From Bacillota bacterium (lineage in GTDB: Bacteria > Bacillota > UBA4882 > UBA10575): a DNA stretch of 47,107 bases. The notes under the pieces are model-generated. The model did no database searches, had not been told where the DNA came from, and saw only the letters and a list, made by a program, of their open reading frames with translations. Position 1 is the stretch's first letter; the number at the start of each line of letters is the position of its first letter. The DNA lies in NCBI GenBank assembly GCA_029782135.1, contig JAKOVI010000090.1, positions 1 through 47,107 on the forward strand, in the 5' to 3' direction. The position numbers and the translations under genes are program-made. This document shows, piece after piece, positions 1-47,107 of the stretch.

Positions 1-84
1 CGCTGACACACCGGAATCCTTGTTATTGCCTAAAAATAGACGGTGCAAAAGTTCTTGATCTACGGTAATCTGGTATTGAGCCAT
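1..84 (-). CDS. IS256-family transposase, N-terminal fragment
   Basis: This is the start of a mutator-type (DDE) transposase that moves its own element. Only 28 codons are visible, beginning MAQYQITVDQELLHRLFLGN, the characteristic N-terminus of IS256-family transposases. The start is an ATG at 84-82 with a GAGGAGGA ribosome binding site just upstream on the minus strand (around 91-98). The frame is open to the edge of the window, so nothing can be said about whether the copy is intact. The call rests on recognising the N-terminal sequence and on the matching terminal repeat next to it. Confidence 0.8.
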   Translation of the reverse strand, partial: MAQYQITVDQELLHRLFLGNNKDSGVSA

Positions 85-197
85 TCAAATTCCTCCTCTT
101 AGAATTTTGGTTTCTCCAACCTCTATTCTAACTGAGGAATTTGTTAATGGCTCTCCTATTTTTTCAGAAAACCATTTTTACACCATTATACGGACTC
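1..197 (-). mobile_element. End of an IS256-family insertion sequence (partial)
   Basis: The window opens inside an insertion sequence that continues to the left. It contains the first codons of an IS256-type transposase on the minus strand and, outside its start, a terminal inverted repeat. On the minus strand the end at about 175-197 reads GAGTCCGTATAATGGTGTAA followed by an A run, which closely resembles the known IS256 end (GTCCGTATAAT...GTGTAAAA). The outer boundary near 197 is an estimate; the other end and the 8-9 bp target duplication are outside the window. Confidence 0.8.
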
Positions 198-210
198 AAC
201 TAGTAAAGGT

Positions 211-471
211 TTGTCCTTAATATACATATTTTTATATACTCTTTATTGCGTTAAGAAGACAGGTATATATATCTATTTTTTTTGGATTTTACTGCCCATT
301 ATTCCAATAATTCATTTTTTCTCAATTAAGAAATCAAAAAAGGTATGGGTTATATTAATAATAATGATGGCGATTTATATATTCTTTGGTTTAAATATTG
401 AACCTAGTATAGTTGACAAAAGAATATTAAAAGTCGATTTCATGTATGATAACAAGACTTTCGTTACTTAG
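211..471 (+). pseudogene. Membrane-protein frame truncated by the IS256 insertion
   Basis: This 86-codon frame encodes two hydrophobic segments (roughly residues 2-35 and 44-61) followed by a short polar tail. There is no usable ribosome binding site in front of the TTG at 211, and the frame stays open upstream into the IS end. That suggests the original N-terminus was lost when the element inserted. The DNA is much more AT-rich than the rest of the window. No family is recognised. It could equally be a chance AT-rich frame; its overlap with the next frame at 446 could reflect a frameshifted gene. Confidence 0.3.
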
Positions 472-712
472 TAGGGATGAACATTCTGAATTAGTTACGG
501 ATATAAAATGGGAAGTTTACAAAGCAGAATTACTGTGGAATCTAGGAATAAAGATCGAAGACAGCTCTCCTCAAGGTAAATTGATGATATATCTTAGTGG
601 TATGACAATAATACGTAGTATGTCTATAAATAAAATTCTTCCAATCATCCAAAGGACAGATCTTAACCGGGTAATCAGGTCTGTGGAGGGTGGAATGGTT
701 ACCGAGTATTAA
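446..712 (+). CDS. Hypothetical protein, possible remnant
   Basis: An 88-residue frame with charged, non-repetitive composition (one Trp-rich stretch near residues 22-32) that overlaps the preceding frame by 26 bases in a different reading frame. No clear Shine-Dalgarno sequence precedes the ATG. I recognise no family. The overlap could mean translational coupling, or one gene split by a frameshift; the sequence alone does not decide. From 713 to 879 there is no convincing gene. A stop-free frame across 734-889 has protein-like content (Lys/Arg-rich C-terminus) but lacks a start signal, consistent with decayed genes beside the insertion sequence. Confidence 0.3.
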   Translation: MITRLSLLSRDEHSELVTDIKWEVYKAELLWNLGIKIEDSSPQGKLMIYLSGMTIIRSMSINKILPIIQRTDLNRVIRSVEGGMVTEY

Positions 713-879
713 AAAAAGGCGGCATTAGATTGAACCAACAGTAAGGATCTGCTTCTACCAAGTTTGGATAATAAAGGAAATACAGGTTTTTTATCGAAAA
801 GGGTGATAGCGAATAAGTCTGAAGGCCAACAAGATAGATGGTTAGAGTTGGCCATTAAAAATAAAAAGCGGAGGTATCT

Positions 880-1380
880 ATGGTGTTGAAAAAAGCGACT
901 CAATTTATTGTCCTTATCTTACTTTTCCTTTATCTAACCAGTCCGGTATATGCGAATTCCAAAATTGCTGAGAACAAAGGTACGTTGTTTGGTCTTAGGT
1001 TTTCAATCGAAACTATCTCGCAGACTAATGATATCAATGGCGGAAGTTATTTTTACCTTAATCCGATCGTTACTTTTAATCAGCGGTTTTCCATTAATCT
1101 CAGGTATTCGACAAATATCGCTCCCGGGAAATTTTCCGATCATTTGTTTTCAATTACTCCTCAGTTTAATTATAACCATAAACGTAAAGATCAGTATTAT
1201 TTTGGCCCTACTTGTTTAATAACAAAAGATAATGCATATTATGGTTTAAAGTTTGCTCCATTTTTTACGCATAATGAAAAAATGGTACTAGAAATGATGC
1301 CGATAAGCTTCCTTTATTCACCGAAAACAGCTGAACACGTAATAAGATTTGAAGTCCTAGGATTAGGATTCAGTTTTTAA
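880..1380 (+). CDS. Secreted beta-rich protein, outer-membrane-barrel-like
   Basis: A 166-residue protein with a clear Sec signal peptide: a Lys-Lys start, a hydrophobic core, and a predicted cut after VYA at about residue 25. The mature part has no further membrane helix and is rich in alternating polar/aromatic stretches (SYFYLNPIVTF, FSINLRYS, YYFGPTCLI, YYGLKFAPFF), the pattern of beta strands. It ends in FEVLGLGFSF, a terminal strand with a final Phe as in outer-membrane barrels recognised by BamA. The start ATG at 880 has GGAGG at 870-874. Family not recognised. An outer-membrane location is inference and requires a diderm host; a secreted soluble beta protein is the alternative. Confidence 0.6.
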   Translation: MVLKKATQFIVLILLFLYLTSPVYANSKIAENKGTLFGLRFSIETISQTNDINGGSYFYLNPIVTFNQRFSINLRYSTNIAPGKFSDHLFSITPQFNYNHKRKDQYYFGPTCLITKDNAYYGLKFAPFFTHNEKMVLEMMPISFLYSPKTAEHVIRFEVLGLGFSF

Positions 1381-1481
1381 GTACTTTGTTTTTAGTAAAT
1401 AACGCCATGACTAGTTAAGGTTGCCCGAATTTAAGAAGCGGAACTAGGAGGTAACCTGGATTTGGACAAGAGGGTGCGGAT

Positions 1482-2039
1482 ATGAAGATTATCGATCTTA
1501 AAGCAGAGGATAAAGAATTGATCGAACAAACTGCTCTCATTTTATATGAAAGTTTTAAGGATATTTCTACCGCTTGGCCCCGCTTGGAACTGGCCCGGGC
1601 TGAAGTTTATGACTCAATCGGAGAGGATAAGATTAGTCGTATTGCCATAAACGATGAGCAGACTGTCCTGGGCTGGATTGGTGGAAGAAGTATGTATAAC
1701 GGGAATGTTTGGGAGTTGCATCCCCTGGTTGTCAAAAAAGAGTACCGGGGTCAAGGGATCGGAAAAGCACTCGTCAATGATTTGGAAGAGAGGGTTAGAG
1801 AGCGTGGCGGATTAACAATCTGGCTAGGAACGGATGATGAGGATAATTCGACCTCTCTATCGAATACGGATTTATATGAAAATCTCTATGAAAAGATTGT
1901 CAATATTAGAAACCTGAAAAGGCACCCCTATGAGTTCTACCAGAAGATGGGATTTATCATTGTCGGAGTGATGCCGGATGCCAGTGGAATCGGGAAACCT
2001 GACATTTATATGGCGAAAAAGGTAAGAAACAATCCATAG
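1482..2039 (+). CDS. GNAT acetyltransferase, AAC(6')-like
   Basis: A 185-residue N-acetyltransferase that would transfer acetyl from acetyl-CoA to an amine. Motif A is visible as VVKKEYRGQGIGKALVNDLE (about residues 82-101), the pyrophosphate-binding Q/RxxGxG/A loop. Further on, a run of Asp/Glu (LGTDDEDNSTSLS), then HPYEFYQKMGF and GKPDIYMAKK, match the layout of proteins annotated as aminoglycoside 6'-N-acetyltransferases and their housekeeping relatives. The substrate cannot be told from sequence. The start ATG has GAGGGTG seven bases upstream. A stronger AGGAGG at 1446-1451 instead suits a 7-codon TTG frame that overlaps the start (see findings). Confidence 0.8.
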   Translation: MKIIDLKAEDKELIEQTALILYESFKDISTAWPRLELARAEVYDSIGEDKISRIAINDEQTVLGWIGGRSMYNGNVWELHPLVVKKEYRGQGIGKALVNDLEERVRERGGLTIWLGTDDEDNSTSLSNTDLYENLYEKIVNIRNLKRHPYEFYQKMGFIIVGVMPDASGIGKPDIYMAKKVRNNP

Positions 2040-2044
2040 AGGAT

Positions 2045-2428
2045 ATGGAGTTGATCCTAAGTAAAAAGATAATGGCTCTTTTTACGGTGGTTTGTTTGTT
2101 GTTTAGTATTACTCTGATCACTGCAGCGAAGGATGATCTTCCCACTAATGTAAAAGTGATTAGCCAATCGTGTACAAAAGATGAACTTTATTTAACGGTA
2201 ATAGATTTGGACTGTAATGAAGTTGTTATTATATGTTATTATGCATCAATCTCAAGTCTGGTTCGAGGTAAACTTCAATTAGATAGTTTAGTGATCAGAA
2301 CCGGAATGTTTGTGGAACCGGACGAACAGAAATATGTTATTGGTCAAGATGCGCCTTTTGAAGAAGATAACGACCAAGGCAAAAACCAGAACCACATGAA
2401 TAATATCCAGATGAAAAATGTTTATTGA
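2045..2428 (+). CDS. Hypothetical secreted protein
   Basis: A 127-residue protein with a signal peptide (Lys-Lys, then a hydrophobic core MALFTVVCLLFSITLITAA, cut near residue 28). The mature region is predicted beta-rich with one Cys pair-like arrangement (SCTKDELYLTVIDLDCNEVV) and ends in an acidic, Asn/Gln-rich tail. It starts five bases after the acetyltransferase stop, so the two may be co-transcribed. The codon frame continues without a second stop for another 73 codons after its TGA (2429-2647), so this may be the 5' part of a longer gene broken by a nonsense change. No family recognised. Confidence 0.5.
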   Translation: MELILSKKIMALFTVVCLLFSITLITAAKDDLPTNVKVISQSCTKDELYLTVIDLDCNEVVIICYYASISSLVRGKLQLDSLVIRTGMFVEPDEQKYVIGQDAPFEEDNDQGKNQNHMNNIQMKNVY

Positions 2429-2647
2429 GAGCGCTTGGGCGGTAGCAAACCTGCTGTGGAGTCCGGACAAAGCCAAATTGTATTAGTGGAAAAAATTCGC
2501 CCGGGGTTTGGGATAGTTTCATTAGGGGATAACCGGCAAGCAATCTATTGTAAAGGATTTGTGCAAAAACCAGCGAATAGTGGGTTATATAGTGTATTGC
2601 AAAGAAAAAGAGAATTATTGGTCGTGGGGTTAGGTTTAACTTTTTAA
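2429..2647 (+). pseudogene. In-frame continuation after the TGA, possible 3' part of the secreted gene
   Basis: Reading straight on from the TGA at 2426-2428, in the same frame, gives about 72 codons without a stop, ending RELLVVGLGLTF. The sequence is protein-like (IVLVEKIRPGFGIVSLGDNRQAIYC). The only possible independent start is a TTG at 2435 without a proper ribosome binding site. The end resembles the Gly-Leu-Gly-x-x-Phe end of the secreted protein at 880-1380. I read it as either the second half of a gene interrupted by a stop, or a separate weakly expressed gene. Confidence 0.35.
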
Positions 2648-2911
2648 TATCCCCTGCAGAACATGGTCAGAATCGATAATGTTTCTCCAGTTGCAACTCC
2701 CTTTTTCCAGATTGGCAACGAAAACCCGGGCATTCGAACCCAAGTAGTCAGCGAGGCGTTTTGCTACCTCTTTGGTAGTTTCGGCTCCGGTAACCACCCA
2801 GCAGTTTTCTGTGATCTGGCAACAACCATCTATTCCGTAAAGCCAGATCTGAAATTGCTTGTATCCCTCGCTGTCTTTAGAATAAGAATCGAGGCAGATT
2901 ATTTTGGCCAT
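2636..2911 (-). CDS. Small SinR/Cas2-fold-like protein
   Basis: A 91-residue protein on the minus strand with a good ribosome binding site (AGGAGGG) six bases before its ATG at 2911. The order of segments suggests a ferredoxin-like fold of the Cas2/VapD/SinR-like group: an initial beta strand ending in Asp (AKIICLDSY), a middle CCQITENCWVVTG strand, a helix TTKEVAKRLADYLG, a strand RVFVANLEKG and a C-terminal NWRNI. Small proteins annotated as SinR-family (not the Bacillus regulator) share the xxWVV(T/K)T-helix-(V/A)xVxxLxxxxxxW pattern. No cas genes or CRISPR repeats are nearby, so a CRISPR role is not implied. It converges on, and slightly overlaps, the preceding plus-strand frame. Function unknown. 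Confidence 0.5.
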   Translation of the reverse strand: MAKIICLDSYSKDSEGYKQFQIWLYGIDGCCQITENCWVVTGAETTKEVAKRLADYLGSNARVFVANLEKGSCNWRNIIDSDHVLQGILKS

Positions 2912-3010
2912 AGTAACCCTCCTAAGTATTGAAGTAATTTATAAATGAAAAATCCCACCAACAGTAAGGATAGGAATTTTACCCGTATTATTCATGAGGG
3001 AGTGATTGAG

Positions 3011-3898
3011 ATGGCGCACTTTACTCCGATTAAATTCTCCAATCCGTCCGGCTCTTTTTTTCTCTCCCAGAGGATTGGTTATGGCCATGAAAATATGGGG
3101 ATCAATCATTACCATTCGAACTATGAAATATTCTATCTTTTAGATGGCGAAAGGATTTATTTTATTAATGACCGGACCTATCACCTTAAACCTAACTGTG
3201 TGGTTTTTATTAAACCTTTTATTTTACACACAGTCCAAGCTACCGGACCACAAAATTACGATCGAATCTTAATTAAGTTCAACAAGGAATTTTTGGCGGA
3301 TTCAATTACGCAAGGCTTTGAAGCGTTTAATTTGCTGTTTAATAAGTACAATTTTGTTGCGTTTAAACCGGTTTACCTGAAGATCATTGAAAGTATTTTT
3401 GAGACGATGAAACAGGAAGCCTTGAACCAAAGTATCGATTATGAGGTAAATTTACGGGCACAATTGCTGCAATTGTTGGTTTACGCTGCCCGAAATATAA
3501 ATGATCAAGAAGAAATACCTTATGAAAGTCCGACGCATGCCCGGATTGCGGAGATTGTCAAATATATCAACCAGAACTATAAAGAGAAACTAACTTTGTC
3601 CTCGATCGCCGAGCGGTTTTACATGAGCCCTTCCTATCTAAGCCGTACATTTAAGATGGTAATGGGAGTCCTTATTACTGATTATCTGAATAATCTCCGG
3701 ATCTCCAAAGCCCAGCTTCTCTTAAAAGAATCGGATTTGAGTATTCTCGAGGTCGCCGGGGAAGTCGGGTTTGACAACCAATCATATTTTGGGCGAGTCT
3801 TTAAAAGTATTGTCGGGGTTTCCCCGTTGCAGTACCGTAAAGAACCTGATGCACCTTCCGTGCCGACCACCTTTAGAAAAAATCGAAATATCCTATGA
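3011..3898 (+). CDS. AraC-family transcriptional regulator
   Basis: A regulator of about 295 residues. The N-terminal half is a cupin-type sensing domain (NHYHSNYEIFYLLDGE, then HLKPNCVVFIKPFILH). The C-terminal ~100 residues are the double helix-turn-helix AraC domain (IAERFYMSPSYLSRTFK and the signature VAGEVGFDNQSYFGRVFK...GVSPLQYRK). I start it at the ATG at 3011 because GAGGGAG lies eight bases upstream. An ATG at 2945 would add 22 residues but has no ribosome binding site. It sits upstream of, and in line with, the pectinesterase gene, so control of plant-polysaccharide use is a reasonable guess, but a terminator separates the two genes. The ligand is unknown. Confidence 0.9.
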   Translation: MAHFTPIKFSNPSGSFFLSQRIGYGHENMGINHYHSNYEIFYLLDGERIYFINDRTYHLKPNCVVFIKPFILHTVQATGPQNYDRILIKFNKEFLADSITQGFEAFNLLFNKYNFVAFKPVYLKIIESIFETMKQEALNQSIDYEVNLRAQLLQLLVYAARNINDQEEIPYESPTHARIAEIVKYINQNYKEKLTLSSIAERFYMSPSYLSRTFKMVMGVLITDYLNNLRISKAQLLLKESDLSILEVAGEVGFDNQSYFGRVFKSIVGVSPLQYRKEPDAPSVPTTFRKNRNIL

Positions 3899-4015
3899 TA
3901 TTATTATAAGATAAATGTGGCACAAAAGCCATTTTTTCAATCCGGACAACAACAACAAAACAAGTTGGATTCAGTCCGGACAAAAAATGAATAACTAATA
4001 AAAAAATGAACAAAA

Positions 4016-4053
4016 GCACCAACTCAGCTTTACCAGCGGGTTGGTGTTTTTTT
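4016..4053 (+). terminator. Rho-independent terminator downstream of the AraC gene
   Basis: The arms CACCAAC (4017-4023) and GTTGGTG (4040-4046) form a perfect seven-pair stem with a 16-base loop, followed by seven T. It would end the AraC transcript about 120 bases after the stop codon. Confidence 0.75.
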
Positions 4054-4055
4054 GT

Positions 4056-4360
4056 ACCATAAAACACTAACGGGAGCTTGTATTATGTAAACACAGAGAG
4101 CAAAAAATATGGGTGGTTTTAAGCTTGTTTAGAGCATTTGACCGGGGAAAGATTTGGAGAAAACCGGCAGATCAGACAATAACCTAATAGATTGGACGAT
4201 TGAAAGAAAATTAAAATTAACATTGAGCTATTAATAATCATTTCTTTCCAATGTCTCTGATGCTTTCAACATAATACTGGCAGCGCTACGGGGAAGAAGG
4301 TGGGAAATGGGGAAATTGTATTTGGCTTAGGTAAAAACTAATGAGATAAGGAGGAGAAGA
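4056..4360 (+). other. Gene-free leader region upstream of the pectinesterase
   Basis: No coding frame is supported in this ~300-base stretch. It carries an imperfect inverted repeat (ATTGAAAGAAAAT at about 4199-4211 against ATTTCTTTCCAAT at about 4240-4252) and a strong ribosome binding site AAGGAGGAG just before the pectinesterase ATG. I see no convincing sigma-A promoter. Confidence 0.4.
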
Positions 4361-6844
4361 ATGTCTAAATTTAAAAAGCTTGCTTATCTATTAGTATTCG
4401 TGCTCATCATTACGAGCGCATTCGGTTGTAAGACCAAGAGCAGAACTAAGCCTGGTGGTGGAAACAATACCCCTGGCGGTGGTAACGATACCCCTGGTGG
4501 CGGCAGTGATATAGTGATTGTTGATGGTATCGCGTTAAGTCAAGCCGCCTATTATAACAAGGACTTCACTACAGATTATAATGATTGGGAACTGGTGAAC
4601 GGTGCGACTGCCGAAATTAGCGAGGGTGTTCTGAAGATAACACCGGGCGCCCAAGAAGGTATTGCCCTTAAGTTAAAGGAGAGCGTTTGGCAGTCGATCG
4701 TCGGGCAAATGGGCGGGTCGGCCGACAGTTATTATGTCGAAATGCTCATTCGTCCCACCAGCGCGCCTGTTGGAAGCAACAAAAACATTGGGATTGCTAC
4801 GAACATTACTTCGGACAATCAAAACTTTTATTATGCTGGCTTTAATGGCAACGGACGGATGCAAGCCGGGAAAGCAACCGGGAACGCAAACGATTTGAAA
4901 GGTTACCAAAACACCGGCGACGGCACTACCGTGAATACGGAAAAGGACTTCGTCTATTATAAATGGCGTTATGAATATAACAACGGCGTGATCAATTTCT
5001 ACAGTAACGACCTGTTTATGGGGAAAAATGGCGCCCTTGCCAATTACACTCCAGGGGAAAATTATTCCGGTACGATTGGGGTCTATACCTGCGGTGCTTC
5101 TTTTGAAGTTGCTTCGGTCCGGATTGGCAGACTTGATGAAAACTTGACGAAGTTGATTATTGAAACAGCCGATACCAATTTTGCGCTGCTCTGGGGCAAA
5201 TACTTACGGCGGATCAAGAGCGAGCATGCCTTGGGGATTAAGGTTGGGGATACTGCCGAGTTTACCATTACGGCAACAGATGCTTCTGGTCAGGACGATA
5301 CCTGGAACGCGACATCCACTAATCCGCAAGTTTTATCCCTGTCGGCGACAAGTGGTAACAGTGGCGACAAGCTTACCGTTACCGCAGTGGGTGTCGGAAC
5401 GGCCACAATTAAGATTACCAATGGTTCAAATGCTTATTCAGCAAGAGAAATCACCTATGAAGTTGAAGATGCCATGGGGTTCGTCCCGGATCAGTACGGC
5501 GACATCAGCGGTAAAGTCTATCCGAATGTCGGCGCCAATGCCGCCTATACGGATGGCGAGTTCATGATTGCTTTTGATACCGAACCGCAAATTTTGGAAC
5601 AAAGCGGAGCGATTTATATTTACAACTATGAAACCGGCGAGGTGTCCGATACTATTTATTTCGCCAACGATCGCTCATCGGTCCACGAGTTCAGAAGGGG
5701 CGCGAAACTGAACGAAGATTCGCAAAGAATACGGATCGACGGTAACAACCTCTACTTTACTCCGCACTTTGAAAACTTGGCATATACTACCAAGTATTAT
5801 GTGGTAATAGCCAACCAAGTCATCGAGGGAACTTTAAACGGGAAAACCTTTACCGGCTTCTCCCCGAATGACAAAACCTGGTACTTTACCACCAAAGCGG
5901 CACCGGTGATTGCCGGGTCAACCATTTCCGTCGACGGCAGTCAAGACAGCACGGCCGATTTCCGGACCATCCAAGCGGCTTTGAGCTATGCGATGGCGAA
6001 TAAACTTGACGATGTCGAGATTCAAATCGAACCTGGTACTTACCGTGAATTGTTAAGCTACAAATATGACGCCAATATCACCTTAAGAGGGATGGGAACG
6101 GCGAAGTATGGCCAGGATGTCGTGATCGAGTATAAAAACGCTGAAAAAATCAACAGCGGTACCGACAACCGTGGTTTGACGTATTTCTCGACAAATAAAA
6201 CGCTTAACCTGGTGAACCTGACTCTGAAAAATGCCGCGGATAAAGCGACTTATGGCCAAGCGGAGACGATTTACTTCAATAACGATAATGGTACTTTAAT
6301 CGCCTTTAACTGTTCCTTTATCAGCGAGCAGGATACCATCCTCACTAAGGGCGTGAACTGGTTCTACGATTGCTATATCGAAGGAAATACCGATTTCATC
6401 TGGGGATATGCATCGGCGTGCGTCTTTGAGGTATGCGAAATTCATTTGGTCAGTGACGGCTCTTACATCTTCCAGGCCCGTTCGCCGGCAGGAAGCAGGG
6501 GTTATGTCTTGCTCAACTGCGACCTGATCACCGATACTGCAGGTGAGAGTTACTTTGCCCGGAGCGGCGGAGATTCCAACTATTTTGACAACGTATCCAT
6601 TATCAACTGCCGGATCAGCGGGGCGGGAACGCTTCAAAGCTGGCACGAATCGCCGCTGCCGAATCCCAACCCCGGAACCGCGATCGCCGGTTGGAAACAA
6701 TATGGTTTGACCGACGGCGAAGGGAATCCGATCACCGTCACGAGCCCGACCGCCTACACGTTGACCGAAGCCGAGTATAAAGATGAGGTTAACGGTTGGG
6801 ATACGAGCGAAAAGATCTTCGGTAAGACGCTGGTTCTACCCTAA
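4361..6844 (+). CDS. Multidomain lipoprotein pectinesterase
   Basis: An 827-residue exported enzyme predicted to remove methyl esters from pectin. The N-terminus is a lipoprotein signal with SAFG|C (lipid-bearing Cys23), followed by a flexible linker of three PGGGN/S-type repeats (31-49). Residues ~55-255 look like a jelly-roll/laminin-G-type carbohydrate-binding module, ~287-371 a Big_2 immunoglobulin-like domain, and ~377-513 another Ig-like (SbsA/Big_5-type) domain. Residues ~521-780 form the right-handed beta-helix of family CE8. Catalytic landmarks are present: YGQAETI, SEQDTI (Asp658), NTDFIWG (Asp678) and the QARS arginine (Arg707). A perfect terminator follows. The upstream AraC gene is a candidate regulator. 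Confidence 0.9.
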   Translation: MSKFKKLAYLLVFVLIITSAFGCKTKSRTKPGGGNNTPGGGNDTPGGGSDIVIVDGIALSQAAYYNKDFTTDYNDWELVNGATAEISEGVLKITPGAQEGIALKLKESVWQSIVGQMGGSADSYYVEMLIRPTSAPVGSNKNIGIATNITSDNQNFYYAGFNGNGRMQAGKATGNANDLKGYQNTGDGTTVNTEKDFVYYKWRYEYNNGVINFYSNDLFMGKNGALANYTPGENYSGTIGVYTCGASFEVASVRIGRLDENLTKLIIETADTNFALLWGKYLRRIKSEHALGIKVGDTAEFTITATDASGQDDTWNATSTNPQVLSLSATSGNSGDKLTVTAVGVGTATIKITNGSNAYSAREITYEVEDAMGFVPDQYGDISGKVYPNVGANAAYTDGEFMIAFDTEPQILEQSGAIYIYNYETGEVSDTIYFANDRSSVHEFRRGAKLNEDSQRIRIDGNNLYFTPHFENLAYTTKYYVVIANQVIEGTLNGKTFTGFSPNDKTWYFTTKAAPVIAGSTISVDGSQDSTADFRTIQAALSYAMANKLDDVEIQIEPGTYRELLSYKYDANITLRGMGTAKYGQDVVIEYKNAEKINSGTDNRGLTYFSTNKTLNLVNLTLKNAADKATYGQAETIYFNNDNGTLIAFNCSFISEQDTILTKGVNWFYDCYIEGNTDFIWGYASACVFEVCEIHLVSDGSYIFQARSPAGSRGYVLLNCDLITDTAGESYFARSGGDSNYFDNVSIINCRISGAGTLQSWHESPLPNPNPGTAIAGWKQYGLTDGEGNPITVTSPTAYTLTEAEYKDEVNGWDTSEKIFGKTLVLP

Positions 6845-6867
6845 AAACATTACTCGCGACTAAGACA

Positions 6868-6905
6868 AAACAACCGCTTTCCTGAAGGAAAGCGGTTGTT
6901 TGTTT
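6868..6905 (+). terminator. Terminator of the pectinesterase gene
   Basis: A perfect 15-base stem (AAACAACCGCTTTCC, 6868-6882, with its complement 6887-6901) around a TGAA loop, ending in a T-rich tail. Because of the A run on the other side, it may also serve the converging polX transcript. Confidence 0.85.
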
Positions 6906-6965
6906 CAACAATGATTCAGGTTCACCGTTATGGTTATCTTACGGATTGATAATTAAATATATCCG

Positions 6966-8705
6966 TTAAAGTTTACGCCGCCGACGGAAATGGTCCTGTA
7001 CTTCTTTTTCCGTTTTGGTATTGAAGACATCTTGCGCCGTCAGCCAACCCTTGCGCGCAAACAAAATGCCGCTCCGGACCAGATCCAATTCGCCGGTGCT
7101 ATGGGCATCCGGGTTGATCGCGATGAGCACCCCTTTTTCTTTGGCCCGCCGGCACCATTGCCAATCGAGATCCAAGCGGTAGGGGTTGGCATTAAATTCG
7201 ATGATTACTCCGGTACGGGCGGCCTTGTCAAGCACGGCCTCCAGGTCAACGGCATAAGCCGGACGTTCGAGGAGAATCCGGCCGGTTGGGTGGCCGAGCA
7301 TCGTTAAGAACGGATTGTCCATCGCTTTTAGGATCCGGCTAGTCATTTCGCTCTCTGTCATGCGGAATTGCGAATGGATCGAGCCGATCACAAAATCAAA
7401 CTTGGCCAAAGTTTCCGGGTCATAATCCAACTCCCCGGAGGGCAGAATGTCGGCTTCGATCCCTTTAAAGATCGTAAAATTGGGATATTCCTTATTCAGT
7501 TGGTCAATCTCCGCCCATTGCCGTACCAAGGCTTCGCTGCCTAAGCCATGAGCATAGAAGGCGCTCCGGCTGTGATCGGCAATCCCCAGATACTTAAAAC
7601 CGGCGGCGATCGAGGCTTCGACCAGTTCCCTTAAACTGCTTACCCCGTCACTCGCCGTGGTGTGAACGTGAAAGATGCCTTGCAGATCATCGGCCGTTAC
7701 CAGTTGAGGCAGGTGGCCGGCGGCGGCCGCCTCAATCTCGCCCCGGTTTTCGCGGAGCTCGGGCGGGATATAGGAGAGGCCTAATTTTTGATAGATTTCT
7801 GCCTCGTCCCGGCATAAGATGGCTTCTTGCCCCTTCTGGAGGGCTCCGCTATGGAGTGTGAAGCCTTTCTCTTTGGCAATCTGTTGGAGCGCCGCGGTGT
7901 GCTCTGCGCTCCCGGTTAAAAACAGCAGGGCGGTGGGGAAGGTGTCCGGGTCGACGATCGTCAACCCGACTTTGAGCCCGCCGGTCAATTCGAAAGAAAG
8001 CATGTTGATTTCGGGGTCGCGTCCTTCCGCGTTCAACCCCAGGCTTTGCCGGAAGGCGGGGCTGGAACAAAAGGCTCTGACGCTATGTGGATCCTGTGCG
8101 GCGACCACCAGGTCAATCCGGTTGCCGACCGGCAGGAAGCGGCGTAAGTCGCCGGCGATCCCAACCTCTTCAACCTGGGGATGGGCGGCTAAATGTTCGC
8201 GGATTCTTAGCGCTCGTTCAATTCCTTCCGCCCATAAAAAACTGTGCCGGTGTTCTTTCAGGAATTCAATCCCGGCGCAGATCTTCGCTTGGGTCTTTGC
8301 CCCGAAACCCGGTAAATTCAATAACAGATTCTCTTGGCAGGCCCGTTCCAGCATCTCGAGGCCGGTGATCTTTAGGGCCGAATAAAGCGTGGCGATTTTT
8401 CTCGGCCCCAAGCCGGGGACACGCAAAAGATCCAATAAACCGGACGGGAGCGCTTCTTTCAGTTCCTCATAATACTGGATTGTTCCCGTTGCTTTCCACT
8501 CCAGAATCTTCTGGACGATCGCCTTGCCGAAACCGGGGATGGCTGCCAAGCGGTCTTCCTGGATTAAGTCGTCCAGGTCCTCGTCAAGGTTTTCCACTGT
8601 CCGGGCGGCTTTATAATAGGCGCCGGCTTTAAACGGATTCTCCCCTTTGATCTCCAAAAGGAGTCCAAGTTCATTAAAGATACGGGCTAACTCATGCTTG
8701 CTCAC
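6966..8705 (-). CDS. polX: PolX-type protein with PHP phosphoesterase domain; polymerase site altered
   Basis: A 579-residue family-X DNA polymerase/PHP fusion (bacterial PolX, base-excision repair). The order is an 8-kDa-like N-terminal region, helix-hairpin-helix motifs IPGFGKA (56-62), VPGLGPRK (96-103) and LPGFGAKT (131-138), the palm ~180-260, thumb with TGSAEH (264-269), and a C-terminal PHP domain from ~343. The PHP metal ligands are all visible: HVH (346-348), DHS (377), Glu417, His444, His472, Asp533 and His535. In the palm the usual GSxRR...GDxD reads AGDLRR...VGNRID, and the third carboxylate position reads KVGLTIV. At least two of the three catalytic Asp therefore appear to be missing. 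I infer a nuclease or end-processing protein with weak or no polymerase activity. The start is GTG at 8705 behind GAGG. Confidence 0.9.
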   Translation of the reverse strand: MSKHELARIFNELGLLLEIKGENPFKAGAYYKAARTVENLDEDLDDLIQEDRLAAIPGFGKAIVQKILEWKATGTIQYYEELKEALPSGLLDLLRVPGLGPRKIATLYSALKITGLEMLERACQENLLLNLPGFGAKTQAKICAGIEFLKEHRHSFLWAEGIERALRIREHLAAHPQVEEVGIAGDLRRFLPVGNRIDLVVAAQDPHSVRAFCSSPAFRQSLGLNAEGRDPEINMLSFELTGGLKVGLTIVDPDTFPTALLFLTGSAEHTAALQQIAKEKGFTLHSGALQKGQEAILCRDEAEIYQKLGLSYIPPELRENRGEIEAAAAGHLPQLVTADDLQGIFHVHTTASDGVSSLRELVEASIAAGFKYLGIADHSRSAFYAHGLGSEALVRQWAEIDQLNKEYPNFTIFKGIEADILPSGELDYDPETLAKFDFVIGSIHSQFRMTESEMTSRILKAMDNPFLTMLGHPTGRILLERPAYAVDLEAVLDKAARTGVIIEFNANPYRLDLDWQWCRRAKEKGVLIAINPDAHSTGELDLVRSGILFARKGWLTAQDVFNTKTEKEVQDHFRRRRKL

Positions 8706-8755
8706 GACCTCACCCCAGCTTCCTTCCTTCTTCTTATTCTATCGGTCCGACTTCT

Positions 8756-8761
8756 ATTATA
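8756..8761 (-). promoter_or_regulatory. Extended -10 promoter for polX
   Basis: On the minus strand TTTGGTATAAT gives a perfect TATAAT with an upstream TG (extended -10), about 50 bases before the polX GTG. No good -35 is present, which fits the extended -10 type. Confidence 0.55.
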
Positions 8762-8828
8762 CCAAAGAGAAACAGGATTGAAGGTTCGGTAGTTTTGGTT
8801 TGACAAAACATAAGAAGGAACAATTTGG

Positions 8829-8857
8829 TTGATCAGTTTGGAAGTAATCCGTATAAT
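8829..8857 (+). promoter_or_regulatory. Sigma-A-like promoter for the ybaK-purE unit
   Basis: TTGATC at 8829-8834, a 17-base spacer and a perfect TATAAT at 8852-8857, about 75 bases before the ybaK-like start. Confidence 0.7.
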
Positions 8858-8933
8858 TAAAATAAGTAACAACTCCACTTGGTTCATCGAATCATTGGAT
8901 TTTTCTGGGATTGGTGATTAGGGAGTGTTTATC

Positions 8934-9398
8934 TTGAAGGAGTATGAAGAAAAACTAAGGGACTATCTTGAGTCACACAGGCTTGAAGCCGAACAGATTC
9001 GGTTTGAACAGTCATGCCATTCGGTGCGGGAGGCGGCGGCGGCAGTTGGGGCTGCCCCGGAAGACTTAGTTAAGAATATCTGCTTACTTGACGAACAAGG
9101 CAACCTGATCGTCGCGATTGTGAAGGGGGAGGACAAAGTAAGCGTGGCAAAAGTGGGGAATGCTTTAAATATTGCCCCGCCACGGTTGGCTGAGGAAAAG
9201 GAGATATTAGAAAAGACAGGCTATCCATGCGGAGGGGTTCCTTCCTTTGGTTATAAAGCGACGTTTCTGATTGATCCAAAAGTCATGGAGAAAGAGATTA
9301 TCTACACCGGAGGAGGATCCGCACAGACGTTGGTTAGGATCACCAGCCGGGAGTTACAAAAGGCGAACAAGGGAATGGTTGTCCAAATCCGGAAGTAA
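8934..9398 (+). CDS. YbaK/EbsC-family aminoacyl-tRNA deacylase
   Basis: A ~154-residue single-domain protein of the YbaK/ProX family, which hydrolyses mischarged aminoacyl-tRNA (for example Cys-tRNA-Pro or Ala-tRNA-Pro). Family marks are the central LVKNICLL and AIVKGEDKVSV segments carrying conserved Lys, TGYPCGGVPSFG, and IIYTGGGSAQT near the end. I prefer the TTG at 8934 because GGGAG lies eight bases before it; a GTG at 8925 would add three residues. It is followed after 34 bases by purE without a terminator, so the two are probably co-transcribed. Substrate specificity cannot be assigned. Confidence 0.85.
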   Translation: MKEYEEKLRDYLESHRLEAEQIRFEQSCHSVREAAAAVGAAPEDLVKNICLLDEQGNLIVAIVKGEDKVSVAKVGNALNIAPPRLAEEKEILEKTGYPCGGVPSFGYKATFLIDPKVMEKEIIYTGGGSAQTLVRITSRELQKANKGMVVQIRK

Positions 9399-9432
9399 TA
9401 ATGATGATTCATTCAAAGAAAGGATGAAGATT

Positions 9433-9945
9433 ATGCCGGCATTAGTAGCGATTGTTATGGGGAGCGATTCGGATCTGCCTGTTATGACAAAAGCGGCGGA
9501 AGTGCTCGAAGAATTTGCGGTGGATTACAGTATGCATATCCTTTCTGCGCACCGGACCCCGGATGAAGCGTTGGCCTTGGCCCGGAATGCACAGGCGGAA
9601 GGGTATAAGGTGCTGATCGCCGGCGCCGGGATGGCCGCTCATTTACCGGGTGTTCTGGCGGCACAGACCACCTTGCCGGTGATCGGTGTTCCGCTTGCTT
9701 CCCCTACGACCGGCGGGGTCGATGCTTTATGGTCGATTGTGCAGATGCCGCCGGGAGTTCCGGTGGCGACAGTAGCGATTAACGGGGCGAAAAATGCAGC
9801 GTACCTTGCTTTGGAGATCTTGGCGCTGACCGATCCCAAACTCCAGGTTAAACTGGCGGAGAGCAGGCGGGCGATGCGGGATGAGGTGCTTGCCAAGAAT
9901 CAACGCTTGGTGGAGAAAGGGTTCCGGGAGTACACAAAGGGTTAA
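9433..9945 (+). CDS. purE: N5-carboxyaminoimidazole ribonucleotide mutase
   Basis: PurE class I converts N5-CAIR to CAIR in de novo purine synthesis. The 170-residue protein shows the diagnostic IVMGSDSDLPVM (residues ~7-18), SAHRTP, the glycine-rich AGAGMAAHLPGVLAAQT, and PLASPTTGGVDALWSIVQMPPGVPVATVAI. The ATG at 9433 is chosen for its spacing from AAAGGA; another in-frame ATG at 9424 is too close. No purK is nearby; it must lie elsewhere if this class I enzyme is to receive its substrate. The gene lies upstream of, and probably in a separate transcript from, the riboswitch-controlled purB group. Confidence 0.95.
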   Translation: MPALVAIVMGSDSDLPVMTKAAEVLEEFAVDYSMHILSAHRTPDEALALARNAQAEGYKVLIAGAGMAAHLPGVLAAQTTLPVIGVPLASPTTGGVDALWSIVQMPPGVPVATVAINGAKNAAYLALEILALTDPKLQVKLAESRRAMRDEVLAKNQRLVEKGFREYTKG

Positions 9946-9966
9946 CAACGGAGACCGGACAGCGAA

Positions 9967-10022
9967 GAAAGCCTTACCTGAGCTACGCGAGGAGACAATC
10001 ATCCTCAGTAGCTAAGTCTTTC
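9967..10022 (+). other. Long imperfect hairpin downstream of purE
   Basis: Nested complementary blocks GAAAG, CTT, AGCTAC and GAGGA pair with TCCTC, GTAGCT, AAG and CTTTC across an 8-base loop, giving a ~20-pair imperfect stem. It lacks a T run, so it is a weak terminator candidate at best. It may instead be a processing site or a small dispersed repeat. It lies in the 486-base gene-free stretch between purE and purB, which also holds a promoter, a duplication and a riboswitch. Confidence 0.45.
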
Positions 10023-10060
10023 GGCCTAAGTTAAGTAATATGTAAAAATCCGGATGAAGA

Positions 10061-10089
10061 TTGACTCGGTTGGGATAATCTGTTACAAT
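10061..10089 (+). promoter_or_regulatory. Sigma-A-like promoter of the purB operon
   Basis: TTGACT at 10061-10066, a 17-base spacer and TACAAT at 10084-10089. Transcription would begin near 10096 and run through the duplicated segment and the riboswitch. Confidence 0.75.
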
Positions 10090-10118
10090 CAAAGTAAATT
10101 ACAGAATATTGAAGAAAG
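10081..10118 (+). repeat. 38-bp direct repeat, copy 1
   Basis: A 38-base segment covering the -10 element and the first transcribed bases, repeated exactly at 10152-10189. The two copies start 71 bases apart. Confidence 0.95.
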
Positions 10119-10151
10119 CTCTACTGAAAATCTCGGTTTTTTATATGTGGA

Positions 10152-10189
10152 TGTTACAATCAAAGTAAATTACAGAATATTGAAGAAAG
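10152..10189 (+). repeat. 38-bp direct repeat, copy 2
   Basis: Identical to 10081-10118, and ends directly at the 5' edge of the riboswitch aptamer. It carries a second TACAAT (10155-10160), but the position 17 bases upstream (CTCGGT) is not a -35, so it is probably not a second strong promoter. Confidence 0.95.
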
Positions 10190-10283
10190 TGCGCCTAGGG
10201 TTCCGCTGTCGATGACAGGTCTGTGACCAAGTGGCGCAGGCACTGTAAAGTGTTACACCGTAGAGGGACAAAAGCCCTGGCGG
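10190..10283 (+). promoter_or_regulatory. ykkC-fold riboswitch, probably PRPP-responsive
   Basis: The conserved core of the ykkC class is visible in order: GCGCCTAGGGTTCCG (10191-10205), ACAGGTCTGTGACCAAG (about 10215-10231), GGCGCAGGC, and GGGACAAAAGCCCTGGCG (10265-10282). In this superfamily, subtype 1 senses guanidine, 2a ppGpp and 2b PRPP. Placement before purB-purM-purN-purC-purD points to the PRPP subtype, which is known for purine genes. CGCC (10192-10195) can pair with GGCG (10279-10282) to close the aptamer. The 3' arm overlaps the terminator stem that begins at 10280, so ligand binding should prevent termination (ON switch). The subtype assignment is inference from context. Confidence 0.85.
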
Positions 10284-10315
10284 GTAGGTTTCTGTTGAAT
10301 CCTACCCGCTTTTTT
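10280..10315 (+). terminator. Riboswitch-controlled terminator before purB
   Basis: GCGGGTAGG (10280-10288) pairs perfectly with CCTACCCGC (10301-10309) around a 12-base loop, followed by six T. Its first bases are shared with the closing stem of the aptamer. Confidence 0.9.
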
Positions 10316-10431
10316 GTCTGTAAAGTAACTTGGCGGGAAACGGGATAAATTAAGACATGATATCACCGTTATCCCGGTCCGGCCTGGAGACTGCTCTTTT
10401 CTAAGAATTGAACTTCTGTGGAGGGAAAAAG

Positions 10432-11862
10432 ATGGAACGTGATCTTTACGCGGCATTTTCGCCTTTGGATCACCGGTACTACCTTGCTAACCGGGAACTG
10501 TTTGACGCGTTGGCCGAGTATCTGTCGGAAAATGGGTTAATCAAAGCGCAATTGCGGGTCGAGGCCGCGGTCACGAAGGGGCTGGCCAGACGAAATATTT
10601 GCCCGGCGGCAGTCGCAGCCGAAGTGGAGCGAGCCTGCCTGGAGGTGGATCCATCCGAGGTATACCAGGAGGAAGCGAAGACCAGACATAACATCCGGGC
10701 GCTGGTCAACTGTATCCAACGGCGGGTCTCACCGGAAGCAAGGCCGTTTGTCCATTTCTCCGTCACCTCAATGGATATTGTTGATACGGCCAATGCCCTC
10801 CGCTTTATGGAAGCCACGAATAAAGTGCTTCTGCCCTTATGTTTGGAGTTCTTGGCGACCCTCATCACGCTGGCCCGGCGGGAAAAGGCAACCTTGCAGA
10901 TGGGGAGGACCCATGGTCAACATGCCGTTCCGGTTACCTTTGGCTTTGCAGTGGCGGAGTACGTGAGCCGTTTTGGGCAAAGGGTGGAAAAGATGAAAGC
11001 GGCTGCGGACAACCTGAGGGGGAAGATTGCCGGCGCGGTTGGCGCATACAATGCCCTCGCCCTCTTTTTACCCGACCCGGAAGTCTTCGCCGAAGAAGTG
11101 CTGGCCGAGTTGGGGCTGAAACCGTCACCCTCGGCAACGCAGATTGTCGAGCCGGAGTTTTTTGCCGATTATTTTCATACGTTAATCTCTACCTTCGGGG
11201 TGCTGGCCAATTTGGCGGATGATTTCCGGAACTTGCAACGGACGGAACTGGCCGAGATCGGAGAGGAGTTTGCGCCCGGGCAGGTAGGTTCATCGACGAT
11301 GCCGCATAAACGGAACCCCTGGAATTTTGAGCACGTCAAGAGTATGTGGAAAGCTTTCGTCCCGCGGATGTTCACTGTTTATATGGACCAAATCTCCGAG
11401 CACCAGCGGGATCTGACTAACTCGGCCTCCAGCCGCTTCAACCCGGAGATTGTTGTTGCGTTGGCGGCCGCCGTCGCGCGTTTGAACAAGGTACTCAAAC
11501 GCCTGGTGGTTCATGAAGAACAGATGCGCAAGAACTTTCTGCTTACCCAGGAATCGGTGATTGCCGAACCGTTATATATCCTCCTGGCCTATTACGGCCA
11601 TCCGGATGCGCACGAAGCAGTCAGGAGATTAACGTTGCGCGCAGAGGCGAAAGGGATCACGCTGCGGCAACTCTTAAACGAAAAGGACGAAGTGGCAGAA
11701 TTAACTGTCTACCTGGATAAATTCTCCCCGGCCCAGTGGGCGGTCTTGAACCACCCTGAACAATACCTGGGGATTGCGATCCGGAAAACGGAGCTCATCT
11801 GTGCCGAAGGGGAGAGAATCCTAAAAAGCCTGGGCGGGTCAGTGCCGGCAGCGCAGGGTTAA
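10432..11862 (+). CDS. purB: Adenylosuccinate lyase
   Basis: PurB cleaves SAICAR to AICAR and adenylosuccinate to AMP. The ~476-residue protein carries the fumarase/aspartase superfamily signature GSSTMPHKRNP, the TSMDIVDT substrate loop and GRTHGQHAVPVTFG with the catalytic His. The ATG at 10432 has GGAGGG seven bases upstream. It is the first gene after the riboswitch terminator and heads the purB-purM-purN-fabZ-like-purC-purD unit. The sequence looks like a longer PurB lineage (about 475 rather than 430 residues). Confidence 0.95.
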   Translation: MERDLYAAFSPLDHRYYLANRELFDALAEYLSENGLIKAQLRVEAAVTKGLARRNICPAAVAAEVERACLEVDPSEVYQEEAKTRHNIRALVNCIQRRVSPEARPFVHFSVTSMDIVDTANALRFMEATNKVLLPLCLEFLATLITLARREKATLQMGRTHGQHAVPVTFGFAVAEYVSRFGQRVEKMKAAADNLRGKIAGAVGAYNALALFLPDPEVFAEEVLAELGLKPSPSATQIVEPEFFADYFHTLISTFGVLANLADDFRNLQRTELAEIGEEFAPGQVGSSTMPHKRNPWNFEHVKSMWKAFVPRMFTVYMDQISEHQRDLTNSASSRFNPEIVVALAAAVARLNKVLKRLVVHEEQMRKNFLLTQESVIAEPLYILLAYYGHPDAHEAVRRLTLRAEAKGITLRQLLNEKDEVAELTVYLDKFSPAQWAVLNHPEQYLGIAIRKTELICAEGERILKSLGGSVPAAQG

Positions 11863-11968
11863 GTCTGAGTTATTTCTTTACGACTACCGCCGATCTGTTG
11901 CGGGGTTGAATAGTGAGCGGCAGGTTAGCGGCGGAAGCCGGAACGATAGGGGAGAGGAGGAACTCAAG

Positions 11969-12997
11969 ATGACGTCGAGCTATAAGCAGTCCGGAGTGGA
12001 TATCGAAGCGGGGAACCAGGCGGTTCGCTTGATTAAGGAGATGGTCCGGAGTACTTTTAATCCTTTGGTCCGCAGTGAACTGGGAAGTTTCGGCGGGCTC
12101 TTTGCTTTCCCAAGCGGGGATTATAAAAAACCGATTCTAGTGGCCAGTACCGACGGGGTAGGGACAAAGCTTAAAGTAGCGGTTATGATGGCGAAGCATG
12201 ACACGGTCGGTTATGATCTGGTCGCGCACTGTGTCAATGATATTTTGGTTCAGGGTGCCCTCCCGCTGTTTTTCCTCGATTACATCGGAATGGGAAAACT
12301 GGAACCGCAGGTCGTTGCGGATTTGGTGAAAGGTATTACGCGTGCCTGCCGGGAGACGGGGTGCGCGTTGATTGGCGGGGAAACCGCCGAGATGCCCGGT
12401 CTCTACCAGCCGGGAGATTATGACCTGGCAGGGACCATTGTCGGGGTTGTGGAAGAAGAAATGATTCTCCCGAAGCCCCAAATTCAACCGGGCGATTTAC
12501 TAATTGGGTTGCCGGCAGCCGGATTACATACCAACGGTTACTCACTAGCCCGGAAGATCCTTTTTGAGGATTTAAAACTGACCGTGGAGACCTATCGCCC
12601 GGAATTTAGGCGTACTGTAGGGGAAGAGTTGTTGGCGCCGCACCGCTGTTATCTGCCGGTGTTAAGGGATCCGCTTGCCCGTGGCTTAGTGAAGGGACTC
12701 GCCCATATCACCGGTGGCGGGTTTATCGACAATCTTCCGCGGGTGTTACCGGAGGGCTGTGCCGTAAGGATTCAGAAGGGTAGCTGGCCGGTGCTGCCGA
12801 TCTTCACTTTCCTCCAAGAGGCCGGCCTGGTGCCGGAAGATGAGATGTACCGGGACTTTAATATGGGAATTGGCATGGTCTGTATTGTTGCCCCGGAAGA
12901 AGAGGCTGCTTTCCGAAGCCTGTTAACCGAGCAAAAGACCGACTTTTACCTGATTGGCGAGGTTACGGCGGGCGCGCGGGAGGTTAGCATCGAATAA
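11969..12997 (+). CDS. purM: Phosphoribosylaminoimidazole (AIR) synthetase
   Basis: PurM closes the imidazole ring of FGAM to AIR with ATP. The 342-residue protein begins YKQSGVDIEAGNQAV, with LVASTDGVGTKLKVA, HCVNDILVQGALPLFFLDY, GGETAEMPGLY and AHITGGGFIDNLPR, all family landmarks. The start ATG at 11969 follows GAGAGGAGG. About 105 non-coding bases separate it from purB, with no terminator visible. The purN start follows its stop closely, supporting one transcript. Confidence 0.95.
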   Translation: MTSSYKQSGVDIEAGNQAVRLIKEMVRSTFNPLVRSELGSFGGLFAFPSGDYKKPILVASTDGVGTKLKVAVMMAKHDTVGYDLVAHCVNDILVQGALPLFFLDYIGMGKLEPQVVADLVKGITRACRETGCALIGGETAEMPGLYQPGDYDLAGTIVGVVEEEMILPKPQIQPGDLLIGLPAAGLHTNGYSLARKILFEDLKLTVETYRPEFRRTVGEELLAPHRCYLPVLRDPLARGLVKGLAHITGGGFIDNLPRVLPEGCAVRIQKGSWPVLPIFTFLQEAGLVPEDEMYRDFNMGIGMVCIVAPEEEAAFRSLLTEQKTDFYLIGEVTAGAREVSIE

Positions 12998-13017
12998 GGC
13001 GGCCAGGAGGTGGTGGC

Positions 13018-13644
13018 ATGAAGAAAGTAGCGGTTTTGGTTTCCGGCGGTGGTTCCAACCTGCAGGCACTGATCGATGCGGTCAAAGCCGGGGAGATTCC
13101 CGCCCAGATCTCCTTAGTAATCAGCAACAAGCCGGGAGTCTATGCCCTCGAACGGGCAGCCCAGGCCGGGATCCCGGGCGTGGTGATCCCGACAAAAGAT
13201 CGGAGCAGGGAAGAGTATTCCCGCCAAATTTTGGCTACACTACAAAGCGAAGGGATCGATCTGGTTTGTTTGGCTGGATTTACGCGGATTCTTGCCCCGT
13301 TCGTCCCCCAAGCCTATCCTAACCGGATGCTTAATATTCATCCTTCCTTACTGCCGGCTTTTGGCGGTGAGGGGATGTACGGCCTCCGTGTTCACCAGGC
13401 TGTTTTAGAGTCCGGCGCAAAGTTTACCGGGGCGACGGTTCATTTGGTAACAGCGGAAACGGATCGCGGTCCGATTGTTTGTCAGGATGTGGTGAGGGTC
13501 GGCGATGATGATACGCCGGAGACCCTTGCCCGGCGTGTCTTGGAGGTTGAACACCGGATCTATCCGCAAGCGTTAAAAATTTTAGCGGAAGGAAGGTTAA
13601 AAATAAAAGGATTTAGGACCTGGTGCCAAGAATATTATAAGTAG
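13018..13644 (+). CDS. purN: Phosphoribosylglycinamide formyltransferase
   Basis: PurN transfers a formyl group from 10-formyl-THF to GAR. In 208 residues it shows VLVSGGGSNLQALIDA (phosphoribosyl loop), SNKPGVYALERA, LAGFTRIL, NIHPSLLPAFGGEGMYG with the catalytic Asn/His, and GATVHLVTAETDRGPIV with the catalytic Asp. Start ATG with AGGAGG seven bases upstream, 20 bases after purM. Confidence 0.95.
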   Translation: MKKVAVLVSGGGSNLQALIDAVKAGEIPAQISLVISNKPGVYALERAAQAGIPGVVIPTKDRSREEYSRQILATLQSEGIDLVCLAGFTRILAPFVPQAYPNRMLNIHPSLLPAFGGEGMYGLRVHQAVLESGAKFTGATVHLVTAETDRGPIVCQDVVRVGDDDTPETLARRVLEVEHRIYPQALKILAEGRLKIKGFRTWCQEYYK

Positions 13645-13754
13645 ATCTTAAGACTAACCCATATTAGTAGGGGATAAAAGCCTTAAGACACGGAATTATA
13701 GGGATGATTCTGCTTATTCCTGAGCATCACCCAATCTTGAAAGGAGAGAAAACG

Positions 13755-14204
13755 TTGCTCGATATTCTTGCGATCAAAAAGGTCCTACCGCACCGTTTCC
13801 CCTTTTTACTGATTGACCGGATCATTGATCTTGAAAAAGGCAAAAGGGTTGTAGCAATCAAAAACATTACGGTGAATGAGGTCTTTTCCCAGGAATATTA
13901 CGGAGGTCTCTATCCGATGCAAGGGGTCCTGCAAGTCGAGGCGATGGCGCAGACAGCTGCTTTCCTGATTCTTGACGCCGAAGGGAATGAAGGGAAACTC
14001 GCATATTTCTCGAATATTGAACGTGTTCGCTTCCGGAAGCCTGCTTTGGCCGGTGATCAACTGCGCATCGAGGTTGAACTGATCAAGTTAAGGCCGCGCG
14101 CCGGGAAATTTAAAGGCTGCTGCTATATTGGCGACGAAAAGACTTGCGAGGCGACCTTCAGCTGCATGCTGGCACCGGACCAGGATTCCTCGTTCACCGA
14201 CTAA
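13755..14204 (+). CDS. FabZ-like hotdog dehydratase with altered motif
   Basis: A 149-residue hotdog-fold protein closest to FabZ, the 3-hydroxyacyl-ACP dehydratase of fatty-acid synthesis. It keeps the two catalytic positions: His13 in LPHRFPFLL and Glu62 in VLQVEAMAQT. The segment between them, normally GHFPGxPxMPG, reads EYYGGLYPMQG at exactly the same spacing. The TTG start at 13755 is chosen because AAGGAGAG lies six bases before it and the resulting start MLDILAIKKVLPHR fits FabZ; an ATG at 13704 would add 17 residues. It lies between purN and purC, an unusual place. It may be a true FabZ with a relaxed motif or a thioesterase/dehydratase relative with another acyl substrate. Confidence 0.8.
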   Translation: MLDILAIKKVLPHRFPFLLIDRIIDLEKGKRVVAIKNITVNEVFSQEYYGGLYPMQGVLQVEAMAQTAAFLILDAEGNEGKLAYFSNIERVRFRKPALAGDQLRIEVELIKLRPRAGKFKGCCYIGDEKTCEATFSCMLAPDQDSSFTD

Positions 14205-14230
14205 TCAGTCACAAAGCAAGGAGGCTGGTC

Positions 14231-15133
14231 ATGAATCGTCCGATCATTGAAACCGATCTCCCGGGAATACCAAAACGCAGTGGCAAAGTGCGGGATCTTT
14301 ATGATTTCGGGGACTGCCTGTTATTGGTTGCTACGGACCGGATCTCGGCTTTTGATCAGATTCTCCCGGATCCGATTCCCGATAAAGGCAAAATCTTGAC
14401 TGCGCTGGCTGCCTTCTGGTTTAAGTTAACCGGTGAGGAGTTTCCGAACCATCTAATCACGACTGAGGTTGAGGATTATCCGGAGGAACTCAGGCCTTAC
14501 GCTTCTCTCCTCCGGGGCCGGTCGATGCTGGTGAAAAAAGGGATCGTCATCCCGGTCGAATGTGTGGTCCGTGGTTACCTGGCCGGTTCCGGCTGGCGGG
14601 AATACCGGAAAACGGGTGAAATTTGCGGGGTAAAATTACCGGCCGGTTTGCAGGAGAGTGACAAGTTACCGGAGCCGCTCTTTACCCCCACCACCAAAGC
14701 GCAGGTCGGTCACGATCAACCGCTTACCCCCGGCAAACTGGTGAATTTGGTCGGGAGTGAAGTGGCGGCGAAATTGGAAGCACTTTCGCTCGCCTTATAC
14801 CGCACCGGGGCGAAAAAGGCGGAAGAGGCCGGGATTATTATTGCCGATACCAAGTTTGAATTTGCCTGGGTAGGCGATGAACTCATGGTGGTGGATGAGA
14901 TCTTTACTCCGGATTCATCCCGGTTTTGGCCGTTGGCCGAATACCAACCGGGAAAAAGCCAACCGAGTTTCGACAAGCAATACATCCGGGATTACCTGGT
15001 GAACAGCGGCTGGGATTTTAACCCGCCGGCCCCCCACTTGCCGGCGGAGGTCATTAACAAGACCAGGGAAAAGTACCTGGAAGCTTACCAGCGTCTAACC
15101 GGAAAGCAGGTGGTTTGTGAATGCGGGTTTTAA
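14231..15133 (+). CDS. purC: SAICAR synthetase
   Basis: PurC joins CAIR and aspartate using ATP. The 300-residue protein is of the longer PurC type, with KRSGKVRDLYDFGD, LLVATDRISAFDQILPDPIPDKG, PVECVVRGYLAGSGWREY, TPTTKAQVGHDQ and VDEIFTPDSSRFWP. Start ATG at 14231 behind AAGGAGG. Its last 13 bases overlap the purD start, so the two are translationally coupled. Confidence 0.95.
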   Translation: MNRPIIETDLPGIPKRSGKVRDLYDFGDCLLLVATDRISAFDQILPDPIPDKGKILTALAAFWFKLTGEEFPNHLITTEVEDYPEELRPYASLLRGRSMLVKKGIVIPVECVVRGYLAGSGWREYRKTGEICGVKLPAGLQESDKLPEPLFTPTTKAQVGHDQPLTPGKLVNLVGSEVAAKLEALSLALYRTGAKKAEEAGIIIADTKFEFAWVGDELMVVDEIFTPDSSRFWPLAEYQPGKSQPSFDKQYIRDYLVNSGWDFNPPAPHLPAEVINKTREKYLEAYQRLTGKQVVCECGF

Positions 15134-16398
15134 TTATCGGGGCAGGAGGCCGAGAACACGCTTTAGCCTGGAAGATTGCGCAAAGTCCCAAGGTTGAGAA
15201 GATCTATGCCGCCCCCGGCAACGACGGAATGGCTGCGCTGGCCGAACCGGTGATGGTTGATTGCAATAGTATGGAAGCGCTTGCCGATTGGGCGGAGGCG
15301 CACCGGATTGATCTGACAGTGGTCGGGTCCGAAGTTTACCTGGCGCTGGGGATTACCGATCACTTTGCCCGGCGGGGACTGAAGGTTTTCGGTCCGTCGC
15401 AACAGGCGGCCCAACTCGAGTCCAGCAAGGTCTTTGCCAAGCGGTTGATGACGAAATATGGAGTTCCCACCGCTGCTTTTAGAGTTTTCACCGATCCGGC
15501 GGCCGCCCTTGCCTATATTGAGGCAACCCCGGGGCCGTTGGTGGTTAAAGCGGACGGCCTGGCGGCAGGGAAAGGGGTCGTCGTTGCCGCTACGCAAGAT
15601 GAGGCAAAGGCAGCCGTCCGTCAGTTGATGGAAGAAAGAGTTTATGGCGATGCCGGAAAAGAAATTGTCATTGAGGAACGGCTGGAGGGGGAAGAGGTTA
15701 CCCTGTTAGCGCTCGCCGACGGAAAGGAGATTAAACCGTTGATCCCTGCTCAGGATCACAAACGGCTCTTGGACGGGGATCACGGCCCGAATACCGGAGG
15801 AATGGGAGCCTACGCTCCAGCCAGCGTGCTGACCCCGGAACTCTTAAGCCAGGTGGAAGAGCGGATCTTACGCCCGGTAATCCAGGGCATGGCAAAAGAA
15901 GGCCACCCGTACGTTGGCCTGCTTTATGCCGGTCTGATGATTACCGCTTCGGGACCGCAGGTCATTGAGTTTAATGTCCGTTTTGGCGATCCTGAGGCAC
16001 AGGTGGTGCTTCCCTTACTCCGGAATGACCTGGTCGAGTTGATGCTCGCTACTTTGCAGGGCGAACTGCACCGGCAACCGCTCGAGTGGGAGCAAAAGGC
16101 CGCCGCGTGCGTTGTATTGGCTTCGCAGGGATATCCGGCTGCTTACGAAGTCGGGAAAGAGATTACCGGCCTGGCGGCGGCGGAAAACCTTTCTGACCTG
16201 TTGGTCTTTCATGCAGGAACAAAGTTCAAGGATGGGAAATGGCAGACTGCGGGGGGAAGGGTTCTGAACCTGGTCGGCTTGGGAGACGATATCGAGGCAG
16301 CCCTGCGTGTCGCCTATCATGGTGCGGCGCTTGTTAAATTTGAAGGTGTGCATTTCCGGTCTGATATTGGCTGGCGGGAACTGGCCAGGAAACGGTAG
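15121..16398 (+). CDS. purD: Phosphoribosylamine-glycine ligase
   Basis: PurD (GAR synthetase) ligates glycine to phosphoribosylamine with ATP. The 425-residue ATP-grasp protein begins MRVLIIGAGGREHALAWKI and shows VKADGLAAGKGVVVA, QDHKRLLDGDHGPNTGGMGAY and FNVRFGDPEAQVVLP (metal-binding). It overlaps purC by 13 bases and is the last gene of the operon. The next genes are on the opposite strand, and no strong terminator is evident in the 48 bases between them. The enzymes for several other purine steps (purF, purL/Q/S, purH) are not in this window. Confidence 0.95.
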   Translation: MRVLIIGAGGREHALAWKIAQSPKVEKIYAAPGNDGMAALAEPVMVDCNSMEALADWAEAHRIDLTVVGSEVYLALGITDHFARRGLKVFGPSQQAAQLESSKVFAKRLMTKYGVPTAAFRVFTDPAAALAYIEATPGPLVVKADGLAAGKGVVVAATQDEAKAAVRQLMEERVYGDAGKEIVIEERLEGEEVTLLALADGKEIKPLIPAQDHKRLLDGDHGPNTGGMGAYAPASVLTPELLSQVEERILRPVIQGMAKEGHPYVGLLYAGLMITASGPQVIEFNVRFGDPEAQVVLPLLRNDLVELMLATLQGELHRQPLEWEQKAAACVVLASQGYPAAYEVGKEITGLAAAENLSDLLVFHAGTKFKDGKWQTAGGRVLNLVGLGDDIEAALRVAYHGAALVKFEGVHFRSDIGWRELARKR

Positions 16399-16446
16399 AA
16401 CCGGTTAAAAAGATCGCCGTGTTGTGACCAAGGATTAGTACAATTA

Positions 16447-17235
16447 CTACATTAAAGGGTCGCAGCGCGGCGTTTTGCTTCTTCTTATCTTTTTGACCTG
16501 GTTGACCAGGAGGGTTGCCAGGCGTAAAAATGAAAAGGGAACGGTCGTTTTGGTGATGAGTTGGTAATGGGCGCCCGACTCCAAGGCCGCAGTGAGATCG
16601 GCCGGTTCTTTAATGGTCTGCCGGAAAATCACCCCGCCGCGGGCTAAATCAGGCAGGCGGTGGAAATCTGAGCCGGAGATCATTTTTAAATTATGTTTCT
16701 TCGCAAAGGAGAAGGCCAGTTCATTATTGGAGTTCTGGTGGGGATTCCCGTTGTAGACTTCAACCCCGTCCAGGAGGCCGGGGTTGGCCGGGGTGTTACC
16801 GGGACGGAAAGGATGGGCCTGGAAGATTAGGATTTTATACGTGGGAGCCAAACTGTCGACCAGGCGACGGAACTTTTCCAAGTTTAACTTATAAAGCTCG
16901 GGATGGTCTTTCAGAAAGGCTTCATCGATCCCGTAGACCAGGAACTCGCGGGGCGATTTATTGAATTTGAGTTCGATCCCTAAAAACACTTTGAGGCCAA
17001 TTTTTTCCCCTTCTTTGTAGGCACTGCGGTAGCCGCGGAGAAAACGGTCGATCTTTTCTTCCCAGGTCATCCAGGTGGGGAGCCTGCGAAAATAACCTTT
17101 ATTATAGTGGTCGGTAATGACGATCCCGTCATAACCGGCTTTTTTATATAACTCGGCAACCACTTGGCCTTTAGTGCGCCCGCAAAAACTGGTCTCACGC
17201 GTATGGACATGGAGGTCAAGACGGCAAGTACTCAT
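16447..17235 (-). CDS. PHP-domain metal-dependent phosphoesterase, paralog A
   Basis: A 262-residue single-domain PHP protein predicted to hydrolyse a phosphoester with two or three metal ions. The ligand motifs are DLHVHT (7-12), ITDHY (~40), GIEL (~86), FQAHPFR (~139) and GSDFH (~190). A CG pair follows the first motif (TSFCG), shared with the next PHP gene. ATG at 17235 with AGGAG upstream. The two proteins align almost without gaps over ~220 residues at roughly half identity, so they are a tandem duplication. This copy has its own promoter and structured leader. Substrate unknown; such proteins act on nucleotides, phosphorylated sugars or nucleic-acid ends. Confidence 0.85.
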   Translation of the reverse strand: MSTCRLDLHVHTRETSFCGRTKGQVVAELYKKAGYDGIVITDHYNKGYFRRLPTWMTWEEKIDRFLRGYRSAYKEGEKIGLKVFLGIELKFNKSPREFLVYGIDEAFLKDHPELYKLNLEKFRRLVDSLAPTYKILIFQAHPFRPGNTPANPGLLDGVEVYNGNPHQNSNNELAFSFAKKHNLKMISGSDFHRLPDLARGGVIFRQTIKEPADLTAALESGAHYQLITKTTVPFSFLRLATLLVNQVKKIRRSKTPRCDPLM

Positions 17236-17334
17236 CTGCTGCTCCTGTTGGATTGGGTAGAAGTTTAAGATTATTATCTGCAGATTTACGGGAAGTATGA
17301 GGATGCCGGGTTAGCTTTGGGGGAAAAGAGGAAG

Positions 17335-17364
17335 GAAAAGAAAAGAGCCACCTGTGTAGGTGGC
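17335..17364 (-). terminator. Terminator at the end of the structured leader
   Basis: On the minus strand GCCACCT (17364-17358), loop ACAC and AGGTGGC (17353-17347) form a perfect stem, followed by TCTTTTCTTTT. It lies ~100 bases before the PHP gene start, the position of an attenuator. Alternatively it ends a small RNA. Confidence 0.75.
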
Positions 17365-17510
17365 GAATCTTATATTTGAAAAAGATGAATAGATTTAATT
17401 GCGAAACTCTCTCTGACTGCCGGCGTGGTCAAGAGAAAGGCGAGCAACTGCAGCTGATGGGCCCTATCAACCGGAGCGCTCTACGCTCCTTGGTAACCTA
17501 CCGCGAAGCG
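17335..17510 (-). ncRNA. Structured leader or small RNA of unrecognised family
   Basis: Between a good minus-strand promoter and a terminator lies a ~175-base transcript with strong structure and no reading frame of note. Helices visible on the minus strand include GGAGCG/CGCTCC, TGAT...ATCA enclosing GGGCCC, TCTCT-TGAC/GTCA-GAGAGA with a one-base bulge, and GGTA/TACC near the 5' end. I compared it by eye with common riboswitch, T-box, 6S and SRP patterns and found no match. It precedes the PHP gene on the same strand, so it may be a riboswitch with a terminator platform, or an independent sRNA. Confidence 0.5.
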
Positions 17511-17517
17511 TATTTTA

Positions 17518-17546
17518 ATATTAGCATATGAGAGAAAAAAATGCAA
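17518..17546 (-). promoter_or_regulatory. Promoter of the structured leader
   Basis: Minus strand: TTGCAT (17546-17541), a 17-base spacer and TAATAT (17523-17518). The start would be near 17510. The AT-rich flank contains two AAAAATTTTT tracts. Confidence 0.7.
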
Positions 17547-17631
17547 TACTTTTTTACAAAAATTTTTGAGGGAAAGATAAAAATTTTTGGGTGGGGAAAT
17601 ATGTCCCGATTTCTTACGCCGCCGGGCAAGC

Positions 17632-18393
17632 CTAACTTGTTCTCTGTTCATTATTTAAGTCTTTGCGGAATGAGGCTTTCAACCGCCAGAAGCTAAGGGG
17701 AAGGCTGGGATTGGTAATTACAGTGATCCCGCGCTTCTCCTTTAAGGTAGTGACAAGATCGTTGACCGTTTCAATTGGCTGGGGGAGAAGAATTCCCCCG
17801 CGGGCGAGATCCGTCAAGCGGTGAAAATCCGAACCGGAGATCATGGTCAGCTGATTAATCCGGGCGAAGGCCGCGGCCAGGTGATTGTATGAATTATGAC
17901 GGGGATTGCCGTTATGCACTTCGACGCCGTCCAGGAGATCCGGGGCGGCGGGGTTCAAGCCCTCTCGAAAAGGATGCGCTTGAAAGATCAGGATCCGGTA
18001 AGCAGGAGCCAGGGAGGCCACCAGTTCGCGAAATCCTTTTAAACCAAGGTGGTGTAAATTGGGGTAGGTGCGGAGAAAATCCTCATCAAAGCCATAAACC
18101 AGGTAATCGTTGGGGGAATCGGTAAATCGTATCTCCATTCCTAAAAAGACTTTTAACCCAAGTTTACTCCCTGCCGCGCAGGCCTGGTGGTACTCGTAGA
18201 GGAACAGATCGATCGTTTTCTGCCAGGAGAGGTTTGCTGCAAACTGGGTAAAAAACTCCGCATGGTAATGGTTGGTAATGACGATCCCGTCATAACCGGC
18301 TTTTTTGTAGAGTTCGGCGACGGTGGCACCGTTCACTTTGCCACAAGTACTGGTTCCGATCGTATGGACGTGGGGATCTAGGCAAAAGGTCAT
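17632..18393 (-). CDS. PHP-domain metal-dependent phosphoesterase, paralog B
   Basis: About 253 residues, the sister of the PHP protein at 16447-17235. It carries DPHVHT, ITNHY (Asp replaced by Asn at the second motif), GMEI, FQAHPFR and GSDFH, and the same CG pair after the first motif (TSTCG). The start is taken at the ATG at 18393 because the alignment with the paralog begins there. A TTG at 18438 would add 15 residues and lacks a ribosome binding site; the nearest AGGAG to the ATG is 14 bases away. The ITNHY change affects a residue that normally contributes to metal binding, so activity may differ from the paralog. Confidence 0.85.
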   Translation of the reverse strand: MTFCLDPHVHTIGTSTCGKVNGATVAELYKKAGYDGIVITNHYHAEFFTQFAANLSWQKTIDLFLYEYHQACAAGSKLGLKVFLGMEIRFTDSPNDYLVYGFDEDFLRTYPNLHHLGLKGFRELVASLAPAYRILIFQAHPFREGLNPAAPDLLDGVEVHNGNPRHNSYNHLAAAFARINQLTMISGSDFHRLTDLARGGILLPQPIETVNDLVTTLKEKRGITVITNPSLPLSFWRLKASFRKDLNNEQRTS

Positions 18394-18542
18394 GTCTTTA
18401 TCTTCATCTCCTGCTGGATTAATAATATTGATTATCAATTATTGTAATAAATTGTATGATTGACGAGTTTAGTGTGGCCGGTATGTTTTTTTCCGGTTAA
18501 ACGATCATTTAGTGAAGCTGTAATTCCCTGGTGAACATTAAT

Positions 18543-18571
18543 ATTATAAGGAAAAGACCAGGGGAAAACAA
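18543..18571 (-). promoter_or_regulatory. Promoter for PHP paralog B
   Basis: Minus strand: TTGTTT, a 17-base spacer and TATAAT at 18548-18543. It leaves an untranslated leader of ~140 bases that contains an AT-rich palindrome around TTGATAATCAA (about 18428-18438). Confidence 0.5.
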
Positions 18572-18663
18572 GGTATAAGTGACATTTTAACAGAAAGGTT
18601 CAACACAGTAATGGTTTAGGATAACATTTTCACAGACTTGACAACTACAGCCATAGTTATTGC

Positions 18664-18692
18664 TTGACGACGTGAAAAAGGATTGGTAAAAT
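18664..18692 (+). promoter_or_regulatory. Promoter of the tetR operon
   Basis: TTGACG (18664-18669), a 17-base spacer and TAAAAT (18687-18692), about 50 bases before the TetR start. A second TTGACA at 18638 has no matching -10. Confidence 0.65.
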
Positions 18693-18708
18693 AAACAGTG
18701 TACAATTA

Positions 18709-18723
18709 TTGAACGTTGTTTAA
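18709..18723 (+). promoter_or_regulatory. Possible TetR operator
   Basis: TTGAAC-GTT-GTTTAA is a near-palindrome with one mismatch, placed just downstream of the expected start of transcription and before the tetR gene. This is a typical position for self-repression. Assignment is inference. Confidence 0.35.
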
Positions 18724-18744
18724 AAATAAAGACAGGTGAGGTCT

Positions 18745-19365
18745 TTGGGAAGAAAACGCCAGTTTCTAAAGCAGGAAGAAATCAAGGCGAACATCCTGAA
18801 CGCGGCCCGCAAGGTGGTCGCGGAAGAGGGATTTCAAGGATTGTCAATCCGGAAGATTACAAGGTTAATCGATTATTCACCGGGGATTGTCTATCATTAC
18901 TTCCGAGATAAGGAAGAGATTATTGAAGCCATAGTCAACGAAGGATATGAACGAATCCTGGCTTCCATCGCCTCTGTCCCGCGGAACGAAACGCAACCGG
19001 AAACTGAAATTAAGGAGGTATTTACCAAGTACCTCAAGGCTGCGCTGAAGGCACCGGAAGAGTATAAAACATTTTTGTTGAGCGAAAACCCCTCAATTTT
19101 GGCAAAAACATCTCTCCTGACCAAAGGAATCATGCAGCGTAGTCGGACTCTTCAGGCCTTGGGAGAGGTGATTCAGAGAGGTGTTGAGCTCGGTAAATTC
19201 ACGCCTTGTGATCCGGAATTGACGGCGCAGATCATTTGGACCTCCGTCTTTGGCTTGATTATTAAAATTATTATTGAAGGAAACATCCCGGAAGAACAAA
19301 TCGAAAGACTTGTTGAGCAGGAATTTAAGCTGCTCTTTAATGGATTGCTGGCACGGAAGGAATAA
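18745..19365 (+). CDS. TetR/AcrR-family transcriptional regulator
   Basis: About 206 residues. The N-terminal ~60 residues form the TetR helix-turn-helix (ILNAARKVVAEEGFQGLSIR, then SPGIVYHYFRDKEEIIEAIV). The C-terminal ligand/dimer domain is helical and divergent. I choose the TTG at 18745 (MGRKRQF) after AGGTGAG; a GTG at 18736 would add three residues. It is the first gene of a unit with a flavodoxin-like protein and a phosphatidyltransferase, and likely senses a membrane or redox-related ligand, which is inference only. Confidence 0.9.
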   Translation: MGRKRQFLKQEEIKANILNAARKVVAEEGFQGLSIRKITRLIDYSPGIVYHYFRDKEEIIEAIVNEGYERILASIASVPRNETQPETEIKEVFTKYLKAALKAPEEYKTFLLSENPSILAKTSLLTKGIMQRSRTLQALGEVIQRGVELGKFTPCDPELTAQIIWTSVFGLIIKIIIEGNIPEEQIERLVEQEFKLLFNGLLARKE

Positions 19366-19390
19366 ATATTTCATTTAAGGAGGAAAAAGA

Positions 19391-19945
19391 ATGAAGTACA
19401 TCTTGAACGGAATTGGCGTTTTATTTACTTTACTCTTGGTCTTTATGGTTTTGTTTGTGGGTGTAGTTACCGCGGCCAATAAGCCAAAGGGCGACAACGA
19501 ACAGGTCTTATCAGGTAAGGATGGAATCACGAAGAAAGCCATGATCATTTACCAGCCAGGCTTCACCAAGTTTACGACTCGGATTGCCCGGGAATTGGCC
19601 GCTGGGATAAACGCGGGCGGTTATGGAGTAACGATCAACCATCCAGGAAAGCATCTTTCTACCGATTTGTCTGGGTATGAACTGGTTATTTTTGGTTCAC
19701 CGACCTATGCCGGGCAATTAACCAAAGCGCTTACCAACTATCTGACACAGGTTTGCCCGCAGTTGGTAAAAGCAACAGGGGAGTCGCCCCGCATTGTTCT
19801 GTTTGCCACCGGTGGACTTGCTCAGACGGAAGAGTTTGAACGTCTGGACGGGATGCTTGCCGGCTTGAATGTCGTCAAAAAAGTGAAGTTTTCATCCAAA
19901 GAGCAGAGTGCTTACGATCTGGGTCTTGAATTGGCGCAAAAATGA
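19391..19945 (+). CDS. Membrane-anchored flavodoxin-like protein
   Basis: A 184-residue protein with one N-terminal membrane segment (~7-29) and then a flavodoxin fold. The first strand and loop AMIIYQPGFTKFTTRIARELA (about 51-70) occupy the FMN-phosphate site, and GSPTYAGQLTKALTNYL gives the second flavin loop. The first loop (QPGFTKF) is unlike the usual TGNT, so flavin binding is likely but not certain. ATG with AAGGAGG upstream. Its stop overlaps the next start as ATGA, showing coupling to the phosphatidyltransferase. Orientation (extracytoplasmic or cytoplasmic domain) is not clear from sequence. Confidence 0.75.
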   Translation: MKYILNGIGVLFTLLLVFMVLFVGVVTAANKPKGDNEQVLSGKDGITKKAMIIYQPGFTKFTTRIARELAAGINAGGYGVTINHPGKHLSTDLSGYELVIFGSPTYAGQLTKALTNYLTQVCPQLVKATGESPRIVLFATGGLAQTEEFERLDGMLAGLNVVKKVKFSSKEQSAYDLGLELAQK

Positions 19946-20526
19946 CAGTACTTACCGAGAAGATGATAAATCGTTGGAGGGGAATACTCCCAAATCTTAT
20001 TACTTTTTCCCGGATCGTTTTGACTTTGCTTGTGAATTATTATATTTTCGCTCGCTTTAGCGAAATAGGGATTCCCCTTTTTCTTCTCGGTTTAATCTTT
20101 TTCACCGATTATCTGGATGGCAAGCTTGCCCGCTTATGGGGGACGGTCTCTCCCGGCGGGGCCGTCCTGGATCTGCTGGCTGACTTCTTTTTTATGTTCC
20201 TCTCTTATTTGGTCTTGCATTCCTTTAGGATTGTTCCACTCTGGTTTATCTTCCTTGTTTTTGTGAAATTTACCGAATTTGTATTTACCTCCATTTATCT
20301 AAAAAGACTTCGTGAAGGAAATAAGGTTTTCATCTTTGATTTTTTGGGCCGGTTGGTGGCGGCTGTCTTTTATCTACTACCCGCGCTTTTATATAGTTCC
20401 TATCAGTTGTCACCGGTGCTCTATACCTTTTGTGTCAATAAGTTAACTTACATAATCTGTTTTTTTGCACTAATCTCTTCCGCTGACAGGATTAGAAAAT
20501 GCCTTGTCCCCATTCAGCGCGAATGA
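19942..20526 (+). CDS. CDP-alcohol phosphatidyltransferase
   Basis: A 194-residue integral membrane enzyme that would join a CDP-activated lipid to an alcohol, as in phosphatidylglycerophosphate or cardiolipin-type synthesis. The complete family signature D-x2-DG-x2-AR-x8-G-x3-D-x3-D is present, starting at TDYLDGKLAR and ending DLLAD (about residues 56-81). Around it lie five to six hydrophobic helices. It starts on the ATGA overlap with the flavodoxin-like gene. The alcohol substrate is unknown; the pairing with a TetR and a flavodoxin-like protein suggests a special membrane function. Confidence 0.85.
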   Translation: MTVLTEKMINRWRGILPNLITFSRIVLTLLVNYYIFARFSEIGIPLFLLGLIFFTDYLDGKLARLWGTVSPGGAVLDLLADFFFMFLSYLVLHSFRIVPLWFIFLVFVKFTEFVFTSIYLKRLREGNKVFIFDFLGRLVAAVFYLLPALLYSSYQLSPVLYTFCVNKLTYIICFFALISSADRIRKCLVPIQRE

Positions 20527-20583
20527 TCATACCGGTCGCGGGAAGGTCTTTGGTTGGTTTTTCTGCCTTTTTTGAAAAACCTA

Positions 20584-20612
20584 TTGACTTATCCAATTTT
20601 CTGTGTTATCAT
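20584..20612 (+). promoter_or_regulatory. Promoter of the tRNA gene
   Basis: TTGACT (20584-20589), a 17-base spacer and TATCAT (20607-20612), 14 bases before the tRNA. Confidence 0.75.
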
Positions 20613-20625
20613 TAATTTTGCTTCG

Positions 20626-20702
20626 GGGGGGGTAGCCCAGTTGGTTAGAGCGCTACGTTGACATCGTAGAGGTCAGCGGTTCGAGCCCGCTCCTCCCCAC
20701 CA
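20626..20702 (+). tRNA. tRNA-Val (anticodon GAC)
   Basis: A complete cloverleaf of 77 bases with encoded CCA. The acceptor GGGGGGG pairs with CCTCCCC (one G-U), with D arm GCCC/GAGC, anticodon stem CTACG/CGTAG with loop TTGACAT (anticodon GAC, Val GUC/GUU), and T arm with GTTCGAG. It is a single-gene transcript with its own promoter and terminator. Confidence 0.97.
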
Positions 20703-20714
20703 TAAAGAAAGATC

Positions 20715-20739
20715 AAGCAGGGGTTTCCTGCTTTTTTTT
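20715..20739 (+). terminator. Terminator of the tRNA gene
   Basis: AAGCAGG (20715-20721), loop GGTTT and CCTGCTT (20727-20733), ending in a run of eight T. Confidence 0.85.
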
Positions 20740-20799
20740 ATTTTTGCCCCACCTTTCAAAATCTCCCGCTTTTATATATTTTTTGCTGACGTTAAGTAC

Positions 20800-20828
20800 T
20801 TGTAAAGTGGAGGGGCTTATGCTATAAT
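20800..20828 (+). promoter_or_regulatory. Promoter of the yqzL-pheST transcript
   Basis: TTGTAA (20800-20805), a 17-base spacer and TATAAT (20823-20828) with an upstream TG (extended -10). No other promoter is seen before the T-box. Confidence 0.75.
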
Positions 20829-20880
20829 GTGAATAAATGGCGGACAGAGGTGACCAGAATAATAGAAGGGGAGGGGTTTT

Positions 20881-20976
20881 ATGATCCTTTCCGCAGAATT
20901 TTTCTGGAGACTTTTTGAGATTACCGGTTCGATCACTGCATACCTGTTATATAAGGAATTTATTAATCTCAATTAG
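20881..20976 (+). CDS. YqzL-like micro-protein in the pheST leader
   Basis: A 31-codon gene preceded by GGGGAGGGG. Its product (…FFWRLFEITGSITAYLLYKEF…) matches the YqzL-like family of very small Firmicutes proteins, with the typical W-x2-F-x3-G-x-I-x-AYLLYKE pattern. In Bacillus yqzL lies upstream of recO. Here it lies between the promoter and the T-box, so it would be translated from every leader transcript, including those that terminate. Function of the family is unknown. Confidence 0.7.
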   Translation: MILSAEFFWRLFEITGSITAYLLYKEFINLN

Positions 20977-20984
20977 AGTAAAGA

Positions 20985-21246
20985 AAAGAAAGACGAAGAA
21001 AGAAAAAGAGACCGTTATGAACGGTACAGGGAGGAATGGGTAATTGAGAACATTCCCCGGGATGACGGTTGAGTTCCTTCTGGAGTCGCCGGCTGAAATG
21101 TAGAGTAGGCTGTGCCGGTTTCCACCGTTACGGAAAAGATATTTGGACGTCAGTCAAATATCGCTGAGTTGAGTCTGTAAGACTAATATGGGTGGTACCG
21201 CGGAAGTAGCCTTTCGTCCCTAACTGGGTCGGAAGGTTTTTGTTTT
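20985..21246 (+). promoter_or_regulatory. T-box leader sensing uncharged tRNA-Phe
   Basis: The hallmark T-box sequence GGGTGGTACCGCGG is at 21190-21203, followed by CCTTTCGTCCC and the terminator. Upstream the stem I region begins near 20985-21010 with CCGTT/AACGG helices; a TTC triplet in GAGTTCCTTC (about 21070-21080) is a candidate Phe specifier. The downstream genes pheS and pheT fix the amino acid. Uncharged tRNA-Phe pairs with the specifier and with TGGT, favouring the antiterminator. Stem I limits and the specifier are approximate. Confidence 0.9.
21210..21246 (+). terminator. T-box terminator
   Basis: CCTTTCGTCCC (21210-21220) pairs with GGGTCGGAAGG (21226-21236) with mismatches, followed by TTTTTGTTTT. 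It competes with the antiterminator formed with GGGTGGTACCGCGG. Confidence 0.85.
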
Positions 21247-21314
21247 ATCTATGTTTAATTAAGTTAAAAGCCTCAACCTAAATTGGTGCGCTTGAATTGG
21301 AGGGATGTTAGGAA

Positions 21315-22337
21315 ATGCAGGAAGAACTGAAAGCACTCTTAGCACAAGGCCTTCAGGAGGCAGGGGCGGCCGCGTCCTCGCAGGAGTTGGCGGCAGTCCG
21401 TCTTAAGTTTTTTGGCAAGAAAGGTTTGTTTACCCAATACTCGAGGCAGTTGGGGACCCTTTCGCCGGAAGAACGTCCGCTCTTCGGGAAGATCATCAAT
21501 GAGGTCCGGCAAGAGTTGGAGGAGTATCTCACCAGCCGTGAACAAGAACTCTTAACCCTTGAAAAACAGCGAAAACTGGAGAGCGAACGGCTGGACGTGG
21601 AACTCCCGGGGCGCCGGCCCCGGCGGGGCCATCCGCACCCCTTGCAACAGATTATCCAGGAGATTACCACTACGTTCTTGGGGATGGGCTTTTCGGTGGC
21701 CGAGGGTCCGGAAGTCGAGTTGGATTATTATAATTTTGAAGCGCTGAACATCCCCCCGGAGCATCCGGCGCGGGAGATGCACGATTCCTTATATATTACC
21801 GACAAGATTCTCTTACGGACCCATACTTCTCCCGTCCAGGTCCGGACGATGGAGAAAGTTTACCCGCAACCGGTCCGGATTATCGTGCCTGGGAGAGTCT
21901 ACCGGCGTGATGCCCTGGATGCGACCCATTCGCCGATCTTCCACCAGATCGAAGGGTTGCTCGTGGATAAAAATATCACCTTCAGCGATTTGAAAGGTGT
22001 TTTAACCGTCTTTGTCAAGAAGTTCTTCGGAGAAGACCGGACCGTCCGGCTCCGGCCGAGTTTCTTTCCGTTCACCGAACCAAGTACCGAAGTTGATGTT
22101 TCCTGTGGCTGTCAGGGCCGGGGCTGCCGGGTCTGTAAAAACACCGGCTGGCTTGAGATTTTAGGCGCCGGTTCGGTCCATCCCAAAGTCCTGGCGATGG
22201 CGAATTATGATCCCGAGGTCTATTCCGGGTTTGCCTTTGGGATGGGCGTGGAGCGCATCGCCATGCTCCGTTACGGGATTACCGACATCCGCCACTTTTA
22301 CGAGAACGATCTCCGTTTTCTCAGCCAATTCAAGTAG
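21315..22337 (+). CDS. pheS: Phenylalanyl-tRNA synthetase alpha subunit
   Basis: The catalytic class II subunit, 340 residues, acting as an (alpha-beta)2 tetramer with PheT. The N-terminal coiled-coil (1-85) binds tRNA. The catalytic core shows [35 protein letters not shown] (motif 2 region), [22 protein letters not shown] and [11 protein letters not shown] (motif 3). [17 protein letters not shown] cluster of cysteines follows motif 2, as in many bacterial PheS. ATG at 21315. Regulated by the T-box leader. Confidence 0.97.
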
Positions 22338-22352
22338 GGGAGGGAAACTTCA

Positions 22353-24761
22353 GTGCGAGTCTCTTATAACTGGTTACGCGACTATGTGCCAATTCAGTTA
22401 AGCCCGGCCGAACTTGCCGAGAAATTGACCATGGCCGGACTGGAAGTCGATGAGATCATTGATTTTGGAGCGCCCTACCGCTCCTTGAAGATAGGTGAAA
22501 TTCTCAAGATTGAACACCACCCGCAAGCGGACCGGCTGCTGATCTGCCGGGTCCGGCTGGCCGACGGGGAGGTGACGGTGGTCACCGCCGCCCAGAACCT
22601 GAAAAGTGGGGATCTGGTGCCGGTTGCCCTGCCCGGGGTGACCCTTCCGGACGGGCGGCAGATTGAAGCAGTTGAGTTCCACGGGGTCCGCTCCCAAGGG
22701 ATGCTCTGTTCGGAGGAAGAACTGGGCCTGGCCCGCAAGTCAACCGGGATCATGGTCTTGCCGGCGGGTACCTCTTTACAGGCTAGCCTTGACAGCGTAC
22801 TTGGGTTGGATGATCATGTTTTGGTTCTCGAATTGACGCCCAACCGGGCGGATTGCTACGGGATGTTGGGCGTGGCGCGGGAGGTGGCCGCGCTCACCGG
22901 TGCCGAGGTCAAGTTACCTGATTTCCGGGTCGAGGAAGGAGCGGAACCGGTTGAACAGTTTGTGCGGATTGAAGTCCTCAATCCGGAACTGGCCCCCAGG
23001 TATGCCGGGCGTGTCTTGCTCGATCTCAAGCTGGGCGAATCTCCTCTGTGGTTGAAAGCCCGGTTGCTCGCGGCTGGGATGCGGCCGATCAATAACATGG
23101 TGGATCTGACCAACTACGTAATGTTAGAATTGAACCAGCCGTTACATCCCTTTGATCTGGAGCAAATGAAGGAGCAAAAGGTGGTCGTCCGGTCGGCGCG
23201 GGAGAACGAGGTGATGATCACCCTTGACGGTCAAGAGAGGACGCTTACCCGCGGCCAGTTGGTGATCGCCGATGCCGTTCAAGCGCAGTGTATTGCCGGG
23301 GTGATGGGGAGCGCCCATAGTGAAGTGACGGCGGCGACAAAGACCGTCTTCCTGGAAGCGGCTTATTTTTCGCCGGTGAGTATTCGCCGGACAGCGCAGT
23401 ATTTTGCCCTCCGCTCCGAAGCGGCGATCCGGTTCGGGAAAGGACTGGATCCGGAGACGGTTCCGCTGGCCTTGGACCGGGTGGCCCATTTAGCCCAGCA
23501 ACTGCAGATTGCCCGGGTGGCGAAGGGTGTGATCGATTTTAATTCCTGTCCTTCCGCTCCCCGAAAAATCCGGTTCCGCCCCGAGCGGATCAACGGTCTT
23601 TTGGGGACGAAGCTGGAGAGCACGGAGATCTTGGCGATCTTCCAACGGCTTAACTTTAAGTTCGAAACGCAACCGGACGGCAGTTGTGATCTGCTACCCC
23701 CATCCTACCGGCTGGACATTGAAGGAGAAGCCGACCTCGCAGAAGAGGTGGCCCGGATCTATGGCTATGACCGGATTCCTGCCACCTATCCGGCTGCCCA
23801 GATGGTTGGCCAGTTAACGCCGCGGCAGGAATTTACGGAGAAGGTGCGCCAACTCTTGTTGGGCTGCGGTTTGAGTGAGATTAAAACCTATAGTTTCCAT
23901 GGGGAGAGTATGTTTGAACGGCTGAACATTCCGGCCGGCCACCCCTTAAGAAATGCCGTCCGGATGATGGTGCCGCTCAGTGAAGATGCCTCGCTGATGC
24001 GGACAACGCTCTTCACCGGGGTAATCGATACTTTGAGTTATAACGCCCGTCGGAATCAGCATGATTTGCAGGTCTTTGAGATTGCGCATGTTTATCTTCC
24101 GGCGACGGCGGGGAGCCTGCCGGAGGAGCCGGAACATCTGGCCGGTGCCCTCAGTGGAAAGATGTTTGCTCCGGCCTGGAACCAGAACGACCGCGAGGTT
24201 GATTATTATGACGGGAAAGGGTTGCTTGAGACCCTGTTCGACGCCCTCCGGGTGGAAAAGGTCACCTTCCGCCGGGGCGAACATCCGGTCCTCCACCCCG
24301 GGCGGACCGCCTTTCTGGAGTACGCCGGGGAACAACTGGGCATCGTTGGCGAGATTCATCCGCAGATCAAGGCGGAGTTTGATCTGGTTGCCCCCATCGT
24401 CCTCTTCGAAATCAACCTGGAGAAACTATGGCAGGCAGCGCGCAAAGAGGTTGTGCAAGTTAAAGCTTTGCCGAAATTCCCGCCCATCCTGCGGGATCTG
24501 GCCTTAGTTTTACCGGAGAAGGTCAAAGTCGAAGAGGTCATGGCGGTCTTCTACGAAAACGGCGAGGAAAAGCTGGAAGCAGTGCAACTCTTCGATGTCT
24601 ATCAAGGGGAAAAAATTCAGGCCGGATACCGGAGTATCGCTTTTTCCTTGACGTTTAGGCTGGAGGAGCGGACCTTGAAGGATGATGAGGTGAATGCGGT
24701 GATGGAGCGGATCATCCAGGCGGCCACCACAAAGTTTGGAGCCCAGATCCGGACAGCCTAG
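22353..24761 (+). CDS. pheT: Phenylalanyl-tRNA synthetase beta subunit
   Basis: An 802-residue subunit with the editing site and anticodon-binding domain. The order is an N-terminal MRVSYNWLRDYV segment, an EMAP/tRNA-binding OB fold (SLKIGEILKIEHHPQADRLLICRV, about 44-150), the B3/4 editing domain (ELTPNRADCYGMLGVAREVAAL, from ~160), B5, the inactive synthetase-like core, and a C-terminal FDX-ACB ferredoxin domain (LPKFPPILRDLALV onward). The GTG at 22353 is 15 bases after pheS and has GGGGAGGG upstream. Confidence 0.97.
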   Translation: MRVSYNWLRDYVPIQLSPAELAEKLTMAGLEVDEIIDFGAPYRSLKIGEILKIEHHPQADRLLICRVRLADGEVTVVTAAQNLKSGDLVPVALPGVTLPDGRQIEAVEFHGVRSQGMLCSEEELGLARKSTGIMVLPAGTSLQASLDSVLGLDDHVLVLELTPNRADCYGMLGVAREVAALTGAEVKLPDFRVEEGAEPVEQFVRIEVLNPELAPRYAGRVLLDLKLGESPLWLKARLLAAGMRPINNMVDLTNYVMLELNQPLHPFDLEQMKEQKVVVRSARENEVMITLDGQERTLTRGQLVIADAVQAQCIAGVMGSAHSEVTAATKTVFLEAAYFSPVSIRRTAQYFALRSEAAIRFGKGLDPETVPLALDRVAHLAQQLQIARVAKGVIDFNSCPSAPRKIRFRPERINGLLGTKLESTEILAIFQRLNFKFETQPDGSCDLLPPSYRLDIEGEADLAEEVARIYGYDRIPATYPAAQMVGQLTPRQEFTEKVRQLLLGCGLSEIKTYSFHGESMFERLNIPAGHPLRNAVRMMVPLSEDASLMRTTLFTGVIDTLSYNARRNQHDLQVFEIAHVYLPATAGSLPEEPEHLAGALSGKMFAPAWNQNDREVDYYDGKGLLETLFDALRVEKVTFRRGEHPVLHPGRTAFLEYAGEQLGIVGEIHPQIKAEFDLVAPIVLFEINLEKLWQAARKEVVQVKALPKFPPILRDLALVLPEKVKVEEVMAVFYENGEEKLEAVQLFDVYQGEKIQAGYRSIAFSLTFRLEERTLKDDEVNAVMERIIQAATTKFGAQIRTA

Positions 24762-24802
24762 TTTGTGAGAACGAAGGTACTGCCGGTTCCCGAGTAATAA
24801 TT

Positions 24803-24841
24803 ACCCCCTCCCTTTCATAATCTTTCCTGAAAGGAGGGGGT
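24803..24841 (+). terminator. Hairpin after pheT that contains the next ribosome binding site
   Basis: ACCCCCTCCCTTTC (24803-24816) pairs, with one bulge, with GAAAGGAGGGGGT (24829-24841). A short T-rich tail (CATTATTTTG) follows. The 3' arm holds the GGAGGGGG of the next gene, so the stem may act as pheST terminator and as a lid on that ribosome binding site. Confidence 0.6.
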
Positions 24842-24848
24842 CATTATT

Positions 24849-25703
24849 TTGACGGAACTGTCGGTCAAAAAGCGGGAAAAGCTGGCTTTGTGCGCCTTAC
24901 TGATCTTGCAATTGCTCGTCTCAGTCTTCAACTCCGGCTTGGAACCCTTGCTCTTTGGGGCTCATCATTCCTCTGCACTGCTTTTTCGGGTTTTCTTTTG
25001 TTTCTTGGTTTGGGTTGGCCGTTTTTACTTTTTTCCGCGATGTCGTGATGGCCGGATGTTGCTGCTTGGTTTTGCCGGTACCTTCCTGTTTACGGTGGTT
25101 TTTACCCATTGCCTGACGATGAACAAACTTCCCGCGCTGACTTATACTTTAAGCCTTTTTGATCAGGGGATTAATGCCCTCTGGTTAGGCATGGTCTTTG
25201 AAATCACCGCGGTGATTGTTTGGGAGGTGACCGGCAACCCGCAGCCCTTCGGGTTTGACCTGAACTCTTTGGCCCAAAGAAGGAAAGCAGGAGAGGAAGT
25301 TTTATCGTCCGTAATGAAGCTGGGCTTTTTCTATGCGGCGCTGATGATTTTATGGTTTTACCGTCTGCGGTTCGCCACCAATCTTTCCTGGGAACTTTTC
25401 AGCCGGGTAGCCGTCGCCCTTTTGGTTGGCAGTATCGTTTGCTTGTTAGCCGGTTTCCGCGACCGGCTCCGGAGCCATGTCCGCCCGGCTTTGGACGAAC
25501 TTGAGCGGCAGTTGGAAGTGATGTTGACCCGTCTGGTCCCGGGGAATGAGGCCCGGACCGAGGAACTCTTCTATCTCCATAGCTGCCGTGAGCTGTTACT
25601 CCGTTCCACCATGCTCCGGTGGCAACCGGAAGACCTGATGATGGCGGTGGGCAGTCTCCTCCTGTTTGTCGCGCAGCCGGCGATCACTCAGTTATTGAGC
25701 TAG
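24849..25703 (+). CDS. Hypothetical multi-pass membrane protein
   Basis: A 284-residue protein of unknown family with about five to six hydrophobic segments (roughly residues 13-28, 41-62, 70-86, 108-125, 157-172 and 186-203). A soluble, Arg/Leu-rich helical part (205-260) and a final hydrophobic stretch follow. Start TTG at 24849 behind GGAGGGGG, which lies inside the hairpin that follows pheT. No motif allows a functional call. It lies between pheT and zapA. Confidence 0.7.
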   Translation: MTELSVKKREKLALCALLILQLLVSVFNSGLEPLLFGAHHSSALLFRVFFCFLVWVGRFYFFPRCRDGRMLLLGFAGTFLFTVVFTHCLTMNKLPALTYTLSLFDQGINALWLGMVFEITAVIVWEVTGNPQPFGFDLNSLAQRRKAGEEVLSSVMKLGFFYAALMILWFYRLRFATNLSWELFSRVAVALLVGSIVCLLAGFRDRLRSHVRPALDELERQLEVMLTRLVPGNEARTEELFYLHSCRELLLRSTMLRWQPEDLMMAVGSLLLFVAQPAITQLLS

Positions 25704-25787
25704 AGGGTTTACCAGTTTGCCCATATATTAATGAAAGAAGGAGTTTTCTTTTTTTTGTCAAATACTTATGGGATAAAGGATTAGGTG

Positions 25788-26075
25788 GTGTCATCTTTGA
25801 TCACCAAAAATACGGAGAAACCGGTTCAGAATCGCGTAACCATTCAAATCATGGGCGACGAATATAACGTGGTCGGGGCTGAATCGGCCGAGTATGTAGA
25901 TGAATTGGTCAAACAGATTGAAACCAAGATTGACGCGATCCAGAAAGCCCACGGTGCTGCCAAATTGTCCAAAACGCAGCTGGCGATCCTGGTGGCATTG
26001 CAGTTGGCGGATGAAATGGTTAAACTCCGTATAGAACACGAGAACCTGGTAAGATTAATACAAGAGGCCAAATAG
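25788..26075 (+). CDS. zapA: Cell division protein ZapA
   Basis: A ~95-residue ZapA, which bundles FtsZ filaments at the division ring. The family pattern is clear: a beta hairpin VTIQIMGDEYNVVGAESAEYVDELV, then a long helix with KIDAIQKAH...LSKTQLAILVALQLADEMVKL that forms the antiparallel coiled coil. Several start codons are possible (GTG 25785 or 25788, TTG 25797). I use 25788 for its distance from AAAGGA. It often lies next to pheT and cvpA in Firmicutes, as here. Confidence 0.9.
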   Translation: MSSLITKNTEKPVQNRVTIQIMGDEYNVVGAESAEYVDELVKQIETKIDAIQKAHGAAKLSKTQLAILVALQLADEMVKLRIEHENLVRLIQEAK

Positions 26076-26107
26076 CCTTTTTTTAGCAAGGCTGGAGGAA
26101 AACAGCA

Positions 26108-26944
26108 ATGAATTTAGCTTTTTTAGATTGGGCAATCCTAATTTCGCTGCTTATTTTTATTTTCCGCGGGTTCAAAAGTGGGATTGTACAGCAAATTTTG
26201 GGCTTACTGGGTTCCATTGCCGCCCTTGTCCTGGCGTTCTACTTTTACGGGCGCCTCGGACCAATGCTGGCGGATTTGCTGAATGTTTCGGAGAACCTTG
26301 GGAATATATTAGGGTTTATCCTGGTGATGGTCGGGATCAGCACCGTGGTGGCATTAACCGCCCGGAAATGGAAGAAGCTGACCGGAAATACCGCCCTTTC
26401 TACTTTGGACAGTTTAGCCGGGGCGTTTTTTGGCGCCTTTAAAGTTTTGATTGTCTGGGTACTGATCTTGTTGTTCCTCTCCTCGTTGCCGTGGGATTTT
26501 GTGCAAAAACCATTAGTTGAGTCCACTTTGGCCGAGGATGTGCTTAAACTGGCCCCCTTTTTTTATTTTCTGCAGGAACGGGCGCTCCCGGCCAATGTTC
26601 CGAAGCTCTTCATTACCCCGGAGGGTGTGCAATTCCGGACAATTGATTATGAAGATCTCGACGGCAGTACCTGTATTGCCTGCGGGGGGGAAGTCCGTTA
26701 CCATGGGCGGGCGAAGAACGGTCTTTTTTACTTCCCCCTTTTTGAATGCCGTTTCTGTGGCCGGCGCAGTGACGGTTGTCAAACCTTTGAAGGTTTTCAT
26801 CTTTTCTACCGGCGCTGTCCCTGGGAAGGCAAGACTTTTATCACCGGGACCAAATGCGAGATCTGGACAGACCAGGAAGTGGTTTTCCCGTCGACAATCT
26901 GCCCGGTCTGCGGAAGAAGCAATGTCGTTGGTTTTAGTTTATAA
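26108..26944 (+). CDS. CvpA-family membrane protein with Cys-rich C-terminal domain
   Basis: A 278-residue protein. Residues 1-160 are a CvpA (colicin V production) domain with four membrane helices, the conserved WAILISLLIFIFRGFKSGIVQQ start and DSLAGAFFGAFKVLIVW. Usual CvpA proteins end soon after. Here a soluble part (~175-278) adds CIACGG, FECRFCGRRSDGC, CPWEGKTFITGTKC and ICPVCGR, a set of Cys pairs typical of zinc ribbons or Fe-S sites. This suggests a membrane-tethered metal-binding domain. ATG at 26108 after TGGAGG. Role unknown; CvpA proteins have been linked to envelope and biofilm functions. Confidence 0.85.
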   Translation: MNLAFLDWAILISLLIFIFRGFKSGIVQQILGLLGSIAALVLAFYFYGRLGPMLADLLNVSENLGNILGFILVMVGISTVVALTARKWKKLTGNTALSTLDSLAGAFFGAFKVLIVWVLILLFLSSLPWDFVQKPLVESTLAEDVLKLAPFFYFLQERALPANVPKLFITPEGVQFRTIDYEDLDGSTCIACGGEVRYHGRAKNGLFYFPLFECRFCGRRSDGCQTFEGFHLFYRRCPWEGKTFITGTKCEIWTDQEVVFPSTICPVCGRSNVVGFSL

Positions 26945-26995
26945 CCAGTGAAGAAATGGACAAGTTGGTTGCGTAAAGGAGAAGAAGACGAAGAA

Positions 26996-29506
26996 ATGTC
27001 AGTGGCAATCCCAGAGTTATTAGCTCCGGCCGGGGACTGGGAGACCTTAAAAGTGGCGGTGGCGGCCGGTGCAGATGCTGTTTACCTGGGCGGGAAATCT
27101 TTTTCCGCCCGTCAATATGCCCCGAACTTTGGCCAGGAGGAACTGGCCCGCGCTGCCGATTATCTCCATCTCCGCGGAAGAAAGCTCTATGTGACGGTCA
27201 ATACACTAATCAAGCAGGAAGAGTTGGATGAATTATTGTCTTTCATTGCTTTTCTTTATCAGATCGGAACAGATGCGGTTATTGTGCAAGATTTGGGCGT
27301 CCTCTCTTTAATCCGTGAAAACTGGCCGTCGTTTCCGGTCCACGCCAGTACGCAAATGACCGTCCATGACAGCGCCGGCGCCCGTTTCCTGCAAAACTTG
27401 GGCGTGGCGCGGGTCATTCTCGCCCGTGAACTCTCCTTTGAAGAGATTAAAGCGATTAAGCAGAACTGCCAGGTGGAACTGGAAGTCTTTGTCCATGGGG
27501 CGCTTTGCGTAGCTTATTCCGGAGCATGTCTGTTCAGCAGTTTAATCGGCGGGCGGAGTGGAAACCGCGGCCGGTGTGCGCAGCCCTGCCGGTTAACCTA
27601 CACACTCCTACAGGATGGAGTAGAACTGTCCACAACGGCTACCAGCGGCCAGCACCTGCTCTCCCCAAAGGATCTTTGCCTGCTGCCTTTCCTTCCCCGG
27701 TTAAGCGAAGCCGGCGTTTGTTCTTTAAAAATCGAAGGACGGATGAAAGGCCCCGCATATGTCGGGACTGTTGTTAAGAATTACCGCGCCGCCTTAGACC
27801 GGATGGCCGGGGACCCGGAGCGCTTTGCCACTGACCCGGGCGCGCTTCAGGAATTGGAGTCGGTTTTTAACCGGGGATTATCTCCCGGTTATTTTAACGG
27901 TGACCTTGGTCCCGACCTCATGAGTCCGGTGCGCCCCAGTAACCGGGGGCGCTTTGTCGGCCGGGTGAAAGAGTATGACGGGAAAAGAAGGAGAGTTCTG
28001 GTTGGTTTGGAGGAAGAGATCCAGGAAGGGGATGGCCTGGAAATCTGGGTCAAAGTAGGCGGACGTGTCGGAACGATTGTTGAAGACCTAAAAGTGGGCG
28101 GGGAGAGGGTACACGTAGCACCAGCCGGGACAGAGGCCTGGTTTGCCCTGCCTGACCAGGTCAAACCGGGTGACCGCGTTTTTTTAACCTCCTCCCACCG
28201 TTTGCAAGAAGAGATTGAACTAATGAAACGGAATGATTATCCGGCCGCGCAACAGCCATGCACACTCAAAGTCCAGGTTGTACCGGGCCGGCCGTTGACT
28301 TTGGCGCTTTCGGCTTTGGGGAAGACCGTAACCGTGGCTTCGGCCGTGCCGGCGGCGGAAGCGGAGAAACACCCGTTGACCGAGGAAACGCTGAAGAACC
28401 ACTTGACGCGAATGGGGGAGACGCCCTTCCGGGCTACCGGATTTTGTGCGGTGATCGAAGGCCGGCCAATGCTTCCTTTCAGCCAATTAAACCAAGTTCG
28501 AAGAGAAGCCGTCGCGCTGCTCGAACGGGAGATTCTGGCCGACTGTCATCGACAACCGTTGCCGCTTAAGGTGGCGCCCAGCATCGGTGCACCGGTATCC
28601 TCTGAACAGCACCGCCGTGGCCCCTCTTTTCTTACGGTTTACGCCGGGACGCTTGAGATTTTAAAACAAGCCCTGGCGAAGGAAGCGGTGCAGAAAGTGA
28701 TCGTTGGCGGGGAAAGTTTGGTCCCCGGCTTCACCTGGAATGAACAGAACCTGACGGAAGCGGTAAGGCTGGCGCGGGGAAAAGGGGTCCGGGCCGTGAT
28801 TGCCCTGCCGCGTATTACCAGGGAGCGGGAGCGGAGAAGGATCGAAGATTACCTCCGGTTTTGTTGTAAACTTGCACCCGACGGGTTTCTCGTCTCCCAC
28901 TTGGGAAACCTGCAAATGGTAAGAGAATTTACGGATTTACCGGTCTATGCCAACCACACCTTGCCGGTTTTTAATACCTATGCGGTAGCCTTGTTACAAG
29001 CGGCCAACCTGAAAGGAGTCACCCTTTCTCCTGAATTAGCACGGAAAGAAATTTTGGCGCTCTTGAAGCGGAAGGAATTGGCAGACCCTGAAGTTGAGCT
29101 TTTGGTCTTTGGGGCTTTGGAACTGATGATCTCCCAGTTTTGTCCGGTCGGGACTTGGGTAGGCAAGCAGCCGCCCCGGATTTGTCCGCGGCCTTGCCGG
29201 CACAACCGGTTTGCGCTCCGGGACCGTAAAGGGTACGTCTTTCCGGTCCTGACGGATGAATTTTGCCGGATGCATCTTCTCAACAGCAGGTATCTTTCTT
29301 TATACCGGGAGCTGGAAGGTTTAAAGGATTTTAGGCTCAGTCTCCGCTTGGAACTGCGCCACCAACCTCCGGCGGTGGCCGGCCGGGTCATCGATCTTTT
29401 TCAGGAAGGATTAATGAAGGGTGTTGACCAGCAAGGCGAAACCGTTCTCGAAGCAGCCGTCGGGCAGGGGTTAACGAGGGGCCATTTTTACCGTGGCGTT
29501 GAATAA
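26996..29506 (+). CDS. U32-family peptidase/tRNA-rRNA hydroxylation-type protein
   Basis: About 836 residues. The N-terminal U32 domain begins PELLAPAGDWETLKVAVAAGADAVYLGG and contains VHASTQMTVH and the Cys-rich CVAYSGACLFSS...GNRGRCAQPCR used for Fe-S binding in this family. It continues with a DUF3656-type middle (~390-500) and a second U32-like half with NHTLPVFN and FCPVGTWVGK...ICPRPCR. Relatives include E. coli RlhA (23S C2501 hydroxylation) and TrhP (tRNA). The ATG at 26996 is chosen because the family N-terminus fits; the AAAGGAG at 26975 is 13-14 bases away. A GTG at 26948 would add 16 residues without a ribosome binding site. Exact substrate unknown. Confidence 0.85.
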   Translation: MSVAIPELLAPAGDWETLKVAVAAGADAVYLGGKSFSARQYAPNFGQEELARAADYLHLRGRKLYVTVNTLIKQEELDELLSFIAFLYQIGTDAVIVQDLGVLSLIRENWPSFPVHASTQMTVHDSAGARFLQNLGVARVILARELSFEEIKAIKQNCQVELEVFVHGALCVAYSGACLFSSLIGGRSGNRGRCAQPCRLTYTLLQDGVELSTTATSGQHLLSPKDLCLLPFLPRLSEAGVCSLKIEGRMKGPAYVGTVVKNYRAALDRMAGDPERFATDPGALQELESVFNRGLSPGYFNGDLGPDLMSPVRPSNRGRFVGRVKEYDGKRRRVLVGLEEEIQEGDGLEIWVKVGGRVGTIVEDLKVGGERVHVAPAGTEAWFALPDQVKPGDRVFLTSSHRLQEEIELMKRNDYPAAQQPCTLKVQVVPGRPLTLALSALGKTVTVASAVPAAEAEKHPLTEETLKNHLTRMGETPFRATGFCAVIEGRPMLPFSQLNQVRREAVALLEREILADCHRQPLPLKVAPSIGAPVSSEQHRRGPSFLTVYAGTLEILKQALAKEAVQKVIVGGESLVPGFTWNEQNLTEAVRLARGKGVRAVIALPRITRERERRRIEDYLRFCCKLAPDGFLVSHLGNLQMVREFTDLPVYANHTLPVFNTYAVALLQAANLKGVTLSPELARKEILALLKRKELADPEVELLVFGALELMISQFCPVGTWVGKQPPRICPRPCRHNRFALRDRKGYVFPVLTDEFCRMHLLNSRYLSLYRELEGLKDFRLSLRLELRHQPPAVAGRVIDLFQEGLMKGVDQQGETVLEAAVGQGLTRGHFYRGVE

Positions 29507-29512
29507 TAATGA

Positions 29513-29541
29513 TTTACACCGCTTTCGAATTATGGTAAAAT
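29513..29541 (+). promoter_or_regulatory. Promoter of rpsO
   Basis: TTTACA (29513-29518), a 17-base spacer and TAAAAT (29536-29541), about 115 bases before rpsO. Confidence 0.7.
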
Positions 29542-29544
29542 TTA

Positions 29545-29640
29545 TTGCGTAGTTCTACTACGCAAAGGCATTAAGATGCCACCCCTTTCTGGGACGACCG
29601 TTTCCTCCGGCGGGCTTCTCGGATTGGCGGGTTAAAACAG
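29545..29640 (+). promoter_or_regulatory. Structured rpsO leader, candidate S15 autoregulatory site
   Basis: The leader opens with a perfect hairpin TTGCGTAGT/ACTACGCAA around TCT (29545-29565), then GGCAT-TAAG-ATGCC (29567-29580), then a G/C-rich stretch with three GGCGGG-like blocks up to the ribosome binding site AAGGAGGTG. S15 commonly represses its own mRNA through such structures. The family of this leader is not recognised, so S15 binding is inference. Confidence 0.45.
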
Positions 29641-29656
29641 TAAGGAGGTGAATTTG

Positions 29657-29923
29657 GTGCTGAATTTAGAACAAAAGGCCGAAATTATCAAGAAATTTCA
29701 GCGGCATGAGGGTGATACCGGTTCCCCCGAGGTTCAGATTGCGATTCTGACCGAGCGGATCAACTACCTGACCGAGCACTTGAAGGTACACAAGAAGGAT
29801 CATCATTCGCGCCGCGGTTTGTTGAAAATGGTTGGACAACGGAGAGGTTTATTAAACTATCTCTATAAAACAGACCTTCAGCGGTACCGTTCGATCATCG
29901 AACGTCTTGGCCTACGGAAGTAG
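29657..29923 (+). CDS. rpsO: 30S ribosomal protein S15
   Basis: An 88-residue S15, which binds the central domain of 16S rRNA early in 30S assembly. Diagnostic parts are [57 protein letters not shown] choose the GTG at 29657 because AAGGAGGTG ends six bases upstream; TTG 29654 and GTG 29648 are less well placed. The following terminator allows partial read-through to pnp, the usual rpsO-pnp arrangement. Confidence 0.97.
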
Positions 29924-29930
29924 GAAAAGG

Positions 29931-29956
29931 AAGCGGGGCTACCCGCTTTTCTTTCT
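29931..29956 (+). terminator. Terminator between rpsO and pnp
   Basis: AAGCGGG (29931-29937), loop GCTA and CCCGCTT (29942-29948), followed by TTCTTTCT. The tail is interrupted by C, suggesting partial termination. Confidence 0.7.
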
Positions 29957-30030
29957 GTATTTGGTCATAATAAAATTGCACAAACTCTGGGAGAAGGTCT
30001 GTTTGAAGAAGGTAGAAAGGGGGTTTAACC

Positions 30031-32133
30031 TTGAAGAAATATCAATATAAACTGGCCGGCCGGCCCTTAATTATTGAAACCGGCAAAATGGCGAAACAAG
30101 CAAACGGGGCCGTCATGGTCAGGTACGGGGATACAGTTGTCTTAGTGACGGCAGTTGTCTCCCCGCAACCCCGGGAAGGGATTGACTTTTTTCCACTCCT
30201 CGTTGATTATGAGGAAAAGCTCTACGCGGTGGGGAAAATTCCCGGCAGTTTTCTGCGCCGGGAAGGACGGCCGACAGAGAGTGCCATTTTAGCCGCCCGG
30301 ACGATCGATCGCCCAATCCGCCCGCTGTTTCCGGATGGATTTAGAAATGATGTGCAGGTGGTCGCGACGGTTCTGTCCGTTGATCCGGATTGTCCCGCCG
30401 ATACGACGGCAATGATTGGCGCTTCTGCCGCCCTTTCCATCTCAGAGATTCCTTTCCAGGGGCCAATCGCCGGTGTTCATGTTGGACGGGTGAACGGCGA
30501 ATTTGTCATCAATCCTACCTCGAAACAAGCGGAGCTCAGTGATCTCGACCTGATCGTCGCCGGCTCCAAAGATGCGATTATGATGGTGGAAGCTGGGGCT
30601 AAAGAGGTGCCGGAGGAGCAGATCCTGGAAGCCATCCTTTTTGGGCATGAAGAGATCAAAAAGCTGGTTGCTTTCCAGGAAGAGATTAAAGCGGAGATCG
30701 GAAAAGAACCGCTGGCCGTGGAGTTGTACGAGCCCGATCCCGAGATTGTCGAGGCCGTGAAAGCCTTTGCCACGGAAAAGCTGATTGCCGCGCTGACCAC
30801 CAGCGAAAAACTGGAGCGCGAAGCGCTCATTGACCAGGTGAAGGAAGAAACCCACCAGCATTTTCTGGACAACCTTGGCGAAGAAGTTTATGCGGAGAAA
30901 GCCCGCGACATCAGTACAGCCCTTGATGCGATCATCAAGAATGAAGTAAGAAGAATGATCGTGGAAGAGCGGAAGCGGATCGACGGGCGGGAACTTGATG
31001 AAATCCGCCCGATCAGCTGCGAAGTTGGTGTTTTACCTCGCACCCATGGTTCCGGGTTATTTACCCGTGGACAAACCCAGGTCCTGTCCGTGGTTACTTT
31101 GGGCCGGAGCAGTGAAGAGCAGATCCTGGAAGGCCTTGAAGACGAAGAATCCAAACGTTACATTCACCACTATAATTTCCCGGCCTATAGCGTCGGTGAA
31201 GTCAAGCCGATGCGGGGACCGGGCCGGCGGGAGATCGGGCACGGTGCTTTAGCGGAACGGGCTTTACTGCCGGTTATTCCATCCGAAGAAGAATTCCCCT
31301 ATACAATCCGGGTCGTCTCCGAGGTTCTGGAGTCAAACGGTTCGACTTCACAGGCCAGTGTCTGCGGGAGTACCTTGGCGCTGATGGATGCCGGCGTACC
31401 GATTAAAAAACCGGTGGCCGGGATTGCGATGGGTCTCGTCAAGTATCAGGATCAGTTTACAATCCTGACCGATATTCAAGGACTCGAGGATCACCTGGGC
31501 GACATGGACTTTAAGGTTGCCGGGACCCGTGACGGTGTGACTGCGGTCCAAATGGACATTAAAGTCTCCGGCATCTCGAAGGAGATCCTACAAGAAGCCT
31601 TAGCACAGGCGCGAAAAGGGCGTTTGTTCATTCTTGATAAGATGGCGGAAGCTATCGCCGAACCGCGTCCCGAATTATCGGCTTATGCACCACGCATGAT
31701 TACGATGACGATCGATCCCGATAAGATTCGGGATGTGATCGGACCCGGCGGAAAGATGATCCGGAAGATTATTGAAGAGACAGGGGTCGAGATTGACATT
31801 GAAGATGATGGCCGCGTCTTCATCTCGTCCATGGATTCGAAGGCCGGGGAGGAAGCGAAGGCAATCATTGAGCGGTTGACCAGTGATGTTGAGGTCGGCA
31901 AGACCTATTTGGGTAAGGTTGTCCGGATTATGAACTTTGGGGCCTTTGTCGAGATCCTGCCCGGGAAAGAAGGTTTGGTACATATCTCGCAATTGGCCTT
32001 GGAGCGGGTGGCCAAAGTGGAAGATGTGGTGAACATCGGTGATGAGATTTTGGTCAAGGTGATCGAGATTGACCGGCAAGGAAGGATTAACCTCTCCCGT
32101 AAAGCGCTCCTCTTGGAACAAAAGCAAAGCTAA
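30031..32133 (+). CDS. pnp: Polynucleotide phosphorylase
   Basis: A 700-residue 3'-5' exoribonuclease using phosphate. The order is the first RNase PH domain (~1-215), an all-helical linker, the second RNase PH domain (~310-545, with [24 protein letters not shown] and [18 protein letters not shown]), KH domain ([15 protein letters not shown]) and S1 domain ([20 protein letters not shown] to the end). The start is TTG at 30031 behind AAAGGGGG. Followed by a strong terminator. Confidence 0.97.
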
Positions 32134-32134
32134 G

Positions 32135-32171
32135 CAGAGACCGAGAACCGCTTCTCGGTTTCTGTTTTTTT
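32135..32171 (+). terminator. Terminator of pnp
   Basis: CAGAGACCGAGAA (32135-32147), loop CCGC and TTCTCGGTTTCTG (32152-32164), one G-T pair, followed by seven T. Confidence 0.85.
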
Positions 32172-32300
32172 GTCACGAAAAAGCGGAGCACAGCATATAA
32201 TGGCATAGTCGCTTGCCCCCAAAACGGCCAGTAACGAACGGCGAGAAGGAGAGGGAAGCCGGTACGCGGGCGACGAATCTCGATGGACAGGAGGAGAGAG

Positions 32301-32465
32301 ATGGATCCTTCTTTCCGGCCGGTAGGTCGCGTCCTGTTGTTCGGAGTGACGGTGCTCAGCTTAATTAAATGCCTGATTGTCCCCAACGCTCTTGATGTCC
32401 TGATTCTTGTCGGGTTGCTCATTTTGGTGGCCACGATCGTGTTTGGGGAAGGGAAAAGCCTCTAA
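32301..32465 (+). CDS. Small membrane protein, hypothetical
   Basis: A 54-codon gene with AGGAGGAG four bases before its ATG and a terminator directly after it, so it is probably real. The product has two hydrophobic segments (about 9-23 and 27-46) separated by a short polar turn, and a charged FGEGKSL end. No family recognised. It stands alone between pnp and the mraZ promoter. Confidence 0.6.
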   Translation: MDPSFRPVGRVLLFGVTVLSLIKCLIVPNALDVLILVGLLILVATIVFGEGKSL

Positions 32466-32480
32466 CGGAGGTTTTTTTTT
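32454..32480 (+). terminator. Terminator of the small membrane-protein gene
   Basis: AAAAGCCTC pairs with GAGGTTTTTT (one G-T) around a short TAACG loop and runs into about ten T. The stem overlaps the last codons of the gene. Confidence 0.65.
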
Positions 32481-32532
32481 ATGCATTTTATTGGCAGGAA
32501 ATAACAGAGAGACGATTTTTTTCCGAAACCCC

Positions 32533-32561
32533 TTGACAAATCGTTGATTTTGGGGCATTAT
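32533..32561 (+). promoter_or_regulatory. Promoter of the mraZ operon
   Basis: A perfect TTGACA at 32533-32538, a 17-base spacer and CATTAT at 32556-32561, followed immediately by the MraZ boxes. Confidence 0.65.
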
Positions 32562-32580
32562 GGATAATACAGTGGTGGAA

Positions 32581-32610
32581 GTGGAGGAAAATGGAGTAAA
32601 GTGGAGAGGC
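32581..32610 (+). promoter_or_regulatory. MraZ operator: three boxes with 10-bp period
   Basis: GTGGAGGAAA, ATGGAGTAAA and GTGGAGAGGC stand head to tail at 32581, 32591 and 32601. This fits the known MraZ site: short TGGG/GTGG-type direct repeats spaced one helical turn apart, upstream of mraZ. They lie just downstream of the promoter, where MraZ would repress its own operon. Confidence 0.8.
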
Positions 32611-32623
32611 CAGGTGAAGAGCC

Positions 32624-33055
32624 TTGTTTATGGGGGAATACCAGCATTCGCTGGATGATAAAGGCCGACTCATTATCCCCTCGAAGCTCCGCGAAGGATT
32701 GGGGGAAAAATTTATCCTGACGCGCGGGCTTGACCATTCACTCTTTGTCTATCCACTCACCGAATGGAGCAATATGGAAGAGAAAATGAAAACCCTCTCC
32801 ACTACACAGGCCGATGCCCGTGCTTTTGTCCGGATGTTTTTCTCCGGAGCGGTTGAGTGTGAACCGGACAAGCAGTGGCGTATCTCCATTCCCCAGAACC
32901 TCCGCGAGCATGCCCGGATCAATAAAGACCTCTATATACTAGGCGTCTCAACCCGGGTCGAGATTTGGGCGAAGGAAGTCTGGGAAGAATATTCTTCTAA
33001 AGCGGAAGAATCGTATGAAGCCTTGGCCGAAAAGATCGTGGGGATTGGTCTCTGA
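32624..33055 (+). CDS. mraZ: Transcriptional regulator MraZ
   Basis: A 143-residue protein with two AbrB-like swapped-hairpin domains: [23 protein letters not shown] and [24 protein letters not shown], each with the family DxxGRxxIP/DKQWRxxIP core. It forms ring-shaped oligomers that bind repeated boxes and repress the mra operon. The start is TTG at 32624 (giving MFMGEYQHS) behind AGGTGAAG. Confidence 0.95.
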
Positions 33056-33111
33056 GCAATTGCATAAGGCTTGGTCAATAAATTCAGATTCGTCATAAAG
33101 AAAGGTCGTTC

Positions 33112-34053
33112 ATGGCAGAATTTACTCACCAACCGGTGCTGCCGGCGGAAGTAATTAAATATCTGAATCCTCAGCCAGGAGAGGTTATCCTCGACGGAAC
33201 GATTGGCTTGGGGGGACATGCCGCGTTAATTGCGCAGCGGCTGGGTGCCTCCGGTGTTCTCTTCGGGATTGACCAGGATGAAAATGCTTTACTAATTGCC
33301 CGGCACCGGCTGGCCGGCTTTCCCGGGCGCTTGATCTTGCGCCATGGCAATTTCCACGCTTTGGCAAGTTTTCTCGCGGCAGAGTCGATCCCTGCCGTCG
33401 ACGGAATCCTGCTTGACCTGGGAGTCTCTTCCCTCCAACTGGACAGCGGGGAACGCGGTTTTTCTTACCAGCATGATGCGTTGCTCGATATGCGGATGAA
33501 TCCGGCTCAGGAGTTTACGGCTGCCGATCTGGTCAACACGTATTCGCTTTATGATCTGACACGGGTAATCCGGGATTATGGGGAAGAACGGTGGGCTGAA
33601 CGCATTGCCCGTTTTATTGTTGAACACCGGAAAAAAGCGCCGATCCGGACGACCGGGGAATTGGTCGCCGTAATCAAGGCGGCAATCCCGGCTGCGGCAC
33701 GCCGGGAAGGACCGCATCCGGCCCGCCGTACTTTCCAGGCGCTGCGCATTGCTGTCAACCGGGAACTGGAGGTCCTCCAGGAAGGATTAGAACAGGGAAT
33801 TGCTTGTTTGAAGCCGCACGGCCGGATTGTGGTGATCAGTTTCCATTCGCTGGAGGACCGGATCGTGAAACATACTTTTAAACAGAAAGCGCAGGCCTGC
33901 CGTTGTCCGTCCAATCTTCCCGTTTGTCAGTGCGGAGGCCGGCCGGAGATCAAGATTCTTACTCCACGACCGGTTATTCCGACGAATGAAGAAATTGCGG
34001 AAAATCCCAGAAGTCGAAGTGCAAAGCTAAGAGCGGCCTATAAACTGGTATAG
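33112..34053 (+). CDS. rsmH: 16S rRNA (cytosine(1402)-N4)-methyltransferase
   Basis: A 313-residue SAM-dependent methyltransferase of the ribosomal P site (formerly mraW). Marks are FTHQPVLPAEV, ILDGTIGLGGHAALI (SAM loop), GILLDLGVSSLQLDSGERGFSY, MRMNPAQEFTAADLVN, HPARRTFQALRIAVNREL and VVISFHSLEDRIVK. ATG at 33112 after AAAGG. Follows mraZ in the conserved order. Confidence 0.97.
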   Translation: MAEFTHQPVLPAEVIKYLNPQPGEVILDGTIGLGGHAALIAQRLGASGVLFGIDQDENALLIARHRLAGFPGRLILRHGNFHALASFLAAESIPAVDGILLDLGVSSLQLDSGERGFSYQHDALLDMRMNPAQEFTAADLVNTYSLYDLTRVIRDYGEERWAERIARFIVEHRKKAPIRTTGELVAVIKAAIPAAARREGPHPARRTFQALRIAVNRELEVLQEGLEQGIACLKPHGRIVVISFHSLEDRIVKHTFKQKAQACRCPSNLPVCQCGGRPEIKILTPRPVIPTNEEIAENPRSRSAKLRAAYKLV

Positions 34054-34075
34054 GGTAGGAAGGGAGAGCATAAAA

Positions 34076-34567
34076 ATGGTAACAGCTAAGGCCAGACAAT
34101 TTTCACCGGAACCGTTACCCGAGGTACGGTCCAGGCCATTAAAAAAGGTTGTTATCGACAAGAAGAAGCTCCGCCGGTTGCTTTGGCTCGGAGGTTTTAT
34201 TATCTTTCTGATCATCGCCAACGCAATTATGCAGGCTCTTTTAGCCCAACAACAGTTTCGGTTGGCAGAGCTCCAGTCCGAATTGAAAAAGATTGACCGC
34301 CGGATTGGCTGGCTCCAATGTGAATTGGCCGATCATCTTTCCCTTCAGTATATAGAGGAACTTGCTTTGAACGGGCAAGGACAATTGGCCGCCGATCAAG
34401 TTCCGGTTTCATCAAGTTACCAGCAACTGCTTCCGCCTAATCCTATTTTGCCTCCTTCCTTGTTGGAACTGGATGATTATCTGCCGGAAGGAAGTATGGC
34501 GACCAGATTGACCGGTTGGCTGTCTGGATTGGGGCGTACCTTGGCCGGGGTTGATTGGAGCAACTGA
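34076..34567 (+). CDS. FtsL-like cell division protein
   Basis: A 163-residue protein at the ftsL position between rsmH and the PBP. It has a basic cytoplasmic N-terminus (1-34), one membrane helix (LLWLGGFIIFLIIANAIMQA, ~35-54), a coiled-coil segment (QFRLAELQSELKKIDRRIGWL) and a Pro-rich tail. It would scaffold the FtsW-PBP complex. Assignment rests on position and layout, since FtsL sequences are poorly conserved. ATG at 34076. Confidence 0.75.
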   Translation: MVTAKARQFSPEPLPEVRSRPLKKVVIDKKKLRRLLWLGGFIIFLIIANAIMQALLAQQQFRLAELQSELKKIDRRIGWLQCELADHLSLQYIEELALNGQGQLAADQVPVSSSYQQLLPPNPILPPSLLELDDYLPEGSMATRLTGWLSGLGRTLAGVDWSN

Positions 34568-34590
34568 CGAGTCTTAGGGGGTGTCCTCGG

Positions 34591-36714
34591 TTGCAAGGGT
34601 TAAACCGCTTAGTGATCAGAAGACGTACGACTTTACTTCTATTGAGCATCTTTGGCATCATAGGAGTATTGATCGGTCGTCTTTTCTTTATTCAGGGGAT
34701 TAAAGCCGGTTACTACCAAAAAATTGCCGAAGAACAGCGGCTCCGCGATATCCGGGTCGAACCGATGCGCGGAACGATCTTTGACCGGAATATGAACACC
34801 CTTGCCTTTAGTTTTGATACGGAATCAATCTATGCCATCCCATATCAGGTAAAAAACCCGAAGGCTGATGCCGAGGTAATTGCGGAAAAATTAAAACTCC
34901 CCGTCAATGACGTTTACAACCGGTTGATTAAAAAGACTTCGTTTGTCTGGTTGAAGATGAAACCGCACCCGGAAGAGGTGCAAGAGATTATGGAAGCCCG
35001 GATCCCGGGGGTCGAAGTTGCCCAAAAGGCGCAACGCTTTTACCTGAGGGGAAGTTTGGCTGCGCATATCCTTGGGATTACCGGTATTGATAATCAAGGT
35101 TTGGAAGGGATCGAAAACTATTATGACCGGTATCTGCGCGGGATTCCAGGGAGTGAGCAGGCCGAATACGACTCGCGGGGTAATTATATCCCCTTGGGCG
35201 AACGGCGATTTATTCAGGCGCAGAATGGTTACAGCCTGGTCTTAACGATCGATCAGGTGATTCAATACATCGCCGAACGGGAAATCGAAAAAGCGGTCCT
35301 CGAGAACGGGGCGAAACGCGGCGCCGTGATTCTGATGGACCCGATGACCGGCGAGATTTTAGCGCTGGCCAATTACCCGACCTTTGATCCGAACCATTAT
35401 GCTGATTACCCAAGCGCGGTAAGGCGTAACTGGGTTCTGGTCGACCAGTATGAACCTGGGTCCACGTTTAAGATCGTGACGGCGGCGGCCGCGCTTGAAG
35501 AAGGGGTAGTCCACAGGAATTCCGTCTTTTTTGATCCCGGTTTTCTGGTGGTGGAAGACCGCCGCCTGCGGTGTTGGCGGGCCGGGGGACACGGCAGTCA
35601 AACATTTACCGAAGCGGTTGAAAACTCCTGTAATCCAGTTTTTGCCTCTTTAGCGCTCAGACTCGGGACGGATAAATTTCTCCAGTATATCGAGGCTTTT
35701 GGTTTCGGGCAACAAACGGGGGTGGACTTTCCGGGCGAAGCCAAGGGAATTATTCCGCACCGTTCCCGGATTAAAAATGTGGAATTGGCAACGATCGGTT
35801 TCGGCCAGGGGATCTCGGTTACTCCCTTACAATTGCTGAATGCACTGGCGACGGTGGCAAATGGGGGGGAACTGTTACAACCGCGTTTGGTGAAGGAGAT
35901 CAGGTCGTCCGATGGGAAAGAAGTGATCACGCGGTTTGAGCCCCACAAAATCCGCAGGGTTCTTTCGCCGGAAACGGCGGCGGAATTAAGTCTGATCCTC
36001 CAGTCGGCGGTGGAGAACGGTTCGGGGAACCGGGCGCGGATCGAGGGTTATACGGTGGCCGGAAAGACGGGAACAGCCCAAAAGCCGCAGGGTGGGATTT
36101 ACGGCCAAGAGCGGATTGCCTCCTTCATCGGGTTTGCCCCGGTGGAAAAGCCACGGGTAGCCGGGATTATTATCCTCGATGAGCCGCAGGGACCGGTGAA
36201 ATACGGCGGCGTGATTGCGGCGCCTTTTTTTTCGACGATTGTCGGCGAAACACTTAAGTATTTAGGCGTGAAACCTCAGCAAAAAGGGGAAGGAATGGGG
36301 CAAAGCAGTGGCGAAAGTTCTGTTGTTGTTCCCAATCTCTTACGCCTCCCGCGCGCGGATGCGATTAGGATCTTAAAACAGTCACGGTTGAACTACCGGG
36401 AACTGGGGACGGGCGAGTACGTGATTGCGCAAAGTCCCAAGGCGGGCGTCACGGTCAAACCCGGAACCACGATTCTCTTGTATTATGATGAAGCGTCACA
36501 CTATCAAAAGGAAATGCCGACCGTCTTGGTTCCCGACCTGACCGGTCTTTCCTTGCCTGCGGTGGAAAAGCGGCTCACGGAATTGGGTTTGCAATTGGCA
36601 GTGAGCGGCTCCGGGATCGCGCTCCGGCAGGACCCGGCGCCGGGGAGCAGGTTGGCCCAGGGAGCGACCGTGACGGTTCATTTTGTGGCAGCCGGCAAGA
36701 CCAAAGTGGAATAA
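34591..36714 (+). CDS. Class B penicillin-binding protein (SpoVD/Pbp2b type) with two PASTA domains
   Basis: About 707 residues. N-terminal membrane anchor (TTLLLLSIFGIIGVLIGRLFF), dimerisation domain starting RVEPMRGTIFDRN, then a transpeptidase domain with SxxK in PGSTFK, SxN in ENSCNP and KTG in AGKTGTAQ. Two C-terminal PASTA repeats follow (VVVPNLLRLPRADAIRIL... and VLVPDLTGLSLPAVEKRL...). It cross-links peptidoglycan in division or spore-cortex synthesis; PASTA-bearing versions in this position are usually called SpoVD or PBP2B/FtsI. I start at the TTG at 34591 behind AGGGGGTG; a TTG at 34555 would add 12 residues. Confidence 0.92.
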   Translation: MQGLNRLVIRRRTTLLLLSIFGIIGVLIGRLFFIQGIKAGYYQKIAEEQRLRDIRVEPMRGTIFDRNMNTLAFSFDTESIYAIPYQVKNPKADAEVIAEKLKLPVNDVYNRLIKKTSFVWLKMKPHPEEVQEIMEARIPGVEVAQKAQRFYLRGSLAAHILGITGIDNQGLEGIENYYDRYLRGIPGSEQAEYDSRGNYIPLGERRFIQAQNGYSLVLTIDQVIQYIAEREIEKAVLENGAKRGAVILMDPMTGEILALANYPTFDPNHYADYPSAVRRNWVLVDQYEPGSTFKIVTAAAALEEGVVHRNSVFFDPGFLVVEDRRLRCWRAGGHGSQTFTEAVENSCNPVFASLALRLGTDKFLQYIEAFGFGQQTGVDFPGEAKGIIPHRSRIKNVELATIGFGQGISVTPLQLLNALATVANGGELLQPRLVKEIRSSDGKEVITRFEPHKIRRVLSPETAAELSLILQSAVENGSGNRARIEGYTVAGKTGTAQKPQGGIYGQERIASFIGFAPVEKPRVAGIIILDEPQGPVKYGGVIAAPFFSTIVGETLKYLGVKPQQKGEGMGQSSGESSVVVPNLLRLPRADAIRILKQSRLNYRELGTGEYVIAQSPKAGVTVKPGTTILLYYDEASHYQKEMPTVLVPDLTGLSLPAVEKRLTELGLQLAVSGSGIALRQDPAPGSRLAQGATVTVHFVAAGKTKVE

Positions 36715-36783
36715 AATGCTAAAGAGTGTTAAAAATAACCATGTAAACACTTTGTTTGATTTTTTTGTGGAAAGGTGTGGCCA

Positions 36784-38247
36784 ATGAAGTTAAAAAACAT
36801 TTTAGAAGGGATCCCTGTCCTTGATGTAACCGGAGATCTCGAAACGGAAATCTCCACTGTAGTATTGAATTCACAAGAAGTTACACCCGGGGCTCTTTTT
36901 ATTGCCCTCACGGGAAGCCGGCATGATGGACATCAGTTTGTTCCCGAGGCGATTGCCCGGGGTGCCGCCGCTGTCATGGTGGAGAAAGCGGTCGACGTTG
37001 CGGCGGGTGTGACCAGGGTGATCGTGGAAAGCACCCAAGAAGCCCAGGCCTTGGCCGGAAAGAACTTTTATGACGACCCGGCGGCCAAGCTGAAGCTGAT
37101 CGGGGTGACTGGGACCAAAGGGAAAACGACCACTACCTACTTGATCCGGTCCCTCCTGATGAATACCGGTTTAAAGACCGGCTTGATCGGAACGGTTGCA
37201 AACTTAATTAACGATCAGAGGCTTCCGTCAAAGAACACGACACCGGTTGCGTTGGAACTCCAGCAATTACTGGCAGAAATGGTCAAGGCGGGCATGGAAT
37301 ACGTGGTGATGGAGGTTTCTTCGCACGCGATTGCGCTGAAGCGGATTGCCGGTTTATCTTTTCTCCGTGGTATCTTTACGAACATTTCCCGGGAGCATCT
37401 GGAGTTTCACCGCACCTTCGACGATTACTTCCGGACGAAAGCACAATTCTTTAAGGATCTTCCCCCGGACGCTCTCGCGATCATTAATATTGATGATGAG
37501 CATGGCCGCCTGATTGCCGCGGACTGCCGGCCGGTCCTCAGTTACGGCTTCGCCCCGGAGGCGCAGATCCGGGCAGAACAGGTTGTCAGTACAATGCACG
37601 AAACACAGTTTACCTTGGTTACGCCGGCGGGAAGGATACGGGTTACCCTTAATTTACTAGGCCGTTTTAATGTGTATAATGCGCTGGCGGCAGCGGCGCT
37701 TGGTTATTCTTTGGGTATGGAGCTGGAAGCAATCCGTCAAGGACTGGAAAGCTTGACCGGCGTTCCGGGCCGTTTTGAGCTTGTGCCCGGCGGGAAAGGG
37801 TATACGGTCGTCGTCGACTATGCCCATAGTGCGAACAGCCTGGAAAATGTCCTCTTGGCTGCCCATGCGTTGGTGAGAAACCGGATTATCACCGTCTTTG
37901 GTTGTGGAGGCAACCGCGACCAGGGAAAACGGCCAATTATGGGGCGGATTGCCGCCCGGTTGAGCAACTATACCATCATAACAACTGATAACCCCCGCGC
38001 GGAAGATCCGAAGACGATCGCGGAGCAGATCAAAGCAGGTTTTGTCGAAGAGGGCTGCTCAGCCTATGAAGTGATCCTCGACCGGGCAACCGCGATCAAA
38101 AAAGCGGTCTCCATGGCGGAAGAAGGTGATCTGGTGCTGATCGCCGGAAAAGGGCATGAAACATACCAGGATTTCGGGGAGTATAAGATCCATTTCGATG
38201 ATCGAGAGATCGCCGCCTTAGCGATAAAGGAGAAAGAAAATGCCTAA
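36784..38247 (+). CDS. murE: UDP-MurNAc-tripeptide synthetase
   Basis: A 487-residue Mur ligase adding the third amino acid to UDP-MurNAc-dipeptide. The ATP loop is GVTGTKGKTTTT, with EVSSHAIALKRI and VDYAHSANSLENVL. The specificity motif reads DNPRAEDP, the form found in meso-diaminopimelate-adding enzymes, so DAP-type peptidoglycan is expected. ATG at 36784 after AAAGGTG. Overlaps murF by eight bases. Confidence 0.96.
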   Translation: MKLKNILEGIPVLDVTGDLETEISTVVLNSQEVTPGALFIALTGSRHDGHQFVPEAIARGAAAVMVEKAVDVAAGVTRVIVESTQEAQALAGKNFYDDPAAKLKLIGVTGTKGKTTTTYLIRSLLMNTGLKTGLIGTVANLINDQRLPSKNTTPVALELQQLLAEMVKAGMEYVVMEVSSHAIALKRIAGLSFLRGIFTNISREHLEFHRTFDDYFRTKAQFFKDLPPDALAIINIDDEHGRLIAADCRPVLSYGFAPEAQIRAEQVVSTMHETQFTLVTPAGRIRVTLNLLGRFNVYNALAAAALGYSLGMELEAIRQGLESLTGVPGRFELVPGGKGYTVVVDYAHSANSLENVLLAAHALVRNRIITVFGCGGNRDQGKRPIMGRIAARLSNYTIITTDNPRAEDPKTIAEQIKAGFVEEGCSAYEVILDRATAIKKAVSMAEEGDLVLIAGKGHETYQDFGEYKIHFDDREIAALAIKEKENA

Positions 38248-39634
38248 GTTTACCTTGGAAGAACTCCTTGAGGCGACCGGCGGGCAGTTGCGCCAGGCGC
38301 CAACGGGAGTCCGGATCAACGGTGTTAGTATTGACAGCAGAACGATCTTGCCGGGTGAGGTCTTTATCGCCCTGCGAGGGGAAAGATTTGACGGTCATGA
38401 TTTTTTAGCCGCGGCGGTCGACCGTGGCGCTACGACGTTAGTGGTAGAGCAGGAGATCCCGCTGGCTTCTTTTCCTGGTGTGGCGGTTATTGTTGTCCCG
38501 GATACGTTGAAAGCATTAGGGGGTTTGGCCCGTTATCACCGGCAGCGTTATCCGATTCCACTGATTGGGATCACGGGAAGTAACGGAAAGACAACCACTA
38601 AGGAACTGATTGCGGCTGTCCTTGCGGAAAAAATAAACGTGATCAAGACGGAGAAGAACTATAACAATGAAATCGGCCTCCCGTTGAGCCTGTTAAGGAT
38701 CGATGACACCACCCAAGCGGCAGTCCTGGAGATGGGGATGCGCGGCCGGGGGGAGATTGCCTATTTGGCCGGGTTAGCCAAACCAACGATCGGGGTGATT
38801 ACCAATGTGGGGGTTTCCCATATTGAACTTCTGGGGAGCCGGGAAGCGATCGCCGAGGCCAAAGCGGAGTTGATCGAGGCTTTACCGGCGGACGGGACGG
38901 CGGTTTTAAACTATGACGATCCGCTGGTGGCCAGGATGGCCGATGCTTTCCCCGGGGAGTCCCTGTTTTATAGCCTGCAAGCTGTGGATGAAAAGAAAAG
39001 CCCGCCGCCGGATCTGTTTGTCGTGTCTGCTCAGACGACCTCCCACGGAGAAAAAGTCGAAGTCGACGGCCGGTGGGGTAAGTTCTCCTATGACCTTCCG
39101 TTGTTGGGGCGGCATAATATCGCGAACAGCTTGGCCGCGGCCCTGGTCGGTTTGGAACTGGGTTTAACGCCGGCGGAAGTCAGTAATGGGTTAAAAAACG
39201 CCGGGCCGGTAGAGAAACGGCTCCGACGCTTCGAGAGTAAAGGTATCACGATCCTGGATGATACCTATAATGCCAGTCCTGCTTCGGTCCAGGTGGCATT
39301 GGAAGTCTTAAATCAGGTCGCAGCCGGAGGACGGAAAATTGCCGTTTTAGGGGACATGCTTGAATTAGGTGAACTCAGCGGTGAAGCACATTATCAGATC
39401 GGCGAATTGGTCGCCAAGTACGGTTGTGCCGCCCTCTTCGCCTTCGGTCCGGAGAGTAAAGAAACGGCACGGGCGGCGGAAAACCTTGGTCTTCTGGCCC
39501 GCCATTTCCTGGACAAAGCAGCGCTTTGGACGGAACTGAATGCCTTTTTAATCCCCGGCGATACGGTTTTGGTCAAGGGCTCCCGAGGGATGCGGATGGA
39601 AGAAATCGTCGAAAAAATGCTGGCAGAAAAGTGA
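38240..39634 (+). CDS. murF: UDP-MurNAc-tripeptide-D-Ala-D-Ala ligase
   Basis: A 464-residue Mur ligase that adds D-Ala-D-Ala. It shows GVSIDSRTILPGEVFIALRG, the P-loop GITGSNGKTTTKEL, EKNYNNEIGLPL, LEMGMRGRGEI and DDTYNASPASV. The ATG at 38240 lies inside the end of murE, so translation is coupled. Confidence 0.96.
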   Translation: MPKFTLEELLEATGGQLRQAPTGVRINGVSIDSRTILPGEVFIALRGERFDGHDFLAAAVDRGATTLVVEQEIPLASFPGVAVIVVPDTLKALGGLARYHRQRYPIPLIGITGSNGKTTTKELIAAVLAEKINVIKTEKNYNNEIGLPLSLLRIDDTTQAAVLEMGMRGRGEIAYLAGLAKPTIGVITNVGVSHIELLGSREAIAEAKAELIEALPADGTAVLNYDDPLVARMADAFPGESLFYSLQAVDEKKSPPPDLFVVSAQTTSHGEKVEVDGRWGKFSYDLPLLGRHNIANSLAAALVGLELGLTPAEVSNGLKNAGPVEKRLRRFESKGITILDDTYNASPASVQVALEVLNQVAAGGRKIAVLGDMLELGELSGEAHYQIGELVAKYGCAALFAFGPESKETARAAENLGLLARHFLDKAALWTELNAFLIPGDTVLVKGSRGMRMEEIVEKMLAEK

Positions 39635-39646
39635 GGCGCGTCAAGA

Positions 39647-40627
39647 ATGAGAATTCCGTGGATTGCCCTGCTGGTGGCAGGTACGATTGCCTTTTTCGTG
39701 GTTATCCTTTTTGGTCCGGCGATCATCAAATCGCTTTCCAAGCTAAAAATGGGCCAAACGATCCGGGAGGATGGACCCAAAACCCACCTGGTGAAGGCGG
39801 GAACACCGACGATGGGCGGAATTCTGGTTTTGATCGGGATTGTCGCCGGGGTCCTGGCCGGGGCTGGTCGTGCTTGGTCGAATAACCTGCGCTGGGCGCT
39901 CTTCATTACCATCGGATATGGTGCTTTAGGTTTGATTGATGATCTCTTGAGCGTTCTCAAGCACCGTTCATTAGGGTTGAAAGCCCGCTATAAACTCCTG
40001 GGGCAGGTTTTCTTCGGCGGACTGCTTGCCCTCTACGTGATCCGTTCGGGCGTAATGGAGACGTTAGCCGTGCCATATTTCTCCGTTCATCTTGCTTTAA
40101 TTAATCCGGTGATCACCTTCTTGTTTATTGTTTTTACGATGGTCGCCATGTCGAACGCCGTTAACCTGACCGACGGGCTTGATGGTTTAGCGGCGGGAAC
40201 TTCGATCATTGCCGGACTGGCAATGGGGATCCTGGCCGTAATGCAGGGCGAGTATGGGTTGGGTGTCTTCGCGGCGGCACTAGTCGGGGCTTGCCTGGGC
40301 TTTGTCTGGTTTAATGCCCCGCCGGCACAAGTGATCATGGGGGACACCGGTTCGTTAAGCTTGGGCGCCGCTTTGGGTACGATTGGGTTGTTATCCCGTA
40401 CTGCGCTTTTCCTGCCGATTATCGGGGGTATTTTTGTGGCGGAAAACCTTTCGGTCATCATCCAAGTCTTCTTTTTCCGCACGACCGGGAAACGGGTTTT
40501 ACGGATGAGCCCGCTCCATCACCATTATGAATTGGGCGGCATGACCGAAAGCAAAATTGTGATCAGGTTCTGGATTGTCGGGATCTTACTGGCATTATTA
40601 GGTTTGGCCGGGTATAAAATAGGATAG
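39647..40627 (+). CDS. mraY: Phospho-N-acetylmuramoyl-pentapeptide transferase
   Basis: A 326-residue membrane enzyme making lipid I. About ten helices and the loops REDGPKTHLVKAGTPTMGGI, GLIDDLLSVLKHRSLGLKARYKL, AVNLTDGLDGLAAG (catalytic Asp), GDTGSLSLGAALG and MSPLHHHYELGGM are all present. Starts 13 bases after murF. Confidence 0.97.
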   Translation: MRIPWIALLVAGTIAFFVVILFGPAIIKSLSKLKMGQTIREDGPKTHLVKAGTPTMGGILVLIGIVAGVLAGAGRAWSNNLRWALFITIGYGALGLIDDLLSVLKHRSLGLKARYKLLGQVFFGGLLALYVIRSGVMETLAVPYFSVHLALINPVITFLFIVFTMVAMSNAVNLTDGLDGLAAGTSIIAGLAMGILAVMQGEYGLGVFAAALVGACLGFVWFNAPPAQVIMGDTGSLSLGAALGTIGLLSRTALFLPIIGGIFVAENLSVIIQVFFFRTTGKRVLRMSPLHHHYELGGMTESKIVIRFWIVGILLALLGLAGYKIG

Positions 40628-40641
40628 ATAAGGATGTTGGG

Positions 40642-41748
40642 GTGGAGGAAATGAAGGGGAAACCGGATCCTTTTATCTTACTTCCGGTACTTATGCTGCT
40701 GATCATTGGCGTGGTAATGGTGACAAGTGCCAGTTATCCCCGGGCGTTAAGTGCCAGTGGCGGGACGGATCCGTTTGCGGTTGGCAAACGGCAACTTGTC
40801 TTTGCCCTGCTGTCGCTGGTGCTGATGACGGTGATGATCAAATTTGATTACCATCATTTCCGCCGCCTGACCGTTTTGTTTGCCGTTTTAACCCCTGTCT
40901 TGCTGGTGTTGGTCTTGTTTTTTGGCGAAGAGATAAACGGTGCCCGGCGCTGGTTTAATCTGGGGATCTTAAACTTTCAACCGTCGGAACTGGCCAAGTT
41001 AACATTGGTTTTTGTGTTGGCGCATTACTTTACCGAGATTGGCCCGGAGATTCGCCACTTCTCGACCGGTGTCCTTATTCCTCTGGTTTACCTCGGACTG
41101 ATCTGCGGTTTAATCATGTTGGAACCGGATTTAGGAACGGTAATTATGATCTTCGTTATCTTTTTTTCAATGTTGTTCGCCGCCGGTGTCCGCTTTTATC
41201 ATCTGTCTTTCCTTGGTTTACTGGCCGTGAGTGCGGCCGCGGTCTTAATTATGGAAGAACCCTACCGGCGGGAGCGGCTGTTCTCCTTTCTTGATCCGAT
41301 GAAAGATCCGCGCGGTTCGGGGTGGCAAATTATCCAGTCCTTAATGGCCTTGGGTTCCGGAGGAATTTTTGGGTTAGGATTGGGGCGGAGCCGGCAAAAA
41401 TTCTTTTATTTACCGGAGCCGCATACTGATTATATCTTCTCGATTATCGGGGAAGAACTCGGGTTGCTGGGCACACTGTTGATCCTCATCATCTTTTTCT
41501 TTTTGGGGTGGCGGGGATATAAAACCGCTTTATCCACTACCGATACCTACGGTAGTTTGTTGGCGGTCGGGATTACCTCCTGGATCGTTTTTCAAGCCTT
41601 AATGAATATTGCGGTGGTGACCTCTTCGATCCCGGCAACCGGTATTACCCTGCCGCTCATCAGTTACGGTGGTTCTTCCTTAGGGATTACCATGATGGCT
41701 TTAGGGATCTTAATGAATATCTCCTGCGAACGAAGGGAGAAGGTCTAA
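40642..41748 (+). CDS. ftsW: FtsW/SpoVE-type peptidoglycan glycosyltransferase
   Basis: A 368-residue SEDS-family protein that polymerises glycan strands with its partner PBP. Marks are GEEINGARRWFNLGILNFQPSELAKL (with the catalytic region), EPDLGTVIMI, PHTDYIFSIIGEELG and TGITLPLISYGGSSL. Ten membrane helices can be drawn. The GTG at 40642 is used because AAGGA lies seven bases upstream; an ATG at 40651 is too close to GGAGG. murD and murG, normally around ftsW, are absent. Confidence 0.93.
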   Translation: MEEMKGKPDPFILLPVLMLLIIGVVMVTSASYPRALSASGGTDPFAVGKRQLVFALLSLVLMTVMIKFDYHHFRRLTVLFAVLTPVLLVLVLFFGEEINGARRWFNLGILNFQPSELAKLTLVFVLAHYFTEIGPEIRHFSTGVLIPLVYLGLICGLIMLEPDLGTVIMIFVIFFSMLFAAGVRFYHLSFLGLLAVSAAAVLIMEEPYRRERLFSFLDPMKDPRGSGWQIIQSLMALGSGGIFGLGLGRSRQKFFYLPEPHTDYIFSIIGEELGLLGTLLILIIFFFLGWRGYKTALSTTDTYGSLLAVGITSWIVFQALMNIAVVTSSIPATGITLPLISYGGSSLGITMMALGILMNISCERREKV

Positions 41749-41930
41749 TGCTTCGTCTTTTTTGTTGGCTCTCACGTGGACAGGCCTGTTGTCACTAAGT
41801 GGATGACTTATGCATAAAATACCTACGTCGATGGTGGTTATTTCAAGGCGCGGAATGTTACCATAGGGGTGAAGGAAGAGACATTTTGCCTGGTATTCCT
41901 GGGATGTCGGCGGGGATGGAGGTGACACAG

Positions 41931-43187
41931 GTGGAACAACTGCATATTGTCGGCGGCCACCGCCTTAGTGGGCAAGTCCGGATCAGCGGCGCGAAAAATG
42001 CTGTTTTGAAACTGATGGCGGCCGCGCTCTTGGTCGAAGACGAGTGCATTATTCGGAATGTCCCGTTGATTAAAGACGTCTTGACCATGATCGAGGTCTT
42101 AAGAAGCCTGGGTGCTGACGTAACCTGGGAGGATGAGGCGGTGTTACGGATCAAATCCAGGAAAGACCTGAACTATACCGCCCCCGATGAACTGGTCAGG
42201 GAGATGCGCGCTTCCGTCCAAGTAATGGGGCCGTTACTGACCAAGATCGGCAAAGTCAAGCTTTTTCAACCCGGCGGGTGCGTGATCGGGCAAAGACCGA
42301 TTGATCTGCACCTTAAGGGGTTTCAAGCTTTAGGGGCGAAAGTGGTTGAAGAACATGGCTATGTCTATGCCGATGCCACGAAACTGAAAGGCGTTGATAT
42401 TCACCTTGATTTCCCCAGCGTCGGGGCGACCGAGAATATTATGGCGGCGGCGATTTTAGCCGAGGGGACAACCGTCATTAAAAACGCTGCTAAAGAACCG
42501 GAGATTATTGAGGAACAAAACTTTTATAATCGCTTGGGCGCCCGGATCAGGGGCGCCGGCACCGATACCATCCGGATTGAAGGCGTCCCAAAATTACGTT
42601 CAATCCCAGTTGATTATACGGTGATTCCGGACCGGATTGAAGCCGGGACCTATATCTTAGCGGCGGCGATCACCGGAGGGGACGTGACGCTGGTCGATGT
42701 GATCCCGGAACACTGTGAGGCGCTCATGTCGAAACTGAAAGAGGCAGGGGTGCAGATCACCACGGATGGCGATACGATCCGCGTTGTCTCCAATTCCCGG
42801 TTAAAAGCGGTTGATACGACAGTCCTTCCTTACCCGGGATTTCCGACCGATTTACAACCACAAATGACCGCGGTGATGAGTTTGGCGGACGGGACCAGTC
42901 TTATTACCGAGAATGTATTTGGCGGCCGTTTCCGTTATGTTGATGAACTCATCCGGATGGGTGCGAATATAAGAGTAGAAGGGAGAAGTGCGATTATTAA
43001 AGGGGTAAACCGGTTAACCGGTGCGATCGTGCTTGCTCCTGACCTGCGCGCCGGGGCCGCTTTGGTCTTGGCCGGCCTGGTGGCGGAGGGAAAAACGATT
43101 ATTGAAGGGGTACATTATATTGACCGTGGGTATGAAAGACTGGAAGAAAAACTGACGGCCCTGGGAGCGAATATTTCCAGAATCTAA
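41931..43187 (+). CDS. murA: UDP-N-acetylglucosamine 1-carboxyvinyltransferase
   Basis: A 418-residue enzyme of the first committed peptidoglycan step, transferring enolpyruvyl from PEP. It starts MEQLHIVGGHRLSGQVRISGAKNAVLKLMAAALL. The catalytic Cys is in PGGCVIGQRPIDLH, so the fosfomycin-sensitive form is expected. VGATENIMAAA, PGFPTDLQPQ and RAGAALVLAGL follow. The GTG at 41931 has GGAGGTGA seven bases before it. About 180 bases separate it from ftsW. Confidence 0.96.
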   Translation: MEQLHIVGGHRLSGQVRISGAKNAVLKLMAAALLVEDECIIRNVPLIKDVLTMIEVLRSLGADVTWEDEAVLRIKSRKDLNYTAPDELVREMRASVQVMGPLLTKIGKVKLFQPGGCVIGQRPIDLHLKGFQALGAKVVEEHGYVYADATKLKGVDIHLDFPSVGATENIMAAAILAEGTTVIKNAAKEPEIIEEQNFYNRLGARIRGAGTDTIRIEGVPKLRSIPVDYTVIPDRIEAGTYILAAAITGGDVTLVDVIPEHCEALMSKLKEAGVQITTDGDTIRVVSNSRLKAVDTTVLPYPGFPTDLQPQMTAVMSLADGTSLITENVFGGRFRYVDELIRMGANIRVEGRSAIIKGVNRLTGAIVLAPDLRAGAALVLAGLVAEGKTIIEGVHYIDRGYERLEEKLTALGANISRI

Positions 43188-43343
43188 TGGGCGCTGCCCT
43201 GGTGCCCGCGCGGGATTCTGACAAATAATAAAAAAAGTACATAACTTTTCCTCCCTCTGTATAAAGTAAAATTCAGGAATATTTTTCAGAGAAAGCCGTA
43301 ACATTTAAGGAGAACTAATATTTTTGATGGGGAGGGGCAAAAG

Positions 43344-43823
43344 ATGGAAAAGAAAAAATCACTCAAAGCTTTTACTTCCATCTTGACCAAAGTAGCCGGT
43401 TTGGTATTCTTTGCCTTTCTGGCAATCTCATTAGGAGTGATTTTTGGTACCTTATTTAAAGATTGGGTCAGTGAAGATCCTTTATCACCGGTGCAGGGAC
43501 TGACCGAGACGTATCCTTATCAGGAACCGCTGACGGTGCAAGTTCCGAAACAAGAAGAGCCAAGAAAAGAAGAGACCAGCAGTTTTTATTCCAGTTTCCC
43601 GTCCGAGACGGTTAGGTATAAGGTTCAAGTCGGACCTTATCATGTGCGCGAGGAAGCTTTGCAAGTTGCGCAGTCCCTACAGAATGATGGCTACCCGGTC
43701 TTTGTCAGTAGGGGAACCCCATGCTATGTACAGGTCGGCGCGTTTGTCAATCCCAATAACGCCGGCAACCTCGAGGCCGAATTGCTAAGTAAAGGTTTCC
43801 CTGCCTATATTGTCGAAGAGTAA
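43344..43823 (+). CDS. SPOR-domain protein with membrane anchor
   Basis: A 159-residue protein: short basic N-terminus, one membrane helix (~17-37), a Pro/Glu linker (~45-90) and a C-terminal SPOR domain (VRYKVQVGPYHVREEALQVAQSLQNDGYPVFVSRG...CYVQVGAFVNPNNAGNLEAELLSKGFPAYIV). SPOR domains bind denuded glycan at division or spore septa. Placed after murA and followed by a strong terminator, consistent with an envelope role. ATG at 43344. Confidence 0.88.
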   Translation: MEKKKSLKAFTSILTKVAGLVFFAFLAISLGVIFGTLFKDWVSEDPLSPVQGLTETYPYQEPLTVQVPKQEEPRKEETSSFYSSFPSETVRYKVQVGPYHVREEALQVAQSLQNDGYPVFVSRGTPCYVQVGAFVNPNNAGNLEAELLSKGFPAYIVEE

Positions 43824-43868
43824 ATTATCTGGAGGCAGGTTTAACCGCTTCGTTGGCGGGCTTTGTTG

Positions 43869-43924
43869 CGATAATTCTGTTTTAATAAGCAGGAATCTAA
43901 AACAGAATTGTCGTATTTTTTTTT
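43869..43924 (+). terminator. Strong terminator closing the mur/SPOR block
   Basis: A 16-pair stem (CGATAATTCTGTTTTA at 43869-43884 with its complement at 43898-43913, one G-T) around a 13-base loop, then TATTTTTTTTT. It separates the cell-wall cluster from the sensory cluster. Confidence 0.9.
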
Positions 43925-44015
43925 AGTTTCCGTTATCTATTGCGCTCGTTCGGTCTGTAGCTTAATTTTACTCCGAAGGACTTTTTGCAGCCACCCGTAA
44001 GGAGGAGATGAAGCG

Positions 44016-44387
44016 ATGAATTTAAGAGATGTGCAACAACTCTTAAAGGCGCAAGTTTTGGCCGGAGATGATCTGTTGGACCAGATTGAAATCAAGATGG
44101 CTTGCGGTTCCGATCTGATCAGCGATGTCCTGGCTTTTACGAAGGAAAAGGCGCTTCTCCTTACCGGCTTAACTAATCCCCAGATTATCCGGACGGCGGA
44201 AATGATTGAACTGAGCGGGATTGTTTTTGTCCGCGGGAAAATGCCCGGTGATGATGTGATTAAACTGGCGAAAGAACACCGTCTTCCCTTACTCTTAACA
44301 ACACTCCCCCTCTATGAAACTTGCGGTATTTTATACTCTGCTGGTTTGAAAGGTTGTAGTGAACTGGACACGGTTGCCCGGGGGTGA
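44016..44387 (+). CDS. DRTGG-domain protein, copy 1
   Basis: A 123-residue protein of the DRTGG family, small regulatory domains found alone or linked to CBS or phosphotransacetylase modules. Segments VQQLLKAQVLAGDDLLDQIE, CGSDLISDVLAFTKEKALLLTGLTNPQIIRTAEMIELSGIVFVRGK and LPLLLTTLPLYETCGILYSAGL fit the family. ATG at 44016 after AGGAGGAG. First gene of a unit with an anti-sigma-like kinase, a hydrogenase-like protein, a second DRTGG protein and a PHP protein. Confidence 0.85.
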   Translation: MNLRDVQQLLKAQVLAGDDLLDQIEIKMACGSDLISDVLAFTKEKALLLTGLTNPQIIRTAEMIELSGIVFVRGKMPGDDVIKLAKEHRLPLLLTTLPLYETCGILYSAGLKGCSELDTVARG

Positions 44388-44391
44388 AAAG

Positions 44392-44823
44392 ATGGAGCGG
44401 GCCGGAATGATTTTGGAGATTCCGGTTGAGAGCTATAATTTTTCCGCCGCTGGCGAAGCAGCCAGCAGAGTAAAGAAAACTCTGCAACGGCTGGGAATTG
44501 ATTCACAACTGATCAGAAGAGTGGCGATTGCCACCTACGAAGCAGAAATGAATATTGTAATCCATTCCGACGGGGGAAAAATTATTCTCCAAGTTGACGA
44601 AGAAGAGATTAAAGTCCAGGCGATTGACCAGGGGAAAGGGATTGCCGATCTTGAGTTGGCGATGAAGGAAGGATATTCAACCGCCCCTGACGAGGTTAGG
44701 GAGATGGGGTTTGGCGCCGGGATGGGGCTGCCGAACATGAAAAAGTGTGCCGACCGTTTGGAGATTAAGTCGGTCGTCAATGAAGGAACGACTGTTGTGA
44801 TGGGCTTTAAGAACCAGTCATGA
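44392..44823 (+). CDS. Anti-sigma-factor-like HATPase (serine/threonine kinase type)
   Basis: A 143-residue GHKL ATPase of the SpoIIAB/RsbW kind. N box: ATYEAEMNIVIHS; G1: DQGKGIADL; G2: GFGAGMGLPNMKKCAD, the last matching the GxGxGLxxxKxxxD pattern. Such proteins bind or phosphorylate partner regulators. It lies four bases after the first DRTGG gene and before a hydrogenase-like Fe-S protein, a pairing that suggests redox-dependent signalling. ATG at 44392 with GGGGTGA upstream. Confidence 0.88.
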   Translation: MERAGMILEIPVESYNFSAAGEAASRVKKTLQRLGIDSQLIRRVAIATYEAEMNIVIHSDGGKIILQVDEEEIKVQAIDQGKGIADLELAMKEGYSTAPDEVREMGFGAGMGLPNMKKCADRLEIKSVVNEGTTVVMGFKNQS

Positions 44824-44862
44824 ATTGCTTCCAGGCAAACGGGATGTTAAGAGGTGAGTTAA

Positions 44863-46221
44863 ATGGATACCCGTTACCATTCAGTGGTGCTGGAGGAGGA
44901 AAAGTGTAAAGGCTGTACCAATTGTATTAAGCGCTGTCCGACCGAGGCGATTAGAGTCCGGGGCGGGAAAGCGTTTATCTTAACGGAACGCTGCATTGAC
45001 TGCGGGGAATGCATCCGGACATGTGAGAATCATGCCAAGAAAGCACTGGCCGACGAATTTACCGTCCTTGAGCAGTATGAATACCGGGTCGCGTTACCCG
45101 CGCCGAGTCTTTATGCGCAATTTAAAACCGCAAAACCGGAGAACATCATCTCCGCTTTGTACCAGTTGGGTTTTGATGAGGTTTTTGAAGTGGCCTATGC
45201 CGCAGAATTAACGACTTTTGCGATCCGTTCCTTTCTCAAAAAATACTTTGAGCATAAACCACAAAATAAACCGCCTTTAATCTCCTCTTCATGTCCGGCG
45301 GTCACCCGTTTGATCCAAGTCCGCTTTCCGACCTTGATTCCAAATTTAATTCCGATCGACCCACCTTATCTCACGGCCGCAAAGTGTTTTTTGCGGGAGA
45401 AACTACCGCTCCTTAATCTTCCCCGTGAAAAGGTGGGGATCTTTTTTATCAGCCCCTGTCCGGGGAAGATTACCGAAATTAAAACTGCCCAGGAAAAGGT
45501 GGTTGACGGGGCGTTTTCTTTCAATACGATCTTTCGTCAGTTGAACCACTGTTTACGGCAGAAGAAACCACCGGCGGTCAATCAGCTAAGCAGCGGCGTC
45601 GGGATTGGCTGGGCCCGCGCCGGCGGGGAAAACCTTGCGGTACAGGTGGAGAATGCGATGGCGGTTGACGGAATTCATAATGTCGTGGCCTTACTGGAAG
45701 AGATCGAGATGGGGAAGTTGAACGAGATTGATTATGTGGAGGCCACCGCTTGTCCGGAAGGGTGTGTCGGCGGCGCCTTAACCATCGAAAATCCCTTTGT
45801 CGCCCGGGTGACCCTGCGCAAGCTGGCCGATTTTTACGGGGACAGAAAGCTCCCGGAAGCGGTTTGTCAAAAAGCCGAAGCCTTACTGGAAGAAGACCAG
45901 GCCTTTTTCAACTACCAGAATCCGCTCCCGGCGAAACCGATTTTGCAACTGGACTCCGATTTAAGTACGGCGATCAGAAAAATGAGCCAGCTCGAAAAGA
46001 TCCTCAACAAATTACCGGGGATTGATTGTGGTGCGTGCGGCTCACCGACCTGCCGTTCTTTAGCGGAGGATATTGTCCAGGAGCAAGCGCAACTGACCGA
46101 CTGTATCATCATTCTCCGGGAACAACTGGAGGAGTTGGCACAGAAACTGCTGGTTTTAGCCCAGATCAAACCACCGGCGATGGGTTCGCTGATGGAAAAG
46201 GAGGGAAAAAATGACCCTTAA
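44863..46221 (+). CDS. [FeFe]-hydrogenase-like Fe-S protein, putative sensor
   Basis: A 452-residue protein. Two 4Fe-4S sites at the N-terminus (Cys15/18/21/25 and Cys44/47/50/54). The hydrogenase-like middle keeps four Cys at the H-cluster positions: SSCPAV (144), ISPCPGK (199) and ATACPEGC (297, 301). A C-terminal FeS domain follows, CGACGSPTC...C (389, 392, 397, 414), and a coiled-coil tail. The L1 and L2 motifs differ from catalytic enzymes (TSCCPAW, MPCxxK), and the last from ExMACxGGCxxGG. With the anti-sigma-like and DRTGG neighbours this resembles the sensory (non-bifurcating) class of hydrogenase-like proteins. Catalysis is doubtful; a redox or hydrogen sensor is inferred. Confidence 0.85.
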   Translation: MDTRYHSVVLEEEKCKGCTNCIKRCPTEAIRVRGGKAFILTERCIDCGECIRTCENHAKKALADEFTVLEQYEYRVALPAPSLYAQFKTAKPENIISALYQLGFDEVFEVAYAAELTTFAIRSFLKKYFEHKPQNKPPLISSSCPAVTRLIQVRFPTLIPNLIPIDPPYLTAAKCFLREKLPLLNLPREKVGIFFISPCPGKITEIKTAQEKVVDGAFSFNTIFRQLNHCLRQKKPPAVNQLSSGVGIGWARAGGENLAVQVENAMAVDGIHNVVALLEEIEMGKLNEIDYVEATACPEGCVGGALTIENPFVARVTLRKLADFYGDRKLPEAVCQKAEALLEEDQAFFNYQNPLPAKPILQLDSDLSTAIRKMSQLEKILNKLPGIDCGACGSPTCRSLAEDIVQEQAQLTDCIIILREQLEELAQKLLVLAQIKPPAMGSLMEKEGKNDP

Positions 46222-46543
46222 GGAACTTATCGATTGTATTGACGGCGTTGTCGTAAATGGCCATGAACGGTTGGCCGAGAAGTTTAACGGGGTTTATATC
46301 TCCGATTTACTCAGTGACGTAATGGGCCATGCGCAGGAAGGCAATGTTTGGCTGACGATTCAAACCCATAACAATGTGGTAGCGGTTGCGCTTCTGCTTA
46401 ACCTAGCGGCGGTAGTCTTTACGGCGGGAAATACGCCCGACGCTTCCACCATTGAAAAAGGGCGGGAAGAAGGGGTTGTCCTGCTCTCAACCAAACTGAG
46501 TACCTTTGAAGCGGCCGGGCGGATCTATCAAAAACTGCAATGA
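46211..46543 (+). CDS. DRTGG-domain protein, copy 2
   Basis: A 110-residue relative of the protein at 44016, with GVYISDLLSDVMGHAQEGNVWLTIQTHNNVVAVALLLNLAAVVFTAG and a final VVLLSTKLSTFEAAGRIYQKL. It overlaps the hydrogenase-like gene by 11 bases and its own stop overlaps the next start (ATGA), so three genes are translationally coupled. Confidence 0.83.
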   Translation: MTLKELIDCIDGVVVNGHERLAEKFNGVYISDLLSDVMGHAQEGNVWLTIQTHNNVVAVALLLNLAAVVFTAGNTPDASTIEKGREEGVVLLSTKLSTFEAAGRIYQKLQ

Positions 46544-47107
46544 AAGCGAAGCTCAATTTGTATCCTGCCGATCTGCATATCCATACAATCCTTTCCCCGT
46601 GTGCGGGCCGGGAGATGCGGCCGGAGAACATTTGGCAACAAGCAAAGGTCAAGGGGATTAAGATTTTAGGAATTACCGATCATAACTCAACCGCCAATCT
46701 GCCGGCTTTTCTTCATTCCGCACCTCCGGAGATCTGGGTAATTCCCGGCATGGAAGTGCAGACGAAAGAGGAGATCCATATGGTCTGCCTATTTCCAGGA
46801 TTGGAACAGGCGATGGAGTGGGGGAGGGTCGTCCGTCAGCATCTGCCGCCGTTACAAAACCGGCCCGATTATTTCGGCCCGCAACAAATTCTCTCTCTTA
46901 CCGGCGAAATTGTGGGGGAGGAGACGGTTTTACTGCTGAATTCAATCTCTCTTTCCCTTGAGGAGACGATCGATGCCGTACGCCGGTTAGAGGGGGTGAT
47001 CTATCCGGCCCATATCGACCGTCCTTCTTATAGTATTATTTCCCAACTTGGTTTTTTACCGCCTAAACTGGAGCTAAAACTCTTGGAGGTTTCCGGGCGG
47101 GCGGATC
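46540..47107 (+). CDS. PHP-domain phosphoesterase, 3' end outside the window
   Basis: At least 189 codons, open to the window edge. The PHP ligand motifs are DLHIHT (11-16) with SPCAG after it, ITDHN (about 45-49), GMEV and, further on, YPAHIDRPS. It belongs to the PHP proteins commonly found next to DRTGG and hydrogenase-like genes in anaerobic Firmicutes. The ATG at 46540 overlaps the stop of the second DRTGG gene. It is a different subfamily from the pair at 16.4-18.4 kb. Confidence 0.85.
   Translation, partial: MKAKLNLYPADLHIHTILSPCAGREMRPENIWQQAKVKGIKILGITDHNSTANLPAFLHSAPPEIWVIPGMEVQTKEEIHMVCLFPGLEQAMEWGRVVRQHLPPLQNRPDYFGPQQILSLTGEIVGEETVLLLNSISLSLEETIDAVRRLEGVIYPAHIDRPSYSIISQLGFLPPKLELKLLEVSGRAD

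Follow-up and report, generated by a model that had tools for sequence, protein, structure and literature searches.

Does the densely structured segment that lies among PHP-type genes on the minus strand of contig JAKOVI010000090.1 (assembly GCA_029782135.1) regulate one of these genes, or is it a gene in its own right? The window, that is, the whole 47,107-nucleotide stretch of Bacillota DNA that was analysed, had been read beforehand from its letters, without database searches. That sequence-only reading described a consensus-like promoter, dense helices, a spacer and a terminator in front of one of two PHP phosphoesterase genes, and proposed an undescribed RNA that might sense the substrate or product of the enzyme.

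A compact transcription unit

Between positions 17546 and 17338 of the minus strand, a promoter-like site is followed by three hairpins (17512–17407), an A/U-rich linker and a terminator (17364–17338), which together form one RNA gene of about 170 nt (Table 1). The helices, spacer and terminator described beforehand are borne out. The segment 17515–17335 has a predicted energy of −58.1 kcal/mol, against a mean of −43.5 kcal/mol for shuffled sequences (z = −3.80; none of 200 shuffles folded as well), and the terminator hairpin comprises 7 bp (17364–17347). The promoter call stood in part: TTGCAT-17 nt-TAATAT is present, but it is near-consensus only and is absent from the list of a strict sigma-70 scan (9 of 12). 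A −10-like hexamer is found a few bases 5′ of P1 in most homologues and is a perfect TATAAT in most copies of family f5. Over all copies the enrichment is moderate, with a mean best score of 8.4 of 12 versus 7.2 in shuffles. Reading frames inside the RNA are short and inconsistent, so the RNA is considered not to be coding.

Table 1 Features of the RNA gene and of the adjacent motif, in window coordinates
Feature	Positions	Strand	Description	Basis
Promoter	17518..17546	−	−35 TTGCAT (17546–17541), 17-nt spacer, −10 TAATAT (17523–17518)	Sequence
P1	17482..17512	−	5′-terminal hairpin, beginning at about the predicted transcript start	MFE fold; class-wide equivalents
P2	17442..17481	−	Long hairpin GAGC...GCUC with inner helices	Covarying pairs; covariance model matches
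Loop 1	17459..17464	−	Palindromic hexamer GGGCCC, A17465 just before	Variants across 39 distinct rows; centre-pair covariation rank
P3	17407..17438	−	Hairpin with stem UUUCUCUUGAC/GUCAGAGAGAG	Covariation, including GAC/GUC to GGC/GCC in f4
Loop 2	17419..17424	−	Invariant palindromic hexamer GCCGGC	39/39 distinct copies
Linker	17365..17406	−	A/U-rich, single-stranded	Sequence
Terminator	17338..17364	−	Intrinsic, GCCACC-UACACA-GGUGGC and T-rich tail	Sequence; equivalents in homologues
Promoter-like motif	17270..17300	−	TCATACT...GATAATAAT, just before PHP, outside the RNA	Conserved by eye in g1 and g2

A structured RNA family of one bacterial class

None of the 4227 families of Rfam 15 reached its gathering score at the element or its homologues, and the matches found with permissive settings were at chance level, which bears out the earlier failure to recognise a riboswitch, T-box, 6S or SRP RNA. 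The only Rfam matches in the surroundings were a T-box and a tRNA; on the plus strand, positions 20626–21224 hold a tRNA-Val (gac) followed by a T-box leader ahead of pheS-pheT. A literature search found no noncoding RNA for this bacterial group.

A first DNA search over 61 genomes returned relatives in 17; one of these is from the same order, and the rest belong to the family of the window (f1). With a covariance model (R1), most f1 genomes proved to have a further, diverged copy and copies also turned up in f4, and two further rounds of model building (R2 and R3) extended the matches to f5. In total, 40 full-length copies were collected; of the 29 genomes that represent the class, 26 carry the RNA. 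Two copies are present in 14 of the 16 f1 genomes, one of those in G001 being cut by a contig end; f4 has two copies, f2 one, and the f5 genomes that carry the RNA one each. No copy was found in G017 (f3) and G023 (f5) beside sigK or nrdR, the sites occupied in relatives, and in G028 the sigK contigs end before the expected site.

The 382 genomes of the phylum outside the class gave no match to the covariance model under stricter filters. A weak hit of an earlier search in G063, also outside the class, was judged false on inspection, and three weak covariance hits (L114, L115 and L116), which have no promoter, P1 or terminator, appear to be fortuitous. The named records that contain the core pattern come from Bacillota MAGs, one of which is labelled Hydrogenispora sp. 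Matches in Comamonadaceae, Duganella, Bosea, Acidimicrobiales and Enhydrobacter were taken as chance, the pattern consisting of 19 GC-rich bases, and the viral collection held no match to it. As far as was searched, the RNA is confined to one class of anaerobic bacteria.

Covariation is strong in the P2 and P3 helices. When 34 matches were aligned by fitting to the model, standard pairs filled 88.8% of the stem cells, and 125 stem cells were changed on both sides compared with 48.8 in shuffles; sliding the stem partners by 1–3 columns lowers pairing to 35–45%. RNAalifold, run on a MAFFT alignment that was not fitted to the model, independently arrived at P3 and the terminator, both with compensatory changes. 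Within the 5′ arm of P2 (A2 columns 3–20) it also proposed a local hairpin that competes with the long P2. The long P2 hairpin and this alternative (GCGUC...GACGC) might be two states of a switch, and f1 copies do show double changes for both folds. However, inspection showed that f5 copies do not form the alternative, and against the tree null its pairs fall short of significance, which makes such a switch very unlikely. As the local hairpin covaries within f1 only and is absent from f5, P2 is taken as the class-wide fold. P1 has equivalents throughout the class, in which the hairpin is kept and the paired sequence diverges; the f5 copies L110, L112, L119 and L120 have a GURCGG-like motif in common in the P1 apical region.

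A terminator hairpin is recognisable in nearly all copies and its stem sequence is unusually conserved, CCACC/GGUGG being kept across families, which is unusual for a terminator. The exception is L092 (G016), where no terminator was recognised within 130 nt downstream of the RNA and a repeated GGTATCTCAGGT-like sequence is found instead. Within the linker, an AAGGUU..AAUU-like motif recurs in B-type (second) and f5 copies and is absent from the A-type copy of the window. In distant B-type and f5 copies, such as L084 and L119, it reads AAGGUUGYAAUU or AGGUUUUACAAUU and could be a pairing seed.

Conservation and covariation in 40 homologues, the check on related genomes that had been suggested, give decisive support, and a structured RNA is accepted on this ground. 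Together with the negative Rfam search they uphold the proposal of an undescribed structured RNA: nearly certainly, this is a family without an Rfam entry, and it is nearly universal in its class.

Gene neighbourhood

PHP-type genes (PF02811/PF13263) flank the element on both sides according to Pfam, the upstream one scoring below the cut-off of PHP and above that of PHP_C, so the position described beforehand, in front of one of two PHP genes, is correct. The other neighbours were named by reading translations, PHP alone being assigned with Pfam. If the RNA controlled the PHP gene in cis, as a riboswitch or attenuator, the arrangement found in genera g1, g2, g5 and g6, where the A-type copy precedes PHP with the terminator in between, would be expected to hold elsewhere. 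These are, however, the only groups in which it does. No downstream PHP gene is present in G003, G004 and G008, where the gene next to the A-type copy is convergent, nor at any B copy, nor in f2, f4 and f5. In most f1 genomes the B-type copy stands after mtaD and before nrdR/nrdD or an oxidoreductase gene, and f5 copies lie behind a sigK-like gene, with differing genes downstream. Nor was a conserved anti-terminator or anti-SD alternative evident, the 5′-arm hairpin covarying in f1 only.

In g1 and g2, a promoter-like motif (TCATATT...AATAATA), read by eye, is conserved between the RNA terminator and PHP. In the window its counterpart at 17270–17300 resembles a Bacillus sigma-E type promoter; PHP may be a sporulation gene. 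PHP thus appears to have its own promoter, separate from the RNA. Since the downstream gene varies or is convergent, a second copy lies elsewhere and PHP has this apparent promoter, the RNA is regarded as an independent gene. By its layout and setting it is almost certainly a free-standing noncoding RNA, a complete transcription unit with its own promoter and terminator, and not a PHP leader. A riboswitch acting on PHP is scarcely credible given the lack of a constant downstream gene, and the idea of a leader sensing the PHP substrate or product found no support: the RNA has its own terminator and no fixed gene behind it, and the B copies reside elsewhere.

Two palindromic apical loops

The apical loops of P2 (loop 1) and P3 (loop 2) both contain a six-base palindrome. 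Over 39 distinct aligned copies, loop 1 reads GGCGCC in 25, GGGCCC in 9, GACGUC in 3, and GGUGCC and GACGCC in one each. It is self-complementary in 38 of the 39, GGUGCC being so through a G-U wobble and GACGCC, in L074, being the exception, a count to be weighed against the chance of a palindrome, which in GC-rich loops exceeds 1 in 64. Loop 2 is GCCGGC in all 39, with flanks that vary in f5, and being invariant it provides no test of covariation.

Fitch reconstruction of loop 1 placed two double changes on internal branches; self-complementarity is restored by each. When the six loop-1 columns were simulated on the tree as evolving independently, with the same changes, loop 1 stayed self-complementary as often as observed with P = 0.002 for Watson–Crick pairs and P = 0.007 with G-U allowed; these values are optimistic, as CG-to-GC may be a single multi-base mutation and G-to-A and C-to-U are common transitions, and the argument comprises few independent events (two double changes, one wobble and the break in L074). 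The central columns of the loop, 25 and 26, ranked fourth among 3003 column pairs under a tree-based null (E = 0.28, not significant alone) and were the sole pair outside helices in the top seven. Because they are adjacent, their covariation cannot reflect pairing inside one molecule.

Calculated energies of the palindromic hexamers as self-duplexes range from −10.2 to −15.5 kcal/mol. Hexamer duplexes of loop 1 with loop 2 were calculated at −2.9 to −5.9 kcal/mol, and pairing between the two loops was rejected, being weak for GGGCCC and GACGUC. In g1 and g2, loop 1 is GGGCCC in the A copies and GGCGCC in the B copies, and the calculated energy of the A loop with the B loop is −8.3 kcal/mol, less favourable than for loops of the same copy type.

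A putative homodimer held by kissing loops

From the palindromy of the loops and the compensatory changes in loop 1 we infer homodimerisation, which is likely. The reading that we prefer, and hold to be probable by a modest measure, is that of a free-standing noncoding RNA whose active form is a homodimer, or a larger homo-oligomer, held by two kissing loops. One contact would join the P2 loops of two molecules through their palindromic hexamers; the other would form in like manner between P3 loops, through the invariant GCCGGC. The two kissing interactions could hold one pair of molecules together, or several molecules could form a chain. With more reserve, the copy-specific loop 1 of g1 and g2 would be expected to favour A:A and B:B over A:B pairing. 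The full proposal, in which a compact RNA with two independent palindromic loops forms a doubly kissed homodimer or chain and the loop-diverged paralogues pair mainly with their own kind, is plausible and falls a little short of probable.

Alternatively, the RNA could be a monomeric trans-acting sRNA, possibly Hfq-dependent, with loops and linker as mRNA-pairing seeds and the palindromes incidental. Its size, its own promoter and terminator, the A/U-rich linker and the exposed conserved loops would suit this role, and since Hfq is encoded in all six class genomes tested, an sRNA role, alone or together with dimerisation, is possible. However, pairing with targets gives no reason to expect that loop 1 should change with self-complementarity kept, and a purely monomeric sRNA seems rather unlikely. 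The loops could otherwise be read by a protein, the RNA serving as a scaffold or decoy; the palindromes would then mirror the two-fold symmetry of that protein, or have arisen by chance because the loops are GC-rich. The invariance of GCCGGC across families is in line with this, and two paralogues and a wide distribution befit a housekeeping role, but a protein that reads the loop is not expected to tolerate GGCGCC, GGGCCC and GACGUC equally; we consider this reading improbable. An antisense action on 16S rRNA was rejected: the 16S rRNA sequence UGACUGCCGG is complementary to CCGGCAGUCA of P3, but f4 and f5 copies alter those bases and keep the stem.

Through its exposed linker or loops the RNA might, more tentatively, regulate in trans or act as a scaffold, possibly with Hfq; P1, the linker and the terminator may carry the real function instead.

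Natural RNA-only oligomers are rare and those described so far are mostly very large or viral. This housekeeping-like RNA of about 170 nt is usually present in the best-sampled genera as paralogues with differing loop 1. If it does dimerise, few natural RNA homodimers would be simpler, and self-recognition between RNAs could readily be tested on it.

Comparison with known systems

Like 6S RNA (RF00013), the RNA is free-standing, of similar length and present in two copies per genome, but it is made of three hairpins and does not have the long bulged rod. Identity with 6S RNA was rejected on this fold, on the absence of an RF00013 match and on the presence of two genuine 6S RNAs elsewhere in the same genome (G000:C37:79237-79418 and C52:6986-7165).

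The Guanidine-II riboswitch has two hairpins. Their loops can kiss via self-complementary bases (PMC7357161); the contact there consists of two bases in a cis-regulatory aptamer, whereas the present RNA is a free-standing gene with six-base loops. The dimerisation initiation site (DIS) of HIV-1 is a six-base palindromic kissing loop, and as in loops 1 and 2 its palindrome is GC-rich and apical (PMC7357161). The P3 loop of the f5 copy L113 (AAA-GCCGGC-A) resembles the purine-flanked DIS loop. This is an analogy between unrelated RNAs: here there are two palindromic loops rather than one, and loop 1 has a single unpaired 5′ residue.

OLE, ROOL and GOLLD are homo-oligomeric and, like this RNA, free-standing conserved bacterial RNAs. 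Symmetric kissing loops were seen by cryo-EM in OLE L9.3 and GOLLD L21a, and covarying loop palindromes (GGCC/GAUC/AGCU in OLE L9.3; GC/CG in GOLLD L21a) support the OLE B3 and GOLLD B8 contacts (PMC12286853). The reasoning from loop covariation that cannot be intramolecular is identical to that applied here to loop 1, where the kissing contact is a prediction. Those RNAs are much larger and ornate, and no Rfam match links them to the present one, which at about 170 nt consists of simple hairpins.
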